Assembly (NCBI RefSeq): GCF_018986435.1 | Contig: NZ_JAHMIN010000034.1 | Location: 1 to 41,104 of the forward strand | Source: Hahella sp. HN01 | GTDB lineage: Bacteria; Pseudomonadota; Gammaproteobacteria; Pseudomonadales; Oleiphilaceae | DNA length: 41,104 nt | Direction of reading: 5' to 3' | In this document: positions 1-41,104 of the stretch, one piece after another | How positions within the stretch are numbered: the first letter of the stretch is position 1 | Layout: every line of letters begins with the position of its first letter | Program-made: the position numbers and the translations under genes | Notes under the pieces: model-generated | What the model was told of the DNA's origin: nothing | The model's input: only the letters and a program-made list of their open reading frames with translations | The model's database searches: none

Positions 1-50
1 TTGAACTAGCGCCAGGGCTTCCGCCTTGAACTAGCGCCAGGGCTTCCGCC
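1..50. repeat. Perfect 25-bp tandem duplication
   Basis: The unit TTGAACTAGCGCCAGGGCTT plus CCGCC occurs at 1-25 and again at 26-50 without mismatch. It lies inside the transposase OrfA coding sequence and shifts its frame. Further copies could exist to the left of the window. Confidence 0.85.
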
Positions 51-109
51 TTGTACTCGTCGGAATAACGTTGGCGAGATTTGGAGTTTGATGTTTTCTG
101 TTTGGTCAT
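1..109 (-). pseudogene. IS3-family transposase OrfA, N-terminal fragment, apparently frameshifted
   Basis: The start ATG is at 109-107, with AGAGGTGAA just upstream as ribosome binding site. The product begins MTKQKTSNSKSRQRYSDEYK, then AEALAL, the usual start of the helix-turn-helix OrfA subunit that binds the IS ends. After about 25 codons a 25-bp sequence is repeated in tandem. Since 25 is not a multiple of three, the second copy is read in another frame (VQGGSPGASS), so normal OrfA sequence is lost. Either the gene is broken or the repeat is an assembly artefact at the window edge. It is cut by the window end. Confidence 0.6.
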
Positions 110-172
110 AGTTCACCTCTGTAGCGTAGTGTACTCGCTTAACAGGGTGTCTATCATTGGTGGGTAGGATCA

Positions 173-584
173 TTCCTCTCGTGCTTTGGATTTAGCGCTA
201 GGTCTTGGGATGCAAATTGATGTTAACGAAGAGTTTTCGAAAAGCCGTGCGCTTAATCTGAATGAGCTTGTTGGAGGAAATTTGGTTGGCGCTGCACCTA
301 TCTATAACATGGTTAAGCGTTTTAGGTCTCAAGAAGGGTATGGTATCAAGCAAGCAATGTGGGAAGGAATGGCTGGTTATGGGAACGGCAAGGAAGTCTA
401 TGGCACTGGTGTTGCCGCCGCCGCCTTGGGGACCGCTATGATGTCTGGCTCTTTGAGTACAGTTTGCGAGACGATTGTCAGTTCTGCTCCAATTGCTATT
501 GCTATTGGTATGAATATCCCCGCTTTAAGTAGATATCCAACTTTCAAGGCTGCCTTTAATAACTTAGATCGTAAACTTTGGTAG
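173..584 (+). pseudogene. 3' remnant of a gene truncated by the IS3 element; hydrophobic, possibly toxin C-terminus
   Basis: An open frame runs from the IS boundary to a stop at 582-584, giving about 135 residues with no proper start near the boundary: the first in-frame initiation-like codons are a TTG at 186 and an ATG at 210, neither with a Shine-Dalgarno sequence. The protein has an acidic first third and a glycine/alanine-rich central part (GYGNGKEVYGTGVAAAALGT). Two hydrophobic stretches (residues about 70-85 and 95-115 of the frame) could span a membrane. I do not recognise the family. Its position just before two paralogous genes would fit the C-terminal tip of a polymorphic or secreted toxin followed by immunity genes, but that is inferred from layout only. 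Confidence 0.5.
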
Positions 585-609
585 AAAAGTACCGAATGGG
601 CAATGGAAA

Positions 610-1488
610 ATGAATCTACTCGCTCTAAAACTAAGACATTTACACGAGCCGTGTATTCCTGCTGGACCTGACTTTTCCGAGGCTCAGCGGCTGGAGGTTT
701 CCTTATCAGGCAGTATGCTGAGTATGTTGGCTCCGAAACACCAGCCTGCTAAATCGGTAGATAAGGAAATCATGTTATCATCGAATCTTAACTTGCATGA
801 TGAGTCTATTTACAAGACTGACTTGCATGGCGGATGCGATTATTTCCTGGCCATGAAGAGGTTTAGTCGGTTCCGTGGTCCTATTTTTACTGGTTATGTT
901 GCGCAGTTAGGCATCACTCTGCTCCTGGAAAAGATATGGCCTTCTCGGCCTAATTTTTCTTTGTTTCATGCTGGTGACTTAGAGGGCGCCGTAATGTCTC
1001 TGTTAACCCAGGAATATGGGAGCGAGTCATCTAATGGGCGAAGCAGTTACGATGCTCCAGTTAATTGGAGCATTAAAGGCGACTTTCCCGTACCGTGCGC
1101 TACCTATGAGGTATTAACTGCGCCTAATCGAAGCGGTTTACGGAAGAAGTCTATGGTGTTTCCAGTGGAACATGGAGTCTTAGCGACAATTTCTTTTCAC
1201 TTCCAACAGTTTGCAATTGGAACCCTTGCTGACCAAGATAAGTTGATTAATCCGCAGCCGTTATATGAATTGGCGCAGAACATAATTGATAGTGTTCAAT
1301 TGCAACTCTCTCCAAACTTACTGAACGAGTATCAAGAAATTAGTTCGCAGCACCCGGATGTGGCGTTAAGCGAAGAGCTCAAGCCGCTAAAATGGACGTC
1401 TCCAGAGCAGGATAAAGAGTGGGATGAGTACTCTGCTGAACTCTCAGAACAGCGTATCGCTTCGGAGTTCTCGAAGCGACGTAGTTAA
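610..1488 (+). CDS. Unrecognised protein, paralogue of the next gene; candidate immunity-type protein
   Basis: A 292-residue soluble protein without signal peptide or clear membrane segment. It opens with a PCIPAGPDF motif (residues about 15-23), has a FRGP-F-GYVA segment near residue 93, and ends with LSPNLLNEY and a KPLKWTSPEQDKEW motif around residue 260. All these are shared with the neighbouring product (PCAPIGPDF, FRGPAFVGYVA, LSPSALDEY, QPLKWTTPEQDAQW), so the two are tandem paralogues about one third or more identical by eye. GGAAA precedes the ATG. The gene follows the IS-truncated remnant by 25 bp and ends in a strong hairpin. Tandem paralogues after a toxin-like C-terminus are typical of immunity genes, but I cannot name a family. 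Confidence 0.75.
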   Translation: MNLLALKLRHLHEPCIPAGPDFSEAQRLEVSLSGSMLSMLAPKHQPAKSVDKEIMLSSNLNLHDESIYKTDLHGGCDYFLAMKRFSRFRGPIFTGYVAQLGITLLLEKIWPSRPNFSLFHAGDLEGAVMSLLTQEYGSESSNGRSSYDAPVNWSIKGDFPVPCATYEVLTAPNRSGLRKKSMVFPVEHGVLATISFHFQQFAIGTLADQDKLINPQPLYELAQNIIDSVQLQLSPNLLNEYQEISSQHPDVALSEELKPLKWTSPEQDKEWDEYSAELSEQRIASEFSKRRS

Positions 1489-1517
1489 ATCGCTGAGTAA
1501 CTATGTTCTTTGTTAGC

Positions 1518-1549
1518 AAAAACGCCCTGTAAACTTACAGGGCGTTTTT
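1518..1549 (+). terminator. Rho-independent terminator between the two paralogues
   Basis: A perfect 13-bp stem, AAAAACGCCCTGT with ACAGGGCGTTTTT, closes a 6-nt loop (aaactt), and the 3' arm itself ends in five T. It lies 30 bp after the first paralogue's stop and upstream of the second paralogue's ribosome binding site, so the second gene probably relies on read-through or its own promoter. Confidence 0.85.
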
Positions 1550-1584
1550 ATTTAACGGTCTACAAAAATAGAGGGAGGCAAGAA

Positions 1585-2562
1585 GTGAGCATTTGGGCAA
1601 TCAAGCTCAGGAAAAAAAGACCATGCGCTCCGATAGGGCCCGACTTCGCTGGTGCAAAGCTTGTCAGTACTTCATTGTCTGGCTCTAAATTAGGGGTGAG
1701 GTTGAATCGTCATATGCCGACGGATGGCGCAGAGCACGCAATTTTTCTGGCTGAAAGCTACAACGTCTTCCATGACGAGTTATATACGGATGTTGGAAGA
1801 AAAGACGCTAAGCTGCTTAACATATTAACACGTAGCTGGAAGTTTCGAGGGCCTGCTTTTGTTGGGTATGTTGCGCATGTTAGCTTGGTTGTTACAGTCG
1901 AAAAGCGAAATCGCTCAGCTGGCGAAATATCGCTTTTTGAGCCTGCGGAGTTTGAGCGTTTTCTGCTAAGCAGGTTGACCAAGCTATATGGTAGTAAAAT
2001 CTACGATGGAAGAAGTGAGTATGAAGCGCCATATCAATGGAAAGTTCATCGATCACTTTCTGTGCCTGCGGTTAGCTATGAAATTCGACCTGTAATGGGT
2101 GGGCATGATCGCTCAATGTGTTTTGCCTTCCCTCTTGATCATCAAATCTGCGTGCTTTTCTATTTCCAGCTGGTTCAATATGAGCCGGGAAATCTCAATG
2201 ATAAAGACGAAATGGTTTCCCCTGATCCGCTCTATGCGTTGGTTCGGGAGGTCATTAACAGTGTGACTCTTGAACTTTCTCCTTCAGCTTTAGACGAATA
2301 CAAGAAGATAAAAGCAAGCTATCCTGAATCGACGCTAAGTGAGCGTCTTCAGCCGTTAAAATGGACAACGCCGGAGCAAGACGCTCAATGGAAAGACAAG
2401 CTTAGAAAAGAGGCTGAGTATCGCAGACAAATGGAGGTCTCGGAGAGCGAGCTTGCTCTTGAGGAGAAGCTGAAAGACGCGTCAGCGGAGGAACTAACCA
2501 AATATATCGAGCAAGCGATAGAAGCGGAGAAGAAGCAAAGCGGCGATCGGGGTAAAGGCTAG
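1585..2562 (+). CDS. Unrecognised protein, second tandem paralogue, with charged C-terminal extension
   Basis: Start GTG at 1585 is chosen because GGGAGG sits 9-14 bases upstream and the terminator of the previous gene lies before it. A longer in-frame TTG at 1510 would translate the terminator hairpin. The product of 325 residues matches the 610-1488 protein along its whole length: PCAPIGPDF near the start, SLSGSKL, FRGPAFVGYVA, the YGS-x-GRS-Y-AP region, and PLKWTTPEQD. Unlike its paralogue it carries about 50 extra C-terminal residues rich in Glu and Lys that should form a helix or coiled coil. Soluble, probably cytoplasmic. Function unknown; see the neighbouring remnant for the immunity-protein hypothesis. 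Confidence 0.75.
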   Translation: MSIWAIKLRKKRPCAPIGPDFAGAKLVSTSLSGSKLGVRLNRHMPTDGAEHAIFLAESYNVFHDELYTDVGRKDAKLLNILTRSWKFRGPAFVGYVAHVSLVVTVEKRNRSAGEISLFEPAEFERFLLSRLTKLYGSKIYDGRSEYEAPYQWKVHRSLSVPAVSYEIRPVMGGHDRSMCFAFPLDHQICVLFYFQLVQYEPGNLNDKDEMVSPDPLYALVREVINSVTLELSPSALDEYKKIKASYPESTLSERLQPLKWTTPEQDAQWKDKLRKEAEYRRQMEVSESELALEEKLKDASAEELTKYIEQAIEAEKKQSGDRGKG

Positions 2563-2641
2563 TCCGTGATTACATAGAGATAGCTTGCTCTGCATTCGGG
2601 TAATTTATCTTTTTGCTTCCCATTGGCATCCATTCTTATTA

Positions 2642-2666
2642 AAAAGCCCCGCTTATGCGGGGTTTC
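2642..2666 (+). terminator. Hairpin terminator after the second paralogue
   Basis: AAAAGCCCCGC-TTAT-GCGGGGTTTC forms a GC-rich stem with a 4-base loop and a short T run, about 80 bp after the stop codon. A weaker related hairpin (CCCG-CTTATC-CGGG) and a T-rich tract (CGCTTTTTTCTTTTT) follow at about 2717-2757. Confidence 0.7.
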
Positions 2667-2898
2667 TCATATCCCGAATTTGTAAACTTTGCACTCATAC
2701 AGTCGGGTGATTACTTGCCCGCTTATCCGGGTGGCTATTGACCCGCTTTTTTCTTTTTCTGATATATGGGTCTCGTGTCTATCAGAGGCGTAAGCTGTGT
2801 TTCTGTGGCTTGTCCTGGCGTTGCAGGAGAGATGATCTCTCTTTGTCTGGCGCGCAACTTGCTGGAAAGGGAAGAGTTGTTGCAAAGGAGTATTGCTT
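2667..2898 (+). promoter_or_regulatory. Leader region of the small winged-helix gene with a perfect 15-bp dyad
   Basis: No convincing gene: the short frames here lack ribosome binding sites and overlap each other. At 2827-2841 lies GAGAGATGATCTCTC, a perfect inverted repeat with 7-bp arms around one base, 43 bp upstream of the AAGGAG of the next gene. It could be an operator, perhaps used by the winged-helix product itself. That is inferred from position only. Confidence 0.4.
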
Positions 2899-3141
2899 AT
2901 GGAAATGGAGCATGAGGACGATGTCTTGATAGTGGGCCGGAAAATTCTGGAGTACCTGCAAAGTCACCCCTCTGCGGCGGACTCGTTGCAAGGTGTGGTG
3001 CGCTGGTGGCTGGCGGGGGAGGAGGCATGCTCTTGGGACAGTGTGCAACGGGCGCTTGAGGGATTGCTGCGTCAGGGCGTTATTGGGCGGCGCATTCTGA
3101 GTGACGGCGGCGTAATCTACTATTCCCTTGAAAAGTCTTGA
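2899..3141 (+). CDS. Small winged-helix-like protein
   Basis: Start ATG at 2899 follows AAGGAG by 8 bases; upstream TTG codons are less plausible. The 80-residue product has an acidic start (MEMEHEDD) and a helix ILEYLQSHPSAADSLQGV. It continues with VVRWWLAGEEACSWDSVQRALEGLLRQ split over two helices and a beta hairpin (GVIGRRILSDGGVIYYSL). The order helix, helix, helix, wing matches small winged-helix proteins of the kind with an HPxAADTLxGIxxWWL core, which I recall as scattered in bacteria and archaea. It may bind DNA or act as a small adaptor. No operon partner is obvious; the next gene starts 65 bp downstream. Confidence 0.75.
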   Translation: MEMEHEDDVLIVGRKILEYLQSHPSAADSLQGVVRWWLAGEEACSWDSVQRALEGLLRQGVIGRRILSDGGVIYYSLEKS

Positions 3142-3206
3142 GATGAACGCATGTAAGAAAGTAAGACGAGCCTTAGCTCATGGTGTAGTTAAAATAGGAG
3201 TAGCCA

Positions 3207-3395
3207 ATGAAACCCGATGAATTCATGAAGAAGTACGGTTTTGTAGAAGAGGACGAAAAAGAGCACAGTTTGCAGGAAAACGCCAAAGAACGGGCCAGGC
3301 ATATACATCGACCTAATGCCGGAACACCCTTTGATTGGGAGGACTGGGAGCGTTATCGCAAAGAGCATGGCGTAGAGGAGGGCGAGGCTGACTAG
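3207..3395 (+). CDS. Small acidic hypothetical protein
   Basis: A 62-residue, strongly charged soluble protein rich in Glu, Lys and Arg (MKPDEFMKKYGFVEEDEKEH at the start, WEDWERYRKEHGVEEGE at the end). The ATG has AGGAG 7-11 bases upstream, a good ribosome binding site, which is the main reason to believe in this gene. There is no signal peptide or membrane segment, and I recognise no family. It lies between the winged-helix gene and the convergent sensor kinase. Confidence 0.6.
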   Translation: MKPDEFMKKYGFVEEDEKEHSLQENAKERARHIHRPNAGTPFDWEDWERYRKEHGVEEGEAD

Positions 3396-3535
3396 TTGAT
3401 TGCACTGCCAGCCCTCCAGTATCAACTGTGGCCAGGTTTAACTTGGGCATGAGGTGGGTCCCCGACGTGTAGCTTGTACTTTATGTCCTGAGCCATATCA
3501 TCCTCATCTCTAACAGGCGATGCAGGTAAATTAAT

Positions 3536-4822
3536 TCAATTAGCCCGAGGCAGTTCCAAAAAGAAGCGGCAACCTCCCTTCGGCAGGTTCTGGAAGCCGA
3601 TGCGTCCCTGATGTTGTTCTATGATGGCTTTGCAGATATAGAGGCCGAGTCCTGAGCCGCCGGTGCTGCGGTTGGCGGCGGTGTCGCCTTGAGCGAAGCG
3701 GGTAAACAGGCGCTTGGCGAGTTCCGGTGTGATGCCGGGCCCTTGGTCGATGACGTCGATGTATAACCGCTCTGGGGTATCTTTGAGCGCGACTTTGATC
3801 TCCCCACCATGAGGGGAGAATTTCAGGGCGTTGGAAAGAAGATTCTGCAACACTTGTAATAAGCGATCATGGTCTCCGTTTATCAAGTCCGTATCCTGGC
3901 GTTGATAACGCAGCGTCACATTCTGGAGTGAAGCGGCTGGTGAGATAGTGTCCACGGCCTCCTGGATAAGTTCAGCCGGGTTTAAAGGCGCTATGTCCAG
4001 GGTGAGCCGGCCCGATTCGATACGTTCAATGTCCAGCACCTCATTTACCAGCTTAACCAGTCGAATCGTGTTGTTGCATGCCATCTGCAGCATATGGGCT
4101 TTTTGCTCCGGGTTGTGATCAAAGCGGCCGCTCTGCAACAGTCCTAATGATCCCTGGATTGCGGTTAAAGGCGTGCGTAATTCGTGGCTGACCACGGCGA
4201 CCCATTCCCGGCGTATATGGTCGAGCCGGTCTTTTTCCATCTCGGCGCGACGCCGCGCTTCCTCATAGATGTATGCGATGATGGCGACAAAGCTCATCGA
4301 TGCGACGCTGGCGGATAACCGACCTGCCAGCGAATCTTCCCAGCCTTTGCCCTGAATCAGCCCGGTGTTGTGGGCTCCAAGTATTGCGAGCAGGCCGATG
4401 GCTGCAAGCAGTACAATCCCCGGCGCACGATATTTATCGCCGACAAAGCTCGCGATCAGGGGAAGCGCGGGCAACCAGGTCAGTACGCGGGAGGTGAGGC
4501 CGCCATCGCTCCAGGCGGTGGCGAGTATGATGAAGAGCGTGGACAGCAAGAGCAGGTCCGCCGCCAAGCCGGGTCGTCCTGTCAGCCAGAGTGCAATCAA
4601 GCCGGATAACAACGACGGCGTGGCGAAGGCGACGACCAGCGTGGAGGCGGTCCAGCCGTCAGTGGCGTAGCGCACCAGCGCCATCGTGGCGGCGCTGATG
4701 AAGCCATAGAACAGCAGGCCGACGAGCACCCTCTGGCGGCTTAGTTGCGCCTCGGATAGAGACGCGCCGCCAGGAATAAGTCGGTCGAGCAGACTGACGT
4801 GCAGCTCTTTGAGTTTTCTCAT
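3536..4822 (-). CDS. Membrane-bound sensor histidine kinase (orphan)
   Basis: This 428-residue protein has about six hydrophobic segments between residues 31 and 186, with almost no periplasmic loops, so sensing is probably within or at the membrane. A short coiled linker follows, then the kinase core. The phosphoacceptor helix carries SHELRTPL with His213. The ATP-binding domain shows the N box QNLLSNALKFSP (about 326-337), G1 DQGPGI (359-364), the F box LFTRFAQ (372-378) and G2 GGSGLGLYI (388-396). All catalytic motifs look intact. There is no receiver domain and no response regulator gene in the window, so its partner must lie elsewhere. The signal is unknown; the GMQ-type multi-pass sensor part belongs to no family I can name. 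Confidence 0.93.
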   Translation of the reverse strand: MRKLKELHVSLLDRLIPGGASLSEAQLSRQRVLVGLLFYGFISAATMALVRYATDGWTASTLVVAFATPSLLSGLIALWLTGRPGLAADLLLLSTLFIILATAWSDGGLTSRVLTWLPALPLIASFVGDKYRAPGIVLLAAIGLLAILGAHNTGLIQGKGWEDSLAGRLSASVASMSFVAIIAYIYEEARRRAEMEKDRLDHIRREWVAVVSHELRTPLTAIQGSLGLLQSGRFDHNPEQKAHMLQMACNNTIRLVKLVNEVLDIERIESGRLTLDIAPLNPAELIQEAVDTISPAASLQNVTLRYQRQDTDLINGDHDRLLQVLQNLLSNALKFSPHGGEIKVALKDTPERLYIDVIDQGPGITPELAKRLFTRFAQGDTAANRSTGGSGLGLYICKAIIEQHQGRIGFQNLPKGGCRFFLELPRAN

Positions 4823-5001
4823 CGGGCGTCGCGTTTATGGCTGGACTTTCCGGTGTTCCATCCATCGCCGGCGTATGATCGCTGCAGAGTGGGGCGGGTT
4901 GAAACCAGAGAAAGGCCAGCCCTTGGAGGCGCTGAAGTCAGTCTATTGTTTAGCTATCAGTTTAGACGAGAAATCAAGGCGGTTTAGACTAAAAATCAAC
5001 G

Positions 5002-5436
5002 TTATAGAGCGGAGTAAAAGTTGGCGTCGTCGCCGGGAGTGGAGTTGCGAGCGGTCTCAAACGCTTTGGACATGGAGTCGGCGATGGCGGCTGCGCGGGT
5101 TTTCATCAATTCCGCTTTCGGCCCTGCGTGATGGCGATCTATTTCCTGCTGCCACAGGGTGAGCCAACGTTCGAAATGTTCTGGACGCAAAGGGGATTTT
5201 GCGTCCAGCGCCGCATGGGCTTCGTAGACTCTGCCTTGGAAACCTGCGCGCACTCCAAACAACAGGGAGTTCCAGAAGGCGACAATGCGCGGCAGGTGTG
5301 CAGGAAGGTCGATGGCCGCAACCTCTGTGAAGAAGAAACCTACTTGCTCATCATTTAACAACAGGGCGTAAAAGCGCTCGATGATATCCTGAATATCATC
5401 GACGCTGGCGATGTCCTGAGCAGGTTGAACGGTCAC
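5002..5436 (-). CDS. Group III truncated haemoglobin
   Basis: A 144-residue globin of the 2-over-2 fold, which binds haem and typically handles O2, NO or peroxide in the cytoplasm. Landmarks fit the Campylobacter Ctb-type group III proteins: Phe22-Tyr23 at helix B (B10 Tyr), His47 at E7, FWNSLLFG (residues 54-61), proximal His74 in YEAH, and Trp95 at G8 in HFERWLTLW. The start is GTG at 5436, preceded by GGGAG at suitable spacing. It follows the MFS efflux gene by 27 bp on the same strand and is probably cotranscribed with it. Confidence 0.92.
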   Translation of the reverse strand: MTVQPAQDIASVDDIQDIIERFYALLLNDEQVGFFFTEVAAIDLPAHLPRIVAFWNSLLFGVRAGFQGRVYEAHAALDAKSPLRPEHFERWLTLWQQEIDRHHAGPKAELMKTRAAAIADSMSKAFETARNSTPGDDANFYSAL

Positions 5437-5463
5437 AGATAGACTCCCATGGGTTGCGCAGGC

Positions 5464-6660
5464 TTATGCGTTTGCAATCGCTTTACGCGCAGCGCCGGGA
5501 GCTCCCCAGGCGAATGCGGCGTTCAGCAGTGCGCACATAAGCATGACGGCGACGATAGGAACCAGTGTGCCGTCGGAAAGCGCGGATGACAAGGCGCTGA
5601 TGGCGCCGGAAATAGTGAACTGCAGAGCGCCCATCAACGCAGACGCCGTGCCGCTGTTGCTTTTAAAAAACTGGATGAAGCAGGCGGAGCCGTTTGGCAT
5701 GGCGGCGCCAAGCGATCCCACGGAAAGCATGAGCGCGGGAGCGAACAGATACAGTGATGGATACAAGAAAACGATGGCTATCAGCAGGATCACCCCGAAA
5801 GTCTGCAACCATACAGCCAGTCGCAACAGTTGAGCGGACTCCACCCAGGTCAGCAGCGCGCGGTTGGCCATGCTCATCAGGGCCATGACCGCGATATTGC
5901 CGGCGAAGAGCAGGGAAAATGCGAATTCGGATAAGCCGAACCATTCCTGATAAATAAAGGACGCGTGAGTCAGAAACGTCAGCATGACGCTGAAGCCCAG
6001 GGACTGAATGAAGATGAAGCGCAAGGCGGCGGTATTTTTCAGAATCTCCAGATAATCCGCGAGTACGTTGCGTTTAGGCGGCGGAGAGTGCGGCGGCGCA
6101 TCGGCGAATAAAGAAAACCATAAGGTGACGATCACCACGCCGGTATACAGCGCCAGAAACAGGAATATCCAGCGCCAGTCAGCAAAAGCGAGAATAGTGC
6201 TGCCCAGCGTCGGAGCGATGGCTGGCGCCGCGATCATGATCAATCCGATCAGAGAAAACAGTTTAGCGGTTTCCTGCCCTTCCGTGCGGTCGCGAATGAT
6301 AGCGGGCACGCTCACCGCGCACCAGCCGCCGCCAAAGGCCTGGGTAAAGCGCCAGATAAGCAGGGAGGCCAAGCTCTCGCTTTGCGACAGCATAAGGCAG
6401 GAGAACAGGAAGAGGCCCAGGCCGGTCAGCATGATCCGGCTGCGGCCTAGACGGTCCGATAACGGGCCGCCGATTAACTGTCCGATGGCCAGTCCCAGAA
6501 TATACACGCTGATGCTGAGAGAAACGTCGTGAATATCTGCGCCGATTGCTGTGGCGATATCGGGAAAGGCAGGTAGATAGGTATCAATGGCGAAAGGGCC
6601 AAGGGCGACCGCCATCGCCAGAATAAAAGCGATACGTGAGTGGCTGCTGGAAGATGTCAT
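5464..6660 (-). CDS. Bcr/CflA-family drug efflux MFS transporter
   Basis: A 398-residue inner-membrane proton antiporter with about 12 hydrophobic segments. The first helix and loop carry the DTYLPAFPDIATAIGA signature typical of the Bcr/CflA (DHA1) subfamily. The loop between helices 2 and 3 carries motif A, GGPLSDRLGRSRIM (about residues 62-75). Length agrees with the family (about 390-410). Substrates in the family include bicyclomycin, chloramphenicol and sulfonamides; the actual substrate here cannot be told. It leads a likely two-gene operon with the truncated haemoglobin. The upstream AT-rich region has TTCGAA-centred dyads that could be regulator sites. Confidence 0.93.
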   Translation of the reverse strand: MTSSSSHSRIAFILAMAVALGPFAIDTYLPAFPDIATAIGADIHDVSLSISVYILGLAIGQLIGGPLSDRLGRSRIMLTGLGLFLFSCLMLSQSESLASLLIWRFTQAFGGGWCAVSVPAIIRDRTEGQETAKLFSLIGLIMIAAPAIAPTLGSTILAFADWRWIFLFLALYTGVVIVTLWFSLFADAPPHSPPPKRNVLADYLEILKNTAALRFIFIQSLGFSVMLTFLTHASFIYQEWFGLSEFAFSLLFAGNIAVMALMSMANRALLTWVESAQLLRLAVWLQTFGVILLIAIVFLYPSLYLFAPALMLSVGSLGAAMPNGSACFIQFFKSNSGTASALMGALQFTISGAISALSSALSDGTLVPIVAVMLMCALLNAAFAWGAPGAARKAIANA

Positions 6661-6769
6661 GAGAGTCGGCTGCGCTGCGGAGCTTTGTACGAAAAAACAA
6701 CAAAGCTTGGTTATAACGAAGAAAGCAGGCTAGGATGCCTAATCCTGACCGCCCGGACAAGTGGTAAAT

Positions 6770-6799
6770 TTCGAATTCCTTATGTAATTAATTCGAATT
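6770..6799. promoter_or_regulatory. Pair of TTCGAA dyads in the divergent promoter region
   Basis: Between the leftward efflux gene and the rightward gene at 6914 the sequence becomes AT-rich. TTCGAA occurs at 6770-6775, and the perfect 10-bp palindrome AATTCGAATT at 6790-6799. Their centres are 22 bp apart, about two helical turns, on the same DNA face. They may be an operator for a dimeric regulator. No protein can be assigned. Confidence 0.35.
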
Positions 6800-6913
6800 G
6801 AAAAATTAACGAATCTACTCACCGCCATTCCGCATATTCCCTTCGGCTGATTTCATTAGTTTGGAATTGCAGTTAGATTGAACTTACCTGAAAACACAAT
6901 AAAAATTGATTTT

Positions 6914-7384
6914 ATGTTGCACGATAGATCATTTTTACTGAAAGCGAAAGACGCTCTTACTGAAGCGGATCTGCTCAATACGGAAAGCCCGTTTTACGCC
7001 AGCGTATTACTGCGTGAGGCGGGGCGCACCATGCTCATGCCGGACCGCATTGGCGCCGCCTGCTGGATTGGAAAAAGCTATTCATTGCGGGATATCCCAT
7101 CTTCGCAATCGAGATATTACGCCAGATGGTTCAAGGACTTGCTGGATAGATTGCGTCAGGAACGGGTGTTTCTGGTGTATAACGATGAAGCGCCGCCACA
7201 GATGCCGATCTTCCAGCGCAGCGCCAGCGGAGAAGGCTTGCAGGCGGCGCCGGATTGCGCTGAACTGGCGGCTCGTTTGCTCAGCGAATTGCATACTGGT
7301 ACGGCTCAGAATGTGTCAAGTGAACCTGTCTCTCACGCCAACCCAACACGGCGAAAAAAGCAGGCGGCCTTGATGTTTGAGTAA
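6914..7384 (+). CDS. Hypothetical protein
   Basis: A soluble protein of 156 residues from ATG 6914, or 168 from a TTG at 6878; neither has a clear ribosome binding site. The body is mixed helical and strand (KAKDALTEADLLNTESPFYASVLL, RYYARWFKDLLDRLRQERVFLVYND). The last 30 residues are low-complexity and basic (NPTRRKKQAALMFE). Conserved-looking aromatic and basic residues suggest a real fold, but I recognise no family. It ends 63 bp before the glutaredoxin-like gene on the same strand. Confidence 0.65.
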   Translation: MLHDRSFLLKAKDALTEADLLNTESPFYASVLLREAGRTMLMPDRIGAACWIGKSYSLRDIPSSQSRYYARWFKDLLDRLRQERVFLVYNDEAPPQMPIFQRSASGEGLQAAPDCAELAARLLSELHTGTAQNVSSEPVSHANPTRRKKQAALMFE

Positions 7385-7447
7385 TGTTTGCACACGCGAG
7401 CAAAAAATGGTCTTATTGCGCGCCTTTTTGTTGTCGTGGTGTTTTAC

Positions 7448-8089
7448 ATGAAAAAGTTGTTCGCGCTGGTGGTGGTCGCCGGTCTTATTTATCAGTTCAA
7501 GCCGGAGTGGATTCCATTCACTCAGCCCGAAGGCGCCTTTTACGTTGATGGGTCTCCCAGAACGTTGCTGTTTACTTTTAGCGATTGCGGGCAACCCTGC
7601 GCCAAGGTCAAAGACGAATTAAAACGCAGAGGCGCCGCCTATGAAGAAGTGGTGGTGGACGCTAGTGCGGAAAATCGCCAGCTGTGGGACGGTTTCTCAC
7701 CCTATAACTCATTCCCATTATTGATTGCCGGCAATGAGCGGGTGTATGGCGACATGGGCATTGAGGTGGCGACTGCGCTGGCGTTGAATTATGGCGAGGA
7801 CTCGCTTACATCAGAAGAACGTGAGCTGACATCCTCGCATTTCAATGCGGACGGCTCCCCAAGAGTTGTGATGTATGGCGCGGACTGGTGTCCTCATTGT
7901 AAAAAGCTGCGCGGCGAATTTCGGGATGACGGTATGGCGTTTTCCGAGATTGACGTGGAAAAAGCGTATAACAGAGACCAACTCATCCGCACGCTGGGCA
8001 TCAACGGTTATCCCGTGACTTACGTGGGATATCGTCGTGTGGTGGGGAATGACATCAAAGCTATTAAGAAAGCGCTCGCCAGTTATTAG
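7448..8089 (+). CDS. Membrane-anchored protein with two glutaredoxin-like modules
   Basis: From ATG 7448 the product has 213 residues and starts MKKLFALVVVAGLIYQF, a signal anchor that should place it in the periplasm. An upstream TTG at 7388 would bury this segment. Module 1 (about residues 38-110) has FTFSDCGQPC, a CxxxC arrangement (Cys47, Cys51) rather than CxxC, and SFPLL in place of the usual cis-Pro strand. Module 2 (about 137-213) has YGADWCPHC with a proper CPHC (Cys148, Cys151) and NGYPVTYVG with Pro189. Module 2 is likely redox-active; module 1 looks degenerate. Substrates are unknown. Confidence 0.85.
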   Translation: MKKLFALVVVAGLIYQFKPEWIPFTQPEGAFYVDGSPRTLLFTFSDCGQPCAKVKDELKRRGAAYEEVVVDASAENRQLWDGFSPYNSFPLLIAGNERVYGDMGIEVATALALNYGEDSLTSEERELTSSHFNADGSPRVVMYGADWCPHCKKLRGEFRDDGMAFSEIDVEKAYNRDQLIRTLGINGYPVTYVGYRRVVGNDIKAIKKALASY

Positions 8090-8114
8090 TCCTCGTAAAA
8101 TATCCAAGCAGTCC

Positions 8115-8138
8115 AAAGGCCGCCATTGCGGCCTTTTT
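8115..8138 (+). terminator. Rho-independent terminator after the glutaredoxin-like gene
   Basis: AAAGGCCGC-CATT-GCGGCCTTTTT: a perfect 9-bp stem, 4-base loop and T run, 25 bp after the stop. Its 3' end touches the stop codon of the convergent exonuclease gene, so it may work in both directions. Confidence 0.88.
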
Positions 8139-8695
8139 CACTTCAGGTTCTCCTGCAGAATATTACAGAACAGCGCGCCCTGTTCGATGGCGTCGTCCAG
8201 CGCCACATGGGTATGGGGCAGGGGATCAAACCAATGTTGGGGCATCTTACGTTTGGCGGTCTCCCTGAAGGGTGTTTTCAGCACCGCCATCGCGTAGCTT
8301 TTGATGTCCAGCGCAGAGTGAGAAAACGGACTCTCGCCAGTGAATTTCATCAGATACCAGTAGACGAACATAAAGTCGTAGGAAGCGGGATAACCGACGA
8401 AAACCGGCTTGCCGGGCAATTGCTTGAGCCACTGCAGATACTGCTGCATTGCCTGTTGCGGCGGCTGCAGGTCCTGGCGACAGGCATCCCAGGCGGCCTG
8501 ATTTTGCTCCCACCAGGCCTGCGTATCCGGGTGGGCGGAGGCTTCAGGGAGAGTTTCCAGGTTGGCGGAGAAGGTCCCGACCAATTCCTTTTCCGCCGTA
8601 TAAGCCGCTGAAGCGAAGCTCAGCATGGAATGCGGTCCGGGAATCGGTCCGTCCGCCTCCACATCGGTACTGACATAAATTTCTGGTTTCGCCAT
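8138..8695 (-). CDS. DEDDh-type 3'-5' exonuclease
   Basis: A 185-residue soluble protein of the RNase T/ribonuclease H-like exonuclease fold, which removes 3' nucleotides with two metal ions. The four acidic residues and the general base are visible: Asp11 and Glu13 in STDVEADG, Asp106 in SYDFMF, and His162 with Asp166 in HTHVALDDA. The sequence resembles a widespread stand-alone exonuclease family beginning with [21 protein letters not shown], which I recall from many bacteria; RNA or DNA preference is unknown. AGGTGA precedes the ATG. The gene starts 41 bp after the stop of the RpoC-like gene on the same strand, so cotranscription is possible. Confidence 0.9.
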
Positions 8696-8736
8696 AAGTC
8701 ACCTGTGCTAATTAAGTAAGAAATGTGTCGAAAGAC

Positions 8737-11541
8737 TTAATCATTGGCCGCTAAATAGGGCTCAATGCCAGTGAATACCGGGCGGTAGAACACCGCCTCC
8801 GCCTGCGACAATTCCGCCAAGGGGTACTTCTTGCCTTTCCGAAAGCGGGGGTTGTTAGAGTCCGTCACTTTGCCATGGCTCAGTAGCGCCTTGATCAATA
8901 CCTCTATATATAGGCTGCGTATGGGAATTTCATCGTGGATGAAAACCTCCATGATTGCTTCCAGCAGATAGCGCTGCGCTGCACGCAGTCCTTGATACTT
9001 TAATATGTCGTGTATGGATGGGACGCCGTCAGTGAGGATGTCACCGCGAGAGATCTGGGCTCCCTCAAGAGCAGGGGAATAAAGGTGGCTTGATTCCAGT
9101 GTGTGTCGTTTTCCATGCATGTCAGTAATGTTTGGGCGACATAGACCCTGACCATAGGGTGAGTTAGGGAGAATCTTTTCGAAAGAAAGGCGTCCGCTTA
9201 CAGGCGATATTATTTGTTTTTGGGAGCGAAAATATTCGGGGGGACGTCCAGTCAAGAAATACTGCAATTTATCAGGACCGTGATGAAGGTATCTGTCTAG
9301 GCTCTGTTTATCCCTTATTCCTATTATATCTCCTTTGTATATGGTCGCTTTGTCAGTTATAGAGACAGAGTCGTTAGGCAAGAGTGGAATCTTGGAGAGT
9401 GGTTCACCGGATTCGGAGTGAATAATTATCGCAGGAGACTGGGAGCGGTCCTCTTTTTGACGCTTGCCTATAATATTGAAAGATTTCAGCTCGGTAAGTT
9501 CGTCACAGACTACTTCGAATGTTGCTCCTTCAATGAACTGATGAAATACTGCCACGCCATCTTCGAGAGCGATAATTGGCTGGCTGTAAGGATGCGCTTT
9601 GAAAAGCGCGTCTCCTGGGGCGACGCGCTCCCCGTCATTTACTAGCAGTATATCGCCATATCCCACACTAACGCTGGACCACAGATTTCCTGCGTCATCC
9701 AGGATATTCATTGCGCCTTTATATGAGCAGGCCACAGGCTTGTTTTCCGCTTTATTGATAATCGTGTCAAGCTCTACAAATTGGACTCGCCCAGCGGTCT
9801 CCGCCCGAGTGGTAATATATGGTTCGTTGCGGTTTGTACGATACGTTCCACCAAATAAATAGATAACAGCAAACTTGATTGTTTTGGATAAATGCGCGAA
9901 TGCAAGGTTTGTCAGCCCGGCGATATTTGTGTTGAGCGGCGACCAGCTTTGATGCGTTGGAGACTCTCCACAACAGACTTGGCAGACGCCTGCTTCTGAT
10001 TGGCAAGTTAGCGGGGAGCGCACAACAATGCCGGGAACCTGATGGGCGAATATCTGGTCAAGATGACGTGATCTGATGACTTTATTGGCGCCCAGGATAA
10101 CCTGACCAGTTGTTGGCGATATGACAGGTTGAGACGTTACTCTCCCTATAAAAGCCGCATTATTTGCAATCTCTAAATCAAACAGAGGGATGGGGAAGCC
10201 ATCTTTGGCGTTGCAGTCTTCGATATGCGTGACTAGTGATGGGTTGATTTGAGTCAGGTTGTGAAACTGCTTTGCAGTATCGTGTTCTTTTCGCATATCC
10301 GCTGTCATTATCAGGCGATAGTTCCCTGCTTCAAGTAAAGTCTCAATTTGACTGAGTCCACTTGCTTTATTGCGTAGAAAGTTTATTTCGAGGTATGCGG
10401 ATTGGTGAGTCATGACGCAACCGCCTATCACAGGGAGGTGGTTTGAGGTGCGTTCCTTTCCGAATGCGCCTACTTCACTGTGCCACTGCGTTGGTGAAGT
10501 GAGGCTGAATCGTTTTAAATGAAGCGTATCCGCTTGCTTGGTTATCACGGAGAGCGTTCTGAACAGCATATCGACATGCTTGTTATAGCGCTCGCCTTGG
10601 GTGAATAGTCCTGCTTCATACTGGTCGTAGTTCTTCCGCAACTCAGAGTCGCTCTCCTTCCGAAGTTGCGGTAGATCCGGCAGTGTCTCCAGTTCTTTGA
10701 ATGATGGAGAGATTGTGAGATGGGGGCGGTATGTATGCGCCAATGTGGTCAATATCTCCGCAAGCATGGGAAGGTCAAAGCTCGACTCCAGGGCCACACG
10801 GGTGAACAGCGTGTCGAGAAACAGTTTGTTGAAACAGCGGTTCAGTTCCTCTAATGAGAACCAGCGTGAGAGACTCCGGTTCGCCAAGATACGACCCACC
10901 GTTGAGAGCGTGCGGTTGCGACCGATTCTCACTTGTTGCTGTAGTGACGCCAGACCTCGATCATATCGATGCACCGCTTCGTCAGGGTGTAATAGGTCCA
11001 GGGTTGGTTTGGCGTCATCTCTGCAGGTCAGCTCGTATAAGGTGATGATATCCGCATTGTTCAGCCTGTTATGTCCAGAGAACTTGAATTCCGTGTCAGG
11101 ATCATATTCAAACTGTTGAACTGCACTGACTGTATGCGCGCCGGTTTGCAGATAGACCCTGACTCTGGCGCCGTATTCGATATGTTTTTCGGGATAATCA
11201 TGCGCCGATAACTGAATGGTCGGATCACCGGTGAGACAGGGGATAAGGCTCAAGTTTTGCGGAGGCGAACCCGGAAAATGTATCGCTACCCGATTCTGCG
11301 ACATGAGCGTCGTTAGGGTCTCAGGCAGGGTCGATGAGGAGAGGGTGCGGATATCGCCCTGTGCAAGGCGGGGCGTCAGAAGCGGCGCGAAGACTTTGAC
11401 AGCGACAGACAGGGGCAGCCCCACATGTCCCTGGCGCATAAGCGGCGAATGAACGCTGACTGCGCCTGTTTCGTTTGGATAATTCAATCCTTCGACTATC
11501 AGGGCCCGTAAGTCCGGCGCTAAATCTTTTATTGCATGCAT
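8737..11541 (-). CDS. Divergent, catalytically dead RNA polymerase beta' (RpoC)-like protein
   Basis: A 934-residue protein from ATG 11541 (944 from TTG 11571). It aligns by eye, in order, with E. coli RpoC from about 340 to 1305 (E. coli numbers from memory). GLPLSVAVKVFAPLLTPRL (41-59) matches GLPKKMALELFKPFIYGKL. YDRGLASLQQQVRI (193-206) matches YRSGLASLHARVKV. YEAGLFTQGERYNKHVD (308-324) matches FQSGLVTAGERYNKVID. The Zn2 cysteines are complete: Cys443, then Cys513, Cys520 and Cys523 in RSPLTCQSEAGVCQVC. An SI3-like insertion (about 576-750) includes DELTEL for DELTGL. HDILKYQGLRAAQRYL (844-859) matches HDILRLRGVHAVTRYI. The catalytic NADFDGD is replaced by HIEYGAR (120-126), and the trigger loop SIGEPGTQLTMRTFHIGG by FAHLSKTIKFAVIYLFGG. 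The N-terminal clamp, Zn1, sigma-binding coiled coil and C-terminus are absent. It cannot polymerise RNA; its role is unknown. Its middle part is visibly more AT-rich than its neighbours. Confidence 0.88.
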   Translation of the reverse strand: MHAIKDLAPDLRALIVEGLNYPNETGAVSVHSPLMRQGHVGLPLSVAVKVFAPLLTPRLAQGDIRTLSSSTLPETLTTLMSQNRVAIHFPGSPPQNLSLIPCLTGDPTIQLSAHDYPEKHIEYGARVRVYLQTGAHTVSAVQQFEYDPDTEFKFSGHNRLNNADIITLYELTCRDDAKPTLDLLHPDEAVHRYDRGLASLQQQVRIGRNRTLSTVGRILANRSLSRWFSLEELNRCFNKLFLDTLFTRVALESSFDLPMLAEILTTLAHTYRPHLTISPSFKELETLPDLPQLRKESDSELRKNYDQYEAGLFTQGERYNKHVDMLFRTLSVITKQADTLHLKRFSLTSPTQWHSEVGAFGKERTSNHLPVIGGCVMTHQSAYLEINFLRNKASGLSQIETLLEAGNYRLIMTADMRKEHDTAKQFHNLTQINPSLVTHIEDCNAKDGFPIPLFDLEIANNAAFIGRVTSQPVISPTTGQVILGANKVIRSRHLDQIFAHQVPGIVVRSPLTCQSEAGVCQVCCGESPTHQSWSPLNTNIAGLTNLAFAHLSKTIKFAVIYLFGGTYRTNRNEPYITTRAETAGRVQFVELDTIINKAENKPVACSYKGAMNILDDAGNLWSSVSVGYGDILLVNDGERVAPGDALFKAHPYSQPIIALEDGVAVFHQFIEGATFEVVCDELTELKSFNIIGKRQKEDRSQSPAIIIHSESGEPLSKIPLLPNDSVSITDKATIYKGDIIGIRDKQSLDRYLHHGPDKLQYFLTGRPPEYFRSQKQIISPVSGRLSFEKILPNSPYGQGLCRPNITDMHGKRHTLESSHLYSPALEGAQISRGDILTDGVPSIHDILKYQGLRAAQRYLLEAIMEVFIHDEIPIRSLYIEVLIKALLSHGKVTDSNNPRFRKGKKYPLAELSQAEAVFYRPVFTGIEPYLAAND

Positions 11542-11829
11542 ATCAAATACCCGCTGTTGACAGATGGCCAATGAGCCGTATAATGGCGCTTATATACCTT
11601 CCATAAGTTACATATCTTCTTGTTTTCCCTAACAAAAAACCGTCAACGTTAATACTCTTTCATCTTTCTTGCAAACACTTTCCTATATGATGGCGTCTCC
11701 GTCGATGGAGTGGCGTTTATCCTTTGCTGATGCGGGTTGGCGACAGCAATTTCAGGCTTGCGTTCTATACTAGTGGCAGGACTGAAACCAAGTTTGCGAA
11801 CTTTTGCAATCTGCGTTGAGGACAAAGGG
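11542..11829. promoter_or_regulatory. Divergent intergenic region between the RpoC-like and methyltransferase genes
   Basis: About 290 bp, AT-rich, holding the promoters of both genes. On the minus strand a TTGACG at about 11641-11646 could be a -35 element, but I see no well-spaced -10 box. The RpoC-like ATG has only a weak GCGGG as ribosome binding site. No gene and no strong dyad is visible. Confidence 0.35.
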
Positions 11830-12495
11830 ATGAACGGACAAGAAAGAGTGTTGTTGGACGCCAGGCCGGGGCAGGCGGTTTATAACCGCATTACCTTGCC
11901 CTTTTACGATTCTATGGTGCTTGGCTTTTCCAATCATTTCGCTTGGCGTTGTCCATCGGCGAATCTGCTCGAACTGTATAACCGGAACCTGTCGGCGTCT
12001 CATCTGGAGATGGGCGTGGGCACCGGCTACTTTCTCGACCATTGTACTCCTGCCGTTCGGCTCGAAAAGCTGACGTTATTGGACCTGAATCCAACGTGCC
12101 TGCGTTATACCGCCGGTCGCCTCTGGCGCTATCAGCCAAGGTCGTTGAGGCACAATGCGTTAGAGCCATTCCCTTTAGACTCACATCAGTTCGGCTCTGT
12201 GGGATTGAATTACTTACTGCACTGCATGCCCGGCTCGCCGGAGCAGAAGGGCGTTGTATTTGATCACGTGAAAGCCGTGTTGGCGGAGGTAGGCGTCTGC
12301 TTCGGTTCGACGATCATTAATAACGGTGGGGAATCCCGGTTGGGCGGACTGTTGAAGATGCTCTACAACCGCAAAGGAATTTTCAGCAACCTGAAGGATA
12401 CCGCCGACGCCTGGATCGAGCAGTTGGAGGCTAGGTTCAGGCGGGTGCAAACGCAAGAGATCGGCGCTGTTCTGTTGTTTTCCGCTAGAGACTGA
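11830..12495 (+). CDS. Class I SAM-dependent methyltransferase
   Basis: From ATG 11830, with GAGG 9-12 bases upstream, the product has 221 residues; an earlier in-frame codon at 11737 lacks a ribosome binding site. The SAM-binding motif I is HLEMGVGTGYFLDHC (about residues 58-72). The acidic end of strand 2 is LTLLDLNPTCL (about 82-92). Motif III-like GSVGLNYLLHCMPG follows, and the last strands read EIGAVLLFSARD. The VYNRITLPFYD start is typical of small-molecule methyltransferases of this size. The substrate is unknown. It is divergent from the RpoC-like gene and 46 bp upstream of the next gene. Confidence 0.88.
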   Translation: MNGQERVLLDARPGQAVYNRITLPFYDSMVLGFSNHFAWRCPSANLLELYNRNLSASHLEMGVGTGYFLDHCTPAVRLEKLTLLDLNPTCLRYTAGRLWRYQPRSLRHNALEPFPLDSHQFGSVGLNYLLHCMPGSPEQKGVVFDHVKAVLAEVGVCFGSTIINNGGESRLGGLLKMLYNRKGIFSNLKDTADAWIEQLEARFRRVQTQEIGAVLLFSARD

Positions 12496-12541
12496 TCTTG
12501 TTGCGGTCACTATTTGACTGACGACAAAGAGCTAAGCAAAC

Positions 12542-13750
12542 ATGGCAATTACTTCAAAAAGAACCGGAGTCATCGCGACTGTGGCCATTATCTGGCTGAT
12601 CGCGACGTCCTATTTTGTATACCTCAGCCTCACCTCTGAAGCGGACTCCGACCGCAGACGAGATATGAGAGAGTTTCAGCATGGCGTGGATTTCGTGCGT
12701 CGGGCTGACGGTAAATATGTATTGGTCTGGTCCAGCTCAGGATCGCCTTTGGACCCCAAGGAGGCGGATGGCGATGAGTGGATTCATGACGTTTATTACT
12801 CCTTCATTGACCCGAAAGATCCCCAGCTTGATCCGGTCACGCTGATCTCCGCGCCCCTGGCGCAGGAGCCCGCCAGTTCCGCCATCAATGACGATGGCCA
12901 TATCATGGTCACCATGGAGGATGCCTGGAATGTGGAGAATGTTCTGGCGCAGACTTTCGGACTGTATGACAGCGACATGAGTCCGATCAAAGCCTATCAG
13001 CAGGTCGTCTATGATGGCGGGCACTCCGGCCATGTGACGGCGGCCGGCAAGCGTTTCATCGTGTTCTATTCTGAAGAGTGGGTGGATGGCGGTGGCGTCG
13101 ATGACCTTGGCTCCGGCGACGACGTGCTGATGGCGGTCTACGACACCCATGGCGAATTGCTGCATGAACGTGATGTCGCTGTCGGCGACCGCACCCGGGA
13201 CTGGTGGCCGCTGGCGGCGGGCTCCGATCGCAGGGCGCTGCTGGTGTGGCAGCGCTTTGTGGACGATAAGCCCTACGCCCGTCTGATGTATCGCATGTAT
13301 GACCCAGTGGGCGATAAATGGGTGAAAGGGGAGACCGAGCTGGTCAAAACCCAGGAATACTATACCTACGATGTGCAATACATCGGCGCGATTGATCGTT
13401 TTCTGGTGACAGGCGCCTACAGCAACGGCGGTGGATTCGCCTATTTGATCGCCCCCGACGGCTCCATCACCGCCAGAAACACCAATCTGCCGCCTCTGGT
13501 GAGGGAAGCCCAGCCGGCCATTCGAACCGTTAACGGCAAACTGCTGGCGGTGTATCCCGCAGCGCCAGACAGGCTGATGGTGCTGTTCCTCACCAAGACG
13601 TCGATCTCTCTTGAGAAGCGGATACCGGTGGACTATCGCTGGTCCTACATCGGAACCGATGGCATTTTCCTTGATGACGGCACCGTGTATTTCGTGTCCC
13701 TGTCCGCTAACGGTCCCAAACAGCTGAAAGTCAGCGTCAACCTCGATTAA
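12542..13750 (+). CDS. Membrane-anchored, beta-rich periplasmic protein of unknown function
   Basis: A 402-residue protein with an N-terminal anchor or signal (TGVIATVAIIWLIATSYFVYLSL, about residues 8-30) and a long exported part. The exported part repeats short strands with patterns like GKYVLVWSSS, GKRFIVFYSEEW, RRALLVWQRF and GKLLAVYPAA at roughly 50-residue spacing, as in beta-propeller blades. Acidic Gly/Asp-rich loops such as DGGGVDDLGSGDD could bind calcium. I recognise no named family. The hairpin at 13763 ends the transcript before the di-heme cytochrome gene. Confidence 0.75.
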   Translation: MAITSKRTGVIATVAIIWLIATSYFVYLSLTSEADSDRRRDMREFQHGVDFVRRADGKYVLVWSSSGSPLDPKEADGDEWIHDVYYSFIDPKDPQLDPVTLISAPLAQEPASSAINDDGHIMVTMEDAWNVENVLAQTFGLYDSDMSPIKAYQQVVYDGGHSGHVTAAGKRFIVFYSEEWVDGGGVDDLGSGDDVLMAVYDTHGELLHERDVAVGDRTRDWWPLAAGSDRRALLVWQRFVDDKPYARLMYRMYDPVGDKWVKGETELVKTQEYYTYDVQYIGAIDRFLVTGAYSNGGGFAYLIAPDGSITARNTNLPPLVREAQPAIRTVNGKLLAVYPAAPDRLMVLFLTKTSISLEKRIPVDYRWSYIGTDGIFLDDGTVYFVSLSANGPKQLKVSVNLD

Positions 13751-13762
13751 ACCTCTCTCCCG

Positions 13763-13788
13763 GGCCGACGGACTGAGCGCCGTCGGCC
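13763..13788 (+). terminator. Hairpin after the membrane-anchored beta-rich protein
   Basis: GGCCGACGG-actgagcg-CCGTCGGCC: a perfect 9-bp stem 13 bp after the stop codon. No T run follows, so termination may be partial. Confidence 0.6.
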
Positions 13789-13874
13789 ATCCCTGTCTAT
13801 AGTAAAAGTGGCTGTGAATCATAAACGAACAAAGATTCTCTAAGGGAAGACGCCCAAGGGAAAGGATCAAGGCT

Positions 13875-15731
13875 ATGGCTACAACACGCATGGACAAGGA
13901 GAACACGCAGGCGGAGCGGCAAATACGACAGGGGCAAAGTTTGACGAAACGGCGCGCGGGAATGCTCGCTGTGGCGGCTTTGTCGGGATTGACCGGCTCT
14001 TGCGCATTGAAACAACAAGGAAACTGGATACAGGAGGGAGAGACTGTGCCCGGCGGCAAGGGTAACGTGGTGGATCTGGATCAGGGCTGGACCGACGACA
14101 CCCAGGCGGCGTTTTATTTCTCCTCACAAGGCTCGCGCATCATTCCCTACAAATGGTTTCTGGTGCTGGAGCGCAAGGACAGTCAGGCGCTGTTTCGCGC
14201 AGATGACCATATGGAGCGCATGCGCTATCTGCCGTCCACGCAGGTGGGCTCCTGGAACCCGGATGGACTCCCGGTCGGTTTCGTTAAGGACACAGGGGAA
14301 AACGGCGAGCAATGGATGGGCTTTAGTTGCGCCGCCTGCCATACGGGACAAGTAAGCTACCGGGGGCAGGAGATTCGTATCGACGGCGGCCCGACCCTGG
14401 GCGACGTGCAGACTTTCAACGCCGCGCTGGTGGATGCGTTGAGCAGCACCTATCAGGACAACGCCAAGTTTGACCGTTTCGCTATCAATGTATTGGGCGA
14501 GCCGGACATGGAGGCGAAATTCAAGTTGCGTCAGGCGCTGTTGGCGCAAACGGAAGAGCTGGCCACCCGCAATCTGATCAATCACTCTGCGCCTCATCAG
14601 CCGGATTATGGCTATGGGCGAGTGGACGCCATTGGGCAGATCTTCAATCAGATCATGGTGTATTTCAACGATATGCCCAACAACGGACATCCCGCCAACG
14701 CCCCGGTGAGCTATCCGTTTCTGTGGGGAACCCAGCAGTCGAATGTGGTGCAGTGGACGGGCTTCGCGCCCAATGGTCCGTTTGATTTCGGCGCGTTGAT
14801 TCGCAATGCGGGTGAGGTGCTTGGCGTGTATGGCCAACTCAATATCCCCGACGATAAATCGGTGTATCGCTACAAGTCCTCGTTTGATATCAAGGGGCTG
14901 GGGGATCTGGAGGCCTGGGTGGCGGATTTGCGTTCGCCGGCGTGGCCGACGGAGTACCTTCCCGCCGTCAATCCGGAGGTCGCCGCCCAGGGTAAGATGC
15001 ACTACGACAAATACTGCCTGAGCTGCCATCAAGCGATTCCTCGTAGTCGTGAAGCGGCGGTCTATAACGCGGTGCTGACGCCCATTAACCAAGTGGGTAC
15101 AGACCCGCTGGAATGGACCAACATGATGAAGTGCTACGAAGCCGGTAAGTATGAAGGCCGTAAGAGCATGGGCATTATCGGCGACCCCATTCCCGCCACG
15201 ACGTCCGGGCTTGAGCCTTTGGTGAACGCCGCGGTGGGCGGTTTGCTGGAGCACACGGCGGACTCCATTGACGCGGCCTCCGTGGACTATGCGACCGAGC
15301 TGCATTCCGAAAAGGCGCGCCAGGAGAAACTCAAGGATGTGATGGAGCAGTTCAAAATCAAGCAATCGCCATCCGTCGCCTGCGGCGATAATCTCCCGAT
15401 CAGTGAGGGGACATATAAGGCGCGACCATTGAACGGCATATGGGCGACGGCCCCCTATCTGCATAACGGCTCCGTGCCGAACCTGTATGAGCTGCTGTTG
15501 CCGGCGTCGCAGCGCTCCAAGAAGTTTTATCTGGGCTCGCGGGAGCTGGACGTGGTTAAAGTTGGATACGTCTCCATGCCGCATATGACGCTGTCCGACG
15601 GCACGCTGATCAAGACGTTCGAATACGATACCAGCCTGAAGGGCAACGCCAACAGCGGGCATGAGTATGGCGCCAAAGACATGAAGGAGTCTGAGCGCAT
15701 GGAGTTGCTGGAGTACTTGAAAACGTTGTGA
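13875..15731 (+). CDS. Di-heme c-type cytochrome, cytochrome c peroxidase-like (RoxA-related) family
   Basis: A 618-residue exported protein. A basic N-terminus and hydrophobic run (KRRAGMLAVAALSGLTGSC) serve as signal; Cys43 may be an imperfect lipobox. Two haem c sites are present: CAACH (152-156) and CLSCH (381-385). The segment YFSSQGSRIIPYKWFLVLER, the HMERMRYLP stretch, NPDGLPVGFVKD and RIDGGP are signatures of the large di-heme cytochrome c peroxidase-like family that includes rubber oxygenase RoxA. Family members act in the periplasm or outside on peroxide or organic substrates; the substrate here is not known. ATAPYLHNGSVPNLYELLLP near residue 520 is the usual C-terminal element. Confidence 0.88.
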   Translation: MATTRMDKENTQAERQIRQGQSLTKRRAGMLAVAALSGLTGSCALKQQGNWIQEGETVPGGKGNVVDLDQGWTDDTQAAFYFSSQGSRIIPYKWFLVLERKDSQALFRADDHMERMRYLPSTQVGSWNPDGLPVGFVKDTGENGEQWMGFSCAACHTGQVSYRGQEIRIDGGPTLGDVQTFNAALVDALSSTYQDNAKFDRFAINVLGEPDMEAKFKLRQALLAQTEELATRNLINHSAPHQPDYGYGRVDAIGQIFNQIMVYFNDMPNNGHPANAPVSYPFLWGTQQSNVVQWTGFAPNGPFDFGALIRNAGEVLGVYGQLNIPDDKSVYRYKSSFDIKGLGDLEAWVADLRSPAWPTEYLPAVNPEVAAQGKMHYDKYCLSCHQAIPRSREAAVYNAVLTPINQVGTDPLEWTNMMKCYEAGKYEGRKSMGIIGDPIPATTSGLEPLVNAAVGGLLEHTADSIDAASVDYATELHSEKARQEKLKDVMEQFKIKQSPSVACGDNLPISEGTYKARPLNGIWATAPYLHNGSVPNLYELLLPASQRSKKFYLGSRELDVVKVGYVSMPHMTLSDGTLIKTFEYDTSLKGNANSGHEYGAKDMKESERMELLEYLKTL

Positions 15732-15750
15732 GGCGATCTCCTCAGAGATA

Positions 15751-15776
15751 ACCGGAGCGCCGTCGGGCGTTCCGGT
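15751..15776 (+). terminator. Hairpin after the di-heme cytochrome gene
   Basis: ACCGGAGCGCC-GTCG-GGCGTTCCGGT: an 11-bp stem with one G-T pair, 19 bp after the stop. There is no clear T run; it also lies between convergent genes. Confidence 0.6.
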
Positions 15777-15807
15777 CTGATCGAGACTTGATCCGGCAGG
15801 GGGAGGA

Positions 15808-16065
15808 TTAGCGTCCCGCTTGCTCCACCAACGCGCGGATTTCCGGGTCTCTGACTTCAAAGGTGTCGAAGACGCCTAGTTGCCGCAGGCCCGGAATCAG
15901 TCCCAGTAAATCATTTTTCGCCGCAGTCCGCTCGGCATCGGAAAGGCGCTCGTCCTTCATATCCCGGGCGCTCAACATAAACGCGGCGATTGAACCCTTG
16001 CGCAGGGTGACGCCTTGGTGGGCGAACATATTTTCGTTTTCGGCAAGCACTTGTTCTGGTTTCAT
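15808..16065 (-). CDS. Small hypothetical protein, divergent from the AraC regulator
   Basis: An 85-residue soluble helical protein (NENMFAHQGVTLRKGSIAAF, then LLGLIPGLRQLGVFDTFEVRDP). AAAGGAG lies just upstream of the ATG, a strong ribosome binding site. Similar short proteins with a GVxLRKGxIAAFL core and an FEVRDPxxRxLVE end seem familiar from other gammaproteobacteria, but I know no function. It shares the 127-bp divergent region with the AraC-type regulator and may be its target. That region holds CGGCGCT-gaggtgtg-AGCGCCG (16091-16112). Confidence 0.72.
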   Translation of the reverse strand: MKPEQVLAENENMFAHQGVTLRKGSIAAFMLSARDMKDERLSDAERTAAKNDLLGLIPGLRQLGVFDTFEVRDPEIRALVEQAGR

Positions 16066-16192
16066 ATCAGCAATCTCCTTTGGAGGTTAACGGCGCTGAG
16101 GTGTGAGCGCCGAATTGATTTCTATGTTATTTCCTCCTAAATTGACCGGCTAACGCCAATCAGAAAATAAATTGCTTAATCCGGCCAAATGT

Positions 16193-16960
16193 ATGTCTCC
16201 CTTTCCTGCTAATGCCGGTTCGCCGGTTTTACCTCAAGATATTTTGGTGCGCCGCCTAAGATCGGAAGGGACGGAAGAAAGGGAAGGGCATTCTCATGAA
16301 TATGGGCAATTGTTCTGCGTATTGCAGGGACTGACGGTGGCGGATACGGATGCCGGGCGCTGGTTAATGCCGTCCAATCGTCTGGGCTGGATACCCCCAG
16401 GCGTATGGCACGGCGCGCAATATTTCGGCGCCATAGCCGGCTGGAGCCTTTACCTGCATCCAGACATTTGCGACCCCTTGCCTGACAAGCCATGCGTTTA
16501 TGAAGCGAACGCTTTGATGACGCCAATCATCGCGAGAATCGCTGAATGGCCCGGCGGCGAGCCTCTGGACGCTCCCCGTCGCCGCTTGTTGCATGTCCTG
16601 CTGGATGAAATTCAAGCGGCGCGGCAAACCGCGCTGCACCTGCCCATGCCCAAAGACAAGCGCCTCCTGCGTCTGAGCCATAAACTGCTCGCCGCTCCAG
16701 ATAGTAATGATTCCTTGCTGGCGCTGGCCAGTGACATCGGCATGAGCGAACGCACGCTGACTCGCAAATTTCGTGAAGAAACCGGTCTGTCCCTGGGACA
16801 ATGGCGACAACTGGCCAGACTGGCCCGCGCCCTTGAACTACTGGCCCAGGGCGTCCCCGTCACCCAAACCGCCCTGGACCTGGGATACGACAGCGTCAGC
16901 GCCTTTATTACGCTGTTTCGGCGTTATTTTGGCGAGACGCCGGGGCGGTATTTGAAATAG
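16193..16960 (+). CDS. AraC-family transcriptional regulator
   Basis: From ATG 16193 the protein has 255 residues. The N-terminal cupin-like sensing domain has HSHEYGQLFCVLQG (about residues 35-48) and PSNRLGWIPPGVWHG. The C-terminal HTH_18 domain has the first helix-turn-helix LLALASDIGMSERTLTRKFREETG (about 178-201) and the second, VTQTALDLGYDSVSAFITLFRRYFGETPGRY. Layout and size match cupin-type AraC regulators such as NimR/YeaM, which control a divergent transporter or enzyme gene. Here the divergent partner is the 85-residue protein. The ligand is unknown. Confidence 0.92.
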   Translation: MSPFPANAGSPVLPQDILVRRLRSEGTEEREGHSHEYGQLFCVLQGLTVADTDAGRWLMPSNRLGWIPPGVWHGAQYFGAIAGWSLYLHPDICDPLPDKPCVYEANALMTPIIARIAEWPGGEPLDAPRRRLLHVLLDEIQAARQTALHLPMPKDKRLLRLSHKLLAAPDSNDSLLALASDIGMSERTLTRKFREETGLSLGQWRQLARLARALELLAQGVPVTQTALDLGYDSVSAFITLFRRYFGETPGRYLK

Positions 16961-17103
16961 TCAGGCTCAATGACAATTTAGTCTCTGCATTAAGCATTTC
17001 CTCATTTCTTACACACTTCTTCCGTAGTTCCTGCGGATTCGCCTTTTAGTATGTTTTTCACGGATCAGGAAGAGCAACGTGAACAACAGAGGTAGGTGGC
17101 TGT

Positions 17104-18195
17104 ATGAAAAACTATTTGAAAACAAAGAGCTTAAGTGAGTCGCATGGAGCGTTTGGTAAAGCGGGCGGGGCCGGTCTGGTTGCGCTTTGTTTGAGCGCGG
17201 GTCTGGCGTTGTCCGGGTGTGGCGGGTCTGCGGCGGTGTCGGATAGCGCAGCGGAGGATTCTTCTGGAACAGTGGTTGACGATAGTTCATCCAGCGATTC
17301 TTCGAGCAGTTCTGGAGATGCCTTCAGCGTTGATATCACCAATGCCATATTCACTGAAACCAGTGGCGACTGCGCCGACTATGACAACTCGCTTGAAGCC
17401 TCCGTCACGGATATCCAGCGTGGGCTTGGTTTTGATGCGGCGGTGACTATCAGCAGCGACTCGGACAGTTGCACACTGGTCTCCAACTCGATACCCAACC
17501 ACGACTTTAACGACGCCACCGCGCATTTCGCCAACAACGTGGCGGAAGTCAGTCAGAGTTTCAATATTCCCAGAAATCCTTCCTCCGCGTCTTCCACCAC
17601 CTCGCTCAGTCAGCGTTTGGTGAATGGGGTGATGTTGAACGGAGTGATATTGGATCTGTTGTCCGCAGGTTGCTATAACCCCTCCAGCCCCATGGCGGAT
17701 GCGGACGGCAATACCGCCATTGGCTGTCCGGACACGTCCGATTGGCTGTTGGACCCTCTGGGCACAGATAGCAAATTTGGCGCGGACGCCCATAACGCCC
17801 ACACCCAACCGGGCGGGCTATACCATTATCATGGCAACCCCAACGCCATGTTCGACAGCAACCCCGGACCAAATGGATCGCCGGTAATTGGTTTCGCGGC
17901 GGATGGCTTTCCCATCTACGGCAGCTATTTTCTGGACCCTGACACAGGAACGGTGCGCAAGGCCGTATCCGGCTACACCCTAAAGACCGGTTCCCGGGGG
18001 ACCAAGAGCACGACTAACCCGGGCGGCTCCTACGATGGAACCTATATTGACGATTGGGAGTTCACCAACGCCGGCGACCTTGACGCCTGTAACGGCATGA
18101 CGGTTGACGGTCAGTACGGTTACTACGTGACGGATGCTTATCCCTGGGTGCTGAATTGTTTCCGAGGCGCGCCTGACAGCTCGTTCTATAAATAA
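17104..18195 (+). CDS. YHYH-domain lipoprotein
   Basis: A 363-residue lipoprotein: a long signal with lipobox LSGC (Cys39), then a Ser/Asp-rich linker (residues 40-75) that should extend it from the membrane. The globular part carries the domain's hallmark HNAHTQPGGLYHYHGNPN (about 230-247), followed by GFAADGFPIYG (263-273) and GSYDGTYIDDWEF. The HNAH and YHYH histidines could bind a metal ion. Several cysteine pairs suggest disulfides. AGAGGTAGG precedes the ATG. It is followed after 13 bp by the HupE/UreJ-like permease gene, so the two form an operon. The function of the YHYH family is not established. Confidence 0.9.
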   Translation: MKNYLKTKSLSESHGAFGKAGGAGLVALCLSAGLALSGCGGSAAVSDSAAEDSSGTVVDDSSSSDSSSSSGDAFSVDITNAIFTETSGDCADYDNSLEASVTDIQRGLGFDAAVTISSDSDSCTLVSNSIPNHDFNDATAHFANNVAEVSQSFNIPRNPSSASSTTSLSQRLVNGVMLNGVILDLLSAGCYNPSSPMADADGNTAIGCPDTSDWLLDPLGTDSKFGADAHNAHTQPGGLYHYHGNPNAMFDSNPGPNGSPVIGFAADGFPIYGSYFLDPDTGTVRKAVSGYTLKTGSRGTKSTTNPGGSYDGTYIDDWEFTNAGDLDACNGMTVDGQYGYYVTDAYPWVLNCFRGAPDSSFYK

Positions 18196-18208
18196 AGGGA
18201 GGTTGGCG

Positions 18209-19309
18209 ATGAGCGCTTTCAGATTCGCATTCGCAGCGTTGTTTGCTCTTCTGACCGCCCCGGCGTGGGCGCACCAGGCTGGCGTCACCGATACCGCCGT
18301 GCAGATCGGCGCCAGCAAAGTGAAAGTTGTGTATACCGCGCCTGAGGCGGAGCTCGCCGCCGATTCCGTCATCGCTTCCAGGAGCGAAGCGATGACGACT
18401 TTGGTTGGCGCAGGCTTTCAGTTGCGCAACGACGATCGCGCCTGCGCTCTGATCGACGCCCGCTCACAGAACCTTGGGCAAATCGCCTCGCGTCAATTCG
18501 CCATGCTTTACGACTGCGGTAGTGATATCGGCGTCTTAACGGTTGGCTATCTTCTGTTGCAAAACAATGCCGGGCACAAGAATTTCGTGCGGATGGTCCT
18601 GGCGGACCGCACCGCCACGGTGGTGTTTGACAGTGCGCGCAGAACTCAGGAGATTCCCGTCGCGCAGTCTTTGCGGGCTTGGAACAAAGCGCTGACGGAC
18701 GATTTTATGGGGGACCTGGGCGGTTCCAGCGGCATGAGCCAGTATTCCGACTACTTTATGCTGGGGCTGGAGCACATCGTCTTCGGCTTTGATCATCTCC
18801 TGTTTTTGTTGGGCCTGCTGTTACTGCCTTTGGGATGGAAACAGCTGGCTGCATTGATCACCTCCTTTACGGTTGCGCATTCAATTACGCTGGCGGCCTC
18901 CGTGTTGAACTGGGTCAGTCCGCCGATGATGTGGGTGGAGGCGGGCATTGCGTTAAGCATTGTCTACGTGGCCCTGGAGAATCTGTGGGAGCTGCGTGGC
19001 GAACCAACCGCGAAAACCCTGGCTACCCGTTGGAAGCGGCGTCTGCTGGTGACGTTCTCTTTTGGATTGATTCATGGCTTCGGCTTTTCGTTCATACTGC
19101 GTGAAATCGGGCTCGGCGACCAATTGGCCGGGGCGCTGATGTCGTTCAATCTGGGCGTGGAGGCGGGGCAGATTGCTATCGTAACGGCGGCGTACGCCCT
19201 GATCTATTGCGCAATGAAAGATTGGAATCTGTTGCGGATGGCGCGGGTCGGCTCGTTGTTTGTGGCGGCGATGGGCGGTTATTGGCTGGTGGAGCGCTTA
19301 GCCGCCTAA
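18209..19309 (+). CDS. HupE/UreJ-type membrane permease
   Basis: The ATG at 18209 is preferred over an in-frame TTG at 18203 because AGGGAGG ends just before it; this gives 366 residues. Signal peptide MSAFRFAFAALFALLTAPAWA is followed by HQAG and a periplasmic domain of about 150 residues. Then come about six membrane helices with family hallmarks: GLEHIVFGFDHLLFLLGLLLL, VAHSITL, LSIVYVALEN, LIHGFGFSF and FNLGVEAGQ. The conserved His, Glu and Asp in the helices suggest transition-metal (nickel, cobalt or copper) transport, as proposed for HupE/UreJ proteins. Pairing with the histidine-rich YHYH lipoprotein supports metal handling, by inference. Confidence 0.9.
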   Translation: MSAFRFAFAALFALLTAPAWAHQAGVTDTAVQIGASKVKVVYTAPEAELAADSVIASRSEAMTTLVGAGFQLRNDDRACALIDARSQNLGQIASRQFAMLYDCGSDIGVLTVGYLLLQNNAGHKNFVRMVLADRTATVVFDSARRTQEIPVAQSLRAWNKALTDDFMGDLGGSSGMSQYSDYFMLGLEHIVFGFDHLLFLLGLLLLPLGWKQLAALITSFTVAHSITLAASVLNWVSPPMMWVEAGIALSIVYVALENLWELRGEPTAKTLATRWKRRLLVTFSFGLIHGFGFSFILREIGLGDQLAGALMSFNLGVEAGQIAIVTAAYALIYCAMKDWNLLRMARVGSLFVAAMGGYWLVERLAA

Positions 19310-19446
19310 CGCGGAAAAACTCGGCGTTGATCCTGTTTTAGCAGACGGCTAATCGCGGAAAAAATATTTGCATCAGGCTGTATTGAGCGCCCTGAGAGGC
19401 GCGGATAAAATCGCCGGATTTCCAACTATCGTCGGTGAGACAGCAT

Positions 19447-20028
19447 ATGTGGCGTTCGGTTTCTTCAAGCGAGCAGGGACAAAAGCAGGAACGGCGTCCA
19501 GCCTCTGGCGGCGTCAAGGAATCCAGCTTTTGGTTGAGTCAGATATTCATGTTGGCGGCGACGGTGCTGGGGGTATTTCTCGCCGCCCAGGAAGGCCTCA
19601 ATCAGGCGATTGCGTTCGATGACCTGACATCCCGTCAGAACAACTATTATTTACGCAGTTCCCTGGCCAGCGAGTTGCAGAGCAATATCGCCCAGGCCAG
19701 GGAGTATGCGGAATTTGTGCAACGTTCCAGCGACAACACGATCAAACAGTATCCGCTGCAATTGGATCTGTTTGTGTGGGAGAGCATGCGTTATTCTCCC
19801 GCCACTTTGGAGACGCCGTCTGAGTTTATCTCGGAGATTCAACGATTCTATCGCGAGGCCAATGATATTCGTCAGAAGATCGAGCGTAGGGTTTACGGGT
19901 CTGAGTTCGGCGGACAGGAGCTGCTGAAAGTGACGGAGCGCATGGAGAAAGACGTCATGCCAAAATTGCGCGCCAACATCGAAGGCTTGAAAAAGTCATT
20001 GGCGGACAAGGGCGTAGTGTTGGATTGA
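19447..20028 (+). CDS. Membrane-anchored helical protein, paralogue of the gene at 24779
   Basis: From ATG 19447 (GGTGAG upstream; GTG 19435 is an alternative) the product has 193 residues. A charged N-terminus leads to KESSFWLSQIFMLAATVLGVFLAAQEGLNQAI, one membrane helix (about residues 28-50). A helical domain follows with the conserved block LQLDLFVWESMRYSPATLETPSEF (about 103-126). The copy at 24779 is roughly two thirds identical, with DNA similarity extending through the membrane segment. I recognise no family; it may be an inner-membrane protein with a periplasmic or cytoplasmic helical domain. Confidence 0.78.
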   Translation: MWRSVSSSEQGQKQERRPASGGVKESSFWLSQIFMLAATVLGVFLAAQEGLNQAIAFDDLTSRQNNYYLRSSLASELQSNIAQAREYAEFVQRSSDNTIKQYPLQLDLFVWESMRYSPATLETPSEFISEIQRFYREANDIRQKIERRVYGSEFGGQELLKVTERMEKDVMPKLRANIEGLKKSLADKGVVLD

Positions 20029-20038
20029 AATCGTTGTG

Positions 20039-20057
20039 TGGGCGATGACGTCGCCCA
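20039..20057 (+). terminator. Small hairpin after the first paralogue
   Basis: TGGGCGA-TGACG-TCGCCCA: a 7-bp stem, 11 bp after the stop, with no T run. It is a possible weak terminator. Confidence 0.45.
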
Positions 20058-20191
20058 AAATGTTCAATTATTCCACAGACTTGCTTGCATTCTAGTGGGA
20101 TGGGCTTGATCAGATTTTCTACGAGTGTTAGAACTTGATCCTGCCCACTAACGGAAAGACTTATCGCCACGCCATAAGCAAGGGATAAACT

Positions 20192-20806
20192 ATGGTTAGC
20201 CTCGAATATCTGATGACTTCCCTGATTGTTGTATTACTCCCTGGAACCGGTGTGTTGTACACCGTATCCGCCGGTCTGATGGGCGGTCGGCGCGCCGCCC
20301 TGTTCGCCGCAGTGGGATGCACCGCAGGCATTATTCCGCATCTGCTGGCCTGCGCTTTGGGATTGGCGGCGATTCTACACGCCAGCAGTCTGGCCTTTCA
20401 GGTCGTCAAATATGTCGGCGTGGCTTATTTAATGTATCTCGCCTGGATGATGTGGAGGGAGTCCGGCGTTATCGCTTTTGACGCTTCGCCGGATGAGAAA
20501 AAAGCCACAAGCTTTGCGATCAAAGCCTGCCTGATCAATATTCTTAACCCCAAACTGTCCATCTTTTTTCTGGCGTTTCTACCCCAGTTCGTCCCTCATG
20601 ACGCCGCCTCGCCAATCTCTCATATGTTGCTGTTAAGCGCTATTTTCATGGGGATGACGCTGGTGGTCTTCACGCTTTACGGCCTGTTCGCCAACGCTGT
20701 GCGCGACTACATCGCAGGCTCTCCCAAACTGATGCAATGGACCCAGAAAATCTTCGCCGGCGCTTTCGTCGCATTAGGCGTCAAGCTCGCGACAGTGGAG
20801 CGTTAA
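20192..20806 (+). CDS. LysE/RhtB-family amino-acid exporter
   Basis: A 204-residue inner-membrane protein with about six hydrophobic helices. Family motifs are LPGTGVLYTVSAGLMGGRRAALFAAVGCTAGI (about residues 16-47), VKYVGVAYLMYLAWMMWRE (about 72-90) and INILNPKLSIFFLAFLPQFV (about 115-134). The normal PGPxxL motif is PGTGVLY here. Such proteins export amino acids or their derivatives; the substrate is unknown. AAGGGATA precedes the ATG. The suppressor-of-fused gene starts 38 bp later. Confidence 0.92.
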   Translation: MVSLEYLMTSLIVVLLPGTGVLYTVSAGLMGGRRAALFAAVGCTAGIIPHLLACALGLAAILHASSLAFQVVKYVGVAYLMYLAWMMWRESGVIAFDASPDEKKATSFAIKACLINILNPKLSIFFLAFLPQFVPHDAASPISHMLLLSAIFMGMTLVVFTLYGLFANAVRDYIAGSPKLMQWTQKIFAGAFVALGVKLATVER

Positions 20807-20844
20807 GAGCCTCAACTCACAGGAAGTCGTCAAAAGGAGTGAGC

Positions 20845-21636
20845 GTGAAAAGCTTATTTAACAAACTGGCCGGATTATTCTCCAACAGGGCGTCTGAGAG
20901 TGGCCAGGGCTCTGCGCCGATCACGCAGAATGAAACCCCGCAAGAGCAGTTCTGGCAAAAAGTCTACGATGAGCGGTCGGAATACTATGAGACCCATTTT
21001 GGCGCTCTGCCGTCGGAAATTCTAAAGATCGGCCATATGTTTGGCGTCTGGCCTGGCGGCGGGCTGTATATGATCCCCGCCAACAAGCTGGGGGAAGGCA
21101 TGTGGGTGTACACCACCTTTGGCTTCACCAATCCCGATATGCCCTCAGGCGTTGCGGCGAATAATGTGGAAGTGGAGAAGGATGAACAGGGTCGCGTGAT
21201 CAGTAGCGCGGCGACGCTGACCCGAAAAGACGTAGCGGCGCAGACGGATGGCGTCCCCGGCTACGGATACGAGATGCTGATGATCGCCCGGGAAAAGGCG
21301 GAATGGCCGCTTTGGTTTCTGCAGTGGACCGCTAATGCGGAAATCCTCAACGATGCGGGCATACTGGAGCGGGTCAGCAAACATGACGGCCTGACGGTGG
21401 AGGAGATTCAGGCCGGCGAATCCGAGTTCATCAATGTTTTGATCGCAAAAGCCCAGCCTCCGCTGCTGTCGTCAGGCAAGCTCTCCAATGGCAATATGGA
21501 AATCCTGATCGCCACCGTCATCACCGACGAGGAGATGCGCTGGTCCATGGAGCATGGTCGGCCAGCGCTGCTACAAAGATTGATGAAGGCCGGCGTGGGG
21601 CAGGTGAGCGATCGCCATCGGGCGAGTGTGGTGTGA
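20845..21636 (+). CDS. Suppressor-of-fused (SUFU)-like domain protein
   Basis: Start GTG 20845 has AAAGGAG at the right spacing; the frame stays open further upstream only inside the LysE gene. The 263-residue soluble protein has the pattern of bacterial SUFU-domain proteins. GGGLYMIPANKLGEGMWVYTTFG and GYGYEMLMIAREKAEWPLWFLQ form strand-rich core elements, and the end TDEEMRWSMEHGRPALLQRLMKAG plus DRHRASV is characteristic. In bacteria these occur as free proteins or as immunity partners in toxin systems; this one has no visible toxin neighbour. The assignment rests on overall pattern rather than a unique motif. Confidence 0.72.
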   Translation: MKSLFNKLAGLFSNRASESGQGSAPITQNETPQEQFWQKVYDERSEYYETHFGALPSEILKIGHMFGVWPGGGLYMIPANKLGEGMWVYTTFGFTNPDMPSGVAANNVEVEKDEQGRVISSAATLTRKDVAAQTDGVPGYGYEMLMIAREKAEWPLWFLQWTANAEILNDAGILERVSKHDGLTVEEIQAGESEFINVLIAKAQPPLLSSGKLSNGNMEILIATVITDEEMRWSMEHGRPALLQRLMKAGVGQVSDRHRASVV

Positions 21637-21644
21637 ACGCTCTT

Positions 21645-22184
21645 TTACTCTGCTTGTAATTCCGGCTGTTCAATCAGGCGCTCATAGAAAAGCGTGTCGG
21701 AATGGCGGGAAGCAAGATAGAAATTATTTCTCTCCAGCATCTTTATTGACGCGGCGTTGTCTCTGGCGACGCCGCAGCTTATTTTTGCGACGCCTGTGTT
21801 TTGCCTCGCCCAACCAATAATTCCTTCCATGAGTTCCGTGCCAAGTCCTCGCGACCAATATGCCTCGCCTAAAATGTAGCCCAGGCGCAATTCGGTGAGC
21901 CCCGAAGGGAGAGAGATCGGATAGAGAAATACGAACCCGACGACGTCGGTAGACATGATTTCCTTCACGACAAACACCGGCGACTCCGCTAACCGGTGGT
22001 CCAGCCATACGATGGCGTCCTGCCGGTTGACGATGGGGCGCCAGTCATCAGGAGCAAAGCGCGTTGTGTTCGGTGTGATAATCCTCTCTATGTCGCGATA
22101 AAGGTCCTCGCCATCGCCCGTGGAGGTCACACAGCGAAGGTTGTACACGTAAAGTCTTTGTGTTTTGAATCCACATCGGTACAT
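21645..22184 (-). CDS. GNAT-family N-acetyltransferase
   Basis: A 179-residue soluble enzyme that should transfer acetyl from acetyl-CoA to an amine. It has FKTQRLYVYNLRCV at the start and VGFVFLYPI for beta 4. ELRLGYILGEAYWSRGLGTELMEGIIGWA (about residues 97-125) carries the acetyl-CoA loop R-G-L-G-T, followed by NAASIKMLERNNFYLASRHS. The order matches RimJ/RimL-like GNATs; the acceptor is unknown. It is convergent with the SUFU-like gene (8 bp between stops). Confidence 0.9.
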   Translation of the reverse strand: MYRCGFKTQRLYVYNLRCVTSTGDGEDLYRDIERIITPNTTRFAPDDWRPIVNRQDAIVWLDHRLAESPVFVVKEIMSTDVVGFVFLYPISLPSGLTELRLGYILGEAYWSRGLGTELMEGIIGWARQNTGVAKISCGVARDNAASIKMLERNNFYLASRHSDTLFYERLIEQPELQAE

Positions 22185-22195
22185 AGCGGTATAGG

Positions 22196-22249
22196 GCTCT
22201 CTCGGCTGGCGTTAATGGGCGATTCAGGTGGATAGCTATCCTAGAGAGC
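22196..22249. promoter_or_regulatory. Perfect 12-bp palindrome inside a wider inverted repeat
   Basis: GGATAGCTATCC at 22230-22241 is a perfect palindrome, bracketed by GCTCTCT (22196-22202) and AGAGAGC (22243-22249). It lies 46 bp upstream of the GNAT start and within the 244-bp region shared with the rightward solute-binding-protein gene. It could be an operator; no regulator can be assigned. Confidence 0.35.
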
Positions 22250-22428
22250 GGGAGCAGGACGCAGTAGAGCGGATATAGGCATTAAATCGGCGGATTTTGG
22301 GATTTGCTGCGTTGGCGGACATCACCGAACCCTCCTTTTCTGACTACACTAAGTCAGTAGACTGGCCAACGCCGCCGCCAGTGCCAGTGATAGTAATAGT
22401 GATAGTGGACGAAACGAGCGCTTCTGCG

Positions 22429-24159
22429 ATGTTATCCCAACGACGCCAAGGACAAAGCTTATCGACCCCGTTTAAAGCGCTGTTATCTCTCTTTGCGCTG
22501 GTTTGCATGGTGTCTGTGTCCGAAGGCGTTCCGGCCAAAACAGCGCAGGAGTGGGTGGAAACGGAGTTCACCCCCTCAACTCTCAGTCGGGAACAGCAAC
22601 TGCAGGAAATGCAGTGGTTTCATAAAGCCTCCGAGCCGTTTCGGGGCATGACGATTTATGTGGTGTCGGAGCCAATCGATACCCATTGGTATGAAGCCGA
22701 TACGCTCGCCAAAGCCTTCGAAGACATTACCGGCATCCGCGTCGTGCATGAAATCACGGGCGAAGATGATGTGGTGCGTAAGCTGCTGGCGCAGATTGAG
22801 ACGCAACACAACATTTACGATGGATTTATCAGCGATTCAGATCTGATTGGCGGACATTTTCGCAGCGGCGCCGTGGTGGCGTTATCGGATTATATGCAGG
22901 GGGAAGGCAAAGAGGTCACCTTACCGACCTTGGATATAGAGGACTTCTTTGGCCTATCTTTCACCACTGGGCCTGATGGAAAAGTCTATCAGCTGCCTGA
23001 CCAGCAATTCCCCAGCGTGTACTGGTATCGTCATGACTGGTTCAGCCGTAAGGAATTACAGGACCGCTTTCGCAAACTCTATGGTTATGAGCTGGGCGTG
23101 CCGATGAACTGGTCCGCCTATGAGGACATTGCGGAATTTTTCACCGTGCATGTGCGGGAACTGGACGGCCATCGGGTTTGGGGACACATGGATTACGGCA
23201 AAACTGATCCCTCCCTGGGGTGGCGTATCTCTGACGCCTGGCTGGCGATGGCGGGGATGGGCGACAAAGGACTGCCCAATGGCCTGCCAGTGGACGATTG
23301 GGGCATTCGAGTGGAGGACTGTCGGCCGGTTGGCGCCAGTGTTCAGCGCGGCGGCGCTCTGGATAGCCCGGCGGCTATATACGGCATCCGCAAATTTCTC
23401 GACTGGTTCCGGCTGGCGCCGCCAGAGGCCCTCAATGTGACGGATAAAGTGATGGGCGAGTGGGTCGGCTCCGGCCTGATTGCCCAGCAAGCGTTCTGGT
23501 ATACCGCCTATCTGGCGCAAATTACCCAGCCGGGGCTGCCTGTCGTCAACGCCGACGGCACGCCAAAATGGCGCATTGCGCCGTCGCCGTTGGGGGCATA
23601 CTGGCGGGAGGGGATGAAGTCCGGTTATCAGGACGCTGGTTCCTGGACCTTTCTGAAAAATACGCCGGAGAAGCGCCGCAAAGCCGCCTGGTTATATGCG
23701 CAGTTCACGGTATCCAGGACGGTGTCCCTGAAAAAGACAATGGTGGGGCTCACGCCGATTCGACTATCCGATATCAACTCCCAGGCGATGACGAACCGTG
23801 CGCCTTATCTCGGAGGATTGGTGGAGTTCTATCGCTCCAACGCCCGTTACTATTGGACCCCGACGGGGACCAACGTGCCCAATTATCCCAAACTTTCTCC
23901 CCTGTGGTGGAAGTATATGACTCAGGCGTTCAAAGGAACTCAGCCGGTAGAGGAGGTCATGCATGATCTGGCGCAGGCCATGGATGAAGAACTGGCGGCG
24001 ATTGGCCGGGAAGAACCCGGCCCCTGCGCGCCCCGCCTTAACCCCCAATCCTCCAGAGAATACTGGCTCAACCAGCCCGGCTCGCCAAAACCCGAGCTTA
24101 ACGAACGCCCGCCGGGGAAAACCTTGAGTTATGAAGAAGCGTTAAAGGCGTGGCATTGA
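22429..24159 (+). CDS. ABC transporter solute-binding protein (family 1), GlpV-like in size
   Basis: The ATG at 22429 gives 576 residues with a plausible signal peptide (TPFKALLSLFALVCMVSVSEG). The frame remains open upstream, but that part is low-complexity and has no export signal. The periplasmic protein has family 1 features: TLAKAFEDITGIRVVHEITGEDDVVRKLLAQIE, a substrate-cleft segment YQLPDQQFPSVYWYRHDWF, and GSWTFLKNTPEKRRKAAWLYAQF. Length and sequence recall the large binding proteins of glycerol/glycerol-3-phosphate ABC systems (GlpV type, about 570-580 residues). No permease or ATPase gene lies nearby, so it is an orphan here. Substrate assignment is tentative. Confidence 0.85.
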   Translation: MLSQRRQGQSLSTPFKALLSLFALVCMVSVSEGVPAKTAQEWVETEFTPSTLSREQQLQEMQWFHKASEPFRGMTIYVVSEPIDTHWYEADTLAKAFEDITGIRVVHEITGEDDVVRKLLAQIETQHNIYDGFISDSDLIGGHFRSGAVVALSDYMQGEGKEVTLPTLDIEDFFGLSFTTGPDGKVYQLPDQQFPSVYWYRHDWFSRKELQDRFRKLYGYELGVPMNWSAYEDIAEFFTVHVRELDGHRVWGHMDYGKTDPSLGWRISDAWLAMAGMGDKGLPNGLPVDDWGIRVEDCRPVGASVQRGGALDSPAAIYGIRKFLDWFRLAPPEALNVTDKVMGEWVGSGLIAQQAFWYTAYLAQITQPGLPVVNADGTPKWRIAPSPLGAYWREGMKSGYQDAGSWTFLKNTPEKRRKAAWLYAQFTVSRTVSLKKTMVGLTPIRLSDINSQAMTNRAPYLGGLVEFYRSNARYYWTPTGTNVPNYPKLSPLWWKYMTQAFKGTQPVEEVMHDLAQAMDEELAAIGREEPGPCAPRLNPQSSREYWLNQPGSPKPELNERPPGKTLSYEEALKAWH

Positions 24160-24181
24160 GAATCTTCAGGTTAGAAACTAT

Positions 24182-24655
24182 TCAGAATGGAAAGAAGGCG
24201 CTTAAAACCGGCCCCAAAGGCAGCGTCAGCAACAACAGGGCATAGATCAAGAGCGCGGTAATAAACGCGGCGAAGTTCAGCAGCTTTTGTTTTAGAGGGG
24301 CTTTCTGCATCAGGCTTTCCTCGCGCAGAGGAAACACGCTCTTATCCAGGTTGAAGACAGCGTATAAGCCCAGGATGGAGATGGCGACTAATATCGACAC
24401 CGATAGCCATTGTTGGAACAGGCCGACGATGACTGCGGTGGTGATGCAGGCTTCGAACAGCATGAGTCCGGCGGAGTGGAAAAAGCGATATCTGGCGAAG
24501 CCCTTATGGCAGTTGTTGCAGTACAGTGGCGCGCCGATCACGCCGGAATGTTTGTCCCATATTTCCAGACTGTTTTCTCCACAGCCAGGGCAGTCGGCAT
24601 ACTTAGGCATCTGGTCTGACTTCTTCTTTGCGAAATGACTGATGCGTCGCATCAT
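24182..24655 (-). CDS. Small membrane protein with N-terminal zinc ribbon
   Basis: A 157-residue protein; an internal Met16 start (24610) is possible. CPGCG (residues 22-26) and CNNC (46-49) form a four-cysteine zinc ribbon, followed by about three hydrophobic helices (about 60-80, 83-103, 127-150). Similar zinc-ribbon membrane proteins are common and mostly unstudied. It lies between and opposite to the solute-binding gene and the second helical paralogue. Confidence 0.78.
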   Translation of the reverse strand: MMRRISHFAKKKSDQMPKYADCPGCGENSLEIWDKHSGVIGAPLYCNNCHKGFARYRFFHSAGLMLFEACITTAVIVGLFQQWLSVSILVAISILGLYAVFNLDKSVFPLREESLMQKAPLKQKLLNFAAFITALLIYALLLLTLPLGPVLSAFFPF

Positions 24656-24778
24656 TCAGGATTTGCCCAGGGAATGCAAAAAATCCAGATGCGCGCTAAT
24701 CATGGCAAGCCGTTCATCTTGAAGCCCTGTTCTTTACGCGGCTAGAATCCTTCCCCTGAATTCACTCATCAAAGGTCT

Positions 24779-25381
24779 ATGGATATGCAGCAGTCCTCGC
24801 CCGCCGCGACCCACGACGGTCGTCGCACTCAGGAAACACACGCCAAGAAAGAGGGAAACGGGATCAAGGAGTCCAGTTTCTGGATCAGCCAGATATTCAT
24901 GATCCTGGCGACGGTGCTCGGCGTCTATCTGGCGGCGCAGGAAGGGCTAAATCAGGCGATTATTTTTGACGACCTGACTTCCCAACAAAACAATTACTAC
25001 CTGCGCAACTCGCTGGCCAGCGAGTTGCAGAGCAATATCATGCAAGCGGAGAAGTATGCTGAGTTCGTGAAGTCTCCTCCCAGCCGTAGCGCGATCAAAA
25101 TGTTTCCGCTGCAACTCGATTTATTCGTTTGGGAGAGCATGCGTTACTCTCCCTCGGCGTTGGAGACGCCCAGTCAGTTTATCCTTGAAATCCAGCGCTA
25201 TTACCGGGAGTTGGAAGACATTCGCGGCAAAATTGAGAGCAGCGCCTATGCGCCTCATTACGGCGCAGAGGAGATGAAAAAGCGTACGGAGCGGATGAAA
25301 AACGAGGTGCTGCCCAAGTTGCTCGCTAATGTGGATACGTTGAGACGTTATTTAAAAGAACACAATGCGCCGGTGGATTAA
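24779..25381 (+). CDS. Membrane-anchored helical protein, paralogue of the gene at 19447
   Basis: A 200-residue protein with a hydrophilic, Gln/His-rich start and the same anchor KESSFWISQIFMILATVLGVYL followed by AAQEGLNQAI (about residues 30-62). It has the same QLDLFVWESMRYSPSALETPSQF block as the copy at 19447, to which it is about two thirds identical. The helical C-terminal part ends at APVD, where the copy ends at VVLD. The pair must come from a duplication; the 4.7 kb between them is not duplicated. Function unknown. Confidence 0.8.
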   Translation: MDMQQSSPAATHDGRRTQETHAKKEGNGIKESSFWISQIFMILATVLGVYLAAQEGLNQAIIFDDLTSQQNNYYLRNSLASELQSNIMQAEKYAEFVKSPPSRSAIKMFPLQLDLFVWESMRYSPSALETPSQFILEIQRYYRELEDIRGKIESSAYAPHYGAEEMKKRTERMKNEVLPKLLANVDTLRRYLKEHNAPVD

Positions 25382-25404
25382 TCCTTCGCGGCGCAAAAAT
25401 GGCG

Positions 25405-25731
25405 TTATTTGTGCCGGGTCTCTGACATCACCCAGAGAGAGATACCGTTGCTGACGCTTCTGCAAAAAGCCAGCACCGGCTTCTCGCAATGTTCCATGAT
25501 ATCGATAAAAGAACTGATTTGAGTTTGTTCGTCCGCATTTCTATGCGAAGGAACGCTGTGGTAAGACAGTCCGAGGGCGTCAGCCCCGCGGCGTAGAGAT
25601 TCTGATTCCGCCTCCTGGTCGGGTTCGTTATTGACGATTGAGCGCACGCCCAGTTGGGCGGCGGCCTCCAGCTCGTCGCTTGACAGGCTGGAGGTGACGT
25701 AAAAATCAATTGCTAATCTGGTAATCGACAC
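25405..25731 (-). CDS. DUF442/TIGR01244-type phosphatase-like protein with an altered active-site loop
   Basis: A 108-residue protein from GTG 25731 (AAGGCGG upstream). The start FYVTSSLSSDELEAAAQLGVRSIVNNEPDQE fits the tyrosine-phosphatase-like family often fused to sulfur-metabolism domains (Blh/TIGR01244). The family signature is usually a CRSGTRS-type loop. Here it reads FCRSVSNGISLW: Cys90 is kept but the glycine and the loop arginine are replaced. The enzyme is probably inactive or altered; this is judged from sequence alone. No sulfur-metabolism gene is adjacent. Confidence 0.78.
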   Translation of the reverse strand: MSITRLAIDFYVTSSLSSDELEAAAQLGVRSIVNNEPDQEAESESLRRGADALGLSYHSVPSHRNADEQTQISSFIDIMEHCEKPVLAFCRSVSNGISLWVMSETRHK

Positions 25732-25834
25732 TGTTTACCGCCTTCTAATCGTAATAGACGCCAATCCCTGATGTAGGACTCTTTGTGAAGCCCTGCGCAA
25801 AGCAGCTGGTTTGGCCAGTGCTTGCGCGGGCTCC

Positions 25835-27235
25835 TTAGTTGTTGTTCTTCACCTTAATTCTCTGCGCCTTGACGGACTGTACGCCGGTCAAGTCGCCTAC
25901 TATTTCCACAAACGCGCCCACCTTGAGTCCGTTCTGCGAACCGGAGGCGTCGCTGATGTCCACGGAGATGCCAAGAATGGTCAGCACTTCGCCGGAGATG
26001 GCCGTTACAGGGCCTTCCACTGTTACCGCGTCATCCGCGCGCAGGCGTTCAATGCGGGTGGCGGTCAAGGGCGTGGTTCCACTCGCCGCTCTAACGGACA
26101 GTCTGTCGCCGCTGCGAATGTCATCCAGCCCGAAGTAAGGCTGATGGGCTTCGCTGCGGTCATCGAAGGCGGTCAGTTCATTGACGCTGAACGCGACGCC
26201 AAGGATGACGACCTGTTTGTCTGTTTCGCTGACTGAATCCGCGGCAGCTTCGACATGAATGTCATTGGTCTTCTTGAAGGTAATCGTTTGCGCCTGCAAT
26301 ACGCCGTCCGCGTCAATCGGCCCTTCTGCTTCAATACGTACGCCGTCAGCCAAATCCTGTTTCTGACCTTTTTTGAATTTGGCGCTGGCGGCGTTGACGG
26401 GCTGACCGCTCAGAGAGAAGCTTTGTTGCGACGCAAAGTCAGTGATGATGCCCTCATATTCCAGTCTGACGCCGCTTGCGGACATATCGCCGCGGGCTTT
26501 CAGTTTAACTTTCGCAGCAATGACGCCGGTATCTTCAAAGAAGCGCCCGTTGACTCTCACGTATTGGCCAACTTCTGGTTGTCCGCTGGAGAAGCCCTGC
26601 AGATCCGCCATACTGTAATCCACGCTCAAATCGCCGATGACGAAAGTGCGGTCAGGCGTGTCCACGCCTTGGATAACGGCGTTCACCGCTACCTGTTCGC
26701 CATCGCTGTAGGCGTCCGCAACTTTCTCGATGCGAGTGGCCACAACGCCTGTTGCGTCGGTTAACCCACTGATCGCCACCACCTGGCCGATAGCAAGATC
26801 GCTGAAATTGAGATTTTCAAATACAGCGCTGTCAGGAATCAGCGCGGTTTGTCCCAGTACGGTGATCTCGGCGTTATAGTCATCGACGTAATTCACCTCG
26901 GTTATCGGGCCGAATAAGGTTTGCTCAAAACTGACGCGACGAGCGTCGCCAGTGGTTGCGTCAGCATCCAGCGCGCCCTCGATAAGCACCACCATGCCCA
27001 CTTTTAGTGCGCTTTCGGAATAGCCGCTAATGCTGTCGATAACGATGTCCGCTGAATCGGTCTCATACTCCACGCCATTGACAAATACGCTGCCGAAGCT
27101 GCTGATTTCGCCGCGGGCGGCCACTGGCGCGCCAGTGCCTTCAATACCGCCGTCAGAGGATGCGCCGCCGGAGCAGGCTGAGAGCAGGCTGGTGGTCAAT
27201 ACCAGCGCCGTTAGGGCGTACAGGAATCTGCTCAT
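25835..27235 (-). CDS. DUF5666-type repeat lipoprotein
   Basis: Start ATG 27235 has GAGGAG upstream; longer frames would precede the signal. The 466-residue product has signal MSRFLYALTALVLTTSLLSAC with a textbook lipobox LSAC (Cys21), then SGGASSDGGIEGTGAPVAARGEISSFGSVFVNG. At least four beta-barrel-like repeats follow, of the pattern GxVxxIxG...LKVGMxVxVxG, e.g. ALKVGMVVLIEG, LAIGQVVAISG, PEVGQYVRVNG and LKVGAFVEIVG. This matches DUF5666 domains. Probably outer-membrane anchored. Its ATG overlaps the stop of the DUF6502-like gene (ATGA), so the two are translationally coupled. Confidence 0.88.
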   Translation of the reverse strand: MSRFLYALTALVLTTSLLSACSGGASSDGGIEGTGAPVAARGEISSFGSVFVNGVEYETDSADIVIDSISGYSESALKVGMVVLIEGALDADATTGDARRVSFEQTLFGPITEVNYVDDYNAEITVLGQTALIPDSAVFENLNFSDLAIGQVVAISGLTDATGVVATRIEKVADAYSDGEQVAVNAVIQGVDTPDRTFVIGDLSVDYSMADLQGFSSGQPEVGQYVRVNGRFFEDTGVIAAKVKLKARGDMSASGVRLEYEGIITDFASQQSFSLSGQPVNAASAKFKKGQKQDLADGVRIEAEGPIDADGVLQAQTITFKKTNDIHVEAAADSVSETDKQVVILGVAFSVNELTAFDDRSEAHQPYFGLDDIRSGDRLSVRAASGTTPLTATRIERLRADDAVTVEGPVTAISGEVLTILGISVDISDASGSQNGLKVGAFVEIVGDLTGVQSVKAQRIKVKNNN

Positions 27236-28077
27236 GGCTGCTCCTCGCGGGTTAAGGACTGCTCGAAATAGTATACGCCTATTCCCGCGCGGAATTTTCC
27301 GCTGCCCTGGAGCTTGGCATTGACGCCTCTGTCGTACCCGGATAACCACCGGTTTATGCGCTGCAAAATTTCTTCCACCTCTTCTTTACTGCGTCCGCGA
27401 ATCGCTTCCAGACATTCCATGGGGATATCGTTGTAGGCCACGGTGCGCTGGACGCGCGCTTCAGTGCGATCCGCCTCCAGGTTGTGGTCTATGGTGCGAA
27501 GCAGATCCGCAACCGCAGTACTCATAATCCTTAGCTTCTCTTTTAAATCAGTTTGCGGCACATAGCCGTCCACCTTTAGTGCAACCCGTTTGCCCGCCGC
27601 CTCTCCCTGATCGCTGATTTCCACGGAGTCCAGTCTGATCAGCTCGTCCAGGACCGCGCGAACCGGCACGTCGCCGCCATAGAGACGCACCAGTTCACTG
27701 AAGCTGTTGTCTCCCTCATCTAGAGGAAGGGAGAGCGGCGCGCCATGTTCGTCCTGAAAGCGAATGTCTCTGACCCAGCCGTTGACGACCCTGGAGCTTC
27801 TGTTGGCGCTTTGCGCCTCACCAGTCTCAATGGGGTTGGGCAGTTTCTCCAGTCTGGCGATTTCTTTGCGGTTAATGCCGGTCAATACGGACACTCTGGA
27901 GAGGCTCTGCTTACGGTTAGGGAGAGGAAACTCCTCGGTAGCGGCATCTATATAGGCGCGCTTCGCGATCTCCGCGAACTCGTTGTACGACATGCCGCGC
28001 CGCAACAGCAGCGCAGCCAAGGGTCGCAATAATTTGTAAATGGCGGCGTACAGCGCCTGACTTAATGCCTGGTTCAT
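27232..28077 (-). CDS. DUF6502-like protein with N-terminal helix-turn-helix
   Basis: From ATG 28077 the product has 281 residues; a TTG 63 bp upstream is an alternative, and neither has a clear ribosome binding site. MSYNEFAEIAKRAYIDAA, then QSLSRVSVLTGINRKEIARL (about residues 58-77), looks like a DNA-binding helix-turn-helix. The middle part and VADLLRTIDHNLEA complete the pattern I associate with DUF6502, often next to DUF5666 genes. It is first in an operon with the DUF5666 lipoprotein. A dyad starts 3 bp before its start codon, so autoregulation is conceivable (inference). Confidence 0.82.
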   Translation of the reverse strand: MNQALSQALYAAIYKLLRPLAALLLRRGMSYNEFAEIAKRAYIDAATEEFPLPNRKQSLSRVSVLTGINRKEIARLEKLPNPIETGEAQSANRSSRVVNGWVRDIRFQDEHGAPLSLPLDEGDNSFSELVRLYGGDVPVRAVLDELIRLDSVEISDQGEAAGKRVALKVDGYVPQTDLKEKLRIMSTAVADLLRTIDHNLEADRTEARVQRTVAYNDIPMECLEAIRGRSKEEVEEILQRINRWLSGYDRGVNAKLQGSGKFRAGIGVYYFEQSLTREEQP

Positions 28078-28079
28078 GA

Positions 28080-28099
28080 TTTGGGATATTATCGCCAAA
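28080..28099. promoter_or_regulatory. Dyad 1 of a paired operator
   Basis: TTTGGGATATTATCGCCAAA, an inverted repeat (TTTGG...CCAAA) directly upstream of the leftward DUF6502-like start. It matches the dyad at 28143 in 16 of 20 positions, and its centre is 63 bp from that one. Confidence 0.55.
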
Positions 28100-28112
28100 C
28101 TGTTGGTAAAAA

Positions 28113-28128
28113 TGTGAAATGGTTCACA
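28113..28128. promoter_or_regulatory. Perfect CRP/Vfr-type binding site
   Basis: TGTGAAATGGTTCACA fits the CRP consensus TGTGA-N6-TCACA exactly in both half-sites. It sits in the middle of the 116-bp divergent promoter region, 31 bp (centre to centre) from the left dyad and 32 bp from the right one. It is a strong candidate for cAMP-dependent control of both transcripts. Confidence 0.7.
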
Positions 28129-28142
28129 AAACGATTCCAATG

Positions 28143-28162
28143 TTTGGGCTTATTATCCCAAA
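28143..28162. promoter_or_regulatory. Dyad 2 of a paired operator
   Basis: TTTGGGCTTATTATCCCAAA has perfect 6-bp arms (TTTGGG/CCCAAA). It is the partner of the dyad at 28080 and lies 31 bp before the DUF4382-like start codon. The 63-bp spacing equals six turns of DNA, placing both on one face. Confidence 0.6.
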
Positions 28163-28193
28163 AGAACACAACCAACCCATAGGAGTAGATGTC

Positions 28194-29732
28194 ATGAATC
28201 GTTGGATTGCCATAGCGTTCACGTTGCTAATCGCCTCATGCGGCGGCGGAGGCGGCGGCTCCGGCAGTGACGACACTTCCGCTGCGGACGCCAAAGTGGG
28301 CTTGATCCTCACGGACGCGCCCAGCGGCGATTATACTAGAGCCATGATTACTTTCACGAAAGTTGAGCTGGTAGGCGATCAGGGCAAAGTGACCCTGTTC
28401 AGCGGCGAAGAGACTTTCGACTTATTGAGTCTTCCCGACTTTTACGAATTTCTGGACACTACCGACGTTCCCGCCGGCAAATACAGCTCTTTGCGCATCA
28501 CTACGTCAGACGTAAATTTGTATGAAGACGACGGTGCGGGCGGTGAAACTGAAGTGCCTTCCAAGCTGCCTTCAAAAGTCATCAAAGTGGTTAACCAGGG
28601 CGGATTCACCGTCACACCGGGTTCCGTACTGTTCATTGAAATCGATTTTGATATGAACAAAGCCCTCAAGTTCACAACCACGGGGCAGGGCAAAGTTATC
28701 ATTCGCCCAGTCGTGTTCGCCAACATTCGTTCCGAGATCCCCAATAACAAATTCGTACGGGTTCACGGCGACATTGAAAGCGTGGGCGACAACGCCTTTA
28801 GTTTGTGCCGCACTCAGTTCATCACAGATACCAGCGCTACCCCGGCGTCCAGTTCCGAGGACTGCATGCGCGTACGGATGGATGAGGATACCGGTATCTT
28901 CGCCAGCAACGGACTTCCCGCTGAGGCGTCGTCACTGGTTGAGGGCGATGAAGTGACGGTCATTGGTCGTCTGGTTCGGACCGTCGCCACGTCGCCCGAC
29001 ATTGACGATGCGAACTTGCCGGAAGAAGGTTACTGCATTGTCTGGTATCTGGATCGCAGCGTGGAAGAGCAGCCTGCCCCGCAGTTGTGCTCAACAATCA
29101 CAGCCGTGCCTGAGGGAGCGGTTCTGGTTAACAACCAGGGCGTCGTGGACGCTCATATCTTCGCTATCAATGCGTTGACCATCGAAGAAGGTCTGTTGAC
29201 TGCATTCAGACGCTACTCCGGTGAAGCGGCGTCCACCGTAGACGTGGATACCCGTCGCTTTGACGTCGCTCTGGATGAAGGGCAGGGCATCGCCACAGAT
29301 AGCCCCATCGCTGTGCAGTTGTTCCCGAAAACCCGCGTATTTAACGATGCGGGAACCGAGTTGACGCAGGCGGATATCCAAGTGGGCCTGAACGCTCTGA
29401 TTGATGCGGTGCTGGTGCTGCCGAGCGGAGAGGATAATTACCTGCGCTCGCCTTTCCTGGTGCTGAGTGAGAATGACGAAAAAGCGGGCGTCAGTGGTGA
29501 GCTGCTGTCCGTGGACGGCGACAACCTCCGTCTCACAGTCAGCGGCGACGCTGGCGATCGATGTGTTGACGCCGCCGGCGCCAATATCTATCTGGTTGTC
29601 ACCTCTGGCGATGAGACCACTAAGATGTCCGCTGCGTTCAGTGATCTGGCGGCGGGAGACACGTTGGATATCTTTGGAGAGGAAGATATTGCAGACGGTT
29701 GCTTCAATGCAGAGACAATTTTTATCTATTAA
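28194..29732 (+). CDS. DUF4382-type lipoprotein
   Basis: From ATG 28194 (TAGGAG upstream) the product has 512 residues. Signal MNRWIAIAFTLLIASC gives a lipidated Cys16 followed by a Gly-rich tether. The first domain, VGLILTDAPSGDYTRAMITFTKVELVGD through DLLSLPDF and LDTTDVPAGKYSSLRI, has the DUF4382 signature (TDAP and VPAGxYxxxRL). It continues to about residue 175 and is followed by DUF5666-like beta modules, such as FVRVHGDIESVGDN and LLSVDGDNLRLTVSGD. Probably anchored in the outer membrane. Divergent from the DUF6502/DUF5666 operon; the three likely form one functional unit of unknown role. Confidence 0.88.
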   Translation: MNRWIAIAFTLLIASCGGGGGGSGSDDTSAADAKVGLILTDAPSGDYTRAMITFTKVELVGDQGKVTLFSGEETFDLLSLPDFYEFLDTTDVPAGKYSSLRITTSDVNLYEDDGAGGETEVPSKLPSKVIKVVNQGGFTVTPGSVLFIEIDFDMNKALKFTTTGQGKVIIRPVVFANIRSEIPNNKFVRVHGDIESVGDNAFSLCRTQFITDTSATPASSSEDCMRVRMDEDTGIFASNGLPAEASSLVEGDEVTVIGRLVRTVATSPDIDDANLPEEGYCIVWYLDRSVEEQPAPQLCSTITAVPEGAVLVNNQGVVDAHIFAINALTIEEGLLTAFRRYSGEAASTVDVDTRRFDVALDEGQGIATDSPIAVQLFPKTRVFNDAGTELTQADIQVGLNALIDAVLVLPSGEDNYLRSPFLVLSENDEKAGVSGELLSVDGDNLRLTVSGDAGDRCVDAAGANIYLVVTSGDETTKMSAAFSDLAAGDTLDIFGEEDIADGCFNAETIFIY

Positions 29733-29785
29733 AGATAAACAATTGATCACGGGGCGCTGACGATACTGGCGCCCCCTATACAACC

Positions 29786-29820
29786 GCGCCGGCGAGCAGG
29801 CATTTTCTGTTCGCCGGCGC
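29786..29820. terminator. Large hairpin between convergent genes
   Basis: GCGCCGGCGAGCAG pairs with CTGTTCGCCGGCGC to give a 14-15-bp stem (one G-T pair) around a 7-base loop. It lies between the DUF4382-like stop and the stop of the leftward metallo-hydrolase-like gene. T runs are missing on both sides, yet the stem is strong and probably ends both transcripts. Confidence 0.65.
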
Positions 29821-29826
29821 AGTCGT

Positions 29827-30576
29827 TTACAACAGCTCCCAGTCCCCCCGCACCAGACGGAAACACTGTCCCTGTTCCGGTAGATAGACATCTTCGCGCT
29901 GATATATCAGGTCGCCCAAACGGGCCTTTTCCTGTTCCAGAACCTGATACAGGCATATCAGGCTACCGGCTTTGAAAGTGAGACCATGATAGGCCTCCCA
30001 ACTGCCGTGAAAATCATGTCGGTCTTTTTTAATCGAACGGCATTCGAGAAATATCAAATCCGCCTCGCCAGCCAGACGTAAGGGCGCTTCCAACAGCACG
30101 CCTTCTCCGTTGAAGAACAGCGCGCCGTTAGGCCCGGACAGCAACAGGGCGCGATTGGGCGCGGCATGTTGGGTCATGGCGGTGGACAGATTCCAGGGAC
30201 CAACGGCGAGTCCTTTATCGGACTGCTTCCAGCGCAGTAGAAAGCAGAGCCGTTGCTCAGGCCAGATGGCGTAATTCAGCAGATTTTGCAACAGGGGGCG
30301 ATGACCGTGAGGCGTAATCAGCACCAAGGGCTTGGTGCGTCCCTTGGCGTGCATCCAATTTACAAGGGTAATAAGGCCGGCGGCGTGGTCCGGGCCGCAA
30401 TGGCTCAGCAGAATGGCGTCGATATCCTCGATGGCGGTCTCTCGCCGCCACAAGGCCTGAGGTACGCCGGGGCCACAGCCGATCAGCATCTGAAAACGCT
30501 CTTCCGTGACGAGCAGGGATGAGTTTACCCGGGCGCGGTCGTAAGCTTCACCGCTCCCCAACACTTCAATGTGCAT
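29827..30576 (-). CDS. Metallo-beta-lactamase-fold protein with degenerate metal site
   Basis: From ATG 30576 (AGGAA just upstream; ATG 30588 is possible) the product has 249 residues. MHIEVLGSGEAYDRARVNSS and LIGCGPGVP match the start of RNase Z-like metallo-hydrolases. The metal motif HxHxDH appears as HCGPDH (59-64), so the second histidine is Gly61, and the usual DCG is GCG. Later metal ligands are also unclear: FFNGEG stands where an SGDT-type loop is expected. It therefore may bind one metal or none. Function unknown; it may be a non-catalytic relative. The stop lies just beyond the shared hairpin. Confidence 0.78.
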   Translation of the reverse strand: MHIEVLGSGEAYDRARVNSSLLVTEERFQMLIGCGPGVPQALWRRETAIEDIDAILLSHCGPDHAAGLITLVNWMHAKGRTKPLVLITPHGHRPLLQNLLNYAIWPEQRLCFLLRWKQSDKGLAVGPWNLSTAMTQHAAPNRALLLSGPNGALFFNGEGVLLEAPLRLAGEADLIFLECRSIKKDRHDFHGSWEAYHGLTFKAGSLICLYQVLEQEKARLGDLIYQREDVYLPEQGQCFRLVRGDWELL

Positions 30577-30787
30577 AGCTTTCCTCATAAATCCTGGGGC
30601 CTGGACGGACTGTCTATGTTCCGTTCATTCCAACGAGCGATGACGGCGTCGATTATCCTGGGCTGCCCCGACGCGTCAATGCGGCCGCTCATTGTAACCA
30701 AATACAACGGCGTCAGGGCAACTCCCTTTACGTTGCAAATTGGATCAGGCGTTGTAAGTTAATTTATTGAATTTAAAAAGATACAGA

Positions 30788-30808
30788 ACGGCGGCGCGAG
30801 GCCGCCGT
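30788..30808 (-). terminator. Terminator-like hairpin after the acyltransferase gene
   Basis: ACGGCGGC-GCGAG-GCCGCCGT: a perfect 8-bp stem 9 bp beyond the leftward stop codon. On the minus strand a run of five T starts eight bases after the stem (30779-30775). Confidence 0.65.
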
Positions 30809-30817
30809 GGGGGGAGA

Positions 30818-32038
30818 TCAGGTTTGCGGCGCGGAATCTCCCGGAGCGCCGGCGAACTTATTGATCAAAGGATTGGCGTACATTTCCAGAATGTAGCGTT
30901 GCAGCAGGTTAGGGTAGCCGCCGACCCGATCGGAGAACTCCGAGGCTTTTTGCCCCATTTCATCCCGATCCAGGTTGTCCCAGGCCTGTCTGGCCTGTCC
31001 CGCCAGCTCCTGCAGACGATGCAGCGACTCCTCCTGTAAATGAGCGAAAGACTCGCTCAGCGTTTTCAGCTGCTCAAACGCCAGAATATTGGAGGGGAAC
31101 AGCTTGTAGTTGCGGGTAATCTGCCGATCGATCGCGGCGGCCACTTCTTCCGCATCCTCAAAATCCTGTTGCAACGGCTCGCCGAAGGCAATGTGCACAC
31201 GACCTTTGGGGCAGGAGATGCCGCGGATAATGCTGGCGATGTCCTCGCCTTCGCCCTTCACATATTCGGACTGCTCCCGCGCCTGCAGTTCTTTCGCTTT
31301 GAGCAGATCGCAGGGATCGTATTCATAGGAAATGGACACCGGCACGATATTCATGCGTTTGATGGTGTCGCCGAAGGCCATGCCTTGCTTGCGGCCATAA
31401 ATATTAAGCATCTTGATGATGGCCGGATCGGTTTTATCCAGGCCATTCTTCGCTCTGCCTTCCCGCTGTGCGATCCAGATAGAGCGATTTTGCGCCAAGG
31501 TATCGTCAATATAGGCGGAAAGCTGGGTTAACGCCTGCAGCTTGGCCTTGTGACCCTCTACCGAGCGCTTGACCGTAAAGCTCCGGTTGAGACGCATGAT
31601 GTCGGACACCAGCGGGTTCGACAACAGGTTGTCGCCGATGGCGATTTCCACGAGTTCGCGACCGGATTGATACAGCGCGAAGTTGACCAGCGCTGGGTCC
31701 ATGGCGATGTCGCGATGATTGCTGATGAACAGAAAGGCGCGGTCCTTGGGAAGCTTGTCCAGCCCTTCATATGTGAAGCCGGAGGTGGTTTTCCTGACGG
31801 TGTTGGTCATGAAACCCGCCACCATGTCCTGAACATCGTGTATGGTGTTGATTCTGCGCAGATTGTGCTGCAGATTGCGTCTTACCAGGAACGAGGTGAG
31901 ACTGCGGCAGTATTTGGATAACCTGGGAAACTTATAATGTTCTATGGCCCGGACGAGTTGCTCGTCATGGCGCAGCCGCGAGATCACCTGAGGAACTTCA
32001 TCATCCCGATAGGGACGAATATCATCAAATGTACTCAT
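30818..32038 (-). CDS. 1-acylglycerol-3-phosphate acyltransferase-like protein
   Basis: A 406-residue PlsC/PlsB-superfamily acyltransferase that should move an acyl chain to a glycerol-phosphate type acceptor at the membrane. The catalytic motif is ISNHRDIAMDPALVN (105-119), with His108 and Asp114: five residues separate them instead of the usual four, a variant I recall from related proteins. IWIAQREGRAKNGLDKTDP (about 188-206) replaces the FPEGTRS motif. RMNIVPVSISYEYDPCDL and VHIAFGEPL are the later strands. The N-terminal 80 and C-terminal 100 residues are extra helical parts. It lies 100 bp after glpD on the same strand, which fits a glycerol-3-phosphate role. Confidence 0.85.
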   Translation of the reverse strand: MSTFDDIRPYRDDEVPQVISRLRHDEQLVRAIEHYKFPRLSKYCRSLTSFLVRRNLQHNLRRINTIHDVQDMVAGFMTNTVRKTTSGFTYEGLDKLPKDRAFLFISNHRDIAMDPALVNFALYQSGRELVEIAIGDNLLSNPLVSDIMRLNRSFTVKRSVEGHKAKLQALTQLSAYIDDTLAQNRSIWIAQREGRAKNGLDKTDPAIIKMLNIYGRKQGMAFGDTIKRMNIVPVSISYEYDPCDLLKAKELQAREQSEYVKGEGEDIASIIRGISCPKGRVHIAFGEPLQQDFEDAEEVAAAIDRQITRNYKLFPSNILAFEQLKTLSESFAHLQEESLHRLQELAGQARQAWDNLDRDEMGQKASEFSDRVGGYPNLLQRYILEMYANPLINKFAGAPGDSAPQT

Positions 32039-32138
32039 GAATTATATTTATGCTCATGCTTGTTGGACGCGCAAGTGTCTCATTAATGTTACAGCCGGTC
32101 CATTACAAAATGTACGTGAATCGCTGTGATAATGAGCG

Positions 32139-33749
32139 CTAAGCGCTTGTTTCTTTAAAATATTCCGCCCACTTTTCATCCGCTTCGTCACCGAACAGAA
32201 TCCGGCAGGCCTCCAGCAAACCTTGGGCGTTTTTAATTTTATCACGCCGGACCACCAAAGATATTTTCGATCTTCGGCGTAGAAAGTCATCCAGTTTGGT
32301 CACCATTTCACGTCGCGCCGCCTGTTCTATCTCGCAACGCAGGTACTCCGCATTCTCGATCAGCAACTCCGCCTGTCTGGGATCGGCGCGAATAGTCTCC
32401 AGCAGGTCGAAGGCGTGCGCAGCGTAACGTCGCCACAGTCTAGTCGACAGTTTTTCCGAAGAGGACGGTGGCGTCAGGCTGTCGAGGTCCATGAGTCGGG
32501 CCTGATGCATGAACTCCTCTTTCACCCGGTTGGGAGGCTCCCCGTACCAGATTTTATCGGGGTAGGGCGGATACATCCCAAGCGCGGCGGCGGCCTGGCA
32601 GATCTCATCGCCCACATTCAGGCAGTCCGTGAGCTTACCGCCGAAGATACTGATGTGGCGGGTTTCGGCATTGACCTCAATCACGTGTTTGCGCGACAAC
32701 TGCAGCCAGTCCGTCTTGGCTCCATTGTCGCCTTGCACCGCCAACGGCCGAACGCCGCATCGTTCGGCCACCACGTCGCTTTCCGTCAATGGTTGCGGCA
32801 GGCGCAAACGCGCATTGATATTGTCCAGCACGAACTTGCGGTCTTCCGGCGTCACGGTCGCATAGGGGGATTCCATGCGCGTATCCGTTGTGCCGATACA
32901 GGTTTTCGGCCCCATAGGAATGACAAAAAACAGGCGGCCGTCGTCAGCGAAAAAAGTCAGCACCCGCTTGTTTTCCGTTATGCGGTCGACAATCAGATGG
33001 ATGCCTTTGGAGAAGGCGTGCCGGCACTTGGTTGTTTGTCCGGTCAGCCGGTTGTGCTCATCGACAAAGGGACCGCAGGCGTTGACCAACAACCCCGCAC
33101 TGATCTGGAACTCTTCCCCGGAGATATTATCCCGGGCATCGATGGTCCAGATGCGGTCCGCCCAGCGTGCGCTGACGGATTCCACGTAATTAGCGGCGAT
33201 GCAGCCGTAATCCATGGCGCGGCGGATGAAGTTAAAGACGAAACGGGCGTCGTTGTCATGCAGAAAGGCGTCGGAATATTCGAAGCCGCCTGTGCTGCCC
33301 TCCGTATTCACGATAGGCTCTTCACGACCGATCCGCTCTGGCGTCAGGTAATGGGGGAAGCGCGTGAAGCCATTGCCCATAAACCAATACAACACACCGC
33401 CCAGGTAGAGAAACCAGGGCGGATAGCGAAATCCTTTTTTGATCGTGGTGAAGAAGCGAATTTCCTGCACCGTGGAGGGGTAGCTGCGCATTAACTTGTT
33501 GCGCGACATACAGAGTTTGCGCACCAGGCCGAACTCGTAGGTTTCCATGTACTTGATGCCGCCCCAGGCCAGGTTGGAGGACTCCTGGCTGGTGAAGCCG
33601 GCGAAGTCGCCCCGATCTATGAGGGCTACTTTCAGTCCTCGCGCGGACATGGCGGCGGCGGAGACTGCGCCATTAACGCCGCCGCCGATCACCAGGGCGT
33701 CGAAACTGAAGCGGCGGAGCTTGCTGAGATTATTGTCTCTGAGCTGCAT
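32139..33749 (-). CDS. glpD: Aerobic glycerol-3-phosphate dehydrogenase
   Basis: A 536-residue FAD-dependent membrane-associated enzyme that oxidises glycerol-3-phosphate to dihydroxyacetone phosphate and feeds electrons to quinone. The FAD site is DALVIGGGVNGAVSAAAMSARGLKVALIDRGDFAGFTS (about residues 17-54). It is followed by SSNLAWGGIKYME and the substrate-domain segments HAFSKGIHLIV, FFVIPMGPKTCIGTTDT and RHISIFGGKLTDCL. Length is close to the family's roughly 500-540. The best start is ATG 33749, with only a distant GAGG. Adjacent to an acyltransferase gene that could use the same metabolite pool. Confidence 0.92.
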   Translation of the reverse strand: MQLRDNNLSKLRRFSFDALVIGGGVNGAVSAAAMSARGLKVALIDRGDFAGFTSQESSNLAWGGIKYMETYEFGLVRKLCMSRNKLMRSYPSTVQEIRFFTTIKKGFRYPPWFLYLGGVLYWFMGNGFTRFPHYLTPERIGREEPIVNTEGSTGGFEYSDAFLHDNDARFVFNFIRRAMDYGCIAANYVESVSARWADRIWTIDARDNISGEEFQISAGLLVNACGPFVDEHNRLTGQTTKCRHAFSKGIHLIVDRITENKRVLTFFADDGRLFFVIPMGPKTCIGTTDTRMESPYATVTPEDRKFVLDNINARLRLPQPLTESDVVAERCGVRPLAVQGDNGAKTDWLQLSRKHVIEVNAETRHISIFGGKLTDCLNVGDEICQAAAALGMYPPYPDKIWYGEPPNRVKEEFMHQARLMDLDSLTPPSSSEKLSTRLWRRYAAHAFDLLETIRADPRQAELLIENAEYLRCEIEQAARREMVTKLDDFLRRRSKISLVVRRDKIKNAQGLLEACRILFGDEADEKWAEYFKETSA

Positions 33750-33838
33750 GAAAACCGGGTTCCTCTGAACAGGAAGTACGACGGTTGTGGTTGTCTTTTA
33801 TCCAGTATTGCAGGCAAGGACGGATTTCGCGAATTCCG

Positions 33839-34741
33839 CTAGCCCTGCGCGAGTCTGGAAACCAGGAAGTCAACCGCGGCTTTGACTTTGGGAACGGCAT
33901 ATTTGGGGCGTTGATAGAGCAGGTAGATGCCGAGTTGGGTGGCGCGACTGACATGCAGAGGGTAATCCAGCTCCAGGATGTGGAACCCGGCCGGAAGAGC
34001 GCCCGACCTCAACACCCAATTCGGCATCATCGCCAGTCCCTTGCCCTCACTGGCCCACTGCCGCAGCAGACGAGGAGAGCTGGTGATCAGGGCGGGACGG
34101 ATATCCACCTGTCGCCAGCGACCGTTGATGTTGGCCTGCCAGTAAAGCACTTGATCGGAAGTGCGGAAGAAGATCCCCCGGTGCTGGCTTAAATCTTCTA
34201 TCCGTAGCGGCATTCCGTAACGTTGCAAGTAGGCGTCGGAGGCGGCCAGTGAGAAGTTATTGTCGTCAATATACTTGGCCACCACCCGTTCATCTGGAAT
34301 TTGTCCGGCGCGCACGGCGATGTCCACCGTATCCCGCATGATATCGACCACCTTATCCGTCAGATCGATATCAATGATGATTTCGGGATAAAGCGCCTCA
34401 AACTCGGGCAGAATTGGCACAATCCGACTTTCGCCATAAGAGGGGCTGCAGCTGATGCGCAATACGCCCGAGGGCTTGCTGCGGTAGTTGACGATGAGTT
34501 CATCCGCATTATCGAGGCCGCGCAATATCTGGCTACAATGCTGGAGATAGATCTCGCCGATCTCCGTCAGCTTCACGACCCGGGTAGTGCGGTGCAGCAG
34601 GCGTGCGCCCAGTTCTTCTTCCAAAGCCTGAATCTGGCGGGTGACGCTGGATACGGGAATGTCAAAGTGTCGTGCGGTATCGCTGAAACTACCGGTTTTT
34701 CCCACGTGGTCGAAAAAACGCAGCGCTCTGAGTTTATCCAT
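33839..34741 (-). CDS. LysR-family transcriptional regulator
   Basis: A 300-residue regulator. The N-terminal winged helix-turn-helix is FFDHVGKTGSFSDTARHFDIPVSSVTRQIQALEEELGARLLHRTTR (about residues 9-54), followed by the linker helix and a substrate-binding-fold effector domain (about 90-295). It is divergent from the medium-chain oxidoreductase gene across 129 bp, the classical LysR layout, so that gene is its probable target. TTGAAA...TTTCAA elements lie in this region, but no clear T-N11-A site stands out. The ligand is unknown. Confidence 0.95.
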   Translation of the reverse strand: MDKLRALRFFDHVGKTGSFSDTARHFDIPVSSVTRQIQALEEELGARLLHRTTRVVKLTEIGEIYLQHCSQILRGLDNADELIVNYRSKPSGVLRISCSPSYGESRIVPILPEFEALYPEIIIDIDLTDKVVDIMRDTVDIAVRAGQIPDERVVAKYIDDNNFSLAASDAYLQRYGMPLRIEDLSQHRGIFFRTSDQVLYWQANINGRWRQVDIRPALITSSPRLLRQWASEGKGLAMMPNWVLRSGALPAGFHILELDYPLHVSRATQLGIYLLYQRPKYAVPKVKAAVDFLVSRLAQG

Positions 34742-34870
34742 GTGTTCTATATTTTTGCTGAAATGACAAAAGTTATTTGAAATTTAGCATGTTTATCTTT
34801 TTCAAGGGCAAAAATAAACTGGTTTCAGAATTTCGAGATTGATGAACCTTCTACACATAAGGAGCGCGCC

Positions 34871-35863
34871 ATGAGCTACAAAGCAGTCAAATTAGTGAAA
34901 AGACCTGAAACAGACATCACGCCGGCTTGTTTCGAGCTGGTGGAACTGGATGCTCCTGCGCTGGAACCAGGGCAATTCCTGATAAAACAGACGCATATGT
35001 CGCTAGATCCGGCGATGCGTGGATGGATGAGCGCCGCGACCGACAGCTATATTCCTCCGGTCGGCCTGGGTGAAGTCATGCGCTCCAGTGGCGTTGGAGA
35101 AGTCGTGGAATCCAGGAATGACAAGTTTCCCGTTGGCGTCAAAGTGGCGGGCATGTTCGGGTGGCGGGAATATCTGGTTAGCGGCGGCGAAGGCGTCTCC
35201 ATCATGCCGCAGGAACTTCCGGCGGAGGCGATACTCTCCGTGCTGGCGTTGCCTGGCGTGACCGCCTACCACGGGTTGATGGAAGTGGCGAAGCCCAAGG
35301 CCGGTGAAACATTGCTGGTTTCGGGCGCAGCAGGTTCGGTGGGCTCTCTGGTGGGCCAAATCGCCAAGGCTGAAGGGCTGCGGGTAATTGGCGTCGCTGG
35401 CTCGGAGGAAAAACGCCGCTGGCTGGTGGAAGAGCTGGGCTTTGATGCAGCCATCAATTACAAGACGGAGGATCTGGCGCAGGCAGTGAAAGAAGCGGCG
35501 CCGAACGGGATCGACATTTATTTTGAAAATACTGGCGGCCCTATTCAGCATGTCGCCATGGCCAATATGAACGCGTTTGGACGTATCGTGGTGTGTGGAG
35601 TGATCGCCGACTATAACGCTGCGACCCCGGCGCCGGGGCCGAGCTGGACGCAGATCGTGAAGAAGCGCCTCAGTATCCAGGGCTTCACGATGCCGGACCA
35701 TATGCATCGCTTCGGCGAGTTGTCGCAAAAAGTCGGCGCATATCTCCTGGCGGGAAAAATCAAATACCGCACTCACGAATTGAATGGTCTGGAAAGCGCA
35801 ATAGAAGGGATCAATCTGCTGTTTACCGGCGCCAATGAAGGCAAGCTGTTAGTACGTCTGTAA
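34871..35863 (+). CDS. NADP-dependent zinc-free medium-chain oxidoreductase (PTGR/CurA-like)
   Basis: A 330-residue soluble enzyme with AAGGAG before the ATG. THMSLDPAMRGWM (about residues 41-53) and the Rossmann motif VSGAAGSVGSLVGQIAKAEG (about 149-168) are typical. So are IDIYFENTGGPIQHVAMANMNAFGRIVVCG and the end GANEGKLLVRL, as in the leukotriene B4 dehydrogenase/CurA/YncB group. These reduce alkenal or enone double bonds with NADPH and lack zinc. The physiological substrate is unknown. Probably controlled by the divergent LysR protein. Confidence 0.93.
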   Translation: MSYKAVKLVKRPETDITPACFELVELDAPALEPGQFLIKQTHMSLDPAMRGWMSAATDSYIPPVGLGEVMRSSGVGEVVESRNDKFPVGVKVAGMFGWREYLVSGGEGVSIMPQELPAEAILSVLALPGVTAYHGLMEVAKPKAGETLLVSGAAGSVGSLVGQIAKAEGLRVIGVAGSEEKRRWLVEELGFDAAINYKTEDLAQAVKEAAPNGIDIYFENTGGPIQHVAMANMNAFGRIVVCGVIADYNAATPAPGPSWTQIVKKRLSIQGFTMPDHMHRFGELSQKVGAYLLAGKIKYRTHELNGLESAIEGINLLFTGANEGKLLVRL

Positions 35864-35885
35864 TCGCCCTTCTCGTCGTTATATT

Positions 35886-35924
35886 TCTCCGTGCGCCGCC
35901 GCAGAGGTTGCGGCGCTGCGGAGA
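35886..35924 (+). terminator. Strong two-part hairpin after the oxidoreductase gene
   Basis: TCTCCG-T-GCGCCGC pairs with GCGGCGC-TG-CGGAGA around a 10-base loop: 7 bp, a small internal loop, then 6 bp. It starts 23 bp after the stop. There is no long T run, though AT-rich DNA follows. Confidence 0.65.
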
Positions 35925-36043
35925 GATGTAAATTTTATGTAAACACTTCCCGCGCTTTTTTTACAAACTCATGTCTGATGTCTTTGTGTCTGCAACCGTA
36001 TTCTGACTCCAACGCAAAAACATTGCATTGAAGGAGCCAGAAC

Positions 36044-37285
36044 ATGAATACCGCAACTCGTCCTACACAGACCTCATCAACACATTCCACTGGCAAGCCC
36101 GGCCATTCTCCATTCCGCAAAGCGTTGCTGGCGACAGCGATGTTGGCGTGTTGCGGGTATACCGGACTGGTATGGAGCGCCGGAACACAGGCGGAAAATG
36201 TCGAGCCCGTGACGCAGGCAGCGACTCAGCCATCCGTCATCGCCCCGCGCATACAGTTAGCTATTTTGCTGGATACGAGCAGCAGTATGGACGGCCTGAT
36301 CAATCAGACTCGCAATCAGCTGTGGAAGATGGTGGACGAATTCTCCAAGGCCAAGAAAAACGGCGTCACGCCAATACTGGAAGTGGCGGTGTATGAATAC
36401 GGCAATGATGGGCTTTCTTCCCAAAACGGCTACATTCGCCAAGTGACTGGACTTACCAGAGAGCTGGATCGGGTGTCCGAGGCGCTGTTTTCCTTGACGA
36501 CCAATGGCGGCGATGAGTTCTGTGGCTACGCTATCAACTCCGCGGTAAAAGAGCTGCAATGGAGCCAATCGTCCAATGATATCCGCGCCATCTTTATCGC
36601 CGGTAACGAGCCTTTCACGCAAGGCCCGGTATCCTTCCGGGAGGCGATTGCTCTGGCCAAACAGAAAGATATAACCGTCAACACTATTTTCGCCGGAGCC
36701 TATAACGAAGGTGGAGAAAGTGGCTGGCGCCAGGGCGCGCAACTGGCTGGCGGCAATTACATGAGCATCGATCAGGACCAGCAGGTCGCGCAAATTGAAG
36801 CGCCTCAAGATAAAGAAATCGCCGCCTTGAACGCCAGGCTCAACGAGACCTATGTGCCCTATGGCGCGGGAGGCGCGGCGGCGTCCAAGCGTCAATACGA
36901 GCAGGATGCGAACAGTCAGAATGTCTCACTTGGTTTGCTGGCGCAAAGAGCCAAGTCCAAAGCTTCTGTTGCTTACGATAACTCAAGCTGGGATTTAGTG
37001 GACGCCTACGAAGCCGGGGACGTGGCGCTGGAGGAAGTAGAGGCGGAAGCATTGCCGGAGCCGATGGTTGGGATGAGCAAAAAGGAAAAAGTAGAGTATA
37101 TAGAAACGAAGAAAACAGAGCGCAAGGCGTTGCAGGACAAAATTAAAGCCTTGAGCGACGAGAGAGAAGTTTATGTCGCGGAGGAGAATCGTAAGGCGGC
37201 GAAGTCGGACGCGAATACAGTCGATGAAGCGCTAATCTCCGCCATCCGTAAGCAAGGCGAACAAAAAGCTTTCGAATTCAAATAG
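36044..37285 (+). CDS. Secreted VWA-domain protein
   Basis: A 413-residue exported protein with AAGGAG before the ATG. A long signal (FRKALLATAMLACCGYTGLVWSA) is followed by a VWA domain from about residue 69. RIQLAILLDTSSSMDG holds the metal-ion site Asp77-x-Ser79-x-Ser81, with later ligands in TNGGDEFCG and IFIAGNEPF. The C-terminal 110 residues are highly charged and helical (KKEKVEYIETKKTERKALQDK), probably coiled coil. VWA proteins bind partners through a metal ion; the partner is unknown. It is the only gene of its transcript and ends in a strong terminator. Confidence 0.87.
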   Translation: MNTATRPTQTSSTHSTGKPGHSPFRKALLATAMLACCGYTGLVWSAGTQAENVEPVTQAATQPSVIAPRIQLAILLDTSSSMDGLINQTRNQLWKMVDEFSKAKKNGVTPILEVAVYEYGNDGLSSQNGYIRQVTGLTRELDRVSEALFSLTTNGGDEFCGYAINSAVKELQWSQSSNDIRAIFIAGNEPFTQGPVSFREAIALAKQKDITVNTIFAGAYNEGGESGWRQGAQLAGGNYMSIDQDQQVAQIEAPQDKEIAALNARLNETYVPYGAGGAAASKRQYEQDANSQNVSLGLLAQRAKSKASVAYDNSSWDLVDAYEAGDVALEEVEAEALPEPMVGMSKKEKVEYIETKKTERKALQDKIKALSDEREVYVAEENRKAAKSDANTVDEALISAIRKQGEQKAFEFK

Positions 37286-37313
37286 GCCATCTTCAACAGC
37301 ATCCTGCATACAA

Positions 37314-37341
37314 AAAAGGCGGCCTAAACAGGCCGCCTTTT
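37314..37341. terminator. Bidirectional terminator between the VWA and autotransporter genes
   Basis: AAAAGGCGGCCT-AAAC-AGGCCGCCTTTT: a perfect 12-bp stem with A and T ends, so it can work on both strands. It lies 28 bp after the VWA stop and 19 bp before the autotransporter stop. Confidence 0.92.
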
Positions 37342-37360
37342 GCGTTCAAGATGATAAGGC

Positions 37361-39046
37361 TTACAGCTCGTAACGCAGACCTGTGTTGATCTGGTAGGCG
37401 CTGCTATTGTCATAGCTGACGTTTTGCTGGTAATCGATAAACGCTGAAACGCCATTCTTCATAACAGCGACTGCGCCCAGGTTGAAGATGTAGTACAGGC
37501 TGTCTTCGCCATCCGGGCTCAACTCAAACTTGGTCGCGTCAGAGTCGCCGATAAAATGGAACTTGACTGGGCCAAAGTTAGTGCTTGACTCGCTTACCGC
37601 GGAAGCCTGGAAGCTAGGCTGCAGCACGCCCCAGTTGTAGCTGACGGGATAGGTGGCTTCAAAGCCGGCGCTGGTTGTCATCTGGTCGAGGTTTTGCTCG
37701 CCGACATGTACGGACCAGCCTTCGCCGCCTGTTTCGTCAAAGCTGTCGATTTCCGTGTTTGAGTAGTTCAAACGCAGGAATGGCTGTACGGACAGCGCGC
37801 CGCTGTTAAACATAACGCTTGCTTGCAGCGCGAGATTCAACTGCTTGCTGTCGGTTTCGCCTTTAGCTGTGGCGGAGAACTCAGAACCGGATTCGGTATA
37901 GTTAATGCGACGTTTGGTGTTGTAGTCGCCAGCGCCATAGCCCACCTGCATATCCAGACCGAAATTGCCGATGTAGTAAGAACCATAACCCGTCAGGTTA
38001 TAGGCGTCCGCATCCACACCGCCGCCGCTTTCAGAGAAAGACAGGTCGTTCTGTCCCCATCCCAGCGCAGCGCCGACTAACAGGTTTTGGCTGACGCGGT
38101 AATCGGAGCCCAGGGTAAAGCCGTCGTTATCATATTCGTATGCAGATTCACGATCGGTCCTGTCATGCTCCACTGACTCGCGGTGCAAGCTCAGGAACAC
38201 GCCGAAAGGAGAAGTCTGAGCGTCGCCAGCGGCTCCGCCGGTCAGGACCTGCTCACCCCAGGTGCGACCGTTCACGGTCACTTGAATATTTTCGTTATCC
38301 TGACGCAAAGAAGACATGCGCTTGAAGATACGATTAGTGTGCGCTTGAGAGGTCTCAGACGCGACGCGTAACAGGGAAAGGGTTTCTTCTGGCGCCAGTT
38401 GGTTGATGATAGAGCCGACTTTCGTTGGGTCATCGGTCGCCAATTCGTAAAGAACAGCGCAGCGTTGCGCCAGCTTTTCTGCTTCACCGGTAGCGTCTTC
38501 AGGTATTGAACCGCAAATGGCGTCAAGCACCTTGGAAACTTGACGGTCGTTTTCGTTGTCGGTGAGAGGTAGCAGCTCTGATGTCGGCGCTTTGGATACG
38601 GTTATCGTAACAGTACCTTGAACTTCTACTGGTTCCTCGCAACGAGCTTGAGGGGGCATCACCTCTAAAGGGGGATTGATGAATTCTCCACCATAATCCC
38701 CTCCGTAGTCACCACCATAATCGCCATCATCGTCGTCTGGAGTACATTCAACAATATCCACAATTTTATATGTGAAGGTGTCTTGTCCAACAAAATCTTT
38801 GTTAGGTACGTAGCGCAGCCATGGTCCGTCTGTTGTCGTAACTGTGCCGTTTGCGGGCTGCTCAAAACTTACGACCCTGATGTCGTCGCCATCAGGGTCT
38901 GAGTCATTCGCTATAACGTCAACATTGGTATAACCATTCTCTTGAATAGTGACGGTGTCACTGTTAGCCACCGGAGCGGCGGCATTCGCCAAGGGCGCCA
39001 TCGCAGCGCCCGCAAGAAAATACAGGGGCAATTTGTTCCGTTGCAT
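37361..39046 (-). CDS. Short autotransporter with cadherin/Big-like passenger domain
   Basis: From ATG 39046 (TAAGGT upstream) the product has 561 residues. Signal peptide MQRNKLPLYFLAGAAMAPLANA is followed by a Big_9/cadherin-like domain. VTIQENGYTNVDVIANDSDPDGDDIRVVSFEQPANGTV through FTYKIVD (about 31-97) resumes at GTVTITV (144-150). Between them lies an acidic insert with DDDDGDYGGDYGGDYGG (104-120) and two cysteines (101, 136). A helical linker with two further cysteines precedes the C-terminal autotransporter beta-barrel (about 285-561), which ends RYEL rather than the usual aromatic residue. It should expose or release a small passenger. It is divergent from two glycosyltransferase genes. 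Confidence 0.88.
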   Translation of the reverse strand: MQRNKLPLYFLAGAAMAPLANAAAPVANSDTVTIQENGYTNVDVIANDSDPDGDDIRVVSFEQPANGTVTTTDGPWLRYVPNKDFVGQDTFTYKIVDIVECTPDDDDGDYGGDYGGDYGGEFINPPLEVMPPQARCEEPVEVQGTVTITVSKAPTSELLPLTDNENDRQVSKVLDAICGSIPEDATGEAEKLAQRCAVLYELATDDPTKVGSIINQLAPEETLSLLRVASETSQAHTNRIFKRMSSLRQDNENIQVTVNGRTWGEQVLTGGAAGDAQTSPFGVFLSLHRESVEHDRTDRESAYEYDNDGFTLGSDYRVSQNLLVGAALGWGQNDLSFSESGGGVDADAYNLTGYGSYYIGNFGLDMQVGYGAGDYNTKRRINYTESGSEFSATAKGETDSKQLNLALQASVMFNSGALSVQPFLRLNYSNTEIDSFDETGGEGWSVHVGEQNLDQMTTSAGFEATYPVSYNWGVLQPSFQASAVSESSTNFGPVKFHFIGDSDATKFELSPDGEDSLYYIFNLGAVAVMKNGVSAFIDYQQNVSYDNSSAYQINTGLRYEL

Positions 39047-39140
39047 GTTTAACCTTAGCTGAATAATGTAGTTAGAATTTTGGGTCGCACATTGTACGTA
39101 AAATGGGCGAGAAATTGAAACTGGGGAACCACTATAAAAC

Positions 39141-40340
39141 ATGAGCAAGTTGGTGTTTTGCTGGGAATTAGGCGGCGAACTAGGTCATTTGGCGACACTT
39201 TCTGAACTGGCGCGTGAATTTGTCAGCCATAATCACCAGGTGACTGTGATATTGAAAGACCTTTCAAAAGCGCCACTCTTTTTTGCGGATACTCCCGTGA
39301 CAGTGCTGCAAGCTCCGGTGTGGCCGGCTAAAGGGAAAAAAGAGCGGCCCAGTAGTTGCGTCGCTGATATTCTATTGAAGAGAGGCTATGAATCTGTAGA
39401 GGGTCTAGCCACTTTGGTCAGCGCCTGGCAGACGTTATTTCGACTAATACAAGCTGACGCCCTTTTTTTTGATTTTGCTCCAACCGCCATGCTGGCGTCG
39501 CGCTCGTTATCCCTGCCCAAATTTACGATAGGCGCTGGATTCAGTGAACTTTCTCCTGGTCAGCCAAACCCCAATATTCGGCCTGAAACCGCCGACTACA
39601 GTCAGGTATACGAGGCTGAATCAAAAGTGGTGGCCAATATGAACCCTTTAGTGCAAGCGATGGGGCTGTCGCCATTATCGTATTTGTCGGACTTGCACCA
39701 GGTTGACTCTGCGTTTATCGCCGGCTATTCAGAACTCGATTTTCAGGCGGCGCACCGGCAGCATGCTGTGTATTGTGGTCCGGTTGCGGGAGATTTTCCG
39801 GGAGAAGTTGCGGTGTGGCCGCATAACGCGGGGAAGAAAGTGATCGCCTATCTGAAGCCTTTTTATCAGCATCTGGAAAACGTATTGGACGGCATAAAAC
39901 GCCTTGGTGAAACGGCGCTGGTTATCTGTCCAGGAGGCTCTGAGGAGCTTATCTCGCGATATCAGAGTGACGCTTTGCGAATCTATTCGTATCCCGTCGC
40001 TCTGGATCAGGCGCTGAGCGAAGCGGACCTGTCGATATGCCATGGCGGCATGGGAATGTTGGCGAAAAGCGTTAAGGCAGGTGTTCCCATAGCTTGCCTG
40101 CCCACTCAGCAGGAGCAATTCCTCAACAGTCGGACAGCCAGTGAAAGTGGTGTTGGTGAGATGGTTAACGGTGAAAATGTTGACGCATTGGTCGGCAGCC
40201 TGCAGAGATTGCTGACTTCGGACGCTCTTCAGACCCGGGCTCGCGAGTGCGCAAACAAATACAAAAGTCAGCAGCGCGGCGCCGAGCTGATTCGCCAACG
40301 GGTTGAGGCGGTGTTGGCGGAAAGGGGGCGAAAGTCTTGA
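39141..40340 (+). CDS. GT1/MurG-like glycosyltransferase
   Basis: A 399-residue GT-B-fold enzyme, probably using a UDP-sugar. The N-terminal half has ELGGELGHLATLSELAREFVSHNHQVTVILKD (about residues 9-40), the typical G-H-xxxxxxLAxxLxxxGHxVT pattern. The C-terminal half has VIAYLKPFYQHLENVLDGI, LVICPGGSEELIS and the donor-site segment SEADLSICHGGMGMLAKSVKAGVPIACLP (about 293-321). The acceptor is unknown. The following gene overlaps its stop by four bases (TTGA), so both are one operon. Confidence 0.88.
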   Translation: MSKLVFCWELGGELGHLATLSELAREFVSHNHQVTVILKDLSKAPLFFADTPVTVLQAPVWPAKGKKERPSSCVADILLKRGYESVEGLATLVSAWQTLFRLIQADALFFDFAPTAMLASRSLSLPKFTIGAGFSELSPGQPNPNIRPETADYSQVYEAESKVVANMNPLVQAMGLSPLSYLSDLHQVDSAFIAGYSELDFQAAHRQHAVYCGPVAGDFPGEVAVWPHNAGKKVIAYLKPFYQHLENVLDGIKRLGETALVICPGGSEELISRYQSDALRIYSYPVALDQALSEADLSICHGGMGMLAKSVKAGVPIACLPTQQEQFLNSRTASESGVGEMVNGENVDALVGSLQRLLTSDALQTRARECANKYKSQQRGAELIRQRVEAVLAERGRKS

Positions 40341-41086
40341 GAACAGTCGTTATTCAATCGTTTCGCACCCATGATGTTCCGCCCTGGGTGGAAAAATGCC
40401 GACGCAGCGTAGTTCATTGGGCGCAGCTTCAAGGCTACGAGTATCTCTTTTACGACGATCGTTTCTTTGATTGTTTACCTGATTGGTATCGAGCGCGCAC
40501 CGGCGGCCAAATTCACCTGATGGCGGATCTGGCGCGCTTGGAGCGTGCGGCGGAGCTGCTGGCGGCGGATTATGAGCGCGTCATCTGGGTAGACATTGAC
40601 GTATACATCGGAGCCCCTGAACGTTTGGCGGTTGCAGACTCGGAGAGTTTCGCATTTTGCCGGGAAGTCTGGATCAGCGAGAGCGAAGGCGCGCTGCATC
40701 GATATCATCGGGTGAATAATGCGATCGCCGTTTTTTGCCGCGATAACCCGTTTCTGGATTTTTACCGATACTCCTGCAAACAGATGGTGCGCCACGACGA
40801 AGCGTTGCGTCACGTGACTATTGGCACCTCCTGGTTAACGCATTTGCATGAACGGGTCCGCTTTCCCTTGCTGAACCATGTGGCGTTACTCAGCCCCTGG
40901 GTTTTGCAGGACTTGAGTCGGGGGGAGGGCAAGTTTCTGGAGTTGTATCGTCAGGAATTCGCTGCGCCGGTTTATGCGGTGAATCTGTGCCTGACCTTCC
41001 GGAACAAGAATCTGACGGGACGAACGGTGACGGATGGAGATTTTGAGCGCGCTATTTTGCATTTTGCGCGTATGGGATCGGAATAG
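40337..41086 (+). CDS. DXD-type glycosyltransferase
   Basis: A 249-residue protein starting with TTG at 40337, inside the stop codon of the previous gene; translational coupling explains the weak start. WAQLQGYEYLFYDDRFF and MADLARLERAAELLA lead to the metal- and nucleotide-binding motif YERVIWVDIDVYIG (about 79-92, DID), as in GT32 or capsule-type transferases. HRVNNAIAVFCRDNPFLDFY is the usual acceptor-side strand and helix. Soluble, cytoplasmic. It could add a second sugar after the upstream GT1 enzyme; substrate unknown. Confidence 0.83.
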   Translation: MRTVVIQSFRTHDVPPWVEKCRRSVVHWAQLQGYEYLFYDDRFFDCLPDWYRARTGGQIHLMADLARLERAAELLAADYERVIWVDIDVYIGAPERLAVADSESFAFCREVWISESEGALHRYHRVNNAIAVFCRDNPFLDFYRYSCKQMVRHDEALRHVTIGTSWLTHLHERVRFPLLNHVALLSPWVLQDLSRGEGKFLELYRQEFAAPVYAVNLCLTFRNKNLTGRTVTDGDFERAILHFARMGSE

Positions 41087-41104
41087 CGCCTGGAGGCGCT
41101 ATTC
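41081..41104 (+). terminator. Hairpin overlapping the stop codon of the last gene
   Basis: GAATAGCGCC-TGGA-GGCGCTATTC: a perfect 10-bp stem with a 4-base loop whose 5' arm contains the TAG stop of the glycosyltransferase gene. The window ends at the stem, so a T run cannot be checked. Confidence 0.6.

Follow-up and report, generated by a model that had tools for sequence, protein, structure and literature searches.

The question raised by this locus, which lies in a 41,104-nucleotide stretch of DNA from Hahella sp. HN01 (contig NZ_JAHMIN010000034.1; the window), is what role can be left for a long, intact reading frame that resembles the beta' subunit of RNA polymerase (RpoC) and carries none of its catalytic motif.

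8737..11571, minus strand: beta'-like pseudoenzyme of 944 amino acids with a TTG start, RpoC matches and an intact orthologue (83% identical) in genome G001

The frame of 944 codons opens with a TTG at 11571 and stops at 8737; the preliminary description had ended it at the first ATG, 11541. That description had read the protein as following RpoC in order, a reading that held for E. coli beta' residues ~354 to 1317 (~900 collinear residues, 22–26% identity to RpoC), with support from the NCBIfam profile rpoC_TIGR (E 4e-41; 140.8 bits, missing the curated cut-off of 963.5), a phmmer search of PDB chains (E 3.9e-44) and hhalign, in which an alignment of the two orthologues was compared with 100 rows of normal RpoC (probability 100%, E 7e-67; query 1–944 against E. 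coli 316–1317). The proposed search with Rpb1 profiles was partly successful, as Rpb1_5 was the sole Pfam match (E 2.2e-6) but at 27.7 bits narrowly missed the gathering score of 28.5. Pieces from the N-terminus compared alone by hhalign gave nothing significant (1–120, 0.2%; 1–220, 0.1%; 90–260, 5%), and residues 1–36 have no significant match; a remnant of the LPPDLRPL segment at residues 1–35 was considered and dropped, with 61, 63 and 27 of 300 shuffles scoring as well. At the level of sequence, the pseudoenzyme is confirmed as a real, very divergent and shortened relative of beta'. Below, domains are bounded, motifs named and catalytic roles assigned as for E. coli beta'.

11077..11274, minus strand: place of the catalytic loop (residues 100–165), without NADFDGD and with no recognisable RpoC similarity
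10243..10350, minus strand: bridge-helix equivalent (residues 408–443, E. coli 769–804), 3 of 30 near-invariant residues kept
9841..9924, minus strand: trigger-loop equivalent (residues 550–577, E. coli 915–942), 1 of 22 near-invariant residues kept

The losses centre on catalysis. Residues 37–69 (E. coli 354–385) are similar to all three RpoC sequences compared (0 of 300 shuffles each scoring as well) and residues 175–216 (507–550) to that of E. coli (0 of 300; 248 and 30 of 300 for the other two), while for residues 100–165 the real sequence is equalled by 291, 223 and 147 of 300 shuffles against the three. The catalytic aspartates of NADFDGD are absent at their place in both copies in the RpoC alignment. 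The suggestion that HIEYGAR stands in for NADFDGD therefore survives in part: the motif is gone from its place, but because this stretch scores like shuffled sequence against RpoC, the equivalence is a statement about spacing. A DPDTE or DPDKE stretch, one form or the other in both copies, occupies residues 157–161, and there is a small chance that it represents a displaced metal site. The trigger loop was correctly described as lacking recognisable catalytic residues (M932 is replaced by F, R933 by A and H936 by Y), and its C-terminal arm keeps 3 of 16 near-invariant residues. The alignment also agrees with the reported absence of Zn1, the sigma-binding coiled coil and the C-terminal region, to which the N-terminal clamp can be added, as only scattered residues align before E. 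coli 350 and none past 1317. Near-invariant residues are kept at 7 of 68 positions in the catalytic elements and 49 of 114 in the periphery (p 2e-6), a comparison of blocks picked post hoc with the alignment in view and with 350–600 and 701–770 in neither pool. Taken at sequence level, these replacements support the prediction that the pseudoenzyme is catalytically dead.

9934..10254, minus strand: Zn2 region (C453, C523, C530, C533), four cysteines kept in both orthologues
10522..10656, minus strand: secondary-channel rim helices (residues 306–350, E. coli 656–701), ~50% identical to the normal consensus
9292..9840, minus strand: SI3-like insertion (residues 578–760), beta-rich, 13 of 20 near-invariant residues kept
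9019..9237, minus strand: jaw equivalent (E. coli 1151–1215), 4 of 11 near-invariant residues kept, acidic Gp2-contact residues lost
8902..9015, minus strand: HDILKYQGLRAAQRY helix segment, placed by alignment to RpoC

The peripheral modules are largely as first described, with a complete Zn2 site whose cysteines correspond to E. coli C814, C888, C895 and C898, a recognisable SI3-like insertion and an HDIL-type helix. No segment is better conserved than the rim, but not past chance, and the idea of specially conserved rim helices was dropped (425 of 2000 shuffles reach the same). GERYNK is present at 326–331 in the window copy but reads RDRYNN in the orthologue, and so is not a conserved motif. 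Compared with proteobacterial RpoC carrying SI3 (TIGR02386), the pseudoenzyme shares the order of modules over 354–1317, the Zn2 cysteines, SI3, the jaw and the HDIL helix, and differs in having no NADFDGD, few of the bridge-helix and trigger-loop residues and neither clamp, Zn1, coiled coil nor C-terminus.

The predicted structure is consistent with this division. Confidence (pLDDT) reached 78–92 in most blocks of the Zn2 region and mostly 74–94 in SI3 (lower near 585, 705 and 756), against 61–85 in the rim and 47–85 in the jaw; in the part that bears on the double-psi beta-barrel it fell below 50 over residues 86–168, where a normal-RpoC control was also low (85–97 and 106–130), while over 31–80 the control (blocks of 75–86) did better than its pseudoenzyme counterpart. 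In the comparison with E. coli beta' that had been proposed, this chain was the top Foldseek match among the 50 PDB matches listed (E 3e-45) and Zn2 and SI3 lay mostly above a pLDDT of 70, but the whole model fitted poorly (pTM 0.47), with TM scores by query length of 0.40–0.48 and rmsd above 11 for the chains listed. Because of that poor overall fit the model supports the modules singly and not their relative placement, and the alignment supplied for prediction consisted of normal RpoC sequences, a choice that pulls the model towards the RpoC fold. With that bias, the pseudoenzyme is predicted to fold into rim, Zn2, SI3 and jaw modules.

8921..8992, minus strand: 72-bp piece, sole survivor of the gene in G002 and G005 (93% DNA identity), adjoining ~190 bp of filler

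The gene occurs in only part of a single genus, and sister genomes have lost it naturally. A survey for homologues with the same losses, as had been proposed, found an intact orthologue with the same neighbours in one of the six other genomes of the genus (seven in all), while in G002 and G005 the 72-bp remnant sits between conserved flanking genes, so that the pseudoenzyme is deleted in two of the four genomes sharing the locus; it was not found in G003, G004 and G006. A profile of the N-terminal part detected no pseudoenzyme outside the genus in samples of the family, order, class and phylum (three weak extra matches from the phylum sample fall within reading frames 1383–1408 amino acids long and were taken as normal rpoC), and a scan of genome contigs with the single protein returned no wider relatives. 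A contig scan with a mixed alignment gave at least 574 relatives; the 80 of them that were kept are all 22–25% identical, in frames of 1056–1515 amino acids, and were set aside as ordinary-looking rpoC; the short frames among these 80 apparently end at contig ends.

8138..8695, minus strand: 3'-5' exonuclease-like gene, 41 bp downstream on the same strand, retained in genomes that lost the pseudoenzyme
11557..11584, plus strand: perfect sigma-70 consensus (TTGACA-16-TATAAT, 12 of 12 consensus bases), also in G001

The exonuclease-like gene matches an Rv2179c-like profile (E 1e-4, below the gathering score) and the PADLOC model PDLC00753, ‘Effector / Exonuclease’ (E 1e-33). Since it is conserved in genomes without the pseudoenzyme (98–99% identity, dN/dS 0.019–0.030), a two-gene system was ruled out. 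The sigma-70 site overlaps the 5' end of the pseudoenzyme on the opposite strand and is aimed at a methyltransferase gene; upstream of the pseudoenzyme on its own strand no promoter-like site was found, and no ribosome-binding site was clear by eye. The GC content of 0.496 is the third lowest among 34 window genes and is uninformative on origin because the genome's own rpoC is equally low (0.48), so a recent foreign origin argued from base composition was dropped. Two trees, a quick one of 53 rows and a careful one of 27 rows, place the pair inside Pseudomonadota on a saturated branch (length about 10), and its grouping with RpoC of its own lineage was not rejected (p-AU 0.142). A phage origin was set aside (11 phage records, 20.8–24.6% identical and ordinary rpoC-like, four of them annotated as RNA polymerase beta', beta or rpoC and seven without annotation), as was a plasmid origin (63 records, of which the 40 listed are 19.5–23.9% identical and rpoC where annotated). 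Multisubunit RNA polymerases of phages such as phiKZ also contain divergent beta'-derived proteins; the best viral fold match to the pseudoenzyme (E 2e-22, 13% identity) leaves it nearer to bacterial RpoC.

Whether the gene still has a function was judged from the two intact copies. It could be dying slowly, as an old beta' paralogue that once had a function but is now under relaxed constraint and does nothing worth naming; its dN/dS of 0.355, where eight neighbouring genes compared between the same two genomes give 0.026–0.145, would suit this, as would the remnants and absences in the sister genomes and the altered GERYNK of the orthologue, and a single-pair value of this size is also compatible with relaxed constraint. 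Against such decay, the copies differ by one in-frame indel and carry no frameshift over 2.8 kb, no stop is seen where 10.3 are expected under neutrality (1 of 2000 simulations was stop-free), 145.6 of 330 changes are synonymous where 2000 neutral simulations reach 111 at most, and dN/dS in ten 100-codon blocks peaks at 0.515 and is 0.24–0.34 in seven. Stops, frameshifts and a dN/dS near 1 are thus not what the copies display, true remnants being found only in G002 and G005, and slow death of the gene is somewhat unlikely. The earlier claim of maintenance is borne out between the two known copies: with dN/dS above that of the neighbours and no stop where about ten are expected, the gene is a maintained, fast-evolving pseudoenzyme, and it is very probable that selection maintains it with catalysis lost. 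Synonymous changes are unevenly spread between the copies (p 1e-12), as in mosaic alleles. That the frame is an artefact of assembly or annotation, or is open by chance, can be dismissed with near certainty, given the orthologue with the same neighbours on a single 7.16-Mb contig in G001 and the beta' homology (E 4e-44); the window's own genome is in 134 contigs, and no support was found for this reading.

Collinearity with beta' would also fit an accessory or dominant-negative subunit that still joins beta, alpha and omega to form an altered polymerase. The pseudoenzyme is, however, a stand-alone gene, as had been stated, in a genome with one normal rpoC (a 1397-amino-acid frame) and one rpoB, both elsewhere, which also excludes it as the main subunit. 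There is no second rpoB, nor does a gene of its own encode the missing N-terminal part, Rpb1_1 occurring once per genome, in a 1397-amino-acid frame, in all seven genomes. In split beta' genes, rpoC2 starts inside beta'; the pseudoenzyme likewise does so, but no second gene encoding the N-terminal half accompanies it, and it has lost the catalytic residues. With the assembly regions and catalytic residues gone as well, an accessory subunit is highly improbable. A further alternative is a decoy or guard in phage conflict that, by mimicking its surface, binds phage proteins aimed at RNA polymerase, perhaps with the exonuclease as effector. Presence/absence polymorphism, mosaic alleles and fast change resemble those of conflict genes, and the exonuclease fits an effector model; yet the exonuclease is kept without the pseudoenzyme and is therefore not an effector that depends on it, no PADLOC model matches the pseudoenzyme itself, viral contigs scanned with exact seeds yielded no relative, and phage and plasmid records, among the matches listed, reach only 19–25%, like normal rpoC. 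The contacts of T7 Gp2 on the E. coli jaw, as given in passages of PMC3778932, are P for E1158, H or N for D1181, H for E1187 and T for E1188 in the copies; the proposed decoy of the Gp2 jaw type is disfavoured because these acidic residues are lost in both, with the E. coli interface a rough guide here since the host's normal RpoC, which keeps E1158, D1181 and E1187, has I and L for E1188 and M1189. A phage-conflict decoy or guard is accordingly unlikely.

The preferred reading, held at a little less than even confidence, is of a divergent, truncated beta' copy that makes no RNA and is selected as a binding protein mimicking a face of the polymerase. The beta' copy has lost its catalytic motif and residues and its sigma-, Zn1- and C-terminal parts, and its intact frame carries a purifying signature between the two genomes; the remaining modules may mimic the secondary-channel/SI3/jaw face, and the mimic could titrate or compete for proteins that bind this face, either host factors of the Gre/DksA type or phage-made polymerase binders, acting by binding and not as part of a polymerase. 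A binding mimic in general stands at about an even chance, and each particular target is unlikely, secondary-channel factors (judged from sequence) and phage polymerase binders alike. The proposed secondary-channel role is weakly supported: the window copy retains the equivalents of E677, N680 and K681, residues to which passages of PMC6488371 and PMC7676912 give roles in DksA/ppGpp binding, but the orthologue has D, N and N, its changes at E677 and K681 speaking against this role, and the rim is conserved at chance level. The fullest version, a regulator or guard built from a pseudo-subunit, in the form of a stand-alone mimic with diverse alleles exchanged between sisters that sequesters or senses phage- or host-made binders of the secondary channel and SI3, is doubtful.

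Among the matches listed from open-licence PMC papers, none described such a non-catalytic beta' paralogue. The beta' subunit is one of the most constrained proteins of bacteria, and a long-lived non-catalytic copy outside the polymerase would, if true, show that the fold can be reused. The pseudoenzyme would then be a natural probe of the polymerase surfaces targeted by host or phage factors, and two intact alleles and two natural deletions in one genus make this directly testable.

The pseudoenzyme gene of Hahella sp. HN01, read from a TTG start, lies in a locus with the following features.

8737-11571, minus strand: beta'-like (RpoC-related) pseudoenzyme, 944 aa from TTG, with the first ATG at 11541, where the preliminary description ended it
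8138-8695, minus strand: exonuclease-like gene, lying 41 bp beyond the 3' end of the pseudoenzyme gene and in the same orientation
11737-12495, plus strand: methyltransferase-like gene, matching PHROG 2132 (function not assigned; E 9e-36)
11557-11584, plus strand: sigma-70 promoter, perfect consensus (TTGACA, 16 nt, TATAAT), on the opposite strand and overlapping the pseudoenzyme 5' end
L025 and L026 (deletion-allele loci of two other genomes), between exonuclease and methyltransferase: filler, ~190 bp, unique to deletion alleles

The frame is a real, maintained beta' pseudoenzyme of narrow distribution. Its proposed relationship to RpoC is borne out by the NCBIfam full-length rpoC model (E 4e-41; 140.8 bits, far below the cut-off of 963.5), by PDB beta' chains (E 3.9e-44), and by aligning a profile of the two orthologues to one of 100 normal RpoC rows (probability 100%, E 7e-67, E. 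coli 316-1317), with N-terminal pieces aligned alone reaching a probability of merely 0.1-5%. Among the RNA_pol_Rpb1 domains expected, RNA_pol_Rpb1_5 was recovered slightly below its gathering score (E 2.2e-6) and is the sole Pfam match. The host carries a single normal rpoC (frame of 1397 aa, 1811.8 bits) and a single rpoB, and the Rpb1_1 domain occurs once in each of the seven genomes of the genus, such that the gene does stand alone beyond the normal rpoC.

Aligned with the 100 normal RpoC rows, the pseudoenzyme is collinear with beta' but lacks the clamp N-terminus and, as first described, Zn1, the sigma-binding coiled coil and the C-terminus (90 residues), and all four Zn2 cysteines are present in both copies. 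Counted as retained over aligned positions only, near-invariant residues persist at 3/30 in the bridge helix, 1/22 in the trigger loop, whose catalytic residues are as unrecognisable as had been reported, and 3/16 in its C-terminal arm. Elsewhere the counts are 13/20 (SI3), 10/21 (block 601-700), 10/24 (Zn2 and link), 4/11 (jaw), 12/38 (block 1216-1317), 18/79 (barrel block 350-500), 6/14 (block 501-600) and 9/31 (F-loop/funnel 701-770). Pooled, the catalytic parts (bridge helix, trigger loop and its arm) retain 7/68 vs 49/114 for the peripheral parts (601-700, 805-914, SI3 and 1151-1317; p 2e-6), the pools having been picked after viewing the alignment, with blocks 350-600 and 701-770 in neither. 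Residues 37-69 resemble all three RpoC tested and residues 175-216 that of E. coli but not the other two, while residues 100-165, at the place of NADFDGD, have no recognisable similarity to any of the three. The motif is thus absent from its place, the HIEYGAR previously read in its stead is merely a positional equivalent, and catalysis via the normal site is, judging from the alignment, lost.

An AlphaFold2 model (window protein plus 53 normal RpoC rows) has a mean pLDDT of 66.7 and pTM of 0.47, with Zn2 and SI3 mostly >70, the rim at 61-85, the jaw at 47-85, and the longest stretches <50 at 1-59, 86-168, 368-427 and 564-583. E. coli beta' heads the 50 Foldseek PDB matches listed (E 3e-45), which are all structures of RNA polymerase or of transcription complexes, with a TM by query length of 0.40-0.48, though the model leans toward the RpoC fold because the alignment rows were normal RpoC. 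A normal Marinobacter RpoC fragment, treated identically, reached a mean pLDDT of 75.8 and pTM of 0.62 and is likewise low over 85-97, 106-130 and 414-457; the barrel region is thus weakly read by pLDDT.

Between the window copy and its orthologue (genome G001) there are 330 changes (dN 0.091, dS 0.255, dN/dS 0.355), with eight neighbour genes of the same genome pair at dN/dS 0.026-0.145. Placed at random, 330 changes gave a mean of 10.3 stops, were stop-free in 1/2000 trials and yielded at most 111 synonymous changes vs 145.6 observed, which agrees with the earlier view of a frame maintained rather than decaying; these figures rest on one sequence pair and leave the strength of selection uncertain. 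Synonymous divergence along the gene is strongly uneven (chi-square 76, p 1e-12), so the alleles look mosaic.

A whole-protein search of 97 relatives, the host included, matched 83 and left 14 without a match, but the gene itself is present only in the host (100%) and G001 (83%). Genomes G002 and G005 have a short relic match (77%, ~30 aa including a stop), and the remaining matches share 20-28% identity, as expected of normal rpoC. Residues 1-300 are scarcely matched by normal RpoC, and a profile of them hit 1/390 order, 1/369 class, 2/163 family and 4/398 phylum genomes (overlapping samples); three of the four phylum hits lie in frames as long as a normal rpoC. No relative turned up when viral contigs were scanned with exact seeds, and phage and plasmid records, among the matches listed, share 19-25% identity, the same as normal rpoC. 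In genome G086 two frames match RpoC, one of 470 aa on contig C164 and one of 986 aa on contig C209; this is probably an rpoC that is split, or cut by contig ends.

The exonuclease and methyltransferase genes are both retained in G002 and G005, where only 72 bp of the pseudoenzyme gene (93% DNA identity) are left between them, together with the filler, 193 bases of which had no further occurrence in the seven genomes. The filler is nearly identical in the two genomes, while their flanks diverge more. The two agree at 391/401 columns over the deletion stretch vs 78-95% in 500-bp blocks elsewhere, so the deletion allele has probably moved by recombination. Within 20 kb around the exonuclease of G006, neither the pseudoenzyme nor the other tested neighbours were found. 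As to origin, the branch of the pseudoenzyme pair, saturated at a length of about 10, lies within Pseudomonadota, and grouping with RpoC of its own lineage is not rejected (p-AU 0.142). The low GC of the gene is also found in the genome's own rpoC, where third-position GC is 0.48 vs a mean of 0.64 over 33 window genes.

The neighbour genes are ordinary and include a glutaredoxin-like and a cytochrome-like protein and, by eye only, an MFS transporter and a histidine kinase. The perfect sigma-70 consensus is present in both the host and G001, and the end of the G002/G005 deletion directly adjoins it. The exonuclease-like gene matches PDLC00753, a PADLOC model for an effector exonuclease (E 1e-33), is under strong purifying selection and also occurs in G006, near a gene that is Rhs-like by eye; four genomes each carry a further copy (40-42%) of the methyltransferase-like gene. 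Two tandem plus-strand ORFs (610-1488 and 1510-2562), related by eye, without a Pfam match and low in GC (0.46), might form an immunity-gene array, and a protein pair at 19435-20028 and 24779-25381 (plus strand), ~5 kb apart, is clearly related by eye.

The loss of the catalytic parts and the better retention of the peripheral modules argue for a binding role. For mimicry of the polymerase surface the sequences leave the chances about even. In E. coli, E677, N680 and K681 matter for DksA and ppGpp site 2 (excerpts of PMC6488371 and PMC7676912); the rim helices of the window copy retain all three equivalents and the orthologue has D, N and N. Further ppGpp-site residues examined (417, 615, 619, 622 and 626) are altered in the window copy and the orthologue alike, and conservation of the rim segment does not exceed chance. 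The jaw contacts of T7 Gp2 (excerpts of PMC3778932) are lost, some being altered in the host's own normal RpoC as well. No description of such a beta' pseudoenzyme was found among the papers listed in searches of open-licence PMC. The protein belongs to an already known family, that of beta', and a categorically new function for it is possible.
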